In this document: positions 1 through 64,000 of the stretch, piece after piece
Layout: each line of letters opens with the position of its first letter
Numbering within the stretch: the stretch's first letter is position 1
Assembly: GCA_021162935.1 (NCBI GenBank)
Contig: JAGGXR010000131.1
Span: 1-64,000 of the forward strand
DNA: 64,000 nt
Direction of reading: 5' to 3'
Source: Deltaproteobacteria bacterium
Lineage (GTDB): Bacteria > Myxococcota_A > Polyangia > HGW-17 > SLPX01
Translations under genes and position numbers: made by a program
Notes under the pieces: generated by a model
Told to the model about the DNA's origin: nothing
The model's input: only the letters and a program-made list of their open reading frames with translations
Databases searched by the model: none

Positions 1-253
1 CCCTAGTACCCCCCTCTCCCGGCCACCCCTCCCGACCCGACGCGTCCCAACCGCTCGCCTTGCCCTGGCCGCCGCAGCGGCAGTCCGCTGCATTCGCTTG
101 TTCGGGGGCGCGCATAGCGCCTCCACGACAAGCGGAATTCCATCCGTAGCGCCGTTCGCTGGACGCCGAGCGTCCAGCGAACGCTCGACTTCAGTGGCGC
201 CAATCGTGCCAGGTATGACCGTCCACTGCTACGGGCGCCATATTGATTATGCC
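1..253 (-). repeat. attC-like recombination site (cassette boundary), possibly cut by window edge
   Basis: Read on the minus strand, the methyltransferase stop codon lies inside a GCATAAT core (253-247), as expected for the R'' box of an integron attC site. It is followed by imperfect palindromic sequence. The block at about 20-145 matches the body of the site at 2431-2575 (shared words include AAGCGAATGCAGCGGACT and the GCGCGCCCCC segment), so the two are homologous members of one attC family. A perfect 14-bp-stem hairpin with a 3-nt loop (153-183) sits inside. The far R' core (GTTRRRY) is not clear and may lie beyond base 1. Confidence 0.6.
153..183. repeat. Perfect hairpin, 14-bp stem
   Basis: CGTTCGCTGGACGC and its exact reverse complement are separated by CGA. 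It lies inside the attC-like block just downstream of the methyltransferase. It has no T tract on either side, so it is probably part of the folded attC structure, not an intrinsic terminator. Confidence 0.6.
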
Positions 254-1152
254 TCATCTACTTTTTCAGCATAGACAATCCGTTCAATTTCCAATACGCC
301 TAAATTCCTCCCTGTCGGTTTCACATAACGATCGCCCAGCTCGGCATACCCGAGATCTTCAATGAGTTTCCACCCACTCTTTTTAAGAAGCTCGCCCAAT
401 TTCGTGGAGTCGAATCCGAATTGCCAAATTCTGTCTTTGAGAACCACTCGTTTATAGAACTTCTCCTGATTATAGAGGTTCGTTCCCTCAATAAAATCCT
501 TTGGTATGTACGTAAATACCAACTGGCTCCCGGCTGGGGCTCTTGCAAAAAAGTCAAAAGCCTTATGAACGGCAGGCTCGTTCAAATATTGTGAAACAGC
601 TTCCCAGATAAAAAAGGTCTTTACCCCCTCTTGATACCCACTTTGTTTCAACAGCTCACCTATCTCTTGCTCAACAAAGTTCATTCTGGTGAGTGTTACA
701 TTTTCAGGAATCGTGTTGAGAGTTCTTCTTATCACTCTCTCTTTTGCCGCAATATTAATTGGTTGATCTACCTCCCAAGAGGGGATATGGCGTAAAGCTT
801 CAAAGCGATACAGTCTCGTGTCGAATCCCGCGCCGAGATTTACGACAGCTTCTATCTCTCTGTTTCCAACCGCCTCTAAAAGATGTTCGTCTATATACCG
901 CTTTCGCACAAGAAAACAGCTCCATCCTCCGGAGACAAATTTCTCGGTCAGACCTACTATCCAGTTTCTTAGGACGGAAATCTTCGTTAATTGAATCCAA
1001 AAACGATTTACACCAGAGTAGAGCTTTGGAGCAAGAGTGTCGTTAATAATCCGCTCTTCTCGTGGGAAGTTCTGTTCAATCGCTACAACAAGTGTGGGTT
1101 GGTTGCCGGTTTTCCCTGCGCGCTTAGTGTCAACCTTGGTGTGAGATTGCAT
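247..1152 (-). CDS. LCMT-type SAM-dependent methyltransferase (cassette gene)
   Basis: 301 aa. Probable class I SAM-dependent methyltransferase of the leucine carboxyl methyltransferase / TIGR00027 superfamily. The SAM-binding motif I is visible as NLGAGFDTRLYR near residue 106, followed by an acidic motif (WEVDQP) and a FIWEAVSQYL segment typical of the family. The substrate cannot be deduced; members act on small natural-product carboxylates or protein C-termini. The ATG at 1152 is preceded by AGGAAG. Codon use is much more AT-rich than in the genes right of 3.7 kb. The stop codon is part of the downstream attC-like core, so this is a cassette gene oriented like its two neighbours. Confidence 0.85.
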   Translation of the reverse strand: MQSHTKVDTKRAGKTGNQPTLVVAIEQNFPREERIINDTLAPKLYSGVNRFWIQLTKISVLRNWIVGLTEKFVSGGWSCFLVRKRYIDEHLLEAVGNREIEAVVNLGAGFDTRLYRFEALRHIPSWEVDQPINIAAKERVIRRTLNTIPENVTLTRMNFVEQEIGELLKQSGYQEGVKTFFIWEAVSQYLNEPAVHKAFDFFARAPAGSQLVFTYIPKDFIEGTNLYNQEKFYKRVVLKDRIWQFGFDSTKLGELLKKSGWKLIEDLGYAELGDRYVKPTGRNLGVLEIERIVYAEKVDEA

Positions 1153-1178
1153 AGGTATTTCTTCCTGGGGGTTCTAAT

Positions 1179-1286
1179 GCATAACGGCGCTGCACAACAA
1201 CAGTCCGTTTGCAAATAGTGCTTATCGCCCGAATTGATATCTTGACAATGGAGATTGGCACCGTTTCACCAGCGTAAAAGTTGGTA
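1179..1286 (-). repeat. attC-like site between GIY-YIG and methyltransferase cassettes
   Basis: On the minus strand the segment ends with GTTATGC (1185-1179), a good R' core, preceded by GCAGCGCC. An ACGCTGGTG near 1270 can pair with the latter, and TACCAAC (1286-1280) is a possible R'' core. About 108 bp long and degenerate. Its position, just 3' of one cassette gene and 5' of the next, is as expected. Confidence 0.45.
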
Positions 1287-1294
1287 ACACTATT

Positions 1295-1798
1295 CTATCC
1301 ATGGAGGGTTTCCATGAGTTTCCTGTGCTCCAACTCCATTTCCTCAAACTGCTCCTTCTGATAAAACCACTTCACATCTTTAAGCGTTCCACGTCTCCTA
1401 TTCATAGCCGGATTGGACGCATATATTGCAATAGCTTCAAGGACGTCCAGCGCCTGAATAATTCCGCCACCAAACCTGTCTTCGTATGGCCCATTTTTCT
1501 CAAGAATCTCGTGCGAATAAAAACCAAACCAAGTAAAGCGTTCCCAAAGGCAGAACAGATCATCTTGTACTGCGTGATCTTTCAATCGGTCAAAAAGGCC
1601 ACTAGAGTCACCTCGGCCGGCTTGCCCAACATAAATGCAGCTTCCGCTGTTATCATATAGAAGGTAAATTCCTGTCTGATCTGCAAAGTTTGCTTCAGTT
1701 TTCTCCGCATCTTCGCTTGTTCCAAGCAGCAACCTTTCTTTTTTTTCATACCAGTTGACGAACTTTCGGTGCCACATATATCCCGCATTTGCTATCAT
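1295..1798 (-). CDS. GIY-YIG nuclease-superfamily protein (cassette gene)
   Basis: 167 aa. The GIY-YIG motif is present as GIYLLYD (about residue 43) followed by CIYVGQAGR, with the conserved Arg and the Gly/Tyr pair in place, then a Phe/Trp-rich region and an acidic C-terminus. These domains cut or nick DNA in repair, homing and restriction systems. A single-domain protein of this size in an integron cassette could be an anti-mobile-element or restriction-like nuclease, but no partner is encoded nearby. ATG at 1798 follows GAAAGG. AT-rich composition matches the neighbouring cassette genes and not the rest of the window. Confidence 0.8.
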   Translation of the reverse strand: MIANAGYMWHRKFVNWYEKKERLLLGTSEDAEKTEANFADQTGIYLLYDNSGSCIYVGQAGRGDSSGLFDRLKDHAVQDDLFCLWERFTWFGFYSHEILEKNGPYEDRFGGGIIQALDVLEAIAIYASNPAMNRRRGTLKDVKWFYQKEQFEEMELEHRKLMETLHG

Positions 1799-1821
1799 TT
1801 GTTTTTCCTTTCGTCTAGATT

Positions 1822-1896
1822 GCCATAACGACCAAGCTGTGGAGTACGAACGAGGCCGAGCGCAGTTTACGTCCGACTGAGCGCATTGTCATATGG
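1822..1896 (-). repeat. attC-like site between IcmJ-like and GIY-YIG cassettes
   Basis: On the minus strand a ~75-bp element runs from CCATATGAC (1896-1888) to GTTATGGC (1829-1822). The outer arms are imperfect inverted repeats and the GTTATGG core fits an R' box. It lies exactly between the stop codon at 1951 and the GIY-YIG start at 1798. It does not share the long conserved body of the sites at 1-253 and 2431-2575. Confidence 0.45.
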
Positions 1897-1950
1897 CTTG
1901 CTCAATTTGCCGCCATTTCAAGTCAACGAACAGAACACACAGTGGTTTTT

Positions 1951-2448
1951 CTAGTTGGTCCTTGGATTACCGCCGATGGTTGCTACGAGGGAATTGGCAT
2001 ATCCTATTGATCCCGGGTCGTAGGAGCCTTTCTTTAAATGGAAAGCCGTATTTATAGCCTTTAGTGTTTTCCCGTTTTTGACACCTTCCCTAGCAGTTTC
2101 AAATATTTCTACCTGTGACATTTCAGACTCCCATACTTCTATGGTAGCGACACTCAGGTTGCGCCCCACACGCATTACAGCATGACGTGCCACACAACAG
2201 TTTATGAGATTTTCTGCGCTATTTTCGCCAGTTTTGTTGAGGTGGTGAACGTTCATATTTCTTTTTGCTACGTGGCCGCAGAATTGGCAGGTGTTCTTAT
2301 CATGTTCAAGTGCAACCTTTCTCATCTTATTCCCCTCGTTTTCCGGCGGCCGCTCTGAATACCAAAGGCCAGGGTTTGTGATGCCAGGTCTTAGTTCATG
2401 GAGTTCAAGTCTTGTCGTAATTCTTGTGCCATATAACGGCGGTCCCAA
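1951..2448 (-). CDS. IcmJ/DotN-like HNH-domain protein (cassette gene)
   Basis: Up to 165 aa. It contains CQFCG near residue 55, then HHL and ENL...CC, the layout of HNH/treble-clef zinc domains. The following W-E-S-EMSQVEI segment resembles IcmJ (DotN), the HNH-fold chaperone protein of Dot/Icm type IVB secretion; family assignment is from memory of that pattern. The HNH core has lost some residues (CVARH in place of the second Cys pair), so nuclease activity is doubtful. The only canonical starts are TTG 2448, which lies inside the upstream attC-like arm, and ATG 2325, which would remove the conserved W region; a non-canonical ATT or the TTG may be used. AT-rich. Confidence 0.6.
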   Translation of the reverse strand: MGPPLYGTRITTRLELHELRPGITNPGLWYSERPPENEGNKMRKVALEHDKNTCQFCGHVAKRNMNVHHLNKTGENSAENLINCCVARHAVMRVGRNLSVATIEVWESEMSQVEIFETAREGVKNGKTLKAINTAFHLKKGSYDPGSIGYANSLVATIGGNPRTN

Positions 2449-2575
2449 TCACCGGCGGACGCGGGGGCGGGCTTGCCCGCCGCAGCGGGAGTCCGCTGCA
2501 TTCGCTTCTTGGGGGCGCGCATCGCCCGTCCACGACAACCGGGATTCGATCCGCACCGCCATTTTTTTGTTATGC
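2431..2575 (-). repeat. attC-like site, long form
   Basis: On the minus strand it begins with GCATAAC (2575-2569), which holds the stop codon of the preceding orf, and ends with GTTATAT (2437-2431). The arms next to the cores pair: TGGCGGT... with ...GGGACCGCC. The interior contains nested short inverted repeats such as GGCGGGC/GCCCGCC. The core boxes, inverted arms and location between convergent-phase cassette genes fit an integron attC of about 145 bp. Its interior is homologous to the site at 1-253. Confidence 0.7.
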
Positions 2576-2725
2576 GTTTTCTTCAAATTCCATGGCCCAA
2601 CTATTATTTTTTACTGGTCTATCCGCCATTTTATACCTGCATTGGTCAAAATTGATTGGGCACAACTTATTATTCTGCTTAAGGGCAGATCCTCCAGCGA
2701 TGGCCTTTTTTGCAAGTAAGATCAG
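2570..2725 (-). pseudogene. Truncated cassette orf (51 codons, no clear start)
   Basis: An open frame runs from a stop at 2728-2726 to the TAA in the attC core (2572-2570). The readable C-terminus contains KLCPINFDQCRYKMADRP and ends MEFEENA. No ATG/GTG with a ribosome site begins it; the only ATGs give 18-19 or fewer residues. A GTTAGGC core-like heptamer (2744-2738) lies just upstream, so the 5' part may have been lost by recombination at this point. Function unknown. Confidence 0.4.
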
Positions 2726-2870
2726 TCAATTTCACCAGCCTAACCGAAGACAGATGATGCTAGTTATTAGATCCGTCGATTCCGTCGATGTCAAGGGGAA
2801 AACGGAAAAGCACCTCATAACATCACGGTTGCTGTAGTTATCGATATTGTGCATCATCCGGAGGGAGAGT

Positions 2871-3547
2871 ATGGCCAGAGTTCGCAGCCAGATGAAGGGG
2901 GTGCTGGCCAGATTATACGAGGTTCTTGCGCCAAGTTCTCACGGGACAGGCACTTGGGCCTCGGTCGTCACGGCGAACCTGCTGGTAATGGCCCGACACG
3001 TGCTCACGTAGTCGCACGCATCTGCTCAGCGTGGACTCTCCCAGAAACCACCGGGACGAGGGCCGGGGCATGCGGAAATCCCGTCTACTGCCCGAATCGC
3101 GTGATTTCTTCGGTCGAGCAGGGATCGCGGCGCTGCTATCGCCAATCGGCAGCAGCGGCCGGCCCCGCTCAGGTCGCACAAAACCCCACTTCTGGGATGG
3201 GAACGAACTGCGAGCTGTGGAACCACGTCAAGCCAGCCCAGATCCTCGCCCTGGGGCGCAACCATTGGCGGGTAGATAACGACTGCTTCAACTCGCTGGA
3301 CCTGCAGTGGCGCGAGGACTCTGGAATCTGGTGCAGAAAGGGCAACGCGGTCTGGGCTCTCGGACTGCTTCGGCTGATGGCCTACAACCTCGTGCACATG
3401 CTCCGGCTTTGGTGCCGCCGCCCGTGGCGCAAGACCCAGGACGGAGACTACGCGAAGCTGCTGATCTGGCGCTCACTCTTCAAGGCGATCATGCTGACCT
3501 TCGGGACGGCGCTCGACAGCCAACTGCCACCCTTGGCGGTCGATTGA
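2871..3547 (+). pseudogene. Decayed IS4-like (DDE) transposase
   Basis: The clearest part is the frame ending at 3547: RNHWRVDNDCFNSLDLQW, then EDS..W and VWALGLLRLMAYNLVHMLR, which is the C-terminal Y-(2)-R-E-type region of IS4-class transposases with the final helix. Upstream sequence is broken over three frames. A 46-codon frame with a good ribosome site starts at 2871 and ends at 3011 and may be the former N-terminus or unrelated. No intact terminal inverted repeats recognised. It sits between the integron end and the TetR gene. Confidence 0.5.
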
Positions 3548-3722
3548 ACACGGCCCTCACCGACCCAAACGCCAGATAGCCCGTGATCAAGCCGCGACCG
3601 GCGGAAGGACCGGGGTCTCGCTGCGTTTCGGCTCGCTCACGGGACGGTCGCCCGGTGATGCAATCTCCGGGGGGAGGCAGAACCTTTGCCGATGGAGATC
3701 ACTGATCAGACCTGATTGCCCC

Positions 3723-3764
3723 TTGACAAATTTGGAACTGTCGAGTATTTGATTCTAATATTCG
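3723..3764 (+). promoter_or_regulatory. Putative promoter and TetR operator
   Basis: TTGGAA (3732-3737) and TAATAT (3756-3761) are 18 bp apart and could form a sigma-70 promoter; a TTGACA also lies at 3723. An imperfect dyad CGAGTATT-N7-AATATTCG (3742-3764, one mismatch) overlaps the -10 and would place a repressor over the start site of the TetR gene, suggesting autoregulation. Confidence 0.5.
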
Positions 3765-3786
3765 ATTCCTCGAAGAGGAGCTAGAG

Positions 3787-4371
3787 ATGGTCGATTCCAG
3801 AACCGAAAAGAGAAAGCAGCTCGTGCAGGTTGCACAACGCGTCATCCAGAAGCAGGGAATTCGGAAGACGACGTTGGAGGACATTGCTCGGGCTGCGGGG
3901 ATGGCGACCACTTCGGTGTACTATTATTTCAAGAACAAAAACAAACTGTTGCGCGCAGTGGTCAGCGCGCTGATCGACAGCACGCTTGCAAATGTCGAGG
4001 CCGCAATTTTCGCCTGCGCAGGCCCTGAGGAGAAGCTCATCGCGAGCTGGAAAGTCATTTTCATGGCGATCACCGACAGTGCGATCTTATTGGATCTGGG
4101 GGCCAACTCGAAACCCGAGGTAGTCGCTCTTGCAGGGGACCTGATTCGCGACTTCGAGGCCAGGTACAAGAAACTGATCCGCAATATCATCGTGGAAGGA
4201 GTCGAGCGAGACTTGTTTCATGTCGAGGACATCGAACTGACGGTCACCCTTCTTTCCAGTGGGACCATCGGCCTCATCACCACCATTGCCGGTGAAGTCG
4301 AATATGAACTCATCGGGCAGCATATCGACGAGTTGGGCGAGTTGCTTATGAATGGGCTGAGGCAGCGATGA
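3787..4371 (+). CDS. TetR/AcrR-family transcriptional regulator
   Basis: 194 aa. The N-terminal helix-turn-helix is typical of TetR: ...TTLEDIARAAGMATTSVYYYFKNKNKLL at about residues 28-56. The C-terminal ligand domain is all-helical and not informative about the effector. ATG at 3787 is preceded by GAGGAG. A dyad at 3742-3764 in its promoter suggests autorepression. It is followed after 247 bp, same strand, by the membrane-HD-radical-SAM fusion gene, which is the most likely regulated target. Confidence 0.9.
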   Translation: MVDSRTEKRKQLVQVAQRVIQKQGIRKTTLEDIARAAGMATTSVYYYFKNKNKLLRAVVSALIDSTLANVEAAIFACAGPEEKLIASWKVIFMAITDSAILLDLGANSKPEVVALAGDLIRDFEARYKKLIRNIIVEGVERDLFHVEDIELTVTLLSSGTIGLITTIAGEVEYELIGQHIDELGELLMNGLRQR

Positions 4372-4618
4372 CAACAGACTGCAAGCACGATGTTTTTTTT
4401 GTCGCAGATTCAAAGATTGGACTCGAAAGCTCGAATCTTCGATATCGGTTGGCCTTTTTGTATCGGGTTGCCGGGTCTTGCGGCAGGGCGCTCGCTCTCT
4501 CCAACCCATCGTTACACTTGCATTCGTGCGTGGCGCGGCTTTCGCCAAGGACCTTGCTGCGGGGCTTATGTCTGTTCTGGGCGGCTGTGATGCAAACCAG
4601 TGAAGATGGAGGTGCGGA

Positions 4619-7306
4619 ATGATTCCTTCAGTGTTCTCCGATCCGTTTGTCGTGCTCGTTCTCTTTGCTGTCTTCTCTTTCGTCGGGTGGGTGATCGAGA
4701 TGGCCTACCGCTCCGTAGAGCACTGGCGGTTCGTCAATGCGGGCTTCTTGTACGGCCCAGTCGTACCCATCTACGGGTTCGGCGGTCTTGCGGTGGTGTG
4801 GCTCGACTATGCTTTTGGCCCGACAAATCTCCTGGTCAAGATGCTCGCCTTCACGGTTGTCTTGACCGCCCTCGAATACGTGGCTGGATTTCTCTCTGAG
4901 AGGATTTTCGGACTGAGACTTTGGGATTATTCAAAAAATCGCTTCAATCTACAAGGAAGGGTCTGCCTGCTCTTCTCGATTTTGTGGGGTGTGCTGGCCG
5001 TTTTTCATGCGCAGGTGCTCTTCCCTGCTGTGTTGGGCATGGTGCAACAACTCAGTCCCCAATGGCTGAGGGTCGCGTCGGCGCTCATCCTCGTTGCGTT
5101 TGCAGTGGATTTGGTCTTTTCAGTGGTCGCATTGCGCTCCTTCCGCACGGCGATCGCTTCCTCCAAGGTGCGTATTTCAGCATCGTTGCGTCGGATCGCG
5201 GATGCGTTTCCCTATGCGAGGCAGAAACTGGTCACCGGCCTCATCAGGAAGAACGGTCAGAGCATCTCTTCGCTCATCAGAATGTATCACGACCGCTGGG
5301 TAACCGTCTGGCAGAGACACCGACCTTTGGACGAGGAGTACGAGTCCATCGTCTCCGACATCCTTCAGAACGACACCTTTCTCCGTCTCAAGTCCTTCCG
5401 GCATCACACCTCGTCGATCTTTGAACACGTGCAAGTGGTCTCCTACATCGCGTACCGGGTCTGCAAGCGGTTGGGTGTCGACTACCGGTCGGCTGCGCGG
5501 GGTGGACTGCTGCACGATTTTTTCCTGTACGATTGGCACAATCACGACCTTCCCGAGCTTGCAAAGGACAAAAACCACGGCTGGGAGCATCCGAAAATCG
5601 CTCTGCGTAACGCCGCGCGATATTTCTCTCTCAACGCAATCGAGCGAGACATCATCCTTCGGCACATGTGGCCGTTTACGCTGGTTCCCCCGCAGTATGT
5701 GGAATCTTATGCGGTTTGTCTCGTGGACAAGTATGTCACGACCAAGGAGTACCTGTTTCCTCGATGGGCGAGCCGGCACCGCATTGTCAGAGAGAAACGA
5801 GGCATTCAGCAACTTCAGGCCCTTTCCGATGGCAATCCGGCCCTAGAATCCGAGGCCGTCGATAGAGCGAAAGCCGGGAGTCGAAGTCTGGTCAAGAAGA
5901 GACCCCGGGTGAAGCTGATCACGATTCCGTGGTCGTACGACGTTCCGACGCTGAGTCTGGCCTCTTTGGCCGCGGTAACGCCCAAGGAGATGGAAGTCAG
6001 CCTGGTCGATGTGCTGCGCCAGCGGCTCATTCTCGACGAACCGGTGAATCTGGTGGGCATCAGTGCCTCCACCCCGAGCATCAAAGCTGCATACGAGTTG
6101 GCGGATTTCTATCGTGCTCGCGGTGCCGTCGTCGTCATTGGAGGCCACCATGCCACAGCGATGCCCGAGGAAGCGCTCCAGCATGCCGATGCGGTGGTAT
6201 GCGGTGAGGGCGAGACTTCCTGGGCGCGCATCTGCGACCAGTTTCTGACCAATCCTGCGCGAGTGGGTGGCATTTACCGTGACCCGGCGCCAGACCTTTC
6301 GGTCCTGCCTCAGCCCAGGACAGACTTGATGTGCCTGGAGCGGTACAGCCGGTATGCCTATCCCGTGACCGCAACCCGGGGTTGCCCCCATCGCTGCTCG
6401 TTCTGCTTTTCTCGATACATGAGCCCGACCTACCACAAGTTCCCCATCGCCCATGTTCTCGAGCAGGTTCGGCGTCGGCCTCCATTTGTCAGGGGAATGT
6501 ACTTTGTCGATGACAACTTGGTGGGGGACGTAGACTACACACGCGAACTGTTTCGTGCGCTCAAGCATGAGCGGATCCCGTTCGTGATGCAGGCGCGCAT
6601 TGAGGTTGCCTCAGACCCCGAAATGTTGCGTCTTGCTCACGAGGCTGGCTGCATTGCGATTTCCACTGGCTACGAGTCGATCAGCCAGATGAGTCTCAAT
6701 CGGGTGGGCAAACAAGCCGATGCGTCAACATACAAGGAGGCCTCACGTGCAATCTTCGAGGCGGGAATGGCGCCGTCGAGCAATTGGGTCCTGGGGTTCG
6801 ACTGGGATGGACCCGATTGTTTCGACCAGACCTTGGCCTTCCTGGATGACTCCTGGGTGCTCGACGCAGCCTTCACCACCGAAATCCCGTTTCCAGGCAC
6901 ACCCGCGTTCAAGAGGTACGAGAGGGAAGGTCGGATTCTGACCTATGACTACGATGAGTACGTGGGCAAGGACCACGTCGTGATCCGTCCCAAGGAGATG
7001 ATGCCAGAGCAACTTCGGGACGGCATTCGTCGATTGGCCAAAGAATTCTACTCGGTTCGACGCATCCGGTCGCGGCTGCGTCGCGTCAAATCGAATCCGT
7101 TGATTCTCGATGCTTTCCCGATATCGCAGCGCAATCGTGTGGCCTTGTTCGTGGGGATGTATCAGGCATACCACTGGCACGAACTCATGATCCCGCCGCT
7201 CCGCCGATTCGCAAACGGCATCAAAAGGACAAATGTGTTGCTGCGCCACCGAGACGCTATCCTGCGCTCCAATTTCGACCAGGCACCGACCGGGACAGAC
7301 GGCTAG
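4619..7306 (+). CDS. CmpB-like membrane domain / HD domain / B12-binding radical SAM fusion
   Basis: 895 aa in one open frame. Residues 1-180 have several membrane segments and the Gly/Trp-rich signature (FVGWVIEM, NAGFLYGP..PIYGFG) of PF06541 CmpB-like proteins. Residues about 260-400 form an HD domain with the HD pair at 299-300 in LLHDFFLYDWHNHD. Residues about 430-545 resemble a cobalamin-binding domain of the class lacking DxHxxG (GGHHATAMPEEAL, GEGE). The radical SAM cluster CxxxCxxC is C589, C593, C596. A C-terminal region with GFDWDGPD, PFPGTP and HVVIRPKEM resembles DUF4070 of HpnP/HpnR-type enzymes. CmpB-HD pairs are known; attachment of a radical SAM methylase-like half is unusual. 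Start has GGAGGT. Product unknown, probably acts on a membrane-associated substrate. Confidence 0.85.
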   Translation: MIPSVFSDPFVVLVLFAVFSFVGWVIEMAYRSVEHWRFVNAGFLYGPVVPIYGFGGLAVVWLDYAFGPTNLLVKMLAFTVVLTALEYVAGFLSERIFGLRLWDYSKNRFNLQGRVCLLFSILWGVLAVFHAQVLFPAVLGMVQQLSPQWLRVASALILVAFAVDLVFSVVALRSFRTAIASSKVRISASLRRIADAFPYARQKLVTGLIRKNGQSISSLIRMYHDRWVTVWQRHRPLDEEYESIVSDILQNDTFLRLKSFRHHTSSIFEHVQVVSYIAYRVCKRLGVDYRSAARGGLLHDFFLYDWHNHDLPELAKDKNHGWEHPKIALRNAARYFSLNAIERDIILRHMWPFTLVPPQYVESYAVCLVDKYVTTKEYLFPRWASRHRIVREKRGIQQLQALSDGNPALESEAVDRAKAGSRSLVKKRPRVKLITIPWSYDVPTLSLASLAAVTPKEMEVSLVDVLRQRLILDEPVNLVGISASTPSIKAAYELADFYRARGAVVVIGGHHATAMPEEALQHADAVVCGEGETSWARICDQFLTNPARVGGIYRDPAPDLSVLPQPRTDLMCLERYSRYAYPVTATRGCPHRCSFCFSRYMSPTYHKFPIAHVLEQVRRRPPFVRGMYFVDDNLVGDVDYTRELFRALKHERIPFVMQARIEVASDPEMLRLAHEAGCIAISTGYESISQMSLNRVGKQADASTYKEASRAIFEAGMAPSSNWVLGFDWDGPDCFDQTLAFLDDSWVLDAAFTTEIPFPGTPAFKRYEREGRILTYDYDEYVGKDHVVIRPKEMMPEQLRDGIRRLAKEFYSVRRIRSRLRRVKSNPLILDAFPISQRNRVALFVGMYQAYHWHELMIPPLRRFANGIKRTNVLLRHRDAILRSNFDQAPTGTDG

Positions 7307-7329
7307 AGGGGGGCCAATCTGTGTTTGTT

Positions 7330-7735
7330 CATTACTAGACCGCCTCGGGTCGGCCAAAAGCTTGTAGCCCCGGAGTCGTCGTCATTTGTTCTGCGCCGTC
7401 TCCATCAATTTCCAGGCCATCGCCAATGTTGTCATTCGATTGCCACAGTTCTTCGTCTTCCTGGCTGTCAGCCGCACCGCGGAAAACATCGATTCAATCG
7501 GGTTTGTCGTCCGGATATGCTGCTAGTGCACCGCCGAGAAATCATAAAATGCCAGCCTCGCGTGTCTCGGCCATCCAAATTCGTGCAGCGCCGTCTTGTG
7601 CACCGAGCAGATCTGTTGCGCCCTCTGTGGCCACTTCTTGCTAACCGCCTTCCAGAAACCCAGCGGCCCGTCGCCGACCGCCCGTGGTAGCCAGCGCCAA
7701 CCCTGGTGCCGTCCGAAGCGCCCCAAATACTCGCC
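7330..7735 (-). pseudogene. Truncated IS256-family (mutator) transposase
   Basis: On the minus strand an ORF (7726-7523) contains AVGDGPLGFWKAVSKKWP and CSVHKTA, the GDGALGFW..WVHK signature of IS256-type transposases. A second frame closer to 7330 reads IESMFSAVRLTARKTKNC, then MAWKLMETAQN and RRLRGYKLL, the family's C-terminus. The N-terminal half, including the first catalytic Asp, is missing, and at least one frameshift separates the two parts. Confidence 0.75.
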
Positions 7736-7751
7736 GGCCCGGAAACAGACA

Positions 7752-7841
7752 GGTGCGTCTCACTCGCTCGGTCTTACCGCAAGCAGCCGGATGCAGAGCA
7801 CGGTGCGTCTCAGTCGCTCGATCTTACCGGAAGCAGCCCGA
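7752..7841. repeat. Two direct copies of a 40-bp unit, 50-bp period
   Basis: GGTGCGTCTC..CGCTCG..CTTACCG.AAGCAGCC occurs at 7752-7791 and 7802-7841 with a few mismatches. The right copy contains the stop codon of the large minus-strand gene; the left copy lies between that gene and the IS256 remnant, so it is a duplicated gene end. Confidence 0.8.
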
Positions 7842-10185
7842 CGGGCACGTAGAGCACCTTGCCTTTGAGTCGCTGCAGGCTGGCGGGGTCCAGGTCACGG
7901 TAGTCGAAGCCCGTGTGGGTGCGCTGCCTCCAGACTTTCCGAAGAAGGCGCCGGTTGGCCGGATGATTCACGATCCATGTGGCGGCGGAATAGTAGAATC
8001 CAGGCACGGTGTAGAGACGCGGGCAATGGGCGGCCTGCCGCTTGATGTGGGCGAACAGGTTAGACAGGCTCACCCGTCCCGACGAGAGGCCCCGGCCGAA
8101 CCGAACGGCATTGGGGATCCTGACAGCGACCCAGACGTAACGACGACGACGCGCAGCGATCCGAGGGGCGAGGCGCACGAGTTCCACGGGGACCGAATGG
8201 GTCAACTCGGCCACCGGGTAGGCATAGTGGAATCCCAGGACCCGGTCGAACTGCCAGGGCTGGGCCTTGCGCTTGCCCATAGATGGCATCATTTCCAACA
8301 GGACCGAGTGGGTGAACCCGGACCGCGTTTCTTCGAGGTGTTCCGTCTGGAAGTAGAAGTCGGACGCGGTGATCAGGTCGCCTGGCTTGGTCAGCAGATG
8401 GGCGAGCCTCCCGGCACCCTGCTGCGCGTACCAGGTTCTCGCAATGTGCGCCAGGGCAACCCGATGCCGCTCCACGTCCTGCTCCATCTGGAGATACTGG
8501 ATTCGGATCCGCTTTGCCTTGGGCCGATCGGACGGATTCAGGTCCTGGGCCTGACCGTGGAGCACGAACCGGATGAGGCCGGCGAAGCGACGTATCCGGT
8601 CGAGCCGCGTTTGCAGGCGCTGGGCGCGGATCCGAAGATGGCACCGGGCACCAGGCCGGGCGCCAGGCCGGGCGCCAGGCCGCGCAGGGACACGGCTCGT
8701 TTGCGAACAACGAGGTTGGCGCGCAAGACGAGGTTGGCGCCCAGGGACACGGCTCGTTTGCGAACAACGAGGTTGGCGCGCAAGACGAGGTTGGCGCGCA
8801 AGACGAGGTTGCCGCCCAGGGTGAGTGGATCGAGCACTGGCATTGGGCCGAGCCGCAGGCGTTGAAAAACGAGTCAGGCGGGCGAGTCGGGCAGCGAGTT
8901 GCCGGGCCATGGCATCGAGTTGGTAGAGGTTCAGACCGCAGCCATATCCGACAATGCAAGCGGTCAGATGCTCTTGGCGGAAGCGTCGGTACCGGCTCGA
9001 CGGGAACAGGACATGCGCCTGACGAGCGGCAGCGATGAGACGATCGCTATAGCGACGGAGGGCGGCCTCGGATTTTCGGCCTGGCGCCATAATGCTGCCT
9101 TGCCATACGGGGTGCCGGGCGGACGAAGGGGAGACCGCCCATGCAGGCCGGACGCCGAGTTGACGGCCCGCCAGGTCGAGCCTGTCAAGCAGAGCCGCCT
9201 TGATGCGCTTTGCCCACAGAACCGCAAGCTCTCTGGTGGCCGGCGTCCAGCGCCTGCCGTGGCACTGGTGGGTCCGACGCAGAAGCAGGGCCAAGGGGCG
9301 CAGTGCCGGGGCGAGCCAGGGTTTCGGCATACGGCACAGGTACGCGCGAAACCGCCACAGGCCGATGGAGGTGGCAAGCTGGGTCATGGACCTAGACCCC
9401 GTCGCGGCAGAGGTGGCGAGGTGGGGCACGGGCTTAGGATCCATCGTGGCACCGGGAGTCGTGGACGGGACGCCGGGGTGGCGGTCCATGGCTGCCGCGC
9501 GGCTCGCCAGAGTTTCGAGTCGATGGGCGTCGAACAGTTCATCGATCAAGGCATCGGAGACCACGGGCCAAACCGCGGCGAACCTGGTGCCGGTGAGGGT
9601 GGGGCCCGAAAAGTCATTGGTGGCGGCCACGGAGTTGAGGTGCACATCCCAGGCCGCACCGAACAGACCGAGTTCGAAGCTGGCCCCAGGTCCGAGTTCC
9701 AGGTCCAACAGGGCGTCGTGGCCCCTGGCGCAGAGGTTGACCTCCTTGGGCCACAGTTCGTCACCGTTGAACAGGTAGCCGTGCATGACGGCGCGGTCGC
9801 GGGCGAACGAGGTAAACAATTCACCGCGCCGAAACGGGGCAAAGATGGGCCCGACCACGTTGAGCCGACAGGCGCCCGGTGACGATTGGGTGGCTCCGCC
9901 GCAGTGCTGCGCCTCCGAGCAGGCTCCCAGATGCCGAGTCGACGGCCGACAGCCGGACGTTGCAACGAAAGACGCCGGCACGAAAACCAACAGAACGAAG
10001 AGCATTTCGACGAGGGATCGCCGGAGGCGGAACCGCCAGACGAGGCCGAATGGGGCGAAGAAACGCGGGGCGAAGAGACGCGGGGCGAAAACCGCCAATC
10101 CCGCTGAAGACGATCCAACGGAATCCGCTGATGCCGACAGCGCTGATCGTGACACAGAGGACGAATGGGAATGCACAGCCACCAT
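7810..10185 (-). CDS. Large secreted/lipoprotein of unknown function with repeat insert
   Basis: About 791 aa from ATG 10185; the frame is open upstream to 10431, but that part overlaps another gene. A hydrophobic stretch followed by VATSGC (near ATG 10005) looks like a lipoprotein signal, so 10005 is an alternative start. The middle (encoded by 8650-8820) is a low-complexity Arg/Gln/Pro/Gly tract made of DNA tandem repeats. The C-terminal ~280 residues are regular sequence rich in Tyr, His and Arg (FDRVLGFHYAYPVAELTHS, VPGFYYSAATWIVNHP). No known domain recognised. It follows the small lipoprotein by 12 nt, likely one transcript with the pan genes upstream. Confidence 0.65.
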   Translation of the reverse strand: MVAVHSHSSSVSRSALSASADSVGSSSAGLAVFAPRLFAPRFFAPFGLVWRFRLRRSLVEMLFVLLVFVPASFVATSGCRPSTRHLGACSEAQHCGGATQSSPGACRLNVVGPIFAPFRRGELFTSFARDRAVMHGYLFNGDELWPKEVNLCARGHDALLDLELGPGASFELGLFGAAWDVHLNSVAATNDFSGPTLTGTRFAAVWPVVSDALIDELFDAHRLETLASRAAAMDRHPGVPSTTPGATMDPKPVPHLATSAATGSRSMTQLATSIGLWRFRAYLCRMPKPWLAPALRPLALLLRRTHQCHGRRWTPATRELAVLWAKRIKAALLDRLDLAGRQLGVRPAWAVSPSSARHPVWQGSIMAPGRKSEAALRRYSDRLIAAARQAHVLFPSSRYRRFRQEHLTACIVGYGCGLNLYQLDAMARQLAARLARLTRFSTPAARPNASARSTHPGRQPRLARQPRLARQPRCSQTSRVPGRQPRLARQPRCSQTSRVPARPGARPGARPGARCHLRIRAQRLQTRLDRIRRFAGLIRFVLHGQAQDLNPSDRPKAKRIRIQYLQMEQDVERHRVALAHIARTWYAQQGAGRLAHLLTKPGDLITASDFYFQTEHLEETRSGFTHSVLLEMMPSMGKRKAQPWQFDRVLGFHYAYPVAELTHSVPVELVRLAPRIAARRRRYVWVAVRIPNAVRFGRGLSSGRVSLSNLFAHIKRQAAHCPRLYTVPGFYYSAATWIVNHPANRRLLRKVWRQRTHTGFDYRDLDPASLQRLKGKVLYVPVGLLPVRSSD
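8651..8820. repeat. In-frame tandem repeats (12, 18 and 57 bp units)
   Basis: A GGGCGCCAGGCC 12-mer is repeated about three times at 8651-8682. A 57-bp unit beginning AGGGACACGGCTCG follows at 8686-8742 and 8743-8799, with the inner 18-mer TTGGCGCGCAAGACGAGG repeated again. All unit lengths are multiples of three, so the reading frame of the minus-strand gene is kept. Confidence 0.9.
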
Positions 10186-10196
10186 GGAGAATCGTT

Positions 10197-10469
10197 TCAC
10201 TCCTCCATGGAACCGATGCGCATGTGTGATGCGACGGAATGCTTGTGGCCCTTCTTTTTGTTCGGGGGCCGGTTCATCGGCCTCTTGCGCACGTTCATCT
10301 CGTCCGCCTTCTTCGGTGGCGGCGGAGTCGCCGTGACCACATGAGCGTTGCCGACCTCGGTGGCACATCCGCCCACCGCCAGGGCAAACAGGATGACGAG
10401 GACCCACAGGGCCGCCATCACGTTCATCCAACGTCGCGTGATCCGTTGCCTGGCCGATCGCTTGGTCAT
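10197..10469 (-). CDS. Small lipoprotein
   Basis: 90 aa from ATG 10469, chosen because AAGGA lies eight bases upstream. The signal peptide has a basic n-region, a hydrophobic core (MAALWVLVILFALAVGG) and the lipobox Cys (AVGGC). The mature part is Pro- and Lys-rich (TPPPPKKADE, PNKKKGHK) with no recognised domain. Lies downstream of panE on the same strand and directly upstream of the large secreted-protein gene. Confidence 0.65.
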   Translation of the reverse strand: MTKRSARQRITRRWMNVMAALWVLVILFALAVGGCATEVGNAHVVTATPPPPKKADEMNVRKRPMNRPPNKKKGHKHSVASHMRIGSMEE

Positions 10470-10496
10470 CGTGTCCATCCTTTCATCTCGACCTGT

Positions 10497-10603
10497 CTTA
10501 TCCAGGTTCATCTCGCTTCGGTTTGACTCGTGTCGGTTCATCTCATCCAGGTTTGACTCGTGTCGGTTTGTCTCGCTTCTATTTGTCTCGCTTCGGATCT
10601 TTC
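10497..10603. repeat. Short imperfect direct repeats between panE and lipoprotein gene
   Basis: GTTTGACTCGTGTCGGTT occurs exactly at 10521-10538 and 10551-10568, embedded in a tract of related TCATCTCGCTTCGG words that also covers the last codons of panE. The region contains no other gene. Confidence 0.75.
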
Positions 10604-11583
10604 TCTATTGTCTGCTGGTCAAGGGCGCCTCTCGAACCCAGAGCGGACACGAGCAGGGAAATGGCGCGGTTGACCGGCGCCGCCACGCCGAGTCGGTCGG
10701 CCAGGTCGGCCACGGCGCCGTTCAGTTGGGCCACTTCCGTACGGCGGCCGGCCAGGACGTCCATGAGCATGGAGGAGCGATTCGCCCCGGTACGTCGCGC
10801 CAAGTCGATCACTTCGGCCAGGCTGGTCGATGCGTCCAGGGGCACGCCGTCGGCCTGCGCCACAGCAAGGGCTTCGGCGACGATGGTCTCGATGAGGGCA
10901 CGAGTCTCGGCGATCTCGAGCAGGGTGCCATTTTGGACCCGAAGCAAAGCGGTCAAGGGATTGATGGCCACGTTGCCCAGGAGCTTGCGCCAGATGGCCT
11001 CACGGATGGTTGCGGTGACCTCGACATCCAGACCAGCCTGGCCGAGGAGGGTTGCGAGGCGGGCCAGAGGGTCGAGACGATCCGAGCCTTGGGACGGCCT
11101 GTCGTCCAGCATACCGAGCCGGATGGGGCCGCTGCCCGCATGGACCACATGTCCGGGTCCTGCCAGGTAGGCCCCCAGGCCCACGGTGCCCAGGATAGTG
11201 CGATCCCGGCCCACGAGGTCTCGAAGAATCGCGTCGTTTCCCAGACCATTTTGCAGGCTCACAAACAACGACTGCGGACTCGCAATCGAAACGAGGGCGG
11301 CGACGGCCGCAGCGGTATCGTATGCCTTGACGCAGATGAAATAGAAGTCGGCGCCCGAGGCGGACGCTGGGTCGGTCGTGGCCGGTACCGACACGAGGTC
11401 CGGACCAGAAAGACCGCTGAGTTCGATCCCTTCAGTTTGGATGCGGTCCACCTTCGCTCGATCCACGTCCAGGACCAGAACCGAGACCCCGCTGCGGGCC
11501 AACAGACCGGCAAACAACGATCCGATGGCGCCGGCTCCCACCACCACGATCGCTGGTCGCGAGGGAGCGGACTCCATGCTCAA
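10579..11583 (-). CDS. panE: 2-dehydropantoate 2-reductase
   Basis: 334 aa. Catalyses NADPH-dependent reduction of ketopantoate to pantoate in pantothenate (CoA) biosynthesis, cytosolic. The N-terminal Rossmann motif VVGAGAIGSLFAG begins near residue 14; the catalytic-Lys region WRKLLGNVAINPLTAL is present in the C-terminal half, matching ApbA/PanE. The TTG at 11583 overlaps the panB stop; ATG 11577, two residues in, is an equally good start. Immediately downstream of panB, so the two consecutive pathway steps are co-transcribed. Confidence 0.93.
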   Translation of the reverse strand: MSMESAPSRPAIVVVGAGAIGSLFAGLLARSGVSVLVLDVDRAKVDRIQTEGIELSGLSGPDLVSVPATTDPASASGADFYFICVKAYDTAAAVAALVSIASPQSLFVSLQNGLGNDAILRDLVGRDRTILGTVGLGAYLAGPGHVVHAGSGPIRLGMLDDRPSQGSDRLDPLARLATLLGQAGLDVEVTATIREAIWRKLLGNVAINPLTALLRVQNGTLLEIAETRALIETIVAEALAVAQADGVPLDASTSLAEVIDLARRTGANRSSMLMDVLAGRRTEVAQLNGAVADLADRLGVAAPVNRAISLLVSALGSRGALDQQTIEKDPKRDK

Positions 11584-12458
11584 TCCGAATCGCCGTCAAC
11601 CGACGGGGCCTCGCCCAAAAGGGTGAGAAGATGATCGAACTCCTCGTCCGCCATCGTGAAGCTGTGATCTTCGAGTGGATATTCCTCGGCGACCACTTCG
11701 GACCGGTAGGTCTGCACGGCCTCGCGGATGACCCCATCCAGGTCGGCGTATCGACGCAGAAACTTCGGGGTGAATGCCGGATTGATGCCGAGCATATCGT
11801 GCACCACGAGGACCTGGCCGTCACAATCCACGCCCGCGCCGATGCCGATCACGGGGATCTCCAACTTCCTGGCGATCAGGCCGGCCAGCCTGGCAGGAAC
11901 CAGCTCCAGAACAAGCATGAACACCCCAGCGTCCTGGAGGGCAATGGCGTCTTCGACCAGGGTGGCGGCCTGGGCCGCCATCTTGCCCTGGACCCGATAG
12001 CCGCCCAACAACGAAGCGGTCTGGGGCGTCAAACCGAGATGGCCGCACACAGGAATGCCCGCCTGGACCACGGAGGCCACCCGCTCCACCATGGCGCCGC
12101 CCCCTTCGATCTTGACGGCGTCGACCCCGACTTCCTTGATGAACCGGCCTGCATTCGCCACCGCATCCTGCTGGGACAGGTTGAAGGACATGAACGGCAT
12201 GTCGCCAATGACGAGGCTGTACTGCACGCCACGCATCACCGCCTTGCAGTGATAGAGCATCTCGTCCACGGTCACCGGCCTCGTATCCGAATACCCAAGC
12301 ACCACGTTCGCAACGGAGTCCCCGACCAGGATCACATCGATGCCCTCCTCGTCGAGGAGCTTCGCCGTGGGATAGTCGTAGGCGGTGAGCATGGTGATCT
12401 TACGACCCTGCCGCTTCAACTCCGCCAGGCTATACAATTCGACTTTTTTCCTGCCCAT
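11580..12458 (-). CDS. panB: 3-methyl-2-oxobutanoate hydroxymethyltransferase
   Basis: 292 aa. Transfers a hydroxymethyl group from methylene-THF to alpha-ketoisovalerate, giving ketopantoate, the substrate of PanE. Characteristic segments: MLTAYDYPTAKLLDE, VILVGDSVANVVLGY with the Mg-binding Asp, VKIEGG, and GHLGLTPQ. Full family length. ATG at 12458 is preceded by GGGAGG. Overlaps the panE start, forming a panB-panE operon. Confidence 0.96.
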   Translation of the reverse strand: MGRKKVELYSLAELKRQGRKITMLTAYDYPTAKLLDEEGIDVILVGDSVANVVLGYSDTRPVTVDEMLYHCKAVMRGVQYSLVIGDMPFMSFNLSQQDAVANAGRFIKEVGVDAVKIEGGGAMVERVASVVQAGIPVCGHLGLTPQTASLLGGYRVQGKMAAQAATLVEDAIALQDAGVFMLVLELVPARLAGLIARKLEIPVIGIGAGVDCDGQVLVVHDMLGINPAFTPKFLRRYADLDGVIREAVQTYRSEVVAEEYPLEDHSFTMADEEFDHLLTLLGEAPSVDGDSD

Positions 12459-12535
12459 GGTTGCCTCCCATCGGACGTCGCTTCAACGCCGATCATCGTC
12501 TCTGTCGCCGAGCCATCGATGCTCGGTCGTCGATC

Positions 12536-12901
12536 CTATTCCGTGTAGCCAGCCCACGCGTTCTCCGACTCCCAGACCCGAACCATGGCCACGGCCACGC
12601 CGTCGGGCAGATTGGCAGCCAGCCGGCCATAGACGAACCGTGCCAGTTCCTCGGCCGAGGGATTTCGTTCCTTGAAGTACGGATGGTCATTGAGGAGCCG
12701 ATGGTCCAACTCACGCAGAACCAAATCGAGCCGCGCCTTGACCTCTTTGAAATCAAGGCTCAGCCCAACCTCGTCGAGGTTCTCGGCTTCGAGTTCCGCC
12801 TCGACGTACCAATTGTGCCCATGGAGTTCCTCACACTGACCCTGGTATCCACGCAAAAAATGAGCCGCCGAAAAACTCCGCTTCACACACAATCGAAACA
12901 C
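12536..12901 (-). CDS. queD: 6-carboxy-tetrahydropterin synthase / PTPS family
   Basis: 121 aa. QueD converts dihydroneopterin triphosphate to 6-carboxytetrahydropterin for queuosine/7-deazaguanine synthesis. Zinc ligands are H14 (SAAHF), H27 and H29 (HGHNW); catalytic Cys is C23 (GQCEELHGH). LDH near residue 71 and ..PSAEELA.. with a terminal E are also present. No other que gene is nearby. PTPS-like paralogues differ in activity, but the C-x3-HGH layout fits QueD. 77 bp upstream of panB, same strand. Confidence 0.88.
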   Translation of the reverse strand: MFRLCVKRSFSAAHFLRGYQGQCEELHGHNWYVEAELEAENLDEVGLSLDFKEVKARLDLVLRELDHRLLNDHPYFKERNPSAEELARFVYGRLAANLPDGVAVAMVRVWESENAWAGYTE

Positions 12902-12934
12902 GGCATGTCCCTTTCATCCGCTCCGCAAAGAGCG

Positions 12935-13537
12935 TCATTCGCCGGGGCGGACCACGTGGACGGCGGGCAACGCCTCGGCCCGCGCCTGTGCCGTCGTCCG
13001 TCCGACGCGTTCGAACGTGGACTCCACTCCGTCGCAATCCAAGTCTGCAAAGGCTCGGGCCGAAAAGGCTGCTTTGGCGCCCACGCCTGCGGACACGAAC
13101 TGATACCGAAACCGATGGGGCCCTTCGATCTCGAACCCGAGGGCCCGCCAGGTGGCCGTGTCCCAATCGGTGCCCTCGCACAAGCCCTTGCCCCCAAACG
13201 TGCAACAACCACGCGTCGGCGTGATCGCGGTCGAAGAGGGAAACCGACGCATCGCCTTGTGATCGGCCTGACCCGCCAGGGCCATCTTGGTCGATTCTTC
13301 ATAATATGCAACGGCACCGGCACACATGCGCTGCAGATCCGACAGGACGACCAGACTCCGACTGCGAATCATGTGCCGCCGAATCGCCGGCACGGCCACC
13401 GAAGCCAAGAGCGCCAGGAGACTGACCGTCACCAGCAAGTCCACGAGGGTAAACCCGAAGGCATCCGGCCGCCGCAGTCCTTGGACACTCGATCTCGTGG
13501 ATTCGCGAAACATGGGCCTATTTTGCATGCAATCCAC
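12935..13537 (-). CDS. Type IV prepilin-like / pseudopilin protein with Asp at position +5
   Basis: About 200 aa. A prepilin peptidase site is visible: ..DAFG|FTLVDLLVTVSLLALLASVAVPAI, then a hydrophobic helix typical of type IV pilins and type II secretion pseudopilins. The usual Glu5 is Asp here. The mature domain has Cys-rich segments (CCTFGGKGLCEG) and ends in charged sequence. Start uncertain: GTG 13537, ATG 13528 or ATG 13513. It stands alone, without pilus or secretion genes nearby. Confidence 0.75.
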   Translation of the reverse strand: MDCMQNRPMFRESTRSSVQGLRRPDAFGFTLVDLLVTVSLLALLASVAVPAIRRHMIRSRSLVVLSDLQRMCAGAVAYYEESTKMALAGQADHKAMRRFPSSTAITPTRGCCTFGGKGLCEGTDWDTATWRALGFEIEGPHRFRYQFVSAGVGAKAAFSARAFADLDCDGVESTFERVGRTTAQARAEALPAVHVVRPGE

Positions 13538-13706
13538 TCGGGATCAACCTGTTGTTGACGCTTTGTCGCCAGTGATTTCCCAACAGAGGGCCTGTGACCG
13601 TCGCCCCCTTGTGCCACCCGAGCGTATCCCTGTTGATTCTGCTTGCCAAAGGCACGAGCCTCATTAACGTACGGAAAAAGGCGAAAACATCAAAGGAGCG
13701 CTTGTA

Positions 13707-15554
13707 ATGCCCAAGAAACTCGAAGAAAAGGTGGGCCACCTGAGCCCCGAAGAACTCAAGGTCTACAAGTTTCGCCATTCCCTGGCCCACGTCATGGCCG
13801 CGGCGGTTCAAAAAATCTATCCAGGCACCAAGCTCGGCTACGGGCCGCCCATCGAAGACGGCTTCTACTACGACTTCCAGTTTCCAGAGGGCACCAAGCT
13901 GGGCAGCGACGAGTTGGCCGCCATCGAAGACGAGATGCGCCGCCAGATCAAAGAAAACCACGAGTTCCGCCAGTACGAACTGCCCATCGACGAGGCGGCC
14001 GCCAAGGTGGCGAAGTTGGACGAGCCCTTCAAGACAGAACTCATCGCCGACCTCAAGGCCCGCGGCACCGAGACGGTGAGCTTCTTTGAGCATGGTTCCT
14101 TTACGGATGTCTGCGAAGGCCCCCACGTGGAACGCACCATGCACCTGCCCCAGGCGTTCAAGCTGGACCGGGTGGCCGGCGCCTATTGGAAGGGGTCCGA
14201 GGATCAGCCCATGCTGACCCGAATCTACGCCCTGTCCTTTGCCAACCCAAAGGAACTCAAGGCGTTCATCCGAAACAGAGAAGAAGCCCTCAAACGCGAC
14301 CACCGAAAACTGGGCGCCGAGCTGGAGATCTTCCACATCAGCGACGAAGTGGGCAAGGGCCTGCCCCTGTGGCTGCCCAATGGAACGGTCATCCGCGACG
14401 AACTGGAAAAGCTCGCCCACGAGTATGAATTCAAGTACGGCTACAAACGCGTGGCGACCCCAGAGATCACCAAAGAAGGGCTCTACTATCGATCCGGCCA
14501 CCTGCCCTACTACAAGGACTCGATGTTCCCGCCCATGACCATCGAGGAACAGGGCCCCGACGGCACCAACATCAAGGAGGTGTTCTACCTCAAGCCCATG
14601 AACTGCCCCCACCACCACATGATCTACAAGGCGCGCCCCAGGTCGTATCGCGAACTGCCCCTGCGCCTGGCCGAGTACGGCCACGTGTACCGATTCGAAA
14701 AGTCCGGGGAACTGGCCGGCCTGTTGAGGGTGCGCGGCATGTGCATGAACGACGCGCACATCTACGTCCAACCCGAAAAGGCCAAGGAGGAGTTCATCAA
14801 GGTGATGCAGCTCCACCTCGACTACTACAAGCTCCTCGAATTCTCGGGCTGGTACATGCGCCTGAGCCTGTCGGACACGGAATCGTCGGGCAAGTTCCTG
14901 CCCAAGCCGGAACTGTGGAAACAAGCCGAGCAGCTCTGTATCGAGGCCATGAAGGACATGGACCTCGACTACGAGGCGGTCCGAGGCGAGGCAGCCTTCT
15001 ACGGCCCCAAGATCGACGTCCAGGTGAAAAATGTGGTGGGCCGCGAAGAAACCGCTTCGACAAACCAGGTGGACCCGATGGCCGCCCAGGAGGATCGCTT
15101 CGACATGACCTACGTGGGGCCGGACGGCGAGCTGCACCGACCTTGGGTCCTGCACCGAGCCCCCCTGGGCACTCACGAACGGTTCATCGCCTTCCTCATC
15201 GAGCACTTCGCCGGCGCGTTCCCCACGTGGCTCGCCCCAGTCCAGGTGCTCATCGTACCCGTGTCGGGCGAACAGGTCGGCTACGCGAACAAGCTCTCCG
15301 AGGCACTCTTCGACCGATTCGTCCGCGTGGAGGTGGACGACTCCCACGACAGCCTGAACAAGAAGATCCGCAACGGCACGACCCGCAAGATCCCGATTCT
15401 GCTCGTGGTGGGACGTAAAGAAATCGAGGCCAAAACGGTCACGGTGCGCCGCTATCGCCGCAAACAGCAGCAGACCGTGCCGTTCGACGGTTTCTTGAAG
15501 GAACTGGACGAAGAAATTCGGACCAGGAAGTGGGTCAAGCCGGACCAGATCTAG
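13707..15554 (+). CDS. thrS: Threonyl-tRNA synthetase, lacking the TGS domain
   Basis: 615 aa. Charges tRNA-Thr with threonine. The protein starts almost directly at the editing domain (RHSLAHVMAAAV, residue ~23), so the ~60-residue N-terminal TGS domain found in most bacterial ThrS is absent. Editing-domain HxxxH and C-E-G-PH motifs are present. Catalytic zinc ligands are C300 (MNCPHH), H351 (NDAHIY) and H483 (LHRAP). The anticodon-binding domain follows (VQVLIVPV...). ATG 13707 follows AAAGGAG. Upstream sequence 13538-13706 shows no T-box. Confidence 0.95.
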   Translation: MPKKLEEKVGHLSPEELKVYKFRHSLAHVMAAAVQKIYPGTKLGYGPPIEDGFYYDFQFPEGTKLGSDELAAIEDEMRRQIKENHEFRQYELPIDEAAAKVAKLDEPFKTELIADLKARGTETVSFFEHGSFTDVCEGPHVERTMHLPQAFKLDRVAGAYWKGSEDQPMLTRIYALSFANPKELKAFIRNREEALKRDHRKLGAELEIFHISDEVGKGLPLWLPNGTVIRDELEKLAHEYEFKYGYKRVATPEITKEGLYYRSGHLPYYKDSMFPPMTIEEQGPDGTNIKEVFYLKPMNCPHHHMIYKARPRSYRELPLRLAEYGHVYRFEKSGELAGLLRVRGMCMNDAHIYVQPEKAKEEFIKVMQLHLDYYKLLEFSGWYMRLSLSDTESSGKFLPKPELWKQAEQLCIEAMKDMDLDYEAVRGEAAFYGPKIDVQVKNVVGREETASTNQVDPMAAQEDRFDMTYVGPDGELHRPWVLHRAPLGTHERFIAFLIEHFAGAFPTWLAPVQVLIVPVSGEQVGYANKLSEALFDRFVRVEVDDSHDSLNKKIRNGTTRKIPILLVVGRKEIEAKTVTVRRYRRKQQQTVPFDGFLKELDEEIRTRKWVKPDQI

Positions 15555-15556
15555 GC

Positions 15557-18214
15557 ATGCCGTCTTGCGGTCCCACCCGCCGCGGTCCAGCGACCGAGGC
15601 CATTTTCAAGACATCCTCCAGGGCGCTCGTCCACAGGCTCCCTCTGTCGTCCGAGCGGGCCGACCGAGCCCCGTTCGTTGCGGAAAGCCCCCGATCCCTT
15701 GCCACGCTCGTCCGTCTCGGCGTCGCAACGGCTGCGACCGTGGCGATGCTTGGCAACGGCTGCGCGACACCTCATGCCCCCCCCCCGCCGAGCCGACGTT
15801 CCATCCACCGTCGCCCGGCACCCGCCCGGCTCGTGGCCCGACCGAGTCGGGTGCAGTTCGTGGCGCAATCCGGCCTCAACCTGCCCTGGATTTCGTACGG
15901 ACACGACGTGGGCTGGCCCCGCCGGCCAGGCACGAACCAGCTCTTGGGGTTTCGGTTCTATCCTGGCCAGGTGGCGCGCAGAACCAAGCTTCCCAAGAAC
16001 ATGCACCTCATCCGCGTTTGGGCCTTCGGCGATGATCGCGCCGGCAACCTGGCCGGCCGAGATCCAGCCGAATTCGCAACCCGATGTCGCCAGGACCTAT
16101 CGGCTTTGATGGATGCCATGCCAGCCGACCAGGCCGTCATCGTGGTCCTGTCCGACTTCATGCTCGCCGACGGCCGGGGCTCGCCTCTGGGGGGCAAAGC
16201 GGGCGAACAGGTACGCCTCGTTCACGACCCGGACGGGGCCCGCAGAGTGTGGGGCCTGCTGCGACCCTGCCTGGTCCCCATCCAACGTCGATACGGAGAC
16301 CGCATCATCTGGGAGGTCATGAACGAGCCCCTCAATGGCCGCTACCTCACGGTGACCGATGCCTCGGCCCGTGCCCTCACGTCCTTTTTGTGGTTCGAAA
16401 TGAAACACATCCTGTCCCTGGGTGGCAGGGTCACCCTTGGGGCCCGTAGCATCCAGGCACTGCGGCAGACCTGGGCGCCAGTCATCCGCAGGGCCGCCTC
16501 TTTTCTTCGGAGCCGCTCCCTTGCGCCCGACCATCTCGTGGTCCAATTCCACCACTACCCGGGCCAGGAACTCCACCCAACGTCGTCCCTGCGCACCTTC
16601 ACGGCTCATCGCCTCAGGATGCGCCTCGGCCTGGACCCGGACACGCCCATTCTGCTCGGTGAGGCCAGACCCGAATCCGGGTTCACCATGACGGACTATC
16701 GCGCCATGGGGCTGGCCGGCGTCCTGTTCTGGCAGGACAGCCACATGCCCCTGGACCGAAACCAGGTCCGCAGGCTCATCGCGCAGATCGAATCCTCCCC
16801 TTCTGCCGAATGGAGACCCGTGCGGGCGGCCATGCTGCAAACGACGAAGCCCACTGGCTCGACCATGAAAGCGACGCAACGCACCACGGCCACGAAGCCC
16901 AGAGGACCAACGACATCGAAGGCACCAAAACAGACGGACCCAAAGCCGGCTCCCACGAGCCACCGGGCCACGCGACGAACAACCGGCATCATCCGGCCGC
17001 CCCTACACATTGCCCTGTCCTCCTGCCGGATCGTCCAAGGCCCAGCTTCGACGCGCTGGTGGCGCAGACGTCTCGGGTTTGCCGCCAAGGCCTTCACGAA
17101 AATCAACCTGACGAATGGACGAGCCGTGGTGCAGATGGAGGTGGATGCCCACGCCCCCTCTCCAAGCCATCTATTCTGGCACGAACAACGACGTAACGGC
17201 CAGGTGCTCTGCGACCTACCGCAGGCACCCATGGACCTGACCCACACCGAGATCGCCATCGCCTTCACCCCACCGGACCAGGCGCGTACCGCCCAAGGCG
17301 GGTCGGGGGTCCAGGTCATCGCAGAAGACAATCGAGGCAGACGACTCCACGGCCCCTGGACCTCCCTGTCGTCCTGGTCGTCGGGAATGGAACGCATTTT
17401 CTTCCGGCCGCCACGCCACGCCGTGCCTGGAATCGGATTCCGCCAGGAAGGATTCGACCTGACCCACGTGCAATCCGTGGGTCTGCTCTGGGCGCCCTCC
17501 ACCTTCGCCAAACATCGATACTCGGCCAGGCTCGTGCTCTCCCAGGTGGGTATCCGCCCCCTCTGTGCCGACCGAACCGCTGCCCCAGACGGCAAGACTG
17601 GGTCGAGCAGAAGCTGCCGCGAAGCGGAGCGCGTCGTCTACCGCACCGAGCAGGGACCGGCCGTCCGCATCGTCCGGATCGCAGCGGCCGACTTCCACTG
17701 TGCCTTCCACGCAAGCGACTATCCCTACATGGCCGCGGCCACGGTGGCGCCCACGTCTCGGTCTCGGGTCGATCACGAGCAACTCGTGTCGCGACGGGGC
17801 GGCTGCGCGCCCGACGCCTGTCTCGTGGACCTACGGCTCGATCCACGACGGCCTTTCATGCAAAAAGGCGCTGTACTCGCAGACCTGACAAAGGACTGCA
17901 GCCGCCCGGGAGGCGGCCTCGTGGACCTGCGGTCCTGTCGGATCCAATTCGACGTGACGGCAGTCGGATCGACCAAGCCGGACGCGCTGTCTGTCCAACC
18001 TTTCCTGATCGACGGATCGCGACGCACCTGCTACCTGCCCAGCCAGGTCGTTTCTGGATCCCCCATCTCCCTCGGACGCTTCGTGCCAGGCTGCGCCACA
18101 CGACTGGACCGCATCAGCCACGTGGGCCTCGCCTTTTCCCCTCATCACAAGGCCGCCATCCACGGGCAACTCCGCCTCGGAGCCATCCACATCACATGCG
18201 CCAAGCAACCCTGA
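15557..18214 (+). CDS. GH5-like (clan A) glycosidase lipoprotein
   Basis: 885 aa from ATG 15557, three bases after thrS stops; the signal sits ~50 residues in (TAATVAMLGNGC), so a later start is possible. A TIM-barrel-like domain follows: IIWEVMNEP (acid/base Glu) and PILLGEARPES (nucleophile Glu), the spacing of cellulase-like clan GH-A enzymes. Residues ~430-480 are a Thr/Lys/Pro-rich linker. The C-terminal ~400 residues form two beta-rich segments with paired Cys (CRIVQG, CRIQFD) suggestive of carbohydrate-binding modules. Exact GH family not determined. Likely cell-surface polysaccharide hydrolase. Confidence 0.7.
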   Translation: MPSCGPTRRGPATEAIFKTSSRALVHRLPLSSERADRAPFVAESPRSLATLVRLGVATAATVAMLGNGCATPHAPPPPSRRSIHRRPAPARLVARPSRVQFVAQSGLNLPWISYGHDVGWPRRPGTNQLLGFRFYPGQVARRTKLPKNMHLIRVWAFGDDRAGNLAGRDPAEFATRCRQDLSALMDAMPADQAVIVVLSDFMLADGRGSPLGGKAGEQVRLVHDPDGARRVWGLLRPCLVPIQRRYGDRIIWEVMNEPLNGRYLTVTDASARALTSFLWFEMKHILSLGGRVTLGARSIQALRQTWAPVIRRAASFLRSRSLAPDHLVVQFHHYPGQELHPTSSLRTFTAHRLRMRLGLDPDTPILLGEARPESGFTMTDYRAMGLAGVLFWQDSHMPLDRNQVRRLIAQIESSPSAEWRPVRAAMLQTTKPTGSTMKATQRTTATKPRGPTTSKAPKQTDPKPAPTSHRATRRTTGIIRPPLHIALSSCRIVQGPASTRWWRRRLGFAAKAFTKINLTNGRAVVQMEVDAHAPSPSHLFWHEQRRNGQVLCDLPQAPMDLTHTEIAIAFTPPDQARTAQGGSGVQVIAEDNRGRRLHGPWTSLSSWSSGMERIFFRPPRHAVPGIGFRQEGFDLTHVQSVGLLWAPSTFAKHRYSARLVLSQVGIRPLCADRTAAPDGKTGSSRSCREAERVVYRTEQGPAVRIVRIAAADFHCAFHASDYPYMAAATVAPTSRSRVDHEQLVSRRGGCAPDACLVDLRLDPRRPFMQKGAVLADLTKDCSRPGGGLVDLRSCRIQFDVTAVGSTKPDALSVQPFLIDGSRRTCYLPSQVVSGSPISLGRFVPGCATRLDRISHVGLAFSPHHKAAIHGQLRLGAIHITCAKQP

Positions 18215-18224
18215 AAGGAATCGG

Positions 18225-18986
18225 TCAACGGGACGCATGGGTGCCACTGGGCCGGCCAGCGGAACGGGGCGCATCGGTGCCACTTGCCTGGCCCGCGGAA
18301 CGAGACACATGGGTGCCACTGGGCCGGCCTGCGGAACGAGACACATGGGTGCCACTGGGCCGGCCTGCGGAACGGGGCGCCTGGGACGGCCCCTGCCCGC
18401 CCGCAGTCCCGGCCTTGCGCGGAGGCAACGGCGGCAGGGTGGGCTGTACGCGCTCCTTCCAGAATCGCCGGCCAAGGTCATCGGCGACCTGGGCCACCGA
18501 GATCCCGCAAAACCGGGCCACGGTGGCAGACGAGCACCAGTAGCCAGAGACCACGTACGGGTGTCCCTCCTGCAGGTCGGGAGGCGGCTCGATGCGCACG
18601 AGCACCCTGGGCCCAAGCCGAACGGGCAGGCCTTTAAAGGGCACCGTGTCCCCAAAGATGAAGTAGGGCGGCGGACAGGACTTGTGGTGGATCTGCTGGG
18701 TCCGAAGACAGGCGATGGACTTCTTCAGGTCCGACAGGAGCACCGCAGCAAAAGTAAGCACCTTCTTACGCGCGAGATCTCGACGGAGTTCACCCAGGGT
18801 GAGCGCGGTCTTTGGGATCCGGTCCATCCGGCCCACTTTCATGGGCAAAGGTATCGGCTTGCCCGGTGGGTCCTGGGGACAGGGTTTGGGCTTGTGACGA
18901 CAACCTGCTGCGAACAGCAGGACGCCGCACGTCAAGACGACCCACGACCTGCACAAACGTGGGGCGATGGGCTCACAAGCAAACAT
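18225..18986 (-). CDS. Lipoprotein with C-terminal 12-residue repeats
   Basis: 253 aa from ATG 18986 (preceded by AAGGTGGA). Signal peptide SWVVLTCGVLLFAAGC gives a lipobox Cys. The mature part has a Pro-rich start, a helical segment (TLGELRRDLARKK) and a Cys-containing region (YWCSSATVARFCG). The last ~50 residues are four copies of RSAGRPSGTHVS with variation. No known domain. Convergent with the GH5-like gene, their stops 10 bp apart. Confidence 0.7.
   Translation of the reverse strand: MFACEPIAPRLCRSWVVLTCGVLLFAAGCRHKPKPCPQDPPGKPIPLPMKVGRMDRIPKTALTLGELRRDLARKKVLTFAAVLLSDLKKSIACLRTQQIHHKSCPPPYFIFGDTVPFKGLPVRLGPRVLVRIEPPPDLQEGHPYVVSGYWCSSATVARFCGISVAQVADDLGRRFWKERVQPTLPPLPPRKAGTAGGQGPSQAPRSAGRPSGTHVSRSAGRPSGTHVSRSAGQASGTDAPRSAGRPSGTHASR
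18228..18390. repeat. 36-bp tandem repeat, about four copies
   Basis: The unit ACACATGGGTGCCACTGGGC... (36 bp) is repeated about four times, two copies nearly identical. It encodes the 12-residue repeats at the C-terminus of the minus-strand lipoprotein and keeps its frame. Confidence 0.9.
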
Positions 18987-19213
18987 GCCGACTCCACCTT
19001 CCCAAACGAACCAAGACGCCCTCATCAACGGACAACAAGGATCGCCGGGGCTCATTGCAACGATTGATCTCCATCGTATGCCGCGATATCATACATCCTG
19101 TTCCGGCCGCAAATACAAAACCAAACGAAGGGGACTGCAGCCCAAACCAGATCGAAGCCGAAGCTGCGGCCAATCGACGAACTGCAGATGGTCCGACTGG
19201 TCGTGAACTTATT

Positions 19214-19231
19214 CTTTACCGATAAGTAAAG
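19214..19231. promoter_or_regulatory. TetR operator-like dyad, distal copy
   Basis: CTTTAC-CGATAA-GTAAAG, a perfect 6-bp-arm dyad. Its inner 16 bp (TTTACCGATAAGTAAA) differs by only three bases from the proximal copy at 19338-19353. It lies 163 bp before tetR and could serve looping or a divergent promoter. Confidence 0.65.
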
Positions 19232-19337
19232 CAACGATCACAGTTTTCTCAAAACATGCCTTTTTTTCTCTCATAAAGCCGCTTTTTAAAGAAAATCGCG
19301 TTTTTTCCACTTGCCACCCACACAAATCGTGTTAATT

Positions 19338-19353
19338 TTTACTCATCAGTAAA
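19338..19353. promoter_or_regulatory. TetR operator-like dyad, proximal copy
   Basis: TTTACT-CATC-AGTAAA, a perfect 6-bp-arm dyad located 24 bp before the tetR ATG, following an AT-rich stretch with GTGTTAAT. The pair of matching dyads predicts autorepression of the tetR-RND operon. Confidence 0.7.
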
Positions 19354-19376
19354 CTTAAAAAGAGGTACAAGAGTTC

Positions 19377-19985
19377 ATGGCGCGACAAAACGAAGAACAG
19401 AAACAGGGCACCACAGAGGCCATCATGGAGGCGGCTCTGCGCGTGTTCGGCGAGCACGGATACGACGGCGCCTCACTCAAGGACGTGGCGGACCGGGCGG
19501 GCGTGACCAAGCCCACCCTGTATAACTATTACAAGGACAAGGCCCAAATCTACGAACAGATGCTCCTGTTCGTACACCATCGATACATGAATGGCGCTCG
19601 GGAGGCCATCGCGTCCGAAGAAACCGTGCCGAAGAAGATCGAGGCGTTGCTCGAATTCCAGTTCGAGTTCGCCAGGCACTACGTTGCGGTGAGCCGCGCC
19701 ATCCACAGCACCATGTTCCTACCCGACGACGTCAAACCCAAAATCAATCCATTGCTGACCATGGAAGAAAAATTCGGGCTCGTGCACGAATTGGTGCGCC
19801 AGGGCATCCAGCAGGAACTGTTCGAAGGCGAAGCGATGGATATCGCTTTGACCCTGTCGGGGCTGTCCACGTTGGGCATGATCCAGGCATCCCTGCCCAA
19901 CGTACCGATCCTGCAACCAGGCCTGGCCGCCCGGCTTTGGTCCGTGGTCTACCGCGGCATTGAAAGGAGACAGGACCATGTTTGA
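19377..19985 (+). CDS. TetR/AcrR-family regulator of RND efflux operon
   Basis: 202 aa. TetR helix-turn-helix DGASLKDVADRAGVTKPTLYNYYKDKAQIYEQM at about residues 30-62. The C-terminal domain resembles the AcrR/TtgR ligand-binding fold. ATG 19377 follows AAAGAGG. The stop overlaps the start of the adaptor gene by eight bases, so it is the first gene of an efflux operon; the dyads at 19214 and 19338 are its probable binding sites. Confidence 0.92.
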   Translation: MARQNEEQKQGTTEAIMEAALRVFGEHGYDGASLKDVADRAGVTKPTLYNYYKDKAQIYEQMLLFVHHRYMNGAREAIASEETVPKKIEALLEFQFEFARHYVAVSRAIHSTMFLPDDVKPKINPLLTMEEKFGLVHELVRQGIQQELFEGEAMDIALTLSGLSTLGMIQASLPNVPILQPGLAARLWSVVYRGIERRQDHV

Positions 19986-21381
19986 CACGCACCCTGTCAG
20001 CATTTCGACGCATCACCGAGCCCCGACGCACGACCGCCTCGCCCGATGGGCCGCCTCACGATCCAGTCGCATCGTAGCCCTCGTGCTGGCTGCCAGCCTG
20101 TCGGCTGCTCTGGGGGGCTGTAAAAAAGCCGGCGGCAAAGAAAACAACAAAGCGGAAGTCGTCCCGGTCAAGGTGGAGCCAGCCGTCCGCCGCGCCATTG
20201 TGGAGCAGGTCTACCTGGCCGGCGAGGTGACGGCCGACGTGGAAGTGAAGGTTTTCAGCCTCATTGCCCAACGCCTCCTGCGGGTCACCTTCGACGAAGG
20301 GCAGTTCGTCAAGAAGGGGAAAATTCTGGCCGAGGTCAAAGCAGGCGCCCTCTACGACGCCGTCCACCAGGCCAAGGCGGGGCTGCGAGCCGCAAAGACG
20401 CAACTCAAACTGGCCAAGATCGAACGGGACCGAACCAAGAAACTCTACAAGAGTGGAGCCTTGCCCATCGCCACACTCCAGCGAGCCGAGGCCCAGTACG
20501 ACTCGGCCCAGGCCCAAGTGGCACAGATGCAGGCCATCATGGGACAGAGCTACTCGAACATTTCGAACGTCACCATCCGCGCGCCCGTGTCCGGGCTCAT
20601 CGGACAGAAGTTCCTCAACAAGGGTGACACCGCAAGCCCCCAAATGCCCCTGTGCACCATCGTACAAATGGACAGGGTCCGCATCAAGGCAGCGGCCACC
20701 GAACTCGATCTCGTGCGTCTGTCCAAAGGCCAACCGGCCACCGTGACCGTACCCGCCTATCCGAACCGAGCATGGAAGGGCAAGGTGGACTACATCGCAC
20801 CGGTACTCGATCGGGCCACGAGAACCGCCACGATCACTATCATCGTGGACAATCCGAAACACGAACTGCGACCGGGCATGTTCGCCGACGTCCAGATCGA
20901 GGTGGGGCGCCGCGAAGGGGTCATCATGGTCAAGGCCCTCGCCGTGGCCCGGTACGTGGCAGCCGACGAAACGGTCCATCACCGAGTGTTCCTCGTCGAT
21001 GGCGACAAGGTCAAGGCCCAAGACGTGGTCATTGGAGAACGCCAGGACGATTTTGTGGAAATCCGTAAGGGCCTCGATGCAGGCCAACGAATTGTGGTCC
21101 TGGGCGTGTTCCGACTCAGAGATGGTTCGCATATCAAGATCATCAAGGACCAGCCGGCACCTCCGGTTGCCGTCCCGACACAGACCTCCGGATCGAGGCC
21201 ACGCGTCATCCCGAAAACCGGTCAGGCGGGGGCAACCTCGTCCAAACCCACCGGATCCAAGGCATCCAGGGCTCGATTGGCTGCGCACAAAACAAAAAGA
21301 AATCGATCGCACGCCAGAACGAGGCCATCCCGACGCGAAGTGAACGACCACGAGACACGACGCGCTTCGAAGGGAGACTGA
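19978..21381 (+). CDS. RND efflux periplasmic adaptor (MFP), lipoprotein
   Basis: 467 aa from ATG 19978 (AAAGGAGACAGGACC before it). An N-region of about 35 residues precedes a lipobox at LSAALGGC. HlyD/AcrA layout: lipoyl half (VKVFSLIAQRLLRVTFDEGQFVKKG), alpha-hairpin (YDAVHQAKAGLRAAKTQLKLAK...), second lipoyl half (NVTIRAPVSGLIG), beta-barrel (VTVPAYPNRAWKGKV) and membrane-proximal domain. The last ~60 residues are a Ser/Arg/Lys-rich tail absent in AcrA. Bridges the inner-membrane pump encoded next to an outer-membrane channel not present in this window. Confidence 0.92.
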   Translation: MFDTHPVSISTHHRAPTHDRLARWAASRSSRIVALVLAASLSAALGGCKKAGGKENNKAEVVPVKVEPAVRRAIVEQVYLAGEVTADVEVKVFSLIAQRLLRVTFDEGQFVKKGKILAEVKAGALYDAVHQAKAGLRAAKTQLKLAKIERDRTKKLYKSGALPIATLQRAEAQYDSAQAQVAQMQAIMGQSYSNISNVTIRAPVSGLIGQKFLNKGDTASPQMPLCTIVQMDRVRIKAAATELDLVRLSKGQPATVTVPAYPNRAWKGKVDYIAPVLDRATRTATITIIVDNPKHELRPGMFADVQIEVGRREGVIMVKALAVARYVAADETVHHRVFLVDGDKVKAQDVVIGERQDDFVEIRKGLDAGQRIVVLGVFRLRDGSHIKIIKDQPAPPVAVPTQTSGSRPRVIPKTGQAGATSSKPTGSKASRARLAAHKTKRNRSHARTRPSRREVNDHETRRASKGD

Positions 21382-21384
21382 GTC

Positions 21385-24300
21385 ATGAACCTCAGCGAGA
21401 TGAGCGTTCGCCGCGCGGTGACCGTGTCCATGATCTACCTTGGGGTCGTCGGATTCGGCATCTTCTCCTATCTGCGCCTGCCCAGAGACCTGTTCCCTGA
21501 CCTCACCTTCCCCACCATCGTGATCATCACCCAGTACAACGGGGCTGGGCCATCCGACGTGGAACAGCTCGTGACCAGGCCCATCGAAAGCGCCGTGGCC
21601 TCGGTCGAAGGCGTCAAAACGGTCAGGTCCACATCCAAGTATGGCGTCTCCGTGGTCCTCCTTGAATTCAACTGGGGCACGGACATGGCCAAGGCCGAAA
21701 CCGACGTGCGTAAGAACATCGACCTGTTCGTGCGCAACATGCCGGACGAGGTGGAAAAGCCACTGACCTTTGCATTCGACCCGTCCCTGCAGCCAATCAC
21801 GTTTTTGATGCTCAGCGGGCCCGAGGGCCCGGCCGCCGTGCGCCACCTTTCCGAGACCCTCGTGGAGCCGAGACTGGAACGGATCCCCGGAGTGGCGTCC
21901 GCGGACACGGCCGGCGGACTCAAACGCGAAATCCAGGTGGAGCTGAGGCCTGAACGGCTTCGCGCCCTGCGCGTGGATGCCTCGCAGGTGGTCAATGCCA
22001 TCCGCATGGCGAACATGCAGCTTCCAGGAGGGGCCATCCGCCAGGCCGGCCAACTCCTGAGCATCGACACCAAGGGGCGCTACACCTCGGTCCATCAAAT
22101 CGCCCGCACCATCGTGGTACGCCGGCCCATGCGGACCATCCGGGTCGAGGACGTGGCCCAGGTCCGAGACTGGCACCAGGACCTCAATCGAGTCATCTCA
22201 GTCAACGGCAAACCCGCCGTCATGATCCTGGTCCGTAAGCAGTCCGACGCCAACACACTGATCGTGGCAAACAGAATCGTCAAGCAACTCCCAAAAATCA
22301 TCAAAGTCCTTCCCAAGGGCTTCAAGATCCAGGTCATGTTCAACCAGGCCACGATCATCAAACGGTCTCTAGGAAACGTCGTCAGGACAGGCTGGCAGTC
22401 GTTCCTCATGGCCGGAATCGTCCTATTCCTCTTCCTGTTCAGCCTCAAGGCGAGCCTCATCGTGGCCGCCGCCATCCCCCTGTCTCTTCTGGTGGCGTTC
22501 TCGGCCATGGACGCGAGCGGCATCAGCCTGAACATGATCTCCACCTCAGGCCTCGCCCTGGGCATCGGCATGCTCGTGGACAACGCCATCGTGGTCCTGG
22601 AAAACATCTTCAGACATTTCCAGATGGGAGAACCGCCGGCCAATGCGGCAGTCAAGGGCGCCAAGGAAGTCAGCATGGCCATCACGGCCTCCACCATGAC
22701 CACCCTGGCGGTCTTCATCCCCGTGCTCTTCGTGCCTGGCATCGCCGGCGCCCTCTTCAAGGACATGGTCCTGACCATCTGTTTCTCCCTGGCGGCCTCG
22801 CTCATCGTGGCGTTGACGCTCATTCCCATGGCGACATCACGGCTGCTCAAGCCAAACCCCAACAAGAAAAAGGGCCCCTTCTTGCGGCTCGCAGACAGAA
22901 TCAAAGGCTCCTTCAACGGTTTCCTGAACGCGTATGCCTGGTTCCTGCGATTTTCGTTGCGGTTCCGAAAGACCACCCTGCTGGTGGGCATCGCCTTGTT
23001 CGTAGCCTCTATCTTTATCTTGAAGTCCGTTGGGACCGACTTCCTGGCCAAGGGCGACCAGGGCCGAATCGAACTCCAAGTCACCACGAACTCGTCGAAC
23101 AACCTGGACCAGACCAAAAAACTCCTGGCCCAGGTGGAAAAGGTCGCCATCAAGGCCGTGCCCGAGGCGGAGATGTTTTCCTCCGACGTGGGCACGGGCG
23201 AAGGCATCGGGGCTGTGTTTGGCAGCGGCGAATTCGCCGGGCGAGTCAGGATCAAACTCCCTCCCCTGAGCAAACGCAAACGCAAGCAAGCCACCATCGA
23301 AGAAGCCATGCGAAAGGCCGTCAAGGACATCCCGGGCGTGAAGGTTCGTCCCTTCGTCTTCAACATGACCGGCTCCGAAGGAGACCTCGAAATCCACATC
23401 TTCATCCACGATTTGGTCAAGGGCAGACTGCTCGCAGACCGTGTCCGCACGGTCCTCGAAGACATCCCAGGCGTTCGAGACGTGAAGCACAACCTCGAAG
23501 ACACCACACCCCAGATTCAGATCCGGCTCAACCGCGAACGACTCTCGCAGCTCGGCACGAACCCTGGACGAGCCACCGCCACCATCTCCACCTATTACAT
23601 GGGCACCGTTGCGTCCTATTACCAGGAAAATGGCGACGACTACAAAATCCTGGTCCGAACGCCGAAACGCTTCCGGGACCACATCGAACGACTCAGGAAC
23701 CTACCCGTATTCGTGGGTCAGGGCGTCCCTATGCCCATGGGCAGCATTGCGCATGTCAAGGACACCATGGCTCCGACCCAGATCGAACGTGAGGGCCAAA
23801 AGCGTGTGGTCAAGGTCATCGCCAACGTCTACAACCGCCCGCTGGGGGACGTACTCACAGACGTACAGCATGCCCTCAAGTCCAAAGTACGCTGGCCGAA
23901 CAACGTGGTCTGGACCATTGAAGGGTCCGCAAAGGACATGAAGGAATCCTTCAGCTACTTGGGGCTCGCCTTCATCGCCGCCATTTTCCTGGTGTACATG
24001 GTCATGGCTTCCCAGTTCGAGTCCCTGCTCGAACCCTTCGTCATCTTGCTGTCCATTCCGCTGGCCGTCATCGGCGTGGCCGCGGCTCTGTACCTCACTC
24101 ACACGCCCATCACCATGACTGCTGCCATCGGTATCGTGATGCTGGTGGGCATCGTGGTGAACAACGCCATCGTGCTCATCGACTTCCTCAAGCAACGCTG
24201 GAACCGAAAATGGGACACCCTCATCGACGCAGCCGTCGCCGCGGCAACGATTCGCCTGCGTCCCATCTTGATGACCACGCTCACCACAATCCTCGCCATG

Positions 24301-24525
24301 CTGCCCATGGCGCTCGGCATCGGCGAAGGATCGGAAACCTGGGCCCCCATGGCCCGGACCGTCATCGGCGGCCTCACCACGTCCATGATCCTCACCCTCG
24401 TGATCGTACCTGCCTGGTACGTGCTCATCGCCGGCACCATCGCCCGGCATCGTGAGCGACGCGCCGTCAAAAAGGCCGCCAAGCTCGCCGCCAAAACTGC
24501 TGCCACCCAAACCGAGGAGGCATAG
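21385..24525 (+). CDS. RND (HAE1/AcrB-type) efflux pump
   Basis: 1046 aa, usual family length. Inner-membrane proton/substrate antiporter. N-terminus SVRRAVTVSMIYLGVVGFGIFSYLRLPRDLFP, two periplasmic porter halves, and twelve membrane segments; the TM4 proton-relay sequence ..LGIGMLVDNAIVVLENIFRH with the Asp pair region is present, repeated in the second half as GIVVNNAIVLIDFLKQ. Start has GGGAGA. Follows the adaptor after three bases. Substrate unknown; operon lacks an outer-membrane factor gene. Confidence 0.95.
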   Translation: MNLSEMSVRRAVTVSMIYLGVVGFGIFSYLRLPRDLFPDLTFPTIVIITQYNGAGPSDVEQLVTRPIESAVASVEGVKTVRSTSKYGVSVVLLEFNWGTDMAKAETDVRKNIDLFVRNMPDEVEKPLTFAFDPSLQPITFLMLSGPEGPAAVRHLSETLVEPRLERIPGVASADTAGGLKREIQVELRPERLRALRVDASQVVNAIRMANMQLPGGAIRQAGQLLSIDTKGRYTSVHQIARTIVVRRPMRTIRVEDVAQVRDWHQDLNRVISVNGKPAVMILVRKQSDANTLIVANRIVKQLPKIIKVLPKGFKIQVMFNQATIIKRSLGNVVRTGWQSFLMAGIVLFLFLFSLKASLIVAAAIPLSLLVAFSAMDASGISLNMISTSGLALGIGMLVDNAIVVLENIFRHFQMGEPPANAAVKGAKEVSMAITASTMTTLAVFIPVLFVPGIAGALFKDMVLTICFSLAASLIVALTLIPMATSRLLKPNPNKKKGPFLRLADRIKGSFNGFLNAYAWFLRFSLRFRKTTLLVGIALFVASIFILKSVGTDFLAKGDQGRIELQVTTNSSNNLDQTKKLLAQVEKVAIKAVPEAEMFSSDVGTGEGIGAVFGSGEFAGRVRIKLPPLSKRKRKQATIEEAMRKAVKDIPGVKVRPFVFNMTGSEGDLEIHIFIHDLVKGRLLADRVRTVLEDIPGVRDVKHNLEDTTPQIQIRLNRERLSQLGTNPGRATATISTYYMGTVASYYQENGDDYKILVRTPKRFRDHIERLRNLPVFVGQGVPMPMGSIAHVKDTMAPTQIEREGQKRVVKVIANVYNRPLGDVLTDVQHALKSKVRWPNNVVWTIEGSAKDMKESFSYLGLAFIAAIFLVYMVMASQFESLLEPFVILLSIPLAVIGVAAALYLTHTPITMTAAIGIVMLVGIVVNNAIVLIDFLKQRWNRKWDTLIDAAVAAATIRLRPILMTTLTTILAMLPMALGIGEGSETWAPMARTVIGGLTTSMILTLVIVPAWYVLIAGTIARHRERRAVKKAAKLAAKTAATQTEEA

Positions 24526-24589
24526 CTGCCCCTTTTCCGACAGGGCCATGGCCCTCCCCCAGCCAACTCCCTTGCCGACTCCTTGCTGA

Positions 24590-24612
24590 CTGCCATCGCC
24601 CGGCAATGGCAG
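24590..24612 (+). terminator. Hairpin after RND operon
   Basis: CTGCCAT and ATGGCAG are separated by nine bases, 65 bp after the pump stop codon. No T tract follows, so it may be a weak or Rho-assisted terminator. Confidence 0.3.
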
Positions 24613-24637
24613 CAGTTGCACAACCTCACAACCACCC

Positions 24638-24656
24638 CGCAAAAAGCCAGCGACGA
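24638..24656. repeat. 19-bp direct repeat, left copy
   Basis: CGCAAAAAGCCAGCGACGA is identical to 27144-27162. The two copies flank a 2.5-kb block that contains only the DUF4038 glycosidase gene and its flanks. Confidence 0.9.
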
Positions 24657-24743
24657 GGCCTCGTAACGGATCTTCCCCAGAACAACAGGCGCGATGGCAC
24701 CGAGTTCGTCGATTTGCTCGAAACCGTGGCGTTGGTGGCGTAC

Positions 24744-26993
24744 CTACGGCTGGGTTCTTCGACGCTTCGTCGTCAAGAGGGTCACCAAAAGGAAGACAAT
24801 CCAGACTGTAGAAGGTATCTCGCTGGCTGCGGACCTGCAATTGCAGCCGCCGGTGACATTGTCGTCGTTCGCTTCGTGCCCGGCGTCCTGGTTTCCTGGG
24901 CCGGCGTCGGCCCCGCCGTCGTCGGTCGGCGATCCGTCTGCAGAAGAACCTCCATCGGGCGTTACAGAACCGTCTCCGACCTGGATTGAAATGATCTCCG
25001 ACAGCGTCTCATCACCGTCGTCGTCCACAGCGCGAGCCTGGAGACTGTGTGACCCCGTTGCCAAACCCGACAGTTGCCACTCGTATGGAGCGATGTGTTC
25101 GATTTGACCGTCCTGCGTTCCATTCACGAGCAAATAGACGGCAGTGACCTCCCCGTCGGAGTCGCTTGCCAGGACATTGACGTAGATTTCCTGTCCGACT
25201 TCGAAGTCGGTACCGTTGATCGGGTTTTCGATGCTCACCGCAGGGGATTCGTTGACGGCCTGCGTGGTCCTAAGGAGAAGGACCACGTCGGTCCCCTGCC
25301 AAGGCGATGTGAGATCCCGCCACGAGCCTTCAGAAAGTTCGTCGCCCGTGCTGGATGTGCCGTCCGTGGGCCGGAACCAGAGCAGTGAGTAAGGGCCCTT
25401 GTCGAAGTCGGTGAGGTTGATTCTGAGTTGCGGTGTCTTGCCGGTATCCACGTCCGCATTCTTTCGGGTTTCCTCTTCGTTGGTTCCGTAGGCGGTGGAG
25501 ATTCCCGTTCGTTCCCCTGCTCGAGCGTTCGGCACGTAGACGATGACTTCGTCGGTTCCTCGGCGGGCGCATTGGGGGCGGCTGGGACCGTCGTTGTACT
25601 CGGGCCCGGCAGCATTGGTTTGCTCCGCCAGAACATCGGCATCCTCGAAGCGGGCAAGGTCGATGTGGTTGTCGGCCAGAAAGCTCCTGATATGTTCGAT
25701 GTCGTCGAGACCGACCATGCCGGAGGTCGAATACGGCACGATGTCGTCCCACCGGCCCGCATAGGTCGCCGATGCGCCGGACAGTAGGTAGGACCACATC
25801 AGACGTCGGTAGAAGTAGCGGGGGTGTGCCGGTGGATGGTAGGTCTCGTAGTAGTCTTCGGTGTTGTAAACGTGCTTGGAAAATTGCCTGTACGAATACC
25901 AGTCCAGGAGATCGCAGGCAATGTCGTAGGCCGTGTAGCCGATGATGTAGGTGCTCCAGTCACCGTTGCAAAATGGATATTCGTAGTCTCTGCGGTGCCC
26001 GAAGGCCATGAGATGCCCAAAAGGGTCGTTTTCGTGGAAGTAGGGGCCCACGTCCATGGCCAGAAACCAGTTGTCCGGGTCCTGCTGCTCGGAACGGACC
26101 ATGGTGTCGTTTGTCACTTCCCAGAAAATGTTCGGGAAAGCGGCGAATCGGGCGATGATGGCGCGCTTGAGACGTTCTCTCTGTTGTGCGTCGTGGCCGG
26201 TGCTCCATGTGTCGTCACCCATGTTGGCGTCGGGAAACAGGATGAGCTGGACATAAACCCCTGGGTGTTTGTCGAGCATCCATTGCAAACGTTCGTCTGT
26301 GTGCCGGAAGTTCGTCAGGGAAACCCTCTCCTTGGGTCCCGACATGCCGCCCTCCCAGTAGAGGTTCCAGTCCCATTCACCCAGGAGCAAGCAGCGCAGC
26401 CCGTTGATGCCCAGGGCTGCGTCCTCCGTGACGTATTGCTGATAGTCGTCACTGATTGCGTCCATTTTGAACAACCGGTAGGCCGTATCGGCGATGTGCA
26501 CGAAAGTCTCTCCCCGGTCGGTCATCCAGACATGGGGGTTCGTCTCATGGGCGCGAAGCATCCCGGGAAGGTTGGAAGCCGTGGCAGAAAAGCTGCCGTT
26601 GTGCCCGTCGAGGTCCGTGTTTTCTGAACTCGTCGAATTCCAGTACCACGTGCCGGTTTCAGTCACGTAGATTCGCGCCTTCCACGTGCCGTTGCCGTCA
26701 TAGAAACAGCGCACGGTCACCTCATTTGCGACACCGGAGGGCGGCGTGAACGTGACCGTACAGTCCGTGTCGAATGGATTGTCACTTCCTTCGTTTCCGG
26801 AAAGAGAAATCTCGTGCACGCCGAATCGGACGGCAGTATCGTCGTTGCGGGTGAAGTTCGCCGCCCGAGATGTCGAGGAAAACACAAACAAAGTCACAGA
26901 GCCGGTCAGAAGAAACAGCGCAGCAGCCCCGGGGCTGTGCAAGATAGATATTGACTGCGTTTTGCGTGACGATCGGTGGTGCGCTTTCATCAT
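24744..26993 (-). CDS. DUF5060/DUF4038 apiosidase-like secreted glycosidase with MYXO-CTERM-like tail
   Basis: 749 aa. Signal peptide (AALFLLTGSVTLFVFSSTSRA) then a DUF5060 beta-sandwich (residues ~45-145), then a TIM-barrel resembling DUF4038/apiosidase-like GH140 proteins: HIADTAYRLF, LLLGEWDWN, FWEVTNDT. A bacterial Ig/PKD-like domain begins near residue 585 (NESPAVSIENPINGTDF). The end is a Ser/Asp/Gly linker, then GGCNCRSAAS, a hydrophobic helix and RRR, a MYXO-CTERM-type sorting signal that in Myxococcota is cleaved or lipidated for surface anchoring. ATG 26993 follows AAAGGAAAG. Substrate probably a plant or microbial polysaccharide. The block is bounded by 19-bp repeats. Confidence 0.82.
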   Translation of the reverse strand: MMKAHHRSSRKTQSISILHSPGAAALFLLTGSVTLFVFSSTSRAANFTRNDDTAVRFGVHEISLSGNEGSDNPFDTDCTVTFTPPSGVANEVTVRCFYDGNGTWKARIYVTETGTWYWNSTSSENTDLDGHNGSFSATASNLPGMLRAHETNPHVWMTDRGETFVHIADTAYRLFKMDAISDDYQQYVTEDAALGINGLRCLLLGEWDWNLYWEGGMSGPKERVSLTNFRHTDERLQWMLDKHPGVYVQLILFPDANMGDDTWSTGHDAQQRERLKRAIIARFAAFPNIFWEVTNDTMVRSEQQDPDNWFLAMDVGPYFHENDPFGHLMAFGHRRDYEYPFCNGDWSTYIIGYTAYDIACDLLDWYSYRQFSKHVYNTEDYYETYHPPAHPRYFYRRLMWSYLLSGASATYAGRWDDIVPYSTSGMVGLDDIEHIRSFLADNHIDLARFEDADVLAEQTNAAGPEYNDGPSRPQCARRGTDEVIVYVPNARAGERTGISTAYGTNEEETRKNADVDTGKTPQLRINLTDFDKGPYSLLWFRPTDGTSSTGDELSEGSWRDLTSPWQGTDVVLLLRTTQAVNESPAVSIENPINGTDFEVGQEIYVNVLASDSDGEVTAVYLLVNGTQDGQIEHIAPYEWQLSGLATGSHSLQARAVDDDGDETLSEIISIQVGDGSVTPDGGSSADGSPTDDGGADAGPGNQDAGHEANDDNVTGGCNCRSAASEIPSTVWIVFLLVTLLTTKRRRTQP

Positions 26994-27143
26994 GCTTTCC
27001 TTTCATTGGATGAGCACGGCTATCTTCGCACGGCACCGCTTGGGCAGGCAAGCCGTGGTTTCTGACCGTCTCGTGAGCCCATCCTATTCATCATACAGGA
27101 TTGAGAACCATCCGAAAACGATGTAATGTCGTCGGGTCAATAG

Positions 27144-27162
27144 CGCAAAAAGCCAGCGACGA
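27144..27162. repeat. 19-bp direct repeat, right copy
   Basis: Identical to 24638-24656, same orientation, distance 2506 bp. Upstream of the EGF-like gene and downstream of the glycosidase start. Confidence 0.9.
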
Positions 27163-27235
27163 AACGCATTGCGAGCGTTGTGTCACATGTGATACATTTG
27201 AGGGGAATTGAGTAAGAAGGCAAACCATTGGAGGC

Positions 27236-29128
27236 GTGGTGATGATGAAAGCCGCGTTTGTCGCCCTCACATCTCGGGGACGATTGGGGATGAGTTTTGT
27301 GGTGCTCTTTGTGCTGTGTGCGCAGGGATGCAGTGGGGGCTCGAAGTCCGGCAACAATGTCTGTGAAGGCGTTACCTGTTCCGGACATGGTGTCTGTGCC
27401 GTGGCCGATGGAGAGGCTGTCTGTGCTTGTGATCCCGGGTACCACCCAGAGGGGTTGTCTTGTATCGAAGACGGCACCAACGGTCCTTGTTTCGAGGTGG
27501 ACTGTTCGGGGCACGGCACCTGTGTCGAATCAGAAGGGACTGCGACTTGTGACTGTGAGGCCGGATTCCACGCTGAGGGGCTGTCTTGTGTCGAAGATGG
27601 TACGAGCGTCTGTGATGGGGTGGACTGCTCGGGACACGGCACCTGTCGGGTCGTGGATGGGGCTGCGCAATGTGACTGCGAGGACGGCTACCATGTGGTC
27701 GATGCCGTTTTTTGCGAGGCGGACGTTCCTGAAAACGAGTATCTCGAGCCAGTAGAGATTCCCAATTTCGATCCAAACGATCCGACCCATTGCATCATTC
27801 CAGACGACGTCCCTTGGTCCGCTGATACGTTGAACAGTGAGATCTGCGAGCATTTCTACGTCAGGCCGGGCACCTATCCCGGCAAGCCCGTCATCACGAG
27901 GTCCGGGTCAGAGGACGCCAGAAGGACGATATCCCCCTATGACGGGTCGACGCTGCATCCCGGAAAGCTGGCAGACGAGGACCGGACAAAGATTGCCCTG
28001 CGGTTCGAGGACGCCAGTTGGTGGGTTGTGAGCAGGATGTCGTCAAACCAGGCGTTGTACATGGAGTGGGGCAACAGGGGGACCATTGAAATCTGGAGAG
28101 GGAGCAACAACATCATCATCGACTCGATGTATTTCGGGCCGGGTGGCCAGGCCGTGGCCATTCGGAGAAACTGCCACGACAACACAGTGCAGCGCTGTTT
28201 CATGGATGGGGTGAATCCAGCAATGCTCACTTCCGATCTTTCGTTCATCCAGTTGGAGGATTCCATCGAGGAGGGCCAGGTGGCCAGGACGCTCAATACC
28301 AAGATTATTTTGAACGAGTTTCACAACTTCAAGGCGCTCAGGTTGCAGTGCCATTGGCCCGAACAAATCGGGTACAAGGATTTTTCCGGGACCATCGTGG
28401 ACTCGAACGTGGTCTGGTTCGATGGAGATGTTTTGTGTGATGCCGACGGAACACCGAATCCAAACGGAGATTTTGCCTTTGCCGAGACTGGATTCGGGGG
28501 GGTAAAATCAGCGGCCGAAGACCCCAATAACCCTGTCATCTATTCGAACAACGTGTTGATGGGCGCAAGACAACTCTATCCGAACGCACCATCTACCCTG
28601 AGTTCTCCTGCTTCAGGTTTTACTGTCACGTATTTCAATTCGAACAACATCATCTACCGGCGGAATGTCGTCATCGATTGTCCGGGCGGTATCGCGTTGA
28701 CCTCGAATCACGGTGGGGTGGAGGTGCGCAACGGGCTGGTGGAGGACAACATTTTCTATGGATGCGGATTCAACCATTATTCTGGTAGCGCGCATAACGC
28801 ACGATGTACCAGCATGCGGATGCAGGCGACCAGTGGTACGATTTTCAGGCACAACGTGGTCAAAGACCCTATCACGAACTGGGCCACGGTGGGATACAAT
28901 AGGTCGGACTCCTATTTTGGTGAGAACACGGTGATCAACATGGATGATCCCATTGTCGACGATGGACCGGACCTTCCCGGCCTTTCGCCGGAAGACACCA
29001 ATATCTATCTGAGGTCGAGCGAGGGGGACGCCGAATTTCCATATGATTACGTGGTGCACTATTACAAATACACCAACGCTCCCCAGACCAGTGTCGTTCC
29101 CCATGTCCTCAGGACTCCTCAGCAATAG
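27236..29128 (+). CDS. EGF-like / parallel beta-helix surface lipoprotein
   Basis: 630 aa (629 from ATG 27242). Signal peptide ends in VLCAQGC, a lipobox. Three EGF-like modules, each with the spacing C..C-SGHG-C..C-x-C..GYH..GL-C, occupy residues ~40-160. A Pro/Asn linker leads to a right-handed beta-helix-like domain with Asn-rich turns (WRGSNNIIIDSMYF, NSNNIIYRRNVV), similar in style to chondroitinase B/PL6 or mannuronan epimerase repeats; no catalytic residues identified. Start has GGAGG upstream. Probably an outer-membrane adhesin or polysaccharide-binding protein. Paralogue of the gene at 30068-31867. T-richer third positions than the neighbouring housekeeping genes. Confidence 0.72.
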   Translation: MVMMKAAFVALTSRGRLGMSFVVLFVLCAQGCSGGSKSGNNVCEGVTCSGHGVCAVADGEAVCACDPGYHPEGLSCIEDGTNGPCFEVDCSGHGTCVESEGTATCDCEAGFHAEGLSCVEDGTSVCDGVDCSGHGTCRVVDGAAQCDCEDGYHVVDAVFCEADVPENEYLEPVEIPNFDPNDPTHCIIPDDVPWSADTLNSEICEHFYVRPGTYPGKPVITRSGSEDARRTISPYDGSTLHPGKLADEDRTKIALRFEDASWWVVSRMSSNQALYMEWGNRGTIEIWRGSNNIIIDSMYFGPGGQAVAIRRNCHDNTVQRCFMDGVNPAMLTSDLSFIQLEDSIEEGQVARTLNTKIILNEFHNFKALRLQCHWPEQIGYKDFSGTIVDSNVVWFDGDVLCDADGTPNPNGDFAFAETGFGGVKSAAEDPNNPVIYSNNVLMGARQLYPNAPSTLSSPASGFTVTYFNSNNIIYRRNVVIDCPGGIALTSNHGGVEVRNGLVEDNIFYGCGFNHYSGSAHNARCTSMRMQATSGTIFRHNVVKDPITNWATVGYNRSDSYFGENTVINMDDPIVDDGPDLPGLSPEDTNIYLRSSEGDAEFPYDYVVHYYKYTNAPQTSVVPHVLRTPQQ

Positions 29129-29256
29129 GAGGGATAGTTTGGAAAAGAAATTTCATGCCGGTGGTAAAATGAGATTCTCTCTTTGGACGGGAACTGTGTT
29201 GGGATGCTCGTTCGAGTCATGGGTACCAATGAGGCAAAGTCCGGAAGACGGAAACC

Positions 29257-30036
29257 ATGGGTGAAAGGTGGTGGACGAGATGGGCATTGCTTGTCTTGGC
29301 CATTGTCGGGACACAGGTGGGCGCGTCTTCTTGTATTGGGGATTTTCCGCCGACCTATCAGGACGTTTGCGGCAAAATAGACTGTTCGGGACACGGCACC
29401 TGCGGCATCGTCGATGAATCCAAACCGGTCTGTGCCTGTGATCCCGGCTACTATGCTTCGGGTCTCAATTGCATCGAGGACGGAGTCCTGCCCCAATGTG
29501 TGGGAATCGACTGCTCCGGTCACGGCGACTGCAGAGTGGTCGATGGCAAAACAGCCTGCGTTTGTTTCGATGAATATCACCTCGAAGGAGAACACGACTG
29601 CGTGGCCGACTACGGTCCGAATCTGATCATGGAAAATGATTTCTCGAATGGGACGTATGAACCTTGGTATCCGCATCGAGGAGAAAGCACATTGGAGGTC
29701 GTCGACGGGGCGCTCAGGATCAGCTATGGGACGACGTCCAACCAGTTTGCCGAGTACCAACTGGTGGGATTGGTCGTTGGCGCCAGGTATCGCATCAAAC
29801 TGCGTGTCATCGCTGCTGTGACGAATCATATGGCCATCAGAATCAACACTGAGCCAAACGACCATTCTTCGGTCGTCGAAGAATGGGGGTATGGTCTTGG
29901 TCCTCGCGAACACGAGTTCATTGCAACGGCTCCGACAATGTACCTGGCAATCGGAGATGATGTAGGGTCGGTCGATACGACGTTCATCCTTATCGATGAC
30001 GTGTTTGTGCAGCGAAGTTTTGTTCCACAAGAGTGA
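29257..30036 (+). CDS. EGF-like lipoprotein with CBM-like C-terminal domain
   Basis: 259 aa. N-terminal signal with lipobox-like GASSC, two EGF-like modules (residues ~35-110), then a ~140-residue beta-rich domain starting NLIMENDFSNGTYEPWYPH, with a Gly-Asp-rich end (AIGDDVGSVDTTFILIDDV) typical of carbohydrate-binding module 4/9-like folds. ATG 29257 lies 128 bp after the upstream gene. Sits between two longer EGF/beta-helix lipoproteins, suggesting one locus that binds or processes a surface glycan. Function unproven. Confidence 0.68.
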   Translation: MGERWWTRWALLVLAIVGTQVGASSCIGDFPPTYQDVCGKIDCSGHGTCGIVDESKPVCACDPGYYASGLNCIEDGVLPQCVGIDCSGHGDCRVVDGKTACVCFDEYHLEGEHDCVADYGPNLIMENDFSNGTYEPWYPHRGESTLEVVDGALRISYGTTSNQFAEYQLVGLVVGARYRIKLRVIAAVTNHMAIRINTEPNDHSSVVEEWGYGLGPREHEFIATAPTMYLAIGDDVGSVDTTFILIDDVFVQRSFVPQE

Positions 30037-30067
30037 ATTTCGAGCAGGAGAGCAGGAGAGGCGTGCG

Positions 30068-31867
30068 TTGACATACTTGGGCTCGAAAACAAAAAGGACC
30101 GTCCAAGCAGGATTGGGCTTGTGGTTGCTGTTGGTCCTGACCGGATGCAGGTTGGATTCAAGCAAAGATCCCTGTTCCGATGTCGCCTGTTCCGGACACG
30201 GTGTTTGCGCCGTAACAGGGACCGGTCCGGTCTGTGCTTGTGATCCGGGCTATCATCCCGAAGGGCTGTCTTGTGTCGAGGACGGCATGACGGGTCCTTG
30301 TTACGGGGTGGATTGTTCGGGGCACGGTACCTGCGTGGGGGCAGAAGGGACCGCAACCTGTGACTGTGAGGATGGCTACCATGCGGAAGGACTGTCCTGT
30401 GTTGAAGACGGCACGACCGGTCCGTGCTATGGGGTGACCTGTTCGGGCCATGGCACCTGTCACGTGGTGAATGGATCTGCCCAGTGTGAGTGCGAAGCGG
30501 GATACTTGACTCAAGACGATGTGACATGTGTGGAGGATTTCGCAGCAAGCTGTGCAATGCAGTATGTGGAGGAGGTTTCGATTCCTTCCTACGATCCCAC
30601 CAATCCGGAGCATTTTCTCATCCAAACGGATGATGATTGGTCCCACATCAATGATTCCGACAAGATTCATTTCTATGTCGTGCCCAACGACTACACGGCG
30701 TTGGGCCGGATTGAGCTGACCCGGAGCGGAACGGAGGCACGTCGCAGGGCCATTGCATTGTACAATGGAAACGATGACCATCCAGGTGCTTTGCCGCGGG
30801 ACACGGTCCATCTGGCAAAGGTGCTCTTCGATGTGGAGTCTTCCTACTGGATCATCGATCGAATGGCTCTGTGGGACCATGACACGGCGTCGAATTACGG
30901 TATTTTTGCTTTCGACGCGGGGGCTGAGCACAACATCGTCAATAGAACCTATACGTCTCACATCGAAAACGCCGTCAACATAAGAAATGGCGCTTACGAC
31001 AACACCATCCAAAACAGCAGATTCGAGGATACGGAGGAATGTGACGCAGTGACGATCCTGTTGGGGGGCATGACGGACACGGAGGCAATCTACATTGTGG
31101 ATACCAAGATCGTGAACAATGAGTTCTATAATCAAAATATGGCCATCATGTTCATCAGGTTCATCAATCCTGACTCGGGCTTGAGGCAACCCGTGGATGT
31201 GGAGGGTTTGGTCTGTGCCTGCAACCAAGTGTATCTCGATGACGACACGCAACCCAACACCAGCTCGGGCTTCAATTTTGCGGCTGGGTCCATGAATCCC
31301 GATAAGCCCGTGGTGATCACAAGAAACATGTTGTGGGGGTATACGGGGTTTGGGAACCGCGGAGACACTGCTGTGGTTGGATATTCTAATGTCCGCAACG
31401 CCGTCTTTACCCAAAACGTGATTTTCGATTCTGCCCGATGCATCAGTGCCGGCTCGGCAGGTCCTCCGGACAACGAAGGTGAAGGCGGCCTGCGGACCGG
31501 TTTTGCACAGTCGGAGTTGACGGGAAACCTGTTCTATGGTTGCGGCAAAAATGATTACTATCCCCTCAAGTTGTCTTCCTACCAGACGATCGTCGAAGAA
31601 AATGCTCTCATCGACTGCAAGATCGGTTATCTGGAGGCCTCTGGAAATGATGCGGAGAGCACATTCCAGAACAATGACATCTGCAACACTCCCGACGATT
31701 GGAACGACCTGGGAGACAACGATTCTGAGTTCGTCTCGACGGTTTTGGACAACAATCATTACGAATCGGCACAGGATGCCGGCTACAGTCAGAGTCTCCT
31801 GTTTACCAGGGACAGGTTTACGGACCATCCAACAGTGGTATCGTTGCCGCATGCGGTCAGGCCCTAG
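30068..31867 (+). CDS. EGF-like / parallel beta-helix surface lipoprotein (paralogue)
   Basis: About 599 aa from TTG 30068, chosen because AGGAGAGG lies just before it and the frame upstream overlaps the previous gene. Signal AGLGLWLLLVLTGC ends in a lipobox. Three EGF-like modules (GVCAVTGTGPVCACDPGYHPEG and similar), then a beta-helix-like domain with Asn/Thr-rich repeats (GAEHNIVNRTY, YDNTIQNSRFED). Same domain order as the protein at 27236, about two-thirds of residues differing. The plus-strand trio forms a gene family with conserved secretion signal. Confidence 0.72.
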   Translation: MTYLGSKTKRTVQAGLGLWLLLVLTGCRLDSSKDPCSDVACSGHGVCAVTGTGPVCACDPGYHPEGLSCVEDGMTGPCYGVDCSGHGTCVGAEGTATCDCEDGYHAEGLSCVEDGTTGPCYGVTCSGHGTCHVVNGSAQCECEAGYLTQDDVTCVEDFAASCAMQYVEEVSIPSYDPTNPEHFLIQTDDDWSHINDSDKIHFYVVPNDYTALGRIELTRSGTEARRRAIALYNGNDDHPGALPRDTVHLAKVLFDVESSYWIIDRMALWDHDTASNYGIFAFDAGAEHNIVNRTYTSHIENAVNIRNGAYDNTIQNSRFEDTEECDAVTILLGGMTDTEAIYIVDTKIVNNEFYNQNMAIMFIRFINPDSGLRQPVDVEGLVCACNQVYLDDDTQPNTSSGFNFAAGSMNPDKPVVITRNMLWGYTGFGNRGDTAVVGYSNVRNAVFTQNVIFDSARCISAGSAGPPDNEGEGGLRTGFAQSELTGNLFYGCGKNDYYPLKLSSYQTIVEENALIDCKIGYLEASGNDAESTFQNNDICNTPDDWNDLGDNDSEFVSTVLDNNHYESAQDAGYSQSLLFTRDRFTDHPTVVSLPHAVRP

Positions 31868-31948
31868 GCTGAAGTTCCCCGGCCGGGCAAGTGCTCTGGT
31901 CCAGTAAATCTGGTCTGGAGCGCAATTTTTTGCATTCGCGGTTCTGGC

Positions 31949-32075
31949 TACACGCGAATGCTCTTGAGCAAGTCGAGCGCCTGACGCTGCTTTTGGTCGG
32001 GCGTTGTGTCCATATCGAAGGTCGGCTCGTCAGGCGCCGCGGCACCTGCAGGTGTTTCGGCTCTGCTGAGTAACC
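31949..32075 (-). pseudogene. C-terminal remnant of an unidentified gene (possible transposase)
   Basis: Minus-strand frame ending at 31949 reads SRAETPAGAAAPDEP, then TPDQKQRQALDLLKSIRV before the stop. It is a plausible C-terminus; the end resembles transposase tails of the IS1634 class, but I cannot confirm it. Upstream it runs into the stop of the choloylglycine-hydrolase gene with no start, so only a fragment remains. Confidence 0.35.
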
Positions 32076-32090
32076 GGTGCCTGAAGTGCG

Positions 32091-33239
32091 TTATTGACGT
32101 TTGGTGATTTGTTGGAGGTCAGAGCGGCCAACCCGGCCAGAGCGGCCGGCCCGGCGATGCGAACGATTGCACGTGGCGGTCTGCGGATACCGGGCCACCA
32201 GGTCGATCACATATGAGGGCAACTTCGAACCCAGATGGGACGCCGTCTTGCGAATCAGGTCGCGGTTGATGGCAAAGGAGTAGCGCCCCCAATGCCGCAC
32301 GTACCGCGGCTTGACCGTACCCGCCACGTCACGAATCATCACGGGTGCAGCACAGAAAAAACGCCGGCCAGCCAAACGCACCCATCTCAGAGCCCCCTTG
32401 CCGACCACGCGATATCCGATGCGCCTGCCGGTCAGGTCATAGATGATTTGCCACTTGGTCATGCGCGGCTGACGCACGCTTGCCAAAATCGCGAGCGCCC
32501 TGGACACGAGCCCATGGGAGCGAGTCTGTCTTCGAACCAATGCTGCCGCGCGGATGAACCGTGCCAGGGAACCGGGCCCTGATGGCATGGCCTGCCGGGA
32601 GGTCGCAACGAGAAACGACCTCATGGCAGTCGATGACGCCTGGTACGTATGGTTCGTCAGGACCGGAAAGGGAAGCGTCGCCCCGTGGTGCACCATCAGC
32701 CTCCCGCTCAAATACTCGAAGGTGGCGCAGCGTCCCGTTCGATCGCAGGCAAAGTAATGAACCCTGGCGTACAGGGGAATGACGGCAACCGTCTTGGCGC
32801 GCTGGATCATCTCGGCCACCGTTGCGCAGGTATCCAAGAAATATTGGATCCACTGCAGCTCATTGAGGGCGGCCTGCGAAGGAGCCGGTCGTCCATAATC
32901 GGTCCTGTGCAACCAGAGGACTTCGATGGCGAGTCCTGCTTCGTTCATGCCCCCAACAGGCAGCTCCCGACCATACTGATTGAACGTGATACTCCCATAA
33001 CGACTCGTCCAGGTCGCGACTTTGGTCCCCCTACCAGCGAGCACGAGCGCCTTCTTGGTCACCCTGGCCTTGTTCGTCATGAGGAGACCATCGACCGTGT
33101 GCCAATCATAGCTCTTGGCCATCAGGACATGACCGCCATGGTGCAGCATGAACGCGGTGCAGGCGCGGCTTTGCGACGGCTTGGATAGCACCGCAAGGCC
33201 AACGCTCAGGGCAAAAGCAACAAACATCTGATGCTTCAT
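32091..33239 (-). CDS. Choloylglycine hydrolase / linear-amide C-N hydrolase family protein
   Basis: 382 aa from ATG 33239. Signal peptide (MKHQMFVAFALSVGLAVLS..SQSRA) ends directly before Cys, giving an N-terminal CTAFMLHHGG as in Ntn hydrolases of the bile-salt-hydrolase family, where that Cys is the nucleophile. AKSYDWH, ..GGMNEAGLAIEVLWLH and DRTGRCATFEYLSG match the family. Acts on small amides in the periplasm or outside; substrate unknown. Upstream of it, 33291-33445, is a short intergenic stretch shared with the divergent GT4 gene. Confidence 0.85.
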   Translation of the reverse strand: MKHQMFVAFALSVGLAVLSKPSQSRACTAFMLHHGGHVLMAKSYDWHTVDGLLMTNKARVTKKALVLAGRGTKVATWTSRYGSITFNQYGRELPVGGMNEAGLAIEVLWLHRTDYGRPAPSQAALNELQWIQYFLDTCATVAEMIQRAKTVAVIPLYARVHYFACDRTGRCATFEYLSGRLMVHHGATLPFPVLTNHTYQASSTAMRSFLVATSRQAMPSGPGSLARFIRAAALVRRQTRSHGLVSRALAILASVRQPRMTKWQIIYDLTGRRIGYRVVGKGALRWVRLAGRRFFCAAPVMIRDVAGTVKPRYVRHWGRYSFAINRDLIRKTASHLGSKLPSYVIDLVARYPQTATCNRSHRRAGRSGRVGRSDLQQITKRQ

Positions 33240-33445
33240 CGAATGACCTCCTGATACCGTAATCTCCTCTCGACCCGTCGTTTTTTGCACGAATCCGCAT
33301 TTTGGTCACGACCCGTTTAGCGCACTCGTGACCGTTTTTGGACGTTGACGCGCCCAAAAAAGTCGGCAAACGTCCAATTAAAGCTGACGCTCGGCAGAAT
33401 CTTGAGGAGGCTTCGGCCAAGCGAACCGACCACAAATAGGACATC

Positions 33446-34705
33446 ATGGCCCGCATCGCCCTTGTGACCACATCCCTGTCAGCATTCGTCCGAGAACACG
33501 GCGCCATACTCGCCTCCCGTGGTCACGACGTGACAATCTTCGGTCCCGATCGGCAAACCCGACCAGACGATGTCCCTCTCGATTCTTCCTCTAGAATTCA
33601 GCCTGATGTGGAACCTCATCACCTACAAATTCGGTCCTACCGCCCCCTTTGGCCACGGGGTTGGCCCAGCCTGCTCGACGGCCATGGAGCCCCCGACCAA
33701 CTGGAACGATTCCCCTGGCTGTGGACCGAGGTCCCCTCAATCGTCACTGCCATGGCCGCGGCCATGTGGCAGCATGGACGGGCCTTCGACGCGCTGGTGG
33801 CCCACTGGCTGCTCCCAGCAGGCCTGTTGGCGGCAATCAGCCATCCTCACCTTCCTCTGTTGGCCATTGCCCACGGAAGTGACGCCCACCTCCTGGCTGC
33901 TCTGCCACGGCCCCTTCGCCGTGCCATCATGAGCCGCTTACTCCGACCTGGAATCCAGATGGTGGCGACCAGCGACGGTCTCGTGGAGAAGCTGACCATG
34001 GGACTAGGCGGACGCTTGCATCGAGAAGCCGAGCAACGATGCACGATCCTGCCCATGGGCATCGACGTGGCGGCTATCCAGGCCGAAACGTCCATGGATC
34101 GTCGAGAGGCCAGAAAGCGTTTGGGCCTAACGACCGAAGGGCCCGTGGCCCTCTTCATGGGGCGACTCGTTCCAGTCAAAAACCCTTTGGCGCTCATCGA
34201 CCTGGCATGCCGCATCGAGGATCTCTCGATCCTGATCGCGGGCAGCGGGCCGCTGGAATCCGTGCTGCGCCATGCCGCGACACGACAGGCGGTCTCCGAT
34301 CGGATCCACGTCCTCGGCTGGGCCGATCAGAAGCGCAAAGCCCTGGCCCTTCGCGCCTCCGATCTCGCGGTCCTGCCCTCGATCCGTCTCGCCTCGGGAA
34401 GAACCGAGTCGAGTCCCGTGGCCCTTGCCGAGGCCATGGCTGCAGGACTTCCCGTGGTGGCCTCGTCTGTGGGCGGCGTCGCCCAAACGGTCGTCCCAAA
34501 CGAAACCGGATTCCTCGTGGAACCGAACCATCCCACCGAACTCGCCCGTGCGGTCCAAAACCTCATCCATGACGATTTGCTGCGTCGATCCATGTCGAAC
34601 GAAGCGAGACGAGCGGCCCGAAAACGCGACTGGGCCGTGGTCGTCTCGAAGCACATCCACCTCCTGTCGCAGGCGGCAAACGAACTGGGACAGCAGTGGT
34701 CCTAA
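33446..34705 (+). CDS. GT4-family glycosyltransferase
   Basis: 419 aa, GT-B fold. N-terminal Rossmann domain starts MARIALVTTSLSAFVREHG; C-terminal donor domain has FMGRLVPVKNP, the E-x7-E-type segment SSPVALAEAMAAGLPVVASSVGG and TGFLVEPNH. Likely transfers a sugar from a nucleotide donor during envelope polysaccharide or glycolipid synthesis. ATG 33446; it is isolated from any polysaccharide cluster, so acceptor and donor cannot be named. Confidence 0.9.
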   Translation: MARIALVTTSLSAFVREHGAILASRGHDVTIFGPDRQTRPDDVPLDSSSRIQPDVEPHHLQIRSYRPLWPRGWPSLLDGHGAPDQLERFPWLWTEVPSIVTAMAAAMWQHGRAFDALVAHWLLPAGLLAAISHPHLPLLAIAHGSDAHLLAALPRPLRRAIMSRLLRPGIQMVATSDGLVEKLTMGLGGRLHREAEQRCTILPMGIDVAAIQAETSMDRREARKRLGLTTEGPVALFMGRLVPVKNPLALIDLACRIEDLSILIAGSGPLESVLRHAATRQAVSDRIHVLGWADQKRKALALRASDLAVLPSIRLASGRTESSPVALAEAMAAGLPVVASSVGGVAQTVVPNETGFLVEPNHPTELARAVQNLIHDDLLRRSMSNEARRAARKRDWAVVVSKHIHLLSQAANELGQQWS

Positions 34706-34719
34706 CGGAAAACACCGTT

Positions 34720-36438
34720 CTACCGGGAGGGAAAACGGCAGGCGACCAAATCCACCTTCGGGTACAGGCTCCTGCCGGAGCTGTTCTTCAAGATGGAGAC
34801 AAGTAACCTGACCATGTCTCGATAGGTCAGACTCCCTCGCACGGCCAGGGAAACGTGATCCACTTTCTTATAGGCCCGCCTCGTACGCTCCAGCCGTTCG
34901 CGAAGCCCAGCCAAATCCGTTGTGGGCCCCAGGTAGGGATCGCTGGACAGGGGCCCCACGTCGGCCCGGACACGCACCTGATCGTGATTCGCCCACAAGA
35001 CGATGCCTGGACCGGGCCAACGACCCCAAGAGTGCCATTCGGGACATGAGACGAGCCCCACGGTGAGGCCGCCGAGCTTCCCCTCGCGGTTTCTGACGAT
35101 GAGACGAACCGAAGAGATCTGAGCAGCAACGAGCACACCGAGCAGCCTGGTCAACCGATCGGCGGTGGTTCGACCATCGATATAGACGCCAAAGGACGTC
35201 GCTGAGTTCGTGCCGACAAGGCGAGACCAACCACTGCGGGCCCAGTCCAACACCGTGGGCAATGAATCGGCCACCGGCTCGGACAGCAATCTCCCGGGAA
35301 AACTATACCCTTCCACCTGGCCCAAAATTTCGGTGCGCTTCGCTCTCACCCGCAGCACCGGCTGGATCCCCACCGATGCGTCGGTGGGCCCAATCGACAG
35401 ACACAGGGGCGCCCAAGGCGGCTCTTCGGCAGCGGAACAAAACGGCAGCCTCCGATACCCGACCTGGCCAGGAGCCAACTCTGGAATGGGCAGCGGCACC
35501 ATGAGCTTCTCGACACCCTGCAGGATCTTATGGACATCCGGCCTGATGGCTACCGCAAGTGGATGCGTTTCGGTGGCCAACGAAGACAGCACCCTGTCGA
35601 TGAAGAGCAGATTTCGCCCCGCCGTCTGACTTTCCTGGGAGAGGTACTCGGTTTGGGACCGAACGGTGCACCCGAGGTGCTCGAGTGGGCAGTGGAGTGC
35701 AATGAGTCGCTTGCGAAGGGAGGGAGCAACCGAAACGAGTTGCCGCCTCATCTCCCGACAGGCCAAGGTGCAGCCAGGCACGAATCGGCCCTCGCCCTTG
35801 TCTTCCATCGGGCAGTCGAATCCGACCAATCGGCCCAACATGCGCCACATCCTCCGAGGCACTGTGGCCACGATGAACGGAAGGGCGGCGCGCACGGCGC
35901 CGGCCACCATGACCTGTGCCTCCACCGAAAGGGGCTGACCATCCGTCGCCAATTCCCCGACTCCACGCAGAAAGGCAGCATCCCATTGGGCCGACCGATC
36001 GAGTTGGAGTGCGATCAACCTGCGGGCCTGGCCGGCACGCCACCGGATCTCGCCGTCTGACGAAGCACTCGTCATGGGCGCTATCAGACCGCCCAGGGAC
36101 TCCAGGAGTCGAACGCCGCAGGCCGGATCGTCCATGTCCAAACAGCTCAACCCGAGATGCCGAGCCAACGCAGCCAGGGAGGTGGCATCCTTCCGAAAAG
36201 CGGCGAGCAGATACCAATCAAGAGTGGCTCTGGCGCATTCCCACCGCACGTGCACATCCATGCTGGCCATTCGGCGGACAGGACAGTGCTTGGTCATTGC
36301 GGCCGCGCTGTGCCCCGAAAAATCATAGGGGGCCAAACTCCGACGAATCGAGGACGCGTCGACCGAACGCCTGCCCGATCGGCACCCCGGCCAGATCGAA
36401 GCCTGTATCAGCAAGAATGTCACAAGCCACTTCACCAT
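34720..36438 (-). CDS. Lipoprotein of unknown function
   Basis: 572 aa. Signal VKWLVTFLLIQASIWPGC with a lipobox Cys. Cys-rich short motifs occur through the first half (CPVRR, CPMEDKG, CTLACREM, CPLEHLGC); the C-terminal half is beta-rich with SFGVYIDGRTTADRL. A biopolymer-transport-like ending (VDLVACR) is present but not diagnostic. No recognised domain. Convergent with the GT4 gene, stops 14 bp apart. Confidence 0.65.
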   Translation of the reverse strand: MVKWLVTFLLIQASIWPGCRSGRRSVDASSIRRSLAPYDFSGHSAAAMTKHCPVRRMASMDVHVRWECARATLDWYLLAAFRKDATSLAALARHLGLSCLDMDDPACGVRLLESLGGLIAPMTSASSDGEIRWRAGQARRLIALQLDRSAQWDAAFLRGVGELATDGQPLSVEAQVMVAGAVRAALPFIVATVPRRMWRMLGRLVGFDCPMEDKGEGRFVPGCTLACREMRRQLVSVAPSLRKRLIALHCPLEHLGCTVRSQTEYLSQESQTAGRNLLFIDRVLSSLATETHPLAVAIRPDVHKILQGVEKLMVPLPIPELAPGQVGYRRLPFCSAAEEPPWAPLCLSIGPTDASVGIQPVLRVRAKRTEILGQVEGYSFPGRLLSEPVADSLPTVLDWARSGWSRLVGTNSATSFGVYIDGRTTADRLTRLLGVLVAAQISSVRLIVRNREGKLGGLTVGLVSCPEWHSWGRWPGPGIVLWANHDQVRVRADVGPLSSDPYLGPTTDLAGLRERLERTRRAYKKVDHVSLAVRGSLTYRDMVRLLVSILKNSSGRSLYPKVDLVACRFPSR

Positions 36439-36568
36439 GACCGAGAACGCTAGCAGGGAAGCGAGCCAAGGACAAGAGCCCGGGCCGACCCCCCCATGAT
36501 CAGGGAGAAATGAAAAAACGAAGCAATGAATCAGGCGGGGGAGAAAAAACGAAGCAATCCGCTAGCCA

Positions 36569-37780
36569 CTAGCGATGCCTCCGCACGCAGCGTCGTCCAC
36601 GCCGCACATACCCTCTCGGGCAACGACCGGCTCGATGCACCACCACGCAACGACCGTGCACGAGTCGCCGTCCGGCAGGACAACGTCGTACGGCATGCTT
36701 GACACGAAGCGGGACACAGCGATTACCGACCCGCTTCGTGTTGGCGGGGCAGGCGTGCCTGACCGGCACACAGCGGTTGCCGACCCGCTTGGTCCTCGGA
36801 GGACAGGCCCGACGGACGCGAACACAACGACCGGCGACGCGATGCGTCCCAGCAGGGCAACGACGCGCCACGTTCCGCACGCAGGCCCGACCCACTCGGT
36901 GCGTCCCAGCAGGGCAACGACGCGCCACGTTCCGCACGCAGGCCCGACCCACTCGGTGCGTCCCAAGAGGACAGCGACGGGCCACGTTCCGCACGCAGGC
37001 GCGACCCACTCGATGCGTCCCAACAGGACAGCGACGGGCCACGTTCCGCACGCAGGCGCGACCCACTCGATGCGTCCCAAGAGGACAGCGACGGGCCACG
37101 CTTCCCATGACCCGCCCGGACACTCCGTGGCAGGACCAACGACCGGACACCCAGCGCCAACCGTGACCGGTGCGAGACCAACGACCAACCGTCCAACCGC
37201 AGCCCACGCGACCCGTCGGATACCGCTTGCAGCCGCCTGCCAGCCACACGTACCGGCGACCATTCCACTGCCACCGACCCGTTTTCCAGTAGGAACCGCC
37301 AGGACAGGATCGACGCACCTCGACCCGCGGCCGAGGGGGAGTCATGGACACGACGATACCAGGCGTTCCGACGGCGACGGTCGTGGCCGGTACAGGGCGA
37401 CGCACCACGACGACAGGCCGCCGCACGTTGCAACGCCATCGGCCCGAGGTCCAGCGCCAACCGTGACCAGTGCGCGTCCAACGACCAGCCACCCAGCCGC
37501 AGCCCACGCGACCCGTCGGATACCGCTTGCAGCCGCCGCGAAGCCAGACATACCGGCGACCGTTCCATTGCCATCGACCCGTTTTCCAATACGAGCCACC
37601 GGGGCAGGCTCGACGCACCTCGACCCGCGCTGCCGGAGGTCGCATCCGCACGACCAGAGGAGTCGCTCGAATGCTCAGATGAGCAGGACGCGCGGAGACC
37701 GTGCATCCTGATAAAACGGAGAATCCGCTCATCAGCAGGGCTGCAAGCCCCGCGAATATCAACCTGGAGACTAATTTCAT
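36569..37780 (-). CDS. Lipoprotein with W-rich 'YWKTGRWQWNGRRYVW' modules and Cys repeats
   Basis: 403 aa from ATG 37780. Signal RLIFAGLAALLMSGFSVLSGC gives a lipobox. Two modules of CPGGSYWKTGRWQWNGRRYVW and a partner WxxGRW..TGHGWRW, akin to YXWGXW-repeat proteins, are followed by five near-identical 19-residue units (VARRCPLGTHRVGRACVRN) and three to four diverged Cys units. Very Arg-rich (pI high), so possibly binds LPS, teichoic or other anionic polymers at the cell surface. A shorter paralogue lies immediately upstream (37853-38230). Confidence 0.72.
   Translation of the reverse strand: MKLVSRLIFAGLAALLMSGFSVLSGCTVSARPAHLSIRATPLVVRMRPPAARVEVRRACPGGSYWKTGRWQWNGRRYVWLRGGCKRYPTGRVGCGWVAGRWTRTGHGWRWTSGRWRCNVRRPVVVVRRPVPATTVAVGTPGIVVSMTPPRPRVEVRRSCPGGSYWKTGRWQWNGRRYVWLAGGCKRYPTGRVGCGWTVGRWSRTGHGWRWVSGRWSCHGVSGRVMGSVARRCPLGTHRVGRACVRNVARRCPVGTHRVGRACVRNVARRCPLGTHRVGRACVRNVARRCPAGTHRVGRACVRNVARRCPAGTHRVAGRCVRVRRACPPRTKRVGNRCVPVRHACPANTKRVGNRCVPLRVKHAVRRCPAGRRLVHGRCVVVHRAGRCPRGYVRRGRRCVRRHR
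36844..37128. repeat. 57-bp tandem repeat, five copies
   Basis: GCGTCCCAGCAGGGCAACGA... recurs at 36844, 36901, 36958, 37015 and 37072 with few changes. Encodes the 19-residue Cys/Arg units of the minus-strand lipoprotein. Confidence 0.9.
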
Positions 37781-37852
37781 CGTCCATCCTTCCTTTCTTG
37801 TGTTTGCGCTGCCGCTCATCAATGGAACGGATTTCTCGTCCGTACCAGTTTT

Positions 37853-38230
37853 CTAGCGACGGCACCTCCAACGTCCCGGATACCAGCGCCAACCGCCTCC
37901 CGAGGCGACCCAACGACCGCGAACCCAGAAACAACCGCGATACCGAGTCGGATACCTTTTGCAGCCACCGCGAAGCCAGACATACCTGCGACCGTTCCAT
38001 TGCCATCGACCCGTTTTCCAATACGAGCCACCGGGACAGGCTCGACGCACCTCGACCCGCGCTGCCGGAGGTCGCACTCGAACATGGACCCTCGGCACAC
38101 GAACCCTGACCACCGGAGCCCGCACGCGCAACCTCGGCCCTCTCACCCGAACGGCACAACCCGCCACGCTCAAAGACAGCAGCAGGAGTCCTGCCAAAGC
38201 AAGGAGCACAATCCCTTTCTTCGTTTTCAT
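37853..38230 (-). CDS. Short W-rich lipoprotein, paralogue of the downstream gene
   Basis: 125 aa from ATG 38230 (GAAGGGGTG upstream). Signal KGIVLLALAGLLLLSLSVAGC. The mature part repeats the YWKTGRWQWNGRRYVWLRG and WRWYPGRWRC elements of the 36569-37780 protein, but without the 19-residue Cys units. The two genes share long stretches of nearly identical DNA encoding the module, indicating a recent tandem duplication. Confidence 0.75.
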   Translation of the reverse strand: MKTKKGIVLLALAGLLLLSLSVAGCAVRVRGPRLRVRAPVVRVRVPRVHVRVRPPAARVEVRRACPGGSYWKTGRWQWNGRRYVWLRGGCKRYPTRYRGCFWVRGRWVASGGGWRWYPGRWRCRR

Positions 38231-38236
38231 GGTCAC

Positions 38237-38449
38237 TCACCCCTTCTGTTGAGAGTTGTTCCACGCCAGTCGCCCATCAGGCATCTTTTCTGGCCTTCAG
38301 AATATATACGCTAGAGTCGCTTCCTTCTTCAACTAAAAGTTATTCACAAAAAAAAAGAGCCAGAGCCCCAGGTAATTGGACCACAAACAGGACACTTGCC
38401 CTTTTCTGCGATCTGAGCAAATCTCGGGAAAATAAGAAGTACGTATCTC
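38237..38449. other. Intergenic region, 213 bp
   Basis: Contains a run of nine A (38348 on) and one perfect DnaA-box-like nonamer TTATTCACA (38340-38348). A promoter for the divergent pseudokinase gene probably lies here, but no clear -35/-10 pair is visible. Confidence 0.3.
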
Positions 38450-40447
38450 ATGCCGAACAAATCCGACATACAGCCCGCCTTGCCCGAAAGCCCGGTACCG
38501 GACAAGTACAACCTCAAACGCATCGTGACCAGAGATGGACACTCTGTGCTCTACGAAGCGGTCAATCGAGGCACGAAACGGACCGTCCTGTTGCGCACTT
38601 GGCAGGATCATCCTTCACAAGACGCAAACAACCTGGCTCAATTGGTGCGCGCGGTAGTCGCGGCCAAAAGTGAACACCTCGTTCAGATCCTCGACATGGA
38701 ACTACCGTCTGATCCCGACGCAGCCCCGGTGCTCGTGTTGGAACGGGTCAAGGGAGATCCCCTGGCTGACCAAATCAAAAAAGAGCCCCTGCCCGTGGGA
38801 CGCGCCTGTCGAGTCACCTTCGAACTCGCCGAGGTCTGCCGACTATGCCACGATTGGGGCATCATTCCTCTAGGTCCCACGGTTGAAACAGTGTTCCTCG
38901 CCAACTTTTCCGGCCGCAGGCACTTTCTCAAAGTCCTGGCCCCAAATGGCATGGCTCGATCGCCTGACGAGGATGCGCGCAGCGAAGACGCCGTGGCCTG
39001 TGCCAACATCCTTTGGAAAAGTCTGACCGGTGACGAACCAGCCCAAGATCTCACGCTGGAACAGGCGGCCGAAGGTCTCCAACACATCGAAGGAATCCAG
39101 GGTCAGGCCCTATTCGCCCTCGCCGACGTGATATCGAAAGGCCTCGCTGGAACATGGAGCGTGACGGACCTGGCCGAAGGCCTCCAGGCAACCGGCCTCA
39201 TCGAGGCGCCTTCGGTCGAAGAAAGCATCTCATTCGAATCCCTACCGGAACGACTGGCCGCGCATGCTCAGGCCACCGCACCCGAAATTGCAAAGCAACC
39301 GAAGGACGAAGGCGTCCTTCCGGCGCACGCCAAGCATCCAGGAAAGCTGGCCGTCCGACTCACCGCCGCAGCGTTCCTCGGATTTGCCCTGGGCGTTGCC
39401 ACCACGATGGCCGCCCAACGCATCTGGATGAGCCGAGGGGCACGCTCGCAACCTCCCAAAGCAGCCGTCTCAAAAACAACGGCACCGGTGACTTCGAATC
39501 CACAACAGCGACCGGCAAAGCACGTGGTCGTGCCCTCCCATGCCTTGAAATTCGCCATCGGGTACTACAGCCCAAGCGCACTGGTCCGCAAGGAAATGGT
39601 CCACCTAACGAAATATCTCAGCCAAAAACTCCACCGACCGGTGGTCATCGTGGAAGCCTCTGCCAGCCGAGTTGCACAGGGCCTCGAAGAAGGGACGCTA
39701 CAAATAGCCGTTTTTTCACCGTACCTCTATGTCCTGAATCGAGCAAAACATCCGGATATTCGTTTGATTGCGAGCCACCTGGCCGATGGCTCCCTGTCGT
39801 ACGAAGGCTACCTGGTCGTCCGGGACGAAAGTCCTATCCGCACACTTGAACAGACCAAGGGCAAACGCATCTGCTTCGTGTCACCACGATCCACCTCAGG
39901 GTACCTGTTTCCGGCGGCCCTGCTCATGACCCATGGCATCATTCCCCACAAAGACTTCTCCATGGTCCGCTACTCGGGCAGCCATCGGGCCGTGATCGAC
40001 GACCTCATGGCCCATCGGTGCGACGTGGGAGCCGTGGGATCGCCCGGATACTACAACGCCATCAAGCGTGCGCATTTCACCCTGCGCATCGTCGCGGTGA
40101 CCGATCGAATTCCCGGCGACGCCTACTGCATCAGTCCAAAACTGTCGTCCTCCCTGGCAAGCGCCATCAAGCAGGCCTTCATCCAGTTTTCCCCTCGGAA
40201 GGACCTCCACCGCAAGTACCTTCCCGGGCTCCATCGCATTACAGGATTTCGGATCGTCACCGACGCTCACTATGACCCCATCAGGAAGGTGCAGCGCATC
40301 GTATACAAAAACCTCCCCGGCCAGGAAGGAACCCAGGTCCCTTCGACGACAACCAAACCTCGCCCCCACCACAACGACCGACCGAGAGGCGCCCGTCATG
40401 GTCGACGGATCCGCAGGCCTACGCCACGACGTCACGCGCACGACTGA
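38450..40447 (+). CDS. Transmembrane pseudokinase fused to PhnD-like substrate-binding domain
   Basis: 665 aa. Residues ~18-260 have kinase-like layout but lack key residues: the VAIK Lys position reads VLLRTW, the HRDxKPEN loop reads GIIPLGPTVETVFL, and the DFG position reads LAPNG. A membrane helix follows (LAVRLTAAAFLGFALGVATTMAA, residues ~302-325), then a Pro/Lys/Thr linker and, from ~365, a phosphonate/phosphate ABC-type binding domain (KFAIGYYSPSALVRKEMVHLTKYLS; ISGYLF-like SPRSTSGYLFPAALL; VGAVGSPGYYNAI) of the PF12974 type. The tail is Arg/His/Pro-rich. Likely a ligand sensor that scaffolds real kinases; inference. Confidence 0.75.
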   Translation: MPNKSDIQPALPESPVPDKYNLKRIVTRDGHSVLYEAVNRGTKRTVLLRTWQDHPSQDANNLAQLVRAVVAAKSEHLVQILDMELPSDPDAAPVLVLERVKGDPLADQIKKEPLPVGRACRVTFELAEVCRLCHDWGIIPLGPTVETVFLANFSGRRHFLKVLAPNGMARSPDEDARSEDAVACANILWKSLTGDEPAQDLTLEQAAEGLQHIEGIQGQALFALADVISKGLAGTWSVTDLAEGLQATGLIEAPSVEESISFESLPERLAAHAQATAPEIAKQPKDEGVLPAHAKHPGKLAVRLTAAAFLGFALGVATTMAAQRIWMSRGARSQPPKAAVSKTTAPVTSNPQQRPAKHVVVPSHALKFAIGYYSPSALVRKEMVHLTKYLSQKLHRPVVIVEASASRVAQGLEEGTLQIAVFSPYLYVLNRAKHPDIRLIASHLADGSLSYEGYLVVRDESPIRTLEQTKGKRICFVSPRSTSGYLFPAALLMTHGIIPHKDFSMVRYSGSHRAVIDDLMAHRCDVGAVGSPGYYNAIKRAHFTLRIVAVTDRIPGDAYCISPKLSSSLASAIKQAFIQFSPRKDLHRKYLPGLHRITGFRIVTDAHYDPIRKVQRIVYKNLPGQEGTQVPSTTTKPRPHHNDRPRGARHGRRIRRPTPRRHAHD

Positions 40448-40468
40448 CCATTCCCCCCGACGAATCGC

Positions 40469-41686
40469 TCAGACCCCGTCCACTGCGAACTGCTGCTCGA
40501 TTTCGTGGTAATAGTTGATGATCTGGCGCACGTACTGCCGTTTTTGCAAGTAGGTGCCAGGATAGAAACTCCGCTTGAATCCGTAAATGATGCTGTTCTT
40601 CACGTCCTTGGACGACAGCCCCAAAGAGTCGATGGCCTTCCGCAATTCGCCTGTCACCGTCGTGTTCGAGATGGTGCGGTTGTCCGTACAAAACGTGGTG
40701 GAAAGACGCGCTCCAGCCATCTTTGAATAGCTGTGCTGGGACAGGTCGGTCAAATCGGGATGCGTCTGGAGATTCGATGTGAGACAGATCTCCAGGGTGA
40801 TGCGACGATCCGCAATGAACTGCGCAAGATCCGCCACGAATCCTTCTCGATCCTCGATCGCCGGATCCTGGATCATGTCCGGGTCGAACAGGTGCGTTCC
40901 ATGCCCGATCCGGTCTGCGTACAGGTCTGTAATGGCCTGAAAGATACTTTCAGGCCCAAACGCCTCACCGGCATGCACGGTTTTCTTCAGGAAGTGTTTG
41001 TGCGCGTATGCAAAGGCCTCTCGATGGTCCACCGCCGGATATCCGGCCTCCTGGCCGGCGAGATCGAACCCGACGATGGGTAAATGGCTCTCGTCACGAA
41101 CCTGCACCGCTGCCCGCGCCAACTCGAGGGATGCCAAGGCGTAGACCGCCTTGGAATCGGAATGTTTGTGTACTTCGAGCATCTGGTCGTAGTACTCCGA
41201 AGCCCCCTTGGGAAACATGCGCAGAGCACAAACCAAGATCCCGTACGCAAAGGGAGGTTCCGCTCCGCTCCGAACCACTTCCTTGGCATTGAACTCATCA
41301 CGAGCTCGAGACAGACCGTTGTTCACGGCTTTGAGCACATGTTCGCAGGAGAGGTGCTGATGCACGTGGAGTTGCGGCGCAAACCGGACCTCCATGTACC
41401 GCACTCCTTCGTCCTGGTTGTCCCGAGCCAACTCGTATGCAACCCGAGACAGGGCGGATTCGGTCTGGAGCACGGCCGTCATGTACTTGAACCCGACGAG
41501 ATACTCGCCCAGATCCTTGTAACTGTCCTTGAACACCTTCTCCCGAAGCCCGGACTCCGTACCCGCCGGGAGGTCCACGTGGTATTCGTGGGCCAACTCC
41601 AACAAGGTGGCCACCCTGATGGAACCATCCAAATGAAGGTGCAGATCGGTCTTTGGAAGATGAAGCAAAAATTCGTCTGTAATCAC
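40469..41686 (-). CDS. add: Adenosine deaminase
   Basis: 405 aa. Deaminates (deoxy)adenosine to (deoxy)inosine for purine salvage. Zinc and catalytic motifs in order: HLHLDGS near residue 16, HAGEAF (zinc His and catalytic Glu), RIGHGTHLF, EICLTSNLQT and CTDNRTIS (zinc Asp). Slightly longer than the ~340-residue classic family. Its ATG overlaps the stop of the lipoprotein gene upstream. Aminodeoxyfutalosine deaminase is an alternative specificity, but the motifs fit adenosine. Confidence 0.88.
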   Translation of the reverse strand: MITDEFLLHLPKTDLHLHLDGSIRVATLLELAHEYHVDLPAGTESGLREKVFKDSYKDLGEYLVGFKYMTAVLQTESALSRVAYELARDNQDEGVRYMEVRFAPQLHVHQHLSCEHVLKAVNNGLSRARDEFNAKEVVRSGAEPPFAYGILVCALRMFPKGASEYYDQMLEVHKHSDSKAVYALASLELARAAVQVRDESHLPIVGFDLAGQEAGYPAVDHREAFAYAHKHFLKKTVHAGEAFGPESIFQAITDLYADRIGHGTHLFDPDMIQDPAIEDREGFVADLAQFIADRRITLEICLTSNLQTHPDLTDLSQHSYSKMAGARLSTTFCTDNRTISNTTVTGELRKAIDSLGLSSKDVKNSIIYGFKRSFYPGTYLQKRQYVRQIINYYHEIEQQFAVDGV

Positions 41687-42687
41687 TACTGTACTCCTTG
41701 GTCAGAAAGGGCCAAACCCGCATCTGAAGCTGGCCGCCCCTCCTTGCTCACGACGCCACCAAGAACTCCCACCGAAAGCCCCTGCTGACGCACTAATTTC
41801 ACCGTTTGGTTCTGCTCGGCCAGTTGCAGCGAATCCCGATCGAACCCGATCACCACACTTCCCCCCACCAGTTTCAAATTGCGCCGCTCACAGAGACTCG
41901 TCCGAGCCTTTGGATGACCAAAGGTCACCAACAGCCGCCCCTTGCTGACGGATCCGGCAAAGCCCCAGCGGGCCATCCGCACGATTTCGAGACGCTGATT
42001 GCATCGATACCGCTGCTGATCGTTCGAAATACGGATATCCATGCGATCGCGGACACCCCGAACTTTGTCCCCCTTCTGGAGGATCCGCCATCGCTCCTGG
42101 ACACGCACCGTGTCTCCGTTGGCCAGTGTCTTGTCCGACAGGCCGTACCAAAGACCCGTCAAATTCCGCCGGTGCAGCACCTCGTGTCCGCTACTCCAGG
42201 ACAGAACGAGGCGTCCACCGACCATCTTGCCCTTGTAGCGATCCAACCGCCGCTGGCCGCTGTCACACGGGGACGGAACGACCTTGACAGACTGCTCCAC
42301 CACGACGAGATGTCCTTCGTGGACGGTCCCGGACACCTGATACACTGCCTCCTGCCGGTAGGACACCAGACCGTTGCACTTGAACACCTTCCTGCCGGAA
42401 GCAATCACGGTCACCTGACGACGATACCGCCCCGTCACCTTGCTTCCATCGACAGTGAGCAGCCAGGCCTCTTCTTCGTAACGATGGTCGCCGTCCTTGG
42501 TCCGAAACGAAGCGTCCCAATCCCATACTCCCTTGACGGATGAGGGTACGGACTCGACGGCAACGTCAGCCGCCGAAGCAGCCGGGCGGACGGGCCCACC
42601 TGGCCGACATGCTGCAACCAACACAACGCAGACCGCCAACACCCACCACGCAAAGGGCCTCGCATTGAACCAGGACCCTGTCTGCAT
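41686..42687 (-). CDS. Lipoprotein of unknown function
   Basis: 333 aa from ATG 42687; the frame is open further upstream but overlaps the FHA gene. Signal FAWWVLAVCVVLVAAC with lipobox. Mature part is beta-rich with repeated C..C (KCNGLV, SPCDSG, YRCNQRL, SLCERRN) and two similar halves starting KGVWDWDA and TGLWYGLS, an internal duplication. Stop overlaps add by one base, so probably cotranscribed. Confidence 0.6.
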   Translation of the reverse strand: MQTGSWFNARPFAWWVLAVCVVLVAACRPGGPVRPAASAADVAVESVPSSVKGVWDWDASFRTKDGDHRYEEEAWLLTVDGSKVTGRYRRQVTVIASGRKVFKCNGLVSYRQEAVYQVSGTVHEGHLVVVEQSVKVVPSPCDSGQRRLDRYKGKMVGGRLVLSWSSGHEVLHRRNLTGLWYGLSDKTLANGDTVRVQERWRILQKGDKVRGVRDRMDIRISNDQQRYRCNQRLEIVRMARWGFAGSVSKGRLLVTFGHPKARTSLCERRNLKLVGGSVVIGFDRDSLQLAEQNQTVKLVRQQGLSVGVLGGVVSKEGRPASDAGLALSDQGVQ

Positions 42688-42778
42688 ACGCAAATGCTTC
42701 ACCACGCTCCTCCCGAGCAGCAGGCGCCGCCCCAACCGTCCACATCCCATGTGTCCATTCGGTGGAGTGCCCATCGAA

Positions 42779-44920
42779 TCACAGTTCATCATCCGAAGAA
42801 CTCGACTTGGCCTTGCCATAGTTCTTCAGGAACCAACTCGCTTTCTTGTGCCACCGACTACTCGACGGCACCATCCTGAGCACCTGACGCCAATAGGACT
42901 TGGCTCTTCCCAAATTCGAATCCCGAAGGATGTACCCCTTGTTGAAAATCCCCTGCGCTTTGGCGTCGAGTTGGCTCACGATCCGCTTCAAAGCTGCACT
43001 GTCGCCACCAGCTCTGCGGGCAATCCGGACCGCCTTGTAGGCCACCGAATACCGGCCACTCGAAAACGCACTGCCTGCCGCTGCTCTGGCCACCTTGCCC
43101 AACTTGGCCCGCAACGTCCCACCAAAGGCGCCACGACTGATGGATCGATCGAGGGAAAGTGCGCGTTGATAGGCGTACATGGCGGAAATACTGTTCGTGT
43201 GCTGAGCCACCTCGGCTCGCTTCCAGGTCAGGCCGAATTGTTTGACCTTTTTCGCCTTGGCCAGGGTCTTGCGGGCCCTGGCCCCCCGTTGACCGGCAGC
43301 CACCCTTCTTAGCTCTGCGGCGGCGGCACTCCAATTCTTCGCTTTGTAGAAAGCCATGAATTGCTTGTACGAGCCTCCCATCGACGTTGAGTTCCCGCCG
43401 CTCCGCCGGCCCCTGGGCCGCTTGGTCGCGTGTCCAGAATCGGACCCACCGGAATTGCTGTCTGTCTGGGTCGCAACGCCACCATCCTGAATAGGTTTTG
43501 GAGTCCCACCTTGGCTCGATGGTTGCTGGGTTGCAACCTCAGGAGGCGGTTCAGGCCCACCGAACTCGTGCCACAGCACCAGAGCAGGCCGATATCCGGG
43601 ACTCAACTTGAGGGCCAGTTTGATCTTCTTCATCACGAGGGGAACCAGCTTCTTGTCCTTGTCGGCCCCCAAGGCCTTCGCTTCAGCAAGGAGCGCATCC
43701 GCCCGCTTTTCCCGCGCCTTCTTGACGATCTTCTGAGCCGCCAAAAAATAATCGGTTTGCTTCCCGACCAACAGTGCCAAAGTTTCCGCACCAGGATAGT
43801 TGCCTTTGCCCAACTCGACCGCAGCCCTGGCCAGATTGCTCTTTGCCTCGCGGTTCGAGCGAATCTGTTTGAGCCTGGTCTGGACGAATTGATTCTTGGA
43901 ATCTTTGGCCGCGAGAAGCAAAAAGATCTTTTCAGCCTGGTCCCAGGCCTGCTTCTTCACGAGCTGCTTGCCCTTTTCGTAAAGCTGCTCCTGGGTCGGC
44001 CCTGCAGTGACATGCACCACCTTCTTCTTCGTCTTCTTCCCGCGCAGCTTCCCAATCATCGCCATGGTGAGCAGCGCCAAAATGAGAGCCAAACCTCCAA
44101 ATACCAGCACCTTCTTCAAGGTCGTATCCGTCAGACGCCCCACGGCGCCCATCAGTCCACCGGGCCCGGCAGCCACCGAACCGGTCTCTATACCCACAGA
44201 GGCCATGGGTGCCATGGCCCCCGACAGGGGGCCCACCCGCTCCGTGGGAGGAATACTGGGGAAGCCCGAACCCTGAGCGCTGGGGCGAGCAGCGGGCGCT
44301 GGTCGTCGCGCCGGGGCTGGTCGAGCAGCGGGCGCTGGTCGTCGCGCCGGGGCTGGTCGAACAGCGGGCGCCGGTCGTGGCGCCGGGGCGACACGGGCCG
44401 CAGGGCCTGGTCGAGCCGCGGAAATGGCTCGTGGTCGCGGGGCCGGTCGAGGCGCTGGTTCAGGGGAAACCGGCAGGCCATCGAACGGTTCCGTTGGCCT
44501 GGTATCACTGCCGCCTCGGGCCAGATCCCCTCCTGCGGCCGGCCAACGAAAAACGAGCCGTGTCTTGCCGGCCTGAATGAGATCACCGTCCAGGAGTTGA
44601 TGGGTCTGAACCCGTACCCCGTTCACCTTGGTTCCGTTGCCGCTGCCCTGGTCGATGAGCTGGTACCCCTGACCATCGAATTCGATGGCCAGGTGCCTCC
44701 GACTCACCGCCAAATCGGCCAGAACGAAGTCACACTGGGCCCCCCGACCGATCATGACGGCAGACTCCGGCAGATCGAACGTACGGCCCTGGTCATTGCC
44801 CTCGACCACGTCGAGAACGGGTGGATCGCTCACAGGACCACCCAATGGCATGGATTCCAACGTGTCACGGGGCGGCGGTGGCGGCATGGCTCCATATTGA
44901 TTTGTACGTTTCGCAGACAT
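42779..44920 (-). CDS. FHA-domain transmembrane protein with TPR-like C-terminus
   Basis: 713 aa. FHA phosphothreonine-binding domain at ~35-130: VMIGRGAQCDF, SRRHLAIEFD, GSGNGTKVNG. A Pro/Ala/Arg linker (residues ~150-215) is built from 12-residue repeats. One membrane helix (VLVFGGLALILALLTMAMIG) then a Lys-rich, alpha-helical region with TPR-like segments (KGKQLVKKQAWDQAEKIFLLLAAKD) and a Ser/Gly linker. Divergently transcribed from the Ser/Thr kinase at 45006, so a likely substrate or partner of it. Confidence 0.85.
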   Translation of the reverse strand: MSAKRTNQYGAMPPPPPRDTLESMPLGGPVSDPPVLDVVEGNDQGRTFDLPESAVMIGRGAQCDFVLADLAVSRRHLAIEFDGQGYQLIDQGSGNGTKVNGVRVQTHQLLDGDLIQAGKTRLVFRWPAAGGDLARGGSDTRPTEPFDGLPVSPEPAPRPAPRPRAISAARPGPAARVAPAPRPAPAVRPAPARRPAPAARPAPARRPAPAARPSAQGSGFPSIPPTERVGPLSGAMAPMASVGIETGSVAAGPGGLMGAVGRLTDTTLKKVLVFGGLALILALLTMAMIGKLRGKKTKKKVVHVTAGPTQEQLYEKGKQLVKKQAWDQAEKIFLLLAAKDSKNQFVQTRLKQIRSNREAKSNLARAAVELGKGNYPGAETLALLVGKQTDYFLAAQKIVKKAREKRADALLAEAKALGADKDKKLVPLVMKKIKLALKLSPGYRPALVLWHEFGGPEPPPEVATQQPSSQGGTPKPIQDGGVATQTDSNSGGSDSGHATKRPRGRRSGGNSTSMGGSYKQFMAFYKAKNWSAAAAELRRVAAGQRGARARKTLAKAKKVKQFGLTWKRAEVAQHTNSISAMYAYQRALSLDRSISRGAFGGTLRAKLGKVARAAAGSAFSSGRYSVAYKAVRIARRAGGDSAALKRIVSQLDAKAQGIFNKGYILRDSNLGRAKSYWRQVLRMVPSSSRWHKKASWFLKNYGKAKSSSSDDEL
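44283..44395. repeat. 36-bp tandem repeats encoding the FHA protein linker
   Basis: CGAGCAGCGGGCGCTGGTCG and flanking bases recur about three times with 36-bp period. They encode the RRPAPAARPAPA-type linker and keep the frame. Confidence 0.85.
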
Positions 44921-45005
44921 CGAATGGATTGTACGGTATTATGCTTCTGTCGGCAAGATCCTAAGATGATCCGGACAGACAACCGGCGATGGAAAAAAAG
45001 GAAAG

Positions 45006-46820
45006 ATGGAACAGCGGCGAGTCGGCAAGTACCTGCTGAAGCGAGAGTTGGGAAAAGGGGGCATGGCATCGGTGTACCTTGCCACCGATACGGAGCTGGA
45101 CCGACTCGTGGCAATCAAACTCCTCCATCCCTTGATCGCGGACCGGCCCGAGGGAAAAAAGCGGTTCCACCGCGAAGCACGGGCCGCTGCCCGGCTCAAA
45201 CACCCGAACGTGATCGAGGTCTACGATTATTCCGCCGGACGCGACGACGAACCTCCGTATCTGGTGTATGAGTACGTAAACGGGCCGAATCTGGCGGCGT
45301 TTATCAGAAATCACGCACCTCCTTGGCCAGAAATCGTCGCCGCAGCCGGCGTGGCCCTGGCCCATGGTCTGGGCGCCGCCCACAAAGAGGGCATCATCCA
45401 CAGGGATGTCAAACCAGAAAACGTGCTCGTGGATCGATCGGGGCGTCTCGTGGTGACCGACTTCGGAATCGCACGGCTCATGGGCGACAAGACCATGACC
45501 GCCACCGGAGCGGTCATGGGGTCGCCGGCCTATATGTCTCCCGAGCAGGCTCGCGGCGAGCGCCTCGATCAACGCAGCGACCTATTCTCCTTGGGGGGCC
45601 TCCTTTACCATATGGCAACGGGTAGACCGCCCTTTGCTGGCAAGACACCCGTCGCGGTCATGTCCGCCGTCCTCCAAGGCACCTACACCCCGCCTATCCA
45701 GGCGCGAGGAGACTTGGGGCCGGACCTGGACCGGGTCCTTCAACGTTGCCTCGCCCAGGACCCCGACCAACGATATCAAACCGCAGATGACCTGGCAAAC
45801 GACCTGGAACACATCGCCCGCCTGGGAGGCCTGACCGACCAGGACCAGGAGTTGGCAGCCTATCTTCGCGCCCCGGAAACGAGGCAGGAAGAACTCAGGG
45901 CCCCGATCATCGATGCCTGTGTCGCCCGCGCCCAGGCGGCCAAACAGCCGGCCAAAGTTTTGGCCCTGGCAGACCGGATTCTCGCCGTGGATCCTCAAAA
46001 CACCGCGGCCCAACGACTCGTCGATCGGCTCACGGCGCGAAAACGCTGGCATGTGGCAGCCGCAGGCCTGGCCGTGAGTCTGGCCGTGGCCATGGCCACC
46101 TGGGCCGGAATGATCCTGATGGCAAGGCACCGTCCATCCGACACGACCATGACGGTCGCCCAGGTTGCAGCGGACGCCCAAACCGACGCTTCGGAAACTG
46201 ATGCCACCGCGTCACCACAGCAAGACGCAGAAACCATCGGACAGGATGCCCGCCCAGCCCCGACGCCGCCAACGAAGCACCACGGATCCAGAAAACACAA
46301 CCGCCAGCCCACGGCTTCACCGAAGGTGGATGCCTCGGTTCCACGGACGGTACCCCGCCCGACACCAAGACCGGATGCCGCCACGCCACCTCCACAGCGT
46401 CCAGGAGCCATCGTCCTGGCCATCAAGCCTTGGTGCCAGGCCTCCATCGACGGCAGGTCGGTGGGACGATCCCCCAGTGGTCGTGCCATCCCTGTTCCAG
46501 CGGGCCGGCATCACGTGACCTGCCGCCAAGGGACAAACGGACCCAGCTTCTCTCGATGGGTACAGATCCGGGCCGGCCAATCCGTCCACGTACGCGGGTC
46601 GGTCCTCGGTCCCTGCCAAGTTACGGTCCCAAAATCCAGCGCTTCGACGACCTGGACCATCGACGGTCTGTTCCACCGACCTGGCAGATATCGGATTCCA
46701 GCAGGACGACACAAGGTGGTGCTGCTCGACAAGGGAGTCCCGGTCCGTACGAATTGGATCCTATTTCCACCAGGAGGCCGCTGCACCCTGAAAAGGGGAT
46801 CTCCTCTGTCCTGCCGATAG
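45006..46820 (+). CDS. Hanks-type Ser/Thr protein kinase with C-terminal PEGA-like domain
   Basis: 604 aa. Active kinase domain (residues ~7-265): glycine loop LGKGGMASVY, VAIK Lys K38, HRDVKPEN with D134, DFG with D152, and APE-like SPEQARGE. The region 266-345 is a charged helical linker. One membrane helix (AAAGLAVSLAVAMATWAGMILMA, ~346-370) leads to a Pro/Thr/Asp-rich stretch and a C-terminal PEGA-like beta domain (LAIKPWCQASIDGRSVGRSP). Phosphorylates proteins on Ser/Thr; FHA gene on the other strand shares the 85-bp promoter region. Confidence 0.95.
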   Translation: MEQRRVGKYLLKRELGKGGMASVYLATDTELDRLVAIKLLHPLIADRPEGKKRFHREARAAARLKHPNVIEVYDYSAGRDDEPPYLVYEYVNGPNLAAFIRNHAPPWPEIVAAAGVALAHGLGAAHKEGIIHRDVKPENVLVDRSGRLVVTDFGIARLMGDKTMTATGAVMGSPAYMSPEQARGERLDQRSDLFSLGGLLYHMATGRPPFAGKTPVAVMSAVLQGTYTPPIQARGDLGPDLDRVLQRCLAQDPDQRYQTADDLANDLEHIARLGGLTDQDQELAAYLRAPETRQEELRAPIIDACVARAQAAKQPAKVLALADRILAVDPQNTAAQRLVDRLTARKRWHVAAAGLAVSLAVAMATWAGMILMARHRPSDTTMTVAQVAADAQTDASETDATASPQQDAETIGQDARPAPTPPTKHHGSRKHNRQPTASPKVDASVPRTVPRPTPRPDAATPPPQRPGAIVLAIKPWCQASIDGRSVGRSPSGRAIPVPAGRHHVTCRQGTNGPSFSRWVQIRAGQSVHVRGSVLGPCQVTVPKSSASTTWTIDGLFHRPGRYRIPAGRHKVVLLDKGVPVRTNWILFPPGGRCTLKRGSPLSCR

Positions 46821-47164
46821 TGGCACGCCCCGTCGACTCACGCCCACACGAATCGGTACGGCGTCCAAAACCACGACATGGATGTCACAAACCAACCCGT
46901 TCCACTGGCTGTACCATCGGGGCCGCCAACGACGCCAAGCCACTGCGTCGCACCGTCGGGTCGGAAGCAAATACAGCAAGGCGATGCCGCCCACTCCCAT
47001 CTCATGGTCGAAGAGTTGCACCAGTCGCCCCCTTCTACTGCGTCCGCAACCATCGAGGAGCTTGCGTTCCCAGCGGATGTGGATGTACCATGGAGCCACA
47101 GGGATCACCGACGCCCTCGCGGTTGGAGGGCCGGGCACGGGGATTGCAGGCCTTTAGGAATATC
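46821..47164. other. 344-bp intergenic region, nothing clear
   Basis: Short minus-strand frames (for example 46838-47053) encode Trp/Cys-rich products but have no ribosome sites or resemblance to known families. No terminator hairpin found after the kinase. A promoter for the PKD lipoprotein may be present. Confidence 0.4.
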
Positions 47165-48280
47165 ATGAGGAAACAGACGCTCATACTTGGTTGCGCCGTC
47201 GCGTTCGTCCTGTCGTCCTGCCTGTTTGTGGGCAAAATCGAACCGGTCGACAAGCGACCTGCGGCCGTCATCAAGATCCAAACAGAGGACAAGGTCCATG
47301 TGGGCGACATGGTCGTCCTGGACGGGCAGGACAGTTCAGACCCGGACGGCACCGTGGCGTCGTACTCCTGGACCATGGAATACGACGTGACCCAGCAAAC
47401 CCCCTACAAGACCTGTCCTGGGTGGGGGTCCTGCGACAACGGGCACGACCAGACCTGCTGTTTCATCCCGACGGCCCGAACCGTGTTCACGATCCGCCTC
47501 AAGGTCCAGGACCAACGAGGCCTGTCGAGTCCATGGGACGAGCGGGTCGTGACCGTGCTGAACCGCCCGCCGAATTCGGTCCTCTCCCTTGAGACCAAAA
47601 CCAATTTGGAAAATCACTTCGTGGTGGGCCAACAGATTTGGCTCCATGGCCTGTCCAGCTCGGACCCGGATGGAGACGACACCCTATTCTACCATTGGCA
47701 GACGATCAGCCGCCCTCCTGGTTCGTCCACGCTGGCGTACCAGTTCCAACCGTCCGACGTGGACTACCACCCCACCAACGACCCGACGCTGGCGAAACGC
47801 TGCCTGATGGTCCCGGACTATCCGGGCAGCTATGAAGTCGCCCTGGGCGTCAGCGACGGAGACGACGACGCCACGGACACGAAACACATCGAAGTGCAAG
47901 AGGACGCCCCGCCCTGCATCACAGCCACTTCGCCGGACGCATCCGCGAGCAGGCTCATCTTCGACGTAGGACAGCCAAGGCGACTGGAGGTCCTCTTGGT
48001 GGATGACGATCTGGATGGCTATCCACCGGGAGGGCAACTGTCTTTCTCATGGAGCATCCAACCGGACCCGAACCAGCCGTTCTTCCCCGTGTCCGGACTG
48101 GACGAACCAGCATTGAACCTGGACCCCAACGACTACACGTCCGGCCAACAGGTCCGAATCCGAGTCACGGTCCGCGATCGCATCGATCGGGACCTGTCGT
48201 CTTGTTCCCAACAGTCCGACCAATGCAACCTGGTTGCAGACTGTGCGCAATGGGTGACATGGAACATTGAATTTCGATAG
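47165..48280 (+). CDS. PKD-like lipoprotein
   Basis: 371 aa from ATG 47165. Signal LGCAVAFVLSSC gives a lipobox at Cys-19. Two PKD/REJ-like beta-sandwich domains with LDGQDSSDPDGTVASYSW and LHGLSSSDPDGDDTLFYHW, the D-PDG turn typical of PKD. A third diverged repeat follows. Likely surface-exposed, function unknown. Start of a run of three co-oriented envelope genes. Confidence 0.75.
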   Translation: MRKQTLILGCAVAFVLSSCLFVGKIEPVDKRPAAVIKIQTEDKVHVGDMVVLDGQDSSDPDGTVASYSWTMEYDVTQQTPYKTCPGWGSCDNGHDQTCCFIPTARTVFTIRLKVQDQRGLSSPWDERVVTVLNRPPNSVLSLETKTNLENHFVVGQQIWLHGLSSSDPDGDDTLFYHWQTISRPPGSSTLAYQFQPSDVDYHPTNDPTLAKRCLMVPDYPGSYEVALGVSDGDDDATDTKHIEVQEDAPPCITATSPDASASRLIFDVGQPRRLEVLLVDDDLDGYPPGGQLSFSWSIQPDPNQPFFPVSGLDEPALNLDPNDYTSGQQVRIRVTVRDRIDRDLSSCSQQSDQCNLVADCAQWVTWNIEFR

Positions 48281-48289
48281 GTGACCACC

Positions 48290-50113
48290 ATGAAACGAAC
48301 CATCTTATTTGGGATTTCAAGCATGCTCACAATGGCCTTCGTCGCCTCGGGGTGTTTGGGGGACGATGCCGGCTGGATCAACAACAACACCGACGCCGGG
48401 CCCAACATGGACGCCGGCATCTGCACGGTCGGTTTGCACCTCACCCATCCCGACCAACCGGTCGCAGGCGACCTCATCACCATTGACCTGGAAACGGCGC
48501 AGACGGTCCTGTCCGTCCATTGGACCGTCACGGCGCCCGACGGCAGCCAGATCAATCCAAACCTGCGAAACCAGGACCTAACCGCTGAATTCTCCTCGAC
48601 CGTAGCCGGCACCTACAGAATCAAAGCAGACGTCCAGTTGGTTTCCAACTCCTGCTCCGGCGAAAAGATGGTTGTAGTACGAGCCCGCGATGCCCGTTCG
48701 CAGACCATCTCCTTCCTGCTGACTCCAAGTGATCTCGCCACCACACCACGCCAACAATGGCCGTACTTGGTCTGGGGGGGGACCCCCGACGACTCTCTGT
48801 CCATTCCTTTGAAGAAGGGACGAAAGGTGCTGCTCGCCGTGCAGGGTCCGGACCAGAACGACCTGGCCGCCTACCTCCGCCTGACGCCCATCGACACCAC
48901 GGCCATGATGGTCGAGGGGCATTACGACCCCCGATCCGGGCCTTTGACCTTTTTCCTCAACGAAACGGCCACCTACGATGTCCTCATCGTACCAGACAGT
49001 GCCACCGTGGCACCCGCTGTGATCAAAGCACAATCAGCAGCATCCATGGCCACAGCCACGGCCACAAAATGGCCCATGACGCCAGGTGAACCGCTCACCG
49101 GTACGGTGACCGATTCCATGGGCCAAGGCATCTACGAGGCACAGGTCCTGCTGCGCTGCAACGACATTCCCTCGGGACTGGGCACCACGGCCCTGCTGAC
49201 TGGAAGTTTCGCCATGTACGCCAGACCAGGGACATGTACGCTCCACGTCCAGCCGCCCAAAGACAGCTACCTACCAGCCATCGATCTGGCCTCGGACAAC
49301 CTGACCGTGGAAACGGGGCACAGCCTGGACCTGACGATCGCCTATGGAGAGATCCCTGTCTCGACCTGGTCGGGCAGAGTCGTGGACGAAAACGGCACCC
49401 CGATCCCACAGGCCCGCGTCATCCTGGAAAGCGCTGCGCTCGACCACACGGCGCAGGTCGAGATCCGTTCGGACGACGCCCTCGTGGAGACGGCCTCGGC
49501 AACGGGAATCGCTAGGCTGACGCTCGTCACCGACGATCTGGGACGATGGCCCGACCAAACCCTGCCCGCCGGCATGTACCACGTCATCGTCGAGCCGAAC
49601 ACGCCAGCCCACACCAAGATCACCGACCTGGATCTGACCTCGGACGCAACGGACCAGACCATATCGCTGGGCACCCCCGTGCTCGCATCGGGGGTGGTGT
49701 TGGTCCCATCGAAGGACGGACCCACCCCAGCCAAGGACGTGGAAGTACGAGCAACCACAGATGTGGGTACCGGCAGCACGGCCACCACGACCACGGATGC
49801 GGCCGGCCACTTCTCCATCCCACTCATCGCCGGAGCCTCGTACCAGATCGTGTTCATCCCGAAACCAACGGACGGCACATGGGCGACGAGAACCATCCAA
49901 GTGACGACCAACCTGTCGGGCTCCATGACGATCGACGACGTCACACTACCCAAAGGGCTGAGGCTGTCGGGAACAGTCGAGGGGGATAATGCGGGCAACC
50001 TGCTCATCCAGGTCTACCGACCTTCGACGTACCAAGGCCCCCTGTATGAAACCGTGGCCCAGCCGGACGGCACCTTCGCCGTCATCGTGCCGGACCCGGG
50101 CACCAACCAATAG
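48290..50113 (+). CDS. Lipoprotein with carboxypeptidase-regulatory-like beta domains
   Basis: 607 aa from ATG 48290 (AGGTG six bases before; GTG 48281 also possible). Signal MLTMAFVASGC lipobox. The N-terminal third is PKD-like; from ~265 on come repeated CarboxypepD_reg-like sandwiches (LTGTVTDSMGQGIYEAQVLL, WSGRVVDENGTPIPQARVIL, LRLSGTVEGDNAGNLLIQVY). Likely a surface adhesin or scaffold. Follows the PKD lipoprotein by 9 bp. Confidence 0.75.
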   Translation: MKRTILFGISSMLTMAFVASGCLGDDAGWINNNTDAGPNMDAGICTVGLHLTHPDQPVAGDLITIDLETAQTVLSVHWTVTAPDGSQINPNLRNQDLTAEFSSTVAGTYRIKADVQLVSNSCSGEKMVVVRARDARSQTISFLLTPSDLATTPRQQWPYLVWGGTPDDSLSIPLKKGRKVLLAVQGPDQNDLAAYLRLTPIDTTAMMVEGHYDPRSGPLTFFLNETATYDVLIVPDSATVAPAVIKAQSAASMATATATKWPMTPGEPLTGTVTDSMGQGIYEAQVLLRCNDIPSGLGTTALLTGSFAMYARPGTCTLHVQPPKDSYLPAIDLASDNLTVETGHSLDLTIAYGEIPVSTWSGRVVDENGTPIPQARVILESAALDHTAQVEIRSDDALVETASATGIARLTLVTDDLGRWPDQTLPAGMYHVIVEPNTPAHTKITDLDLTSDATDQTISLGTPVLASGVVLVPSKDGPTPAKDVEVRATTDVGTGSTATTTTDAAGHFSIPLIAGASYQIVFIPKPTDGTWATRTIQVTTNLSGSMTIDDVTLPKGLRLSGTVEGDNAGNLLIQVYRPSTYQGPLYETVAQPDGTFAVIVPDPGTNQ

Positions 50114-50136
50114 AAGCATCGGAATTGGGACCAGTG

Positions 50137-51078
50137 ATGACAAACACGATTCTCGCATTCACCCTCTCCTGCATCATCGCCCTCACGCAGCCTGCAGCGC
50201 CCCCCAACGCACAGTCCCCGCAGGAAACTGCCGGGTCGTCTTCGCCGGCGCCAGCCAAAGCCAAGCCGCCGGGCCCCTCTGCTGCAGGATCCCCGCGGCA
50301 AACCCCACAGGACACCACACACACCGAGCCGGCCCGCCGATGCAACGGCAGCAGCTCGGCACGGCTGCAATGCGCCCAGGAATCTTTCCAATATGGTCGC
50401 TATCAGGAAGTGGTCCAGGCCCTGCGAGACCCCATCGAGCAGGGACGATTCGCCGGTCAGGCCGATCTCAAGGAGGCCATGCGGATCTACGGCATCAGCC
50501 TCTTCCTCGTCGGGCGAAAACAGGCCGCACTGCTCGTCTTCACCAGATTGAGTGAACTCGCCCCGACTCTGCGCATGGACCCGCGGCTCGTGCCCCCCGA
50601 GGTCGTTCAGGCCTATCGGTCGGTCCGACGGAAACGACTCGCCAGACGGCTCCACCACCTCCCCAAGGCAAACACTGGATCGATGGTCCTCAACTTTCTA
50701 CCCCCAGCCGGCCAATTCCAGAACCACCAATACGTCAAGGCATCCCTGATCCTGACGGCTGAGGTCTGCCTGGCGGCGGCCAATGCAACGAGTTGGTCGA
50801 TCCTACGATCCCCAAAGTACCGACACGACGGAAGCTATGTGGTCCAGGACGCCGAGGGGAACATCATCGAAGATCACCGCACCCTCGCCAAAAGCATGCT
50901 CGTCGTCAACTACGTAAGCTTTGCGCTGCTCATCGGCACCATCATCTACGGCATCGTCGATGGATGGGTGGTCCTCAGTCACAGACGCAAGGCCATGAAG
51001 AAACGGCGCCAATTTCTTCAACAACAACTCAGGGCCTCACCCTCGTCGTCGAGCGGCACGTTCGCCATGGACTTCTGA
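50137..51078 (+). CDS. Envelope protein of unknown function
   Basis: 313 aa from ATG 50137. N-terminal signal-like segment ILAFTLSCIIALTQPA, a Pro/Ala/Gln-rich stretch, then an alpha-helical TPR-like part (RYQEVVQALRDPIEQGRF..LKEAMRIYGISLFL) and two hydrophobic segments near the C-terminus (LILTAEVCLAAANATSWSIL; YVSFALLIGTIIYGIVDGW). It resembles DUF-type proteins found beside Myxococcota surface lipoproteins, not named here. Completes a run of three envelope genes and ends just before a 20-bp-stem palindrome. Confidence 0.65.
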   Translation: MTNTILAFTLSCIIALTQPAAPPNAQSPQETAGSSSPAPAKAKPPGPSAAGSPRQTPQDTTHTEPARRCNGSSSARLQCAQESFQYGRYQEVVQALRDPIEQGRFAGQADLKEAMRIYGISLFLVGRKQAALLVFTRLSELAPTLRMDPRLVPPEVVQAYRSVRRKRLARRLHHLPKANTGSMVLNFLPPAGQFQNHQYVKASLILTAEVCLAAANATSWSILRSPKYRHDGSYVVQDAEGNIIEDHRTLAKSMLVVNYVSFALLIGTIIYGIVDGWVVLSHRRKAMKKRRQFLQQQLRASPSSSSGTFAMDF

Positions 51079-51079
51079 C

Positions 51080-51129
51080 CTGAGGAGGCTGTTCAAAATA
51101 AGGTTGCCCATTTTGAACAGCCTCCTCAG
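51080..51129. repeat. Perfect palindrome, 20-bp stem with 10-nt loop
   Basis: CTGAGGAGGCTGTTCAAAAT pairs perfectly with its reverse complement across AAGGTTGCCC. It follows the stop at 51078 by one base and could act as a bidirectional terminator between convergent genes, but 22 bp of its left part and loop also occurs at 56124-56145, so it is part of a repeated element (REP- or MITE-like). Confidence 0.85.
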
Positions 51130-51185
51130 CCCGTAGCCGACCAAAAATTGAAGAGGCCCCACAAACGACGACAACGGACGACGGA

Positions 51186-51704
51186 TCAATCACACAGACG
51201 TACACCCCGATAGAGCGTCACCATGGCCTGGATTCCAGGCTCCTGCACCTGGGAGAGGATCTCCTCGGTCAGCCCATAAACCATGGTCTCCTCGTCGAGA
51301 CGATCCTGCTTGCTCGTCACGAAGAGCCTGTCGAACTGCTCGAAACGAACCACGTGGATCAACTCATGGGTCATGACGTACAGGAGAAGGTCGTCCAGAC
51401 CGAACTCTTTGCTCACCAAGGCATCCAGAATCTGTTGGTCCTGGAGGCAGATACGATAATACTGTTGGGGACGACGCTTCTGCAGAGGCCCTGGCTCGAC
51501 GCGCCGATACCGCACGAGATGGGCGAAGACCCCTTGGACTCGCTCGCGATTGGACAGATGCCTCGCCGTGACGACTTCATAGAGATACCGATCCGGGCCG
51601 AATCGCCCCAGCCTAAAAAAATCTCCGGTCAGCTCCTCGGCACGGTCGGTCGCCGACTCCACAAGGCTGAGCTGCCCAGGAGAAAAGAACCGTCTCCTGG
51701 TCAT
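51186..51704 (-). CDS. HExxH-motif putative metallopeptidase
   Basis: 172 aa from ATG 51704, which overlaps the mtnA stop as ATGA. Contains MTHELIHVVRFEQF (about residue 115), an HExxH zinc motif; no clear third ligand of a defined family is certain, although the E in DEETMVYG is a candidate. Rest is helical with no signal peptide. Could be a small cytosolic protease or an inactive homologue. Terminal gene of the gat-mtnA operon. Confidence 0.6.
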   Translation of the reverse strand: MTRRRFFSPGQLSLVESATDRAEELTGDFFRLGRFGPDRYLYEVVTARHLSNRERVQGVFAHLVRYRRVEPGPLQKRRPQQYYRICLQDQQILDALVSKEFGLDDLLLYVMTHELIHVVRFEQFDRLFVTSKQDRLDEETMVYGLTEEILSQVQEPGIQAMVTLYRGVRLCD

Positions 51705-52741
51705 CGGGGCTTCCGTAAACGACGGAATCCTTCCTGGAACGGAGCCCGAATCACCCCTCGCTCCGTGACGATAGCGGAAAGGTACCGAGCCGGCGTCACA
51801 TCGAAAGCCGGATTGTAGACATCGACCTCCTCCGGAGCAATGCGGCCGCCACCACAAAAGGTCACCTCCTCACGGCTCCGTTCCTCGATAACGATTCCAC
51901 TGCCGTCCAGAAGGGACAGGTCCACGGTGGACATGGGGGCTGCCACGTAGAAGGGGACGTCGTTCTCCTTGGCGAGCACCGCCAAGTTATAGGTCCCGAT
52001 CTTGTTGGCCGTGTCACCGTTGGCAGCGATCCGATCCGCTCCCACCACCACGAGGCTTACCCGCCCCGAGGCCAGCACCGAACCTGCCGCCGTATCGGAA
52101 ATGAGGGTCACGGGGATACCGTCCCGAACCAGCTCCCACGCCGTCAGGCGCGCACCTTGCTGTCTGGGGCGCGTCTCACATGCGTATACCCTATCCAGCT
52201 TCCCCTGCGCCCAGGCGGACCGGACCACCCCCAAGGCCGTGCCGTACCCGGCGGTCGCCAGGGCCCCGGCGTTGCAATGAGTCATGATCACTGCATGCTC
52301 GGGAATCAACTCGGCCCCCGCGTCTCCCATGGCGCGACAGGATGCCAAATCCTCTTCCAGAATAGTCTGCGCCTCACGGGCCAAGACCACTCGCAGGGCG
52401 TCTGGGTCGGGATACTGATCCGACAGGGCCTTCATCCGATCCACGGCCCAAAACAAATTGACGGCCGTGGGACGAGTCGCCGCCAACTCCTTGGCTGCTC
52501 GACCCAGGACATCCTTGGGGGCGTCATCGAACCCGTCCTCGCGTCCGGCCAAAACCATGCCGTAGGCGGCCGCACAGCCAATCGCCGGGGCGCCCCGAAC
52601 CGTCATGTTCGAAATCGCGGAACAGACATCCTGGACGTTCCTGCAGACCACGTCTCGTTCCTCGCCAGGAAGCGTGCGTTGGTCGATCAACACGAGCACG
52701 TTACCTTCCCATCGAACCGGTCTGATCTCCGTCGAACCCAT
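51701..52741 (-). CDS. mtnA: S-methyl-5-thioribose-1-phosphate isomerase
   Basis: 346 aa. Converts methylthioribose-1-phosphate to methylthioribulose-1-phosphate in methionine salvage. Family motifs: NMTVRGAPAIGCAAAYGM, the catalytic Cys in THCNAGALATAG and the catalytic Asp in VVVGADRIAANGD; also RNTVIRAP-like VIRAPFQEG. No other mtn gene is nearby. Follows gatB by 97 bp on the same strand. Confidence 0.95.
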   Translation of the reverse strand: MGSTEIRPVRWEGNVLVLIDQRTLPGEERDVVCRNVQDVCSAISNMTVRGAPAIGCAAAYGMVLAGREDGFDDAPKDVLGRAAKELAATRPTAVNLFWAVDRMKALSDQYPDPDALRVVLAREAQTILEEDLASCRAMGDAGAELIPEHAVIMTHCNAGALATAGYGTALGVVRSAWAQGKLDRVYACETRPRQQGARLTAWELVRDGIPVTLISDTAAGSVLASGRVSLVVVGADRIAANGDTANKIGTYNLAVLAKENDVPFYVAAPMSTVDLSLLDGSGIVIEERSREEVTFCGGGRIAPEEVDVYNPAFDVTPARYLSAIVTERGVIRAPFQEGFRRLRKPR

Positions 52742-52838
52742 TGCCCGCCATCATCTCCCAGCCCACCAGGATTCGAATCCCTGCTCGGGTAGGCATTGCT
52801 GTACAGAATCTTGAATCACTGCCCCAAATGTTGGGGAG

Positions 52839-54287
52839 TCATCCTTCCAGAACCCGCTTGAGCACCTTACTCACGAGCTTCGGATCCTGATTCCGGTCCT
52901 GCTTCATGACCTGACCCACGAAGAAACCAAAGAGCCGCTTGTTCCCGTCCCGGTACCTGGCCGTCTCGTCCGGGTGAGCGTCCACCACCTGCCGACAAAC
53001 GGCCTCGACCACGGACTCGTCCCGCTCTGGAGGTCGAATACCCAGCTCCTCGCGCACCTCGTCCACCGTGCGCCCGGTCTGGTACATCCGTTCCCCCACC
53101 ACCTTGGCGTTCCTCCCCGTCAGTTCGCCGGACGCCATCCTCGCCAAAAGATCCGCCAAGACTTTCGGACTCATGGGCTGCTCGTCGATGCTCCGCCCAT
53201 CCTCCTTGAGAAGCCGCAGTAACTCGGTCTGGATCCAATTCGCCGCCTTCTTGGGATCGCCTCCAAGGCGCACAACCTCTTCGAAATACTCGGCGAGATT
53301 CCACTCGTCGGTCAGCACCCCGGCGTCGTAGTCGGTTAGGCCGTACTGGTCCACGAAGCGCTGCCGCCGATCCAACGGCAACTCTTCGAGATGCGCCGCC
53401 ACCTCGTCGATCCAGGGTCGAGGAACCTCGAGTACAGGCAGGTCCGGCTCGGGGAAGTACCGATAGTCGTGCGCCTCCTCCTTGGTCCGAATCACCCTGG
53501 TCTGCCCGGCAGCCGCATCCCACAACAACGTGGACTGGACCACCTCGCCGCCTTGCTCGATCAGGGCCACATGGCGCTCGATCTCGTAATGCAGGGCCAA
53601 CTTGACCGCCTTGAACGAATTGAGGTTTTTCAGTTCCGTCTTCGTGCCGAGCTTCTCCTGACCCCGAGGCCGAATCGAAACGTTCGCGTCACAGCGCAAA
53701 GACCCCTCTTCCATGTTTCCGTCGCAGATTCCAAGATACCGCACGAGTTGACGCAGCGCTCTTAGATACGCGACCGCCTGCTCTGGACTTCGAAAATCCG
53801 GTTCCGACACGATCTCGGCAAGGGCAACGCCTGCCCGATTGTAGTCCACCAGAGACTCGTCCACGCCTTCTCGATGGAAGTTCTTCCCCGAATCCTCTTC
53901 GAGATGGATCCGCGTCAGGGCGATCTCGCTCCTGCGGTCTTCATGCCAGATTTCCACGCGTCCGCCCGTGGCCAGGGGTTGCTCGTACTGCGAGATCTGG
54001 TATCCCTTGGGGAGGTCGGGATAGAAATAATGCTTCCTGGCAAACCGACTCATCTCGTGAATCGTGCTGTGGGTGGCCAGGGCGATCTTGATCCCATATT
54101 CGACCGCCTTTCGGTTCACGACGGGCAGGGCCCCTGGCAGTGCCAGGACCACTGGATCGGTCAACGTATTCGGTTCCTGGCCGAAGGCAGCCCTCGACCG
54201 GCTGAACATCTTCGTATCCGTCTTGAGCTGGACGTGCACCTCCAGCCCAATGACCGACTCGTACTTGGCAAGGAGTTCGTCGTTCAT
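52839..54287 (-). CDS. gatB: Aspartyl/glutamyl-tRNA amidotransferase subunit B
   Basis: 482 aa from ATG 54287. Part of GatCAB, which amidates Glu-tRNA(Gln) and Asp-tRNA(Asn). Motifs: YESVIGLEVHVQLKTDTKMFS at the start, YFYPDLPKGYQISQYEQPL, and DYNRAGVALAEIVSEPD; C-terminal helical YqeY-like tail. Its ATG overlaps the gatA stop by one base, so the proteins are translationally coupled. Confidence 0.97.
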   Translation of the reverse strand: MNDELLAKYESVIGLEVHVQLKTDTKMFSRSRAAFGQEPNTLTDPVVLALPGALPVVNRKAVEYGIKIALATHSTIHEMSRFARKHYFYPDLPKGYQISQYEQPLATGGRVEIWHEDRRSEIALTRIHLEEDSGKNFHREGVDESLVDYNRAGVALAEIVSEPDFRSPEQAVAYLRALRQLVRYLGICDGNMEEGSLRCDANVSIRPRGQEKLGTKTELKNLNSFKAVKLALHYEIERHVALIEQGGEVVQSTLLWDAAAGQTRVIRTKEEAHDYRYFPEPDLPVLEVPRPWIDEVAAHLEELPLDRRQRFVDQYGLTDYDAGVLTDEWNLAEYFEEVVRLGGDPKKAANWIQTELLRLLKEDGRSIDEQPMSPKVLADLLARMASGELTGRNAKVVGERMYQTGRTVDEVREELGIRPPERDESVVEAVCRQVVDAHPDETARYRDGNKRLFGFFVGQVMKQDRNQDPKLVSKVLKRVLEG

Positions 54288-55774
54288 CACTCTGCCTCCT
54301 GCGCCTGGGCCACCTCGGGCCACCTTCGATGCCAATCGGTCAGTCGCTGGTAGCCAGCCGCTACCCGGAAAAGTCGCTCCTCCCCGAGCGCGGGCGCAAG
54401 CACCTGCATCCCGATGGGAAGCCCCTGGCCGTCCATGCCACAGGGAATCGACATACCGGTCAACCCGGCGAGATTACAAGAAATCGTGTACATATCCGCC
54501 AGATACATCTGGAGGGGATCCGACATACGAGAGCCCAATTTGAACGCCGTCACCGGGGAGGTCGGGGTGACCATGACGTCGCAATCCTCGAAGGCCTTCC
54601 GAAAATCATCGGCGATCAGGGTACGCACCTTTTGAGCGCGACCGTAGTAGGCATCGTAGTACCCGGCACTCAGCACGTAGGTCCCCAGCATGATCCGCCT
54701 CTTCACCTCGGAACCGAATCCCTCGGCGCGGCTGCGACAGTACATGTCCATAAGGTCGCTTGCATCTCGGGCCCGATACCCGTACCGGACCCCGTCATAG
54801 CGAGCCAGGTTCGAACTGGCCTCGGCGGGACTGATGATGTAGTAGGCCGCAATGGCGTACTCCGTATGGGGCAAAGAAACCTCCTTGATGGTCGCTCCAT
54901 TGGCCGCAAGCGTCTCGATGCCCCGACGCACCGCTGCCTCAACCTGGGGGTCTAGTCCCTCCCGGAAATACTCCTTGGGAATCCCGACACACATACCCTT
55001 GAACCCGGTCCGACAGGCCTCCTGATATCGGCCCACCGGTTCATCGAGCGACGTGCTGTCGGCAGGATCCCGACCAGCAATCGCTTCGAGCACCAGGGCA
55101 CAGTCTTCGGCCGACCGCCCCATGGGACCGCCCTGATCCAGACTGGAGGCAAAAGCAATCATCCCATACCGACTCACCCTGCCGTACGTGGGCCGCAACC
55201 CAGTGACCCCACAGAGGGCGGCAGGCTGCCGGATCGATCCTCCCGTATCCGTCCCCATGGCAACGCCGCAGAGACCTGCAGCAACGGCCGCGGCACTGCC
55301 CCCCGAGGACCCACCCGGAACACGATCCAGGTCCCACGGATTGCGACATATCCGATAGGCGCTGTGTTCGGTGGACGACCCCATGGCGAACTCGTCCATA
55401 TTTGCCTTACCCAAAATCACAGCACCTGCGGCCTTGAGTCGTTCGGAAACCGTGCTCTCGTACGGGGGAACGAAGCCTTCGAGGATCTTGGATCCACAGG
55501 TGGTCTCCACACCCTTGGTCACGAAGATGTCCTTGAGCGCGATGCAGGCACCGGCCAAAGGTCCGGGGTCTCGCCCTGCCCGAACCTGCTCATCCACCAT
55601 CCTGGCCTGGGCCATCGCCCCCTCACGGTCCAGGCGCAGATAGGACCCGATTCGGTCGTCCACAGCCTCGATCCGCTCGAAATAGGCGGACGCGACGTCC
55701 TCGGCGGATACCGCTTTTGTACGCACATGCTCAACCTGGGACGCCAATCCCAGTTGCCAGATATCCATTGCCAC
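54287..55774 (-). CDS. gatA: Aspartyl/glutamyl-tRNA amidotransferase subunit A
   Basis: 495 aa. Amidase-signature enzyme, glutaminase of GatCAB. The catalytic Ser-cisSer-Lys elements are visible: K in [10 protein letters not shown] and [15 protein letters not shown] with the nucleophile region [11 protein letters not shown]. Also [19 protein letters not shown] 55774. Precedes gatB and follows gatC by 16 bp. Confidence 0.97.
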
Positions 55775-55790
55775 GTCTCCTTTCGAACGC

Positions 55791-56099
55791 CTAGGTCAGG
55801 CCGGCGCCAGAATCGTCGATGAACTTGGGGACCCGCACCAGGCCGTCGAGGGTATCAGGGGCATTGGCGACAACGGCCTGCCTGGGCAGCGATGCCGCCG
55901 GCTCATCGTCTGCCAAGGGGCAGATCACCGGCACGGCATGGGTGGTGGGCGCCACTCCCTCCACGTCCAATTCTTGGAGTTTCTGCACGTGCTCCAGAAT
56001 GGCATCCAGTTCTCGCGCCATGGCAGCAATCTCGTCCTGCCCAAACTTCAAATGCGCGAGTTGGGCCACGTGCTCCACTTCCTCAATCGATATCCTCAT
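55791..56099 (-). CDS. gatC: Aspartyl/glutamyl-tRNA amidotransferase subunit C
   Basis: 102 aa from ATG 56099. Small helical subunit stabilising GatA-GatB. Starts [16 protein letters not shown] and contains [23 protein letters not shown], the expected GatC signature. First gene of gatC-gatA-gatB-mtnA-HExxH. The upstream stretch holds the repeat half at 56124-56145. Confidence 0.95.
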
Positions 56100-56123
56100 C
56101 GAAGCCACACTCCTATCTCGGTC

Positions 56124-56145
56124 GGCTGTTCAAAATAAGGTTGCC
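56124..56145. repeat. Second copy (22 bp) of the 51080 palindrome
   Basis: GGCTGTTCAAAATAAGGTTGCC is identical to the left arm plus loop of 51080-51129; the match continues to ATTTTG with one base deleted, then diverges. A different hairpin GGGCGCCAAGGCGCCC follows at 56152-56167. Confidence 0.85.
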
Positions 56146-56284
56146 ATTTTGGGGCGCCAAGGCGCCCGGCTGGCACGAAGAGACGAGGGTGGGTAGTGGT
56201 ACGCAACCGAGGAGCGACAAAACAAGTCGAGATGGATTGCGGTTCCAGTTGATACATCCATGCTGCACAGCCGATTCAGTCGCA

Positions 56285-57928
56285 CTACTTGTCCCTCACG
56301 CCACGATCCCACCAAAATACCTCGTCCATTGGCCTTGCCGCCGCCTGTCGGCGCACCCCACGAGTGGAGTTTGCCGCCAGATGGCGCAGACTCAAATAGA
56401 TACTTTCGACGTCCCCGTCCTTTCCAACGGCCTTGGCGACCTCGATGGCCGTCATGCGGTTCGGTTGCTGATCGACCAAGACCTCGAGCGCCCGTCGTTG
56501 CTGCTCCAAAAATCGACCGGCGCTCTTCTTGCTGGCCTCCACCCCTGGCTGGTTGTACGCATTGATGTCCACCATGGAGGCATAGAGCCCAACAGCCCGC
56601 TCGTGCAGGGCCACCAACTCCCCAAGAGTCGTCGCATCCAGACGCTCCAGCCAAATACTGTAGTTCGGCCGCCCCTTCCCCGACAGAGCTTCTCTGGTCC
56701 CCATGAGCAAAGCCAACAGACAATCACCCGAAGAAACGTCGGGCCGCACCTCGAGTTCCGTATCGAAGGCGCCGCCGCTTCCCCACGTGGCACCATAGAG
56801 GTCCCGCATGACGTGGAGGAACTCCACGAAAAATCCCCCCGGGCCCTCGCTGAGGTGCTGCAGAATTGAATGCTGATCCGTAGAACCTTTGTTTCCGTAC
56901 ACGGTAAAGCCCGAATGCACGGGCTTGCCCTGACGATCCACGGCCTTACCCAGAGACTCCATGATGAGCTGCTGCAGATACCGCGACCACGGTTCGAGGC
57001 GATCCTTGTAAGGTTCTACCACGAGCTGCGAGAGCCCATTCTCCACCACGGTGTGGTACCAAAGGGCTGCAATCATGGCGGCTGGATTGTCCCGAAGGGT
57101 CCTGCTGCGCGTAGCCTGGTCCATGCGTGCGGCACCATGGACCAGGGCATCCACGTCCATGCCCATCAGACCAGCGGGCAAAAGGCCAACCGCCGAAAAC
57201 AGGGACATCCGCCCGCCGACCCACTCCCAAATGGGAAATGTGGCCAACCAGCCTTCATGCTCGGCGCGCTGCGCGAGTTCAGAGCCTGGCAGGGTGACCA
57301 CCACGGCCTGTTTGGCGAAATCGAGGCCCACCCGCTTCATCGCGGACTTGGTTTCCTCCATGGCGGTCATGGTCTCGAGCGTGCGCCCGGACTTGGACAT
57401 GACCAAACAAAGGGTCCGATCCAGTTCGTGATGCAAACGGCGATACAAACGGTAGAACCCATCGGGGTCTGTATTGTCCATCCAGAACAAATGCATCTTG
57501 TCCTGGGGACCGGACAGGGCGGAGGCGAGCAGTTGCGGCCCCAAGATCGAACCGCCGATCCCCATCACGAGGACGTTACGAAAGGGCTTGCCCGTCTGGC
57601 CTCGAATGCTGCCGAAGTGCACCTGCCCCACGAAATCCTTCACCGCTTTCTGCGCCGCCACGATGGCATCGCGGATGTCTTCGGTGGGAGCCAAATCCGG
57701 TGCACGCAGCCAATAATGCCCCACCATGCGTCCTTCATCGGGATTGGCCACGGCGCCCTTTTCGAGCGCTTCCATCTCGTCCAATGCAGTCCCGAGGCGA
57801 TCGGCCACGATCTCGACGAAATCCGACGCCAATTGCATCCTGCTCACATCGAGGGTAAATTCAAGGTGGGATCCCGTCCAATAAAACGTATTGAGCAGAC
57901 TCCAGTGGTCCTGGTTTTTCTTCGGCAT
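56285..57928 (-). CDS. pgi: Glucose-6-phosphate isomerase
   Basis: 547 aa. Interconverts glucose-6-P and fructose-6-P. Motifs: VMGIGGSILGP, MSKSGRTLETM, GGRMSLFSAVGLLPAGL with catalytic region, YGNKGSTDQHSILQHLSEGP (His) and a C-terminal EVAKAVGKDG. Slightly different from the E. coli form but full length. ATG 57928 follows AGGAGAT. Single gene, 185 bp before gatC on the same strand. Confidence 0.96.
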   Translation of the reverse strand: MPKKNQDHWSLLNTFYWTGSHLEFTLDVSRMQLASDFVEIVADRLGTALDEMEALEKGAVANPDEGRMVGHYWLRAPDLAPTEDIRDAIVAAQKAVKDFVGQVHFGSIRGQTGKPFRNVLVMGIGGSILGPQLLASALSGPQDKMHLFWMDNTDPDGFYRLYRRLHHELDRTLCLVMSKSGRTLETMTAMEETKSAMKRVGLDFAKQAVVVTLPGSELAQRAEHEGWLATFPIWEWVGGRMSLFSAVGLLPAGLMGMDVDALVHGAARMDQATRSRTLRDNPAAMIAALWYHTVVENGLSQLVVEPYKDRLEPWSRYLQQLIMESLGKAVDRQGKPVHSGFTVYGNKGSTDQHSILQHLSEGPGGFFVEFLHVMRDLYGATWGSGGAFDTELEVRPDVSSGDCLLALLMGTREALSGKGRPNYSIWLERLDATTLGELVALHERAVGLYASMVDINAYNQPGVEASKKSAGRFLEQQRRALEVLVDQQPNRMTAIEVAKAVGKDGDVESIYLSLRHLAANSTRGVRRQAAARPMDEVFWWDRGVRDK

Positions 57929-58075
57929 ATATATCTCCTTCTTTTTGATTCTTTCCGCCCCCCAACAATCGAGAGGTGAGCCCCACCCACCTCTTTATGC
58001 GATCCCGGCCGAACGGGGTGGAAGGCTCGACAGACCACTTGTACGACCGAACGATTCCAACACCCGTCCGTCGTG

Positions 58076-58594
58076 CTACCGATCGATGCCGTGTTTGTGC
58101 CGAATTTGTTCCATGACCTTCTTGTACTCCACGTCCCAAGCCACCGAGCCTTCTTCCAAATTCTGGATACGCTCGCGCACTTCTCGATCGAGTTCCTCGT
58201 CCAGCATCATGTGTTTCCGAAAGATCTCCTTCATCTTCTTTCGCATCACGTGGTCGTCCGCATAGATCTCGTCGACGAACTTGGACTGATGCATGAAAAA
58301 ATCCAGAATCTGGTTACACATCCACGAAATGCCATCCTCCCGCATGGCAAACCCTTCTTCTTCGGCGACCCCTCTCTTGATCTTGCCGAACTGCGCATAG
58401 GGCAGCCCCCGCTTCTCCATGATGTCCTTTGCCTTCTCGGCAATCTGCCGCTCCCTCTTGAGGTACTCGTTCAAAATGGCGGCCACATCCAGTTCGACCT
58501 CAGCGGGATTCGAAGTGTCGATGTCGTGGTCATCGACGAGATTTTTGACGATTTCCGCCGAGATGACGGACACCTTTCCAGCATACAGTTTCAT
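58076..58594 (-). CDS. DUF507 family protein
   Basis: 172 aa from ATG 58594. Starts MKLYAGKVSVISAEIVKNLVDD and is strongly helical and charged, with DGISWMCNQILDFF and a C-terminal RKKMKEIFRKHMMLDEELDREVRERIQNLEEG. DUF507 proteins are common in Deltaproteobacteria and Myxococcota; function unknown. 147 bp upstream of pgi on the same strand. Confidence 0.9.
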   Translation of the reverse strand: MKLYAGKVSVISAEIVKNLVDDHDIDTSNPAEVELDVAAILNEYLKRERQIAEKAKDIMEKRGLPYAQFGKIKRGVAEEEGFAMREDGISWMCNQILDFFMHQSKFVDEIYADDHVMRKKMKEIFRKHMMLDEELDREVRERIQNLEEGSVAWDVEYKKVMEQIRHKHGIDR

Positions 58595-58801
58595 CCTGCC
58601 ATTCCTTTTCAATCAGGCGACCCGCCCGTCCGTTCCGAGGTATCGGCCGAGCCGACGGGCATCATTCGAGCCACGAACAGACGGGAGTATAGAAATGCTT
58701 TGGCACGACTGTCAAGACAACCCGAAGCCCCAAAAACAATAGTTTGTTCTTGGAGCCATGGTGGCTATACTTTTCGTACTTGTATTGGGAGCCTCACGAA
58801 C

Positions 58802-60190
58802 ATGTCCGAGTCGGCACCACCACAATCGCCACGGGTCCTCGTCGTCGATGACGAAAAGAACATTCGTCGAACCTTGAAGATGGTCCTGGAAGCTGAAGGC
58901 TACGACGTGTGGACCGCCGAATCGGCAGAGCAGGCCCTGACCCAGATCGAGGCAGACCGACCGGACTGCGTGGTGATGGACGTGAAACTCCCCAAGATGG
59001 ACGGAGTGGCCGCACTCGCCAAGATCCGCGAACAATGGAATGAAGACGTGGTCCCCATTATCATGATCTCGGGCCATGCCTCGATGTCCGACGCCGTCCG
59101 CGCCACGAAACTCGGCGCCTTCGACTTCTTCGAAAAACCCCTCGACCGAAACCGCATCCTCGTGTCTATCCGCAACGCGGTTCAACACGTTCAGATGGCG
59201 CAGGAGGTCCAGGAACTCCGCAGCAGCCTTGGTGAACGATTCGAACTCGTCGGCCAAAGCCCTCCCATGTTGCAACTGTTCCGAACCATCGAAAAGGTCG
59301 CCCCGACCAAAGGTCGCGTCCTGATCACGGGCGAAAGCGGTACCGGCAAGGAACTCGTTGCACGTGCCATACATCGGAACAGCGATCTCGCCGACCGACC
59401 ATTCGTCAAGGTCAACTGTGCGGCCATCTCACCCGAATTGATCGAAAGCGAGCTGTTCGGCCATGAACGCGGGGCGTTCACCGGGGCGGTGGCGCGTCGA
59501 CGCGGCCTGTTCGAGGTGGCGAACGGAGGAACCATTTTCCTCGATGAAGTAGGAGACATGAGCCTGTCCGCCCAGGCCAAGGTCCTTCGCGTCCTTCAAA
59601 CGGGTGAATTCGTGCGGGTGGGCGGCGAGCGGGTCGTGCGGGTCGATGTCCGGGTCTTGGCCGCCACGAACAAGGATCTCCAAGAAGCGATTCAGGCAAA
59701 CCTTTTTCGCGAGGACCTCTACTTCCGACTGAACGTGATCCCAATCCGGACACCAGCCCTCAGGGAACACCGAACCGACATCCCTCTGCTCGTGATCCGA
59801 TTCGTCGAGGAATTCTGCCGTCAAAATGGATTCCGAACCAAGACGGTCGAGCCGAAAGCCATGGACGGCCTGACCGCCTATCCATGGCCGGGCAACGTCC
59901 GAGAATTGAAAAACGTCATCGAGCGCGTCGTGATTCTAAGCGACGAAACCATCACAGTCGACGATCTGCCGGATTTCCTGGCCGATCGAACCATAGGCCG
60001 CGTCAATCTGGACCACTATACGGACAGGACGCTACGGGAGTTCCGCGAGGAAATGGAGCGGGCCTTCGTCCTACTGAAATTAAACGAATTCGAGTGGAAC
60101 ATCTCACGGACAGCCACGGCCCTGGGCGTGGAGCGTACGAACCTCCACAAAAAGATCAAAGCCCTCGGTCTCAAACGGAATCAGCAATAA
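58802..60190 (+). CDS. NtrC-family sigma-54-dependent response regulator
   Basis: 462 aa from ATG 58802. Receiver domain with VVDDEKNIRRTLK, D52-region phospho-acceptor VVMDVKLPKMDG and K in FFEKPLD; AAA+ domain with GESGTGKELVARAIH (Walker A), the sigma-54-contact GAFTGA and Walker B GGTIFLDEVGDMS; Fis-type helix-turn-helix C-terminus (NISRTATALGVERTNLHKKIKALGL). Activates sigma-54 promoters when phosphorylated by an unlinked histidine kinase; none in this window. A start at 58073 would add an implausible N-terminus. Confidence 0.95.
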   Translation: MSESAPPQSPRVLVVDDEKNIRRTLKMVLEAEGYDVWTAESAEQALTQIEADRPDCVVMDVKLPKMDGVAALAKIREQWNEDVVPIIMISGHASMSDAVRATKLGAFDFFEKPLDRNRILVSIRNAVQHVQMAQEVQELRSSLGERFELVGQSPPMLQLFRTIEKVAPTKGRVLITGESGTGKELVARAIHRNSDLADRPFVKVNCAAISPELIESELFGHERGAFTGAVARRRGLFEVANGGTIFLDEVGDMSLSAQAKVLRVLQTGEFVRVGGERVVRVDVRVLAATNKDLQEAIQANLFREDLYFRLNVIPIRTPALREHRTDIPLLVIRFVEEFCRQNGFRTKTVEPKAMDGLTAYPWPGNVRELKNVIERVVILSDETITVDDLPDFLADRTIGRVNLDHYTDRTLREFREEMERAFVLLKLNEFEWNISRTATALGVERTNLHKKIKALGLKRNQQ

Positions 60191-60240
60191 CGGGTCGAGG
60201 GATTCCAACGCGATCCCCCCCAAAAAAAACGAGGAGCCCG

Positions 60241-61557
60241 ATGAAAGTCACCATCGCCGACCTGAAACAGGCCATCACAAAAACTGCGCCGACCGACCCC
60301 GCCACGGCTCTCAAACTCGGATGGCGACTCGTCGATGCCGTGCCCCATGACATCGAAGGCCGTCTGTGGATCGCCGACCTCCTGGTCCAGCTGGGAGCCC
60401 CCCAGGCAGCGGGCCCCGTCTATGAGGCAATCGCCCAATATGGTATCCGGGGCGGCCACCCACTCGTCAGCCTCGTGGCAGCCAAGGTACTCGAAGACAG
60501 CGACCGAGATGTTTCCGACTTCTATCGCACCATCGCACGCTTCTACGGAGCTGGCTCCTCCAAGGTGTCCGCCCATGGACAACGCACGTCTCCCGAACAT
60601 CCCGACACCCTGGTCCAGGCTCCTGATCTCGAAACCGAAATTTCTCTGCCCTCGTTGATCGCCGGGGCTGCCCGCGCTGCCGCGAATCTGGATGGGATCG
60701 AGGACTACCCAGAAACTCTGCTCAAAATCCCGTTGCTCTCCGAGTTGCCCGAACCGAGCTTCGTCAAAGTCTGTGAGACTATCCGCTGCATCCGCCTACC
60801 CGCCGGCTCCATGGTGATCAGGGAAGGGGAAATGGGCAGGTCCTTCTTCTGGCTCGCCCGGGGATCCGTGTCCGTATACAAGACCGACATGCGGGGGCGC
60901 CAGACCGAACTCGCCCAACTCGGCGAGGGTGCTTTGTTCGGCGAGATGGCCCTCATCCAGGCCGCGCCGCGATCGGCATCCGTCCAGACACGAAGCGATG
61001 CCGACCTGCTCGAAGTGGACAGCGCCGCCCTGTCCACCATGGCCGAACACCTCGACGCCGTTGCGCTGGCTCTGGACCGGTTCGCCCGGGAACGGCTCCT
61101 GAACAACCTCCTGGCAACCTCGGCTCTGTTCGTGCCCTTCAGCCGCAAACAGCGCATGGACCTCCTGCGCCGGTTCACCGGCCACGAAGTCGCCCCTGGC
61201 ACCATCATCATCAATGAAGGAGACGAGGGCCGCGGCCTTTATGTCGTACTGTCTGGTGAGGTTGAAATCACCAAGGAACAGGAAGGGGAACAGGTTCCCC
61301 TTGCCACCCTCAAGGCAGGAGACATCTTCGGAGAAATCGCACTCCTCAAGGGCTTTCCCGCAACGGCCACGGTCACGGCCACACGTCGCTCCACGATCCT
61401 TTTCTTGGACCGCACCTATTTCAAACGACTCGTGAATGCCCTGCCGGAAATCCGAGCCATGTTCGAAAACATGACCGAAGAGCGCCTGCGCGACACCCAG
61501 ATGGTCCTTGCCGATGACATGATCATCGAAGCCAGTGACGACCTGGTGCTCATCTGA
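60241..61557 (+). CDS. Protein with two cyclic nucleotide-binding domains
   Basis: 438 aa from ATG 60241 (GAGGAG upstream). N-terminal helical TPR-like part (residues 1-110), a linker, then two CRP-type cNMP-binding sandwiches: the first with PAGSMVIREGEMGRSFFWLARG and LGEGALFGEMALI, the second with APGTIIINEGDEGRGLYVVLSG and LKAGDIFGEIALLKGFPATATV. No DNA-binding domain. May sense cAMP/cGMP and signal through protein contacts. Follows the NtrC gene by 50 bp, likely cotranscribed. Confidence 0.9.
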   Translation: MKVTIADLKQAITKTAPTDPATALKLGWRLVDAVPHDIEGRLWIADLLVQLGAPQAAGPVYEAIAQYGIRGGHPLVSLVAAKVLEDSDRDVSDFYRTIARFYGAGSSKVSAHGQRTSPEHPDTLVQAPDLETEISLPSLIAGAARAAANLDGIEDYPETLLKIPLLSELPEPSFVKVCETIRCIRLPAGSMVIREGEMGRSFFWLARGSVSVYKTDMRGRQTELAQLGEGALFGEMALIQAAPRSASVQTRSDADLLEVDSAALSTMAEHLDAVALALDRFARERLLNNLLATSALFVPFSRKQRMDLLRRFTGHEVAPGTIIINEGDEGRGLYVVLSGEVEITKEQEGEQVPLATLKAGDIFGEIALLKGFPATATVTATRRSTILFLDRTYFKRLVNALPEIRAMFENMTEERLRDTQMVLADDMIIEASDDLVLI

Positions 61558-62287
61558 AAAGACCACGCCAAGAAGCCCCATCGAATCTGCGATATCTCCA
61601 ATCGGTGGCCAAGGCCACCCAAGAGACAATCACATTGAAAACTCGTGGCCAAAAATAACGAAGGTCCCGGCTACCGGGACCTTCACCAACACCTCGAATC
61701 ACTGGAAGCTAGGCCTACCGCAACAAAAGCAAATTCCATCTACTCCTAACGAAACGAAACCGCAACGAGAAAGAAAACGAAAAATAAGGCTAACGAAACT
61801 CATGCTACCAAACAAAGGTTCAATCGCACAAAAAAAACAAAAACGCTCAGGATACGAAACGGTAACTGCCAACCCCGGCTCCGGGCCGGAGATCCTATGC
61901 AAAGCATGCCCCGGGCGGCCGAAACCGGGCCGGGGCGTATCGTTAAACAGCGAGAACCAGCCCGCTGTCAGGGAGGAGGAGGAGGTCGTGGGTCGCCGAA
62001 ATCTTGGAGCCAGGCCGTCTCAATCGAACGTAGTCGCAACGTATGGTCATATCGAAATACCCTCAAACCTCCTACTCTCTGCTGTAATGCAACCCCAATG
62101 CCATCTTTCCATTCCACCTGTAACCATCGAAAATCACGAGAGATCCTCGAAAAACAGAGCTGTCTTGGCCACGAATCCAGTTGAAAAACCATGACATCCA
62201 TGTCATCGTGTATCAGCAATTTGAAAATGTTTTCACCTGTGCGGCGCGACCGAACCCCTCGGCGCAAACCAAGGATCCTTGAAAACC
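61558..62287. other. 730-bp non-coding region before rng
   Basis: No convincing protein gene: minus-strand frames at 61699-61902 and 61968-62267 lack ribosome sites and family resemblance. About 61690-61860 is unusually A-rich on the plus strand. A strong hairpin is listed separately. A structured RNA on the minus strand is possible, but I recognise no tmRNA, RNase P, SRP or 6S signature. Confidence 0.5.
61660..61684 (-). terminator. Perfect hairpin with T-rich tail on the minus strand
   Basis: GAAGGTCCCGG and CCGGGACCTTC pair perfectly with loop CTA. On the minus strand it is followed by GTTATTTTT, so it reads best as a terminator for a leftward transcript; on the plus strand no T run follows. 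It is 100 bp after the cNMP gene and may act in both directions. Confidence 0.6.
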
Positions 62288-63841
62288 ATGGCTGGAATCA
62301 CCCTTGTCATCAATGTGGACGGACCTCAACGGCGGGTTGCGGTCGTGGAAAACAGCAACCTCCTGGAACTCTACATCGAAAGCCCGGAGGAACGCGGGAT
62401 CGTGGGCCACATCTACAAGGGTCGCGTCGTCCGCGTCCTGCCTGGAATGCAGGCCGCCTTCGTGGACATCGGCCTGGATCGAACTGCTTTTTTGTATGTC
62501 GCCGACATCTGGTCGCCGGACATCACCCCTTTTCTGGACGACCCGGATTGCAGTGGCGAAGGACCATTACAAGAGGACCAAGCCGCTGCAAAACCCAGCA
62601 TCGAGGATCTGGTCACAGAAGGCCAGGAGCTCGTGGTCCAGGTAGCCAAGGAACCGCTCGGAACCAAAGGCGCCCGGGTCACGACCCACGTCACGCTGCC
62701 GGGCAGACACGTGGTGTTCATGCCCACGGTCACCCACGTCGGCGTGTCGCGGCGCATCACCGACGAACAGGAACGCCGTCGCCTCAAGGACGTGGTAGAA
62801 GCGTTGAGGCGGGACGAAAGCACTGGGTACATCATCCGTACCGTGGCCGAAGAACAGAGTTCCGCCAAACTCGCCGCAGACATGAATTTCTTAACGAGGC
62901 TGTGGGAGCAAATCCAACACAAGTCCCAAAAAACCCCGGCACCGGCCAAACTCCATGCAGATCTGGATCTCGTGCTGCGATCCATCCGAGATCTCCTTGG
63001 AAACGATCTCGATCGATGCGTGGTGGACAGCCTGGCCGAATACGATCGCATCAAAGATTTCGTCAGCACCTTCATGCCTCGATTCACCAACAACATCGAC
63101 GTCTATGAAGGAAACGAACCCATCTTCGATGTCTATGGATTGGAAACCCAACTCAATCGCGCCCTCGAACGCCGCGTCTGGCTCAAGAGCGGTGGATACC
63201 TGGTGATCGATCAGACCGAGGCTCTGACCGCCATCGACGTGAACACCGGTCGATTCGTGGGCAGGAGAAACCTCGAAGAGACCATCACGCAAACCAACCT
63301 GGAAGCCTGTCACGAAATCGCCGTGCAGGTGCGACTCCGCAACATCGGCGGGATTATCGTGATCGACTTCATCGACATGATGAAGGATGCCAATCGCCAG
63401 AAAGTTTGGAAAACCCTCGAAGAAGCCCTGGCCTCGGACCGCGTCCGCTGCCACATCAGCAAGATTTCCAACCTCGGCCTGGTGGAAATGACCAGAAAAC
63501 GGACGAGGGAGAGTCTCATCCACAGCCTGACCGAACCCTGTCCATACTGCGAAGGACGAGGCTTCCTCAAATCTGCGGATACGATCTGCAACGAAATCCT
63601 TCGCGGCGTCCGAAAGGAAAGCACATACGAATCTGGCAACACCATCATGGTGGAATGCCACCCGGATGTGGCAGAAATCCTGACTCAAATCTACCACCAG
63701 GAGGCGGACGAGCTGGAAAAACGACTCGGAAAGGAAATCATCGTTCGCCCCGACCCGCGCCGACACCGAGAGGAATTCGAAATCCGTGGCACGGATCACC
63801 ATGGAGGCCCATCTCCGCAACAGGGAAACTCGACACCATGA
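62288..63841 (+). CDS. rng: Ribonuclease G/E family endoribonuclease
   Basis: 517 aa from ATG 62288 (TTG 62279 is possible). Processes rRNA and degrades mRNA. S1-like domain with GHIYKGRVVRVLPGMQAAFVDIG, DNase-like catalytic core with AIDVNTGRFVG and IVIDFIDMM (Mg ligands), and the zinc-link CPYCEG near residue 420. Length and lack of a long degradosome-scaffold tail fit RNase G more than E. A 40-residue insert (DITPFLDDP..EEDQ) is present after the S1 part. Its stop overlaps the next start as ATGA. Confidence 0.92.
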   Translation: MAGITLVINVDGPQRRVAVVENSNLLELYIESPEERGIVGHIYKGRVVRVLPGMQAAFVDIGLDRTAFLYVADIWSPDITPFLDDPDCSGEGPLQEDQAAAKPSIEDLVTEGQELVVQVAKEPLGTKGARVTTHVTLPGRHVVFMPTVTHVGVSRRITDEQERRRLKDVVEALRRDESTGYIIRTVAEEQSSAKLAADMNFLTRLWEQIQHKSQKTPAPAKLHADLDLVLRSIRDLLGNDLDRCVVDSLAEYDRIKDFVSTFMPRFTNNIDVYEGNEPIFDVYGLETQLNRALERRVWLKSGGYLVIDQTEALTAIDVNTGRFVGRRNLEETITQTNLEACHEIAVQVRLRNIGGIIVIDFIDMMKDANRQKVWKTLEEALASDRVRCHISKISNLGLVEMTRKRTRESLIHSLTEPCPYCEGRGFLKSADTICNEILRGVRKESTYESGNTIMVECHPDVAEILTQIYHQEADELEKRLGKEIIVRPDPRRHREEFEIRGTDHHGGPSPQQGNSTP

Positions 63842-64000
63842 GCCTGCTCGGACGCATTGGAAGACTCGCCAGGGCCAACACCAGGGCGCTGGCGGACAAG
63901 CTGACCAGCTTACGGGACCAGGATCGTCGTGAGGCGGAACAGGAACTGGACGTGGAACTGAACGACGACCCGAATATCGACCAGGAAGATCAGCCGTCCC
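63838..64000 (+). CDS. Partial gene, product unknown (N-terminus only)
   Basis: 54 codons visible, cut by the window edge. Begins MSLLGRIGRLARANTRALADKL, a pattern like the N-termini of PspA/IM30-type and related proteins, then becomes acidic (EQELDVELNDDPNIDQED). Starts inside the rng stop codon (ATGA overlap), so it is co-translated with RNase G. Identity cannot be decided from this fragment. Confidence 0.55.
   Translation, partial: MSLLGRIGRLARANTRALADKLTSLRDQDRREAEQELDVELNDDPNIDQEDQPS

Follow-up and report, generated by a model that had tools for sequence, protein, structure and literature searches.

A single-frame fusion of a CmpB-type membrane domain, an HD domain and a B12-binding-type radical SAM half, with a tentative role on a phosphorylated lipid or isoprenoid

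Results

Architecture of the fused gene

The fused gene occupies positions 4619..7306 (+) of the window, the whole 64,000-nucleotide stretch of DNA analysed here, as one unbroken frame of 895 codons that runs from an ATG at 4619 to a TAG ending at 7306 with zero internal stops and has GGAGG immediately 5' of its ATG. The encoded protein of 895 aa begins with a CmpB-type membrane domain (residues 15-169, 4661..5125), for which the family ABC_trans_CmpB, PF06541, scores 151.7 bits (E 2.2e-44), above its gathering score of 25.9; in the hydropathy profile, hydrophobic segments span residues 1-180. An HD domain follows (residues 245-380, 5351..5758) and then an in-frame linker that forms the fusion joint (residues 385-430, 5771..5908). 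The remainder comprises a B12-binding-fold domain (residues 434-534, 5918..6220; PF02310, E 6e-14), a radical SAM core (residues 585-728, 6371..6802; PF04055, E 3e-13) that contains the CxxxCxxC 4Fe-4S motif (6383..6406), and a C-terminal helical tail (7061..7303) that is common to the standalone radical SAM family in both the alignment and the model, all of these features lying on the plus strand. Pfam, the alignments and the uninterrupted frame confirm, at the level of sequence, the architecture of the original prediction, namely three parts in this order within a single frame of 895 codons. The linker (about residues 385-430) is without ATG, GTG or TTG, the first possible internal start being the GTG of codon 431, and both of the other frames contain stops near the joint. 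GC3 is near equal in the two halves of the gene (0.70 and 0.71), and the gene is single copy across the whole of its own genome.

The HD domain and its pairing with CmpB

The HD ligands H270, H299, D300, H324, H349 and D370 are invariant in an alignment of eight sequences. An extended H…HD…H…H…D motif marks a dinuclear HD site (PMC8177086), and the presence of all six ligands of this motif identifies the HD domain of the fused protein as the dinuclear type. The isolated domain scores 19.9 bits against Pfam HD, just under the cut-off of 22 that a related Collinsella protein passes (30.9), and its HDIG match in a general library is weak (E 3e-4). The model of the CmpB-HD half is moderate to poor (pLDDT 72); the better Foldseek matches of the HD half are mostly HD proteins, including the HD domain of PgpH, a dNTPase and YqeK, none with a significant E-value (about 0.1), and no convincing solved relative of CmpB-HD was found by sequence. 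Stand-alone HD proteins of Collinsella and Subdoligranulum share 40-42% identity with the domain. The CmpB gene comes after a 178-aa HD gene in Collinsella, whereas the CmpB and HD genes of Subdoligranulum are consecutive and share a reading frame. This adjacency, together with the degree of identity, indicates an old association of CmpB with HD, which is a fusion in the standalone relatives and has here been extended by the radical SAM half.

The radical SAM half

C589, C593 and C596 are invariant in an alignment of 15 sequences, so that the conservation expected of both the HD and the CxxxCxxC residues is borne out. With PF02310 and PF04055 above cut-off and the CxxxCxxC motif kept, the half is assigned to the class B (B12-binding-type) radical SAM enzymes; DxHxxG was not seen by eye in residues 434-534. 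The model of this half is good (pLDDT 83), and its structural matches include AprD4, MgmA, TsrM, CysS and OxsB. AprD4 is the best solved structural match (E 1.8e-18) and also the best by sequence, and OxsB is a weak sequence match (E 0.0024). Since enzymes of this radical SAM fold methylate, dehydrate or contract rings, the fold does not tell which reaction is catalysed; the methylation proposed at first finds no support, as the best solved relative, AprD4, is a diol dehydratase. The suggested kinship to hopanoid methylases also falls away, with the hopanoid C-3 methylase HpnR missing its equivalog cut-off at 37 of the 650 bits needed. BchE likewise misses its equivalog cut-off (81 of 481 bits), and HpnJ reaches 60 of 578. 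The lipid-linked radical SAM enzymes HpnJ, HpnR and rSAM_ladder_B12 are weak NCBIfam matches, but the fused protein lies far under every curated cut-off. The DUF4070-like C-terminus that had been proposed has no Pfam match at E<=1.

Distribution and a second fusion

Relatives of either half otherwise stand alone. Eight genomes (G008, G009, G010, G011, G027, G035, G594 and G785) encode CmpB-HD as a standalone frame of about 406-490 aa. Standalone radical SAM proteins of roughly 505-525 aa, at 52-59% identity, occur in eleven, of which nine belong to the phylum of G318 and the others are G499 and G021, the last with two copies; among the genomes tested, G021, G499 and G609 carry a standalone radical SAM gene without CmpB-HD. 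Searches of four overlapping sets, comprising 318 genomes of the class, 379 sampled from the phylum, 52 of the class of G499 and 195 of the phylum of G318, gave no other intact three-part fusion; the two halves were not found as separate genes in the same genome (eight genomes tested), and the viral contigs scanned held no relative of the fused protein. By these searches the fused architecture is rare, in agreement with the original claim that it is not a standard one.

A second fusion is found in G600 (L052/L093), a member of the class of G318, where an HD tail and a radical SAM half share one frame with 36% identity over residues 348-822 and retain HMWP, PP, ES and the last Asp; the HD tail alone matches at E 1.7e-7. 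The G600 contig starts inside the HD domain, and its 5' end, hence any CmpB part, lies outside the sequence. The HD-radical SAM joint is thus present, to judge from these frames, in two divergent lineages, and the divergence of the second fusion makes a frameshift or a pure sequencing error at the joint, a possibility raised with the prediction itself, unlikely. In a tree built from 53 radical SAM domains, both fusions fall in one clade (100/99), where the sister of G600's domain is the standalone L038. Given this standalone sister, the distribution of fusions on the tree requires no fewer than two events, either two separate joinings or a single joining followed by losses, in a count that treated L004 (described below) as a fusion although its 5' part lies off the contig. 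L098 (bchE) and L099 (hpnJ) form long branches in the tree, and their placement was left unused. Separately, a tandem array of three B12-type radical SAM genes is present in G609 (C195:8174-12187; L070/L074/L076).

Signs of mobility

The contig QMME01000148.1 (L004, Myxococcota) is 95.4% identical in DNA to the radical SAM part over 1334 bases. The similar stretch begins where the L004 contig does, at residue 453, and ends one base beyond the stop codon, after which the sequences are unrelated; the ThrS proteins of our genome and the L004 genome share only 43% identity. This combination of near-identical DNA, divergent ThrS and similarity ending one base past the stop is best explained by horizontal transfer, and the gene has probably moved between distant lineages, contamination of one assembly being the alternative. 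GC in L004 is 0.51-0.60 inside the gene and 0.65 and more beyond, and the dN/dS of about 0.29 between the two near copies of the radical SAM half indicates purifying selection. The G318 assembly yielded no CmpB-HD part, its contig ending short of it. In the window, a degenerate IS256-family transposase remnant with stops inside (7349..7675, -), which matches annotated IS256 transposases at up to 72% identity, lies just 3' of the fused gene, and the GC content of 0-7.6 kb is below that of the remainder. Directly past the radical SAM gene, L004:1334-1400 switches to unrelated, much higher-GC DNA that includes AATTCGGGGACGGTC and may mark the boundary of a mobile element.

Gene neighbourhoods

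A gene for a TetR-family regulator (3787..4371, +; PF00440, E 2e-14) lies 5' of the fused gene on the same strand, and between the two is an imperfect inverted repeat (4410..4442), a possible operator that may well be chance. TetR genes also lie 5' of CmpB-HD, on the same strand, at two loci (L090 and L092, in G035 and G785), and regulation of the fused gene by the upstream TetR is plausible. CmpB-HD shares its strand with genes for an MMPL exporter and a patatin phospholipase in G027 and G035, which belong to one genus, and in G594, where other genes separate MMPL from patatin; patatin and CmpB-HD overlap in G027 and G594. The order in G785 is TetR, HlyD, an AcrB-OEP frame and CmpB-HD. This AcrB-OEP frame (L092:2845-7368), adjoining CmpB-HD, joins an AcrB-type RND permease and an outer-membrane efflux (OEP) domain in 1508 residues. 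The genes 3' of the G600 fusion encode HEAT, transglutaminase-like, CDP-alcohol phosphatidyltransferase-GtrA and HpnN-like MMPL-PgpA proteins, the last of these (L093:4870-7821) being an HpnN-like MMPL transporter fused to phosphatidylglycerophosphatase A and preceded by the CDP-alcohol phosphatidyltransferase-GtrA fusion. Neighbours of the standalone radical SAM genes vary between genomes. For the nearby radical SAM gene L043, a divergent neighbour reads by eye as an MMPL-type transporter, and in three genomes another radical SAM gene lies near the standalone one (L081:10249-11628, L084:12924-14897 and L079:16735-18000); for L081 and L084, the two that were scanned, its best NCBIfam match is the tetraether synthase Tes at 60-62 of 450 bits, far under the cut-off. 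A general lipid-handling setting that recurs among the neighbours is supported, because MMPL/RND, patatin, TetR, phosphatidyltransferase and PgpA genes adjoin. Of the lipid or isoprenoid substrate originally envisaged, the general link to lipids thus stands through the neighbourhoods, and the analogy to hopanoid methylases is left unsupported by the scores.

Discussion

To our knowledge, no described enzyme combines a membrane part, a dinuclear HD domain and a B12-type radical SAM domain in one chain. The closest arrangement in the membrane half is the CmpB family PF06541 with its HD partner, which has the same membrane domain and the same HD family and occurs as neighbouring genes in Collinsella and Subdoligranulum and as a fusion in eight genomes, but the known pairs are without a radical SAM part, and the literature searched on CmpB with HD reports no function for the pair. 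AprD4 differs in acting on an aminoglycoside, paromamine, and in having neither an HD nor a membrane part. In oxetanocin A biosynthesis, the HD phosphohydrolase OxsA serves the B12 radical SAM enzyme OxsB (PMC13331322). The radical SAM model also matches OxsB, and the likeness to OxsA and OxsB lies in the pairing of domain types only, as they are two separate proteins with a nucleotide substrate and without a membrane domain. This precedent, taken with the domains and motifs of the fused protein, leads us to propose a single-chain, membrane-anchored version.

We favor, with a probability of roughly 0.4, a membrane-anchored bifunctional enzyme in which HD and B12-type radical SAM activities of the OxsA and OxsB kind act on a phosphorylated lipid or isoprenoid. 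In this mechanism, the CmpB domain, itself evident from the sequence, would sit in the membrane, the HD domain would hydrolyse a phosphate or diphosphate ester, and the radical SAM domain with its B12-fold partner, presumably using cobalamin, would attack an unactivated carbon by radical chemistry, either in the same substrate or in an adjacent intermediate. The substrate would be a membrane-embedded phosphorylated lipid or isoprenoid, with the order of the steps equally conjectural; the activity may be linked to the export of lipids through MMPL/RND carriers, and the upstream TetR would control the gene. Several observations weigh against this proposal. The radical SAM half does not need CmpB-HD, as G021, G499 and G609 have it without that part, and the neighbours of its standalone forms vary. 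AprD4, the best structural match, is no methylase, the HD half is poorly modelled (pLDDT 72, Foldseek E about 0.1), and in the G600 fusion, cut at its 5' end, the CmpB part is unseen. We regard as unlikely the formulation of a membrane-integral single chain that couples radical SAM and dinuclear HD chemistry on a lipid or polyprenyl carrier and is mobile between distant lineages.

PgpH is a membrane-anchored dinuclear HD c-di-AMP phosphodiesterase that has a membrane domain other than CmpB and is without radical SAM; its HD domain is among the Foldseek matches of the HD half, along with a dNTPase and YqeK, though at no significant E-value. These matches speak for a different role, in which the HD domain would be a membrane-tethered nucleotide hydrolase of the c-di-AMP or Ap4A type, comparable to PgpH and YqeK and devoted to sensing or signalling, and the radical SAM domain would have a substrate of its own, perhaps a nucleotide or a small molecule, with co-regulation as the purpose of the fusion. 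The six-ligand motif is common to YqeK (PMC8177086) and OxsB and OxsA act on nucleotides (PMC13331322), but the genes that recur in the neighbourhoods are those of lipids or efflux, with no nucleotide-related gene recurring among those seen, and the membrane domain is CmpB, which differs from that of PgpH. A nucleotide role thus appears doubtful.

The fusion could instead be an accident that joined two unrelated genes in a mobile, IS-bounded segment of lower GC, with halves that function independently. Each half does stand alone elsewhere, the IS256 remnant adjoins, the first 7.6 kb of the window is lower in GC and the radical SAM part is nearly identical to that of the distant L004 genome; yet G600 shows the same order at 36% identity, the motifs are intact in each half and dN/dS is low over the radical SAM half, which makes an accident rather improbable. 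Very improbable is an assembly or binning artefact, a chimeric contig uniting a CmpB-HD gene with a radical SAM gene, for although the source genome is a draft in 168 contigs, L004 begins 21 codons past the end of the linker and the exact joint was seen once only, the join is exactly in frame with even GC3 and the G600 fusion (L052) is independent.

Returning to the membrane-anchored lipid or isoprenoid enzyme, the radical SAM fusion and the lipid-transport and phospholipid-synthesis neighbours are a clue that the CmpB family and its HD partner may work in lipid or isoprenoid-phosphate metabolism. If true, the fused protein would be a single-chain version of the HD and B12 radical SAM pairing known from OxsA and OxsB. 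Elsewhere in the window, a leucine carboxyl methyltransferase-family gene (PF04072; 247-1152, -) lies within the first 3 kb of the contig, where GC is low, and short-unit repeats (ARPGARPG-like and LARQPRLARQPR-like) occur in open frames at 8060-9000.
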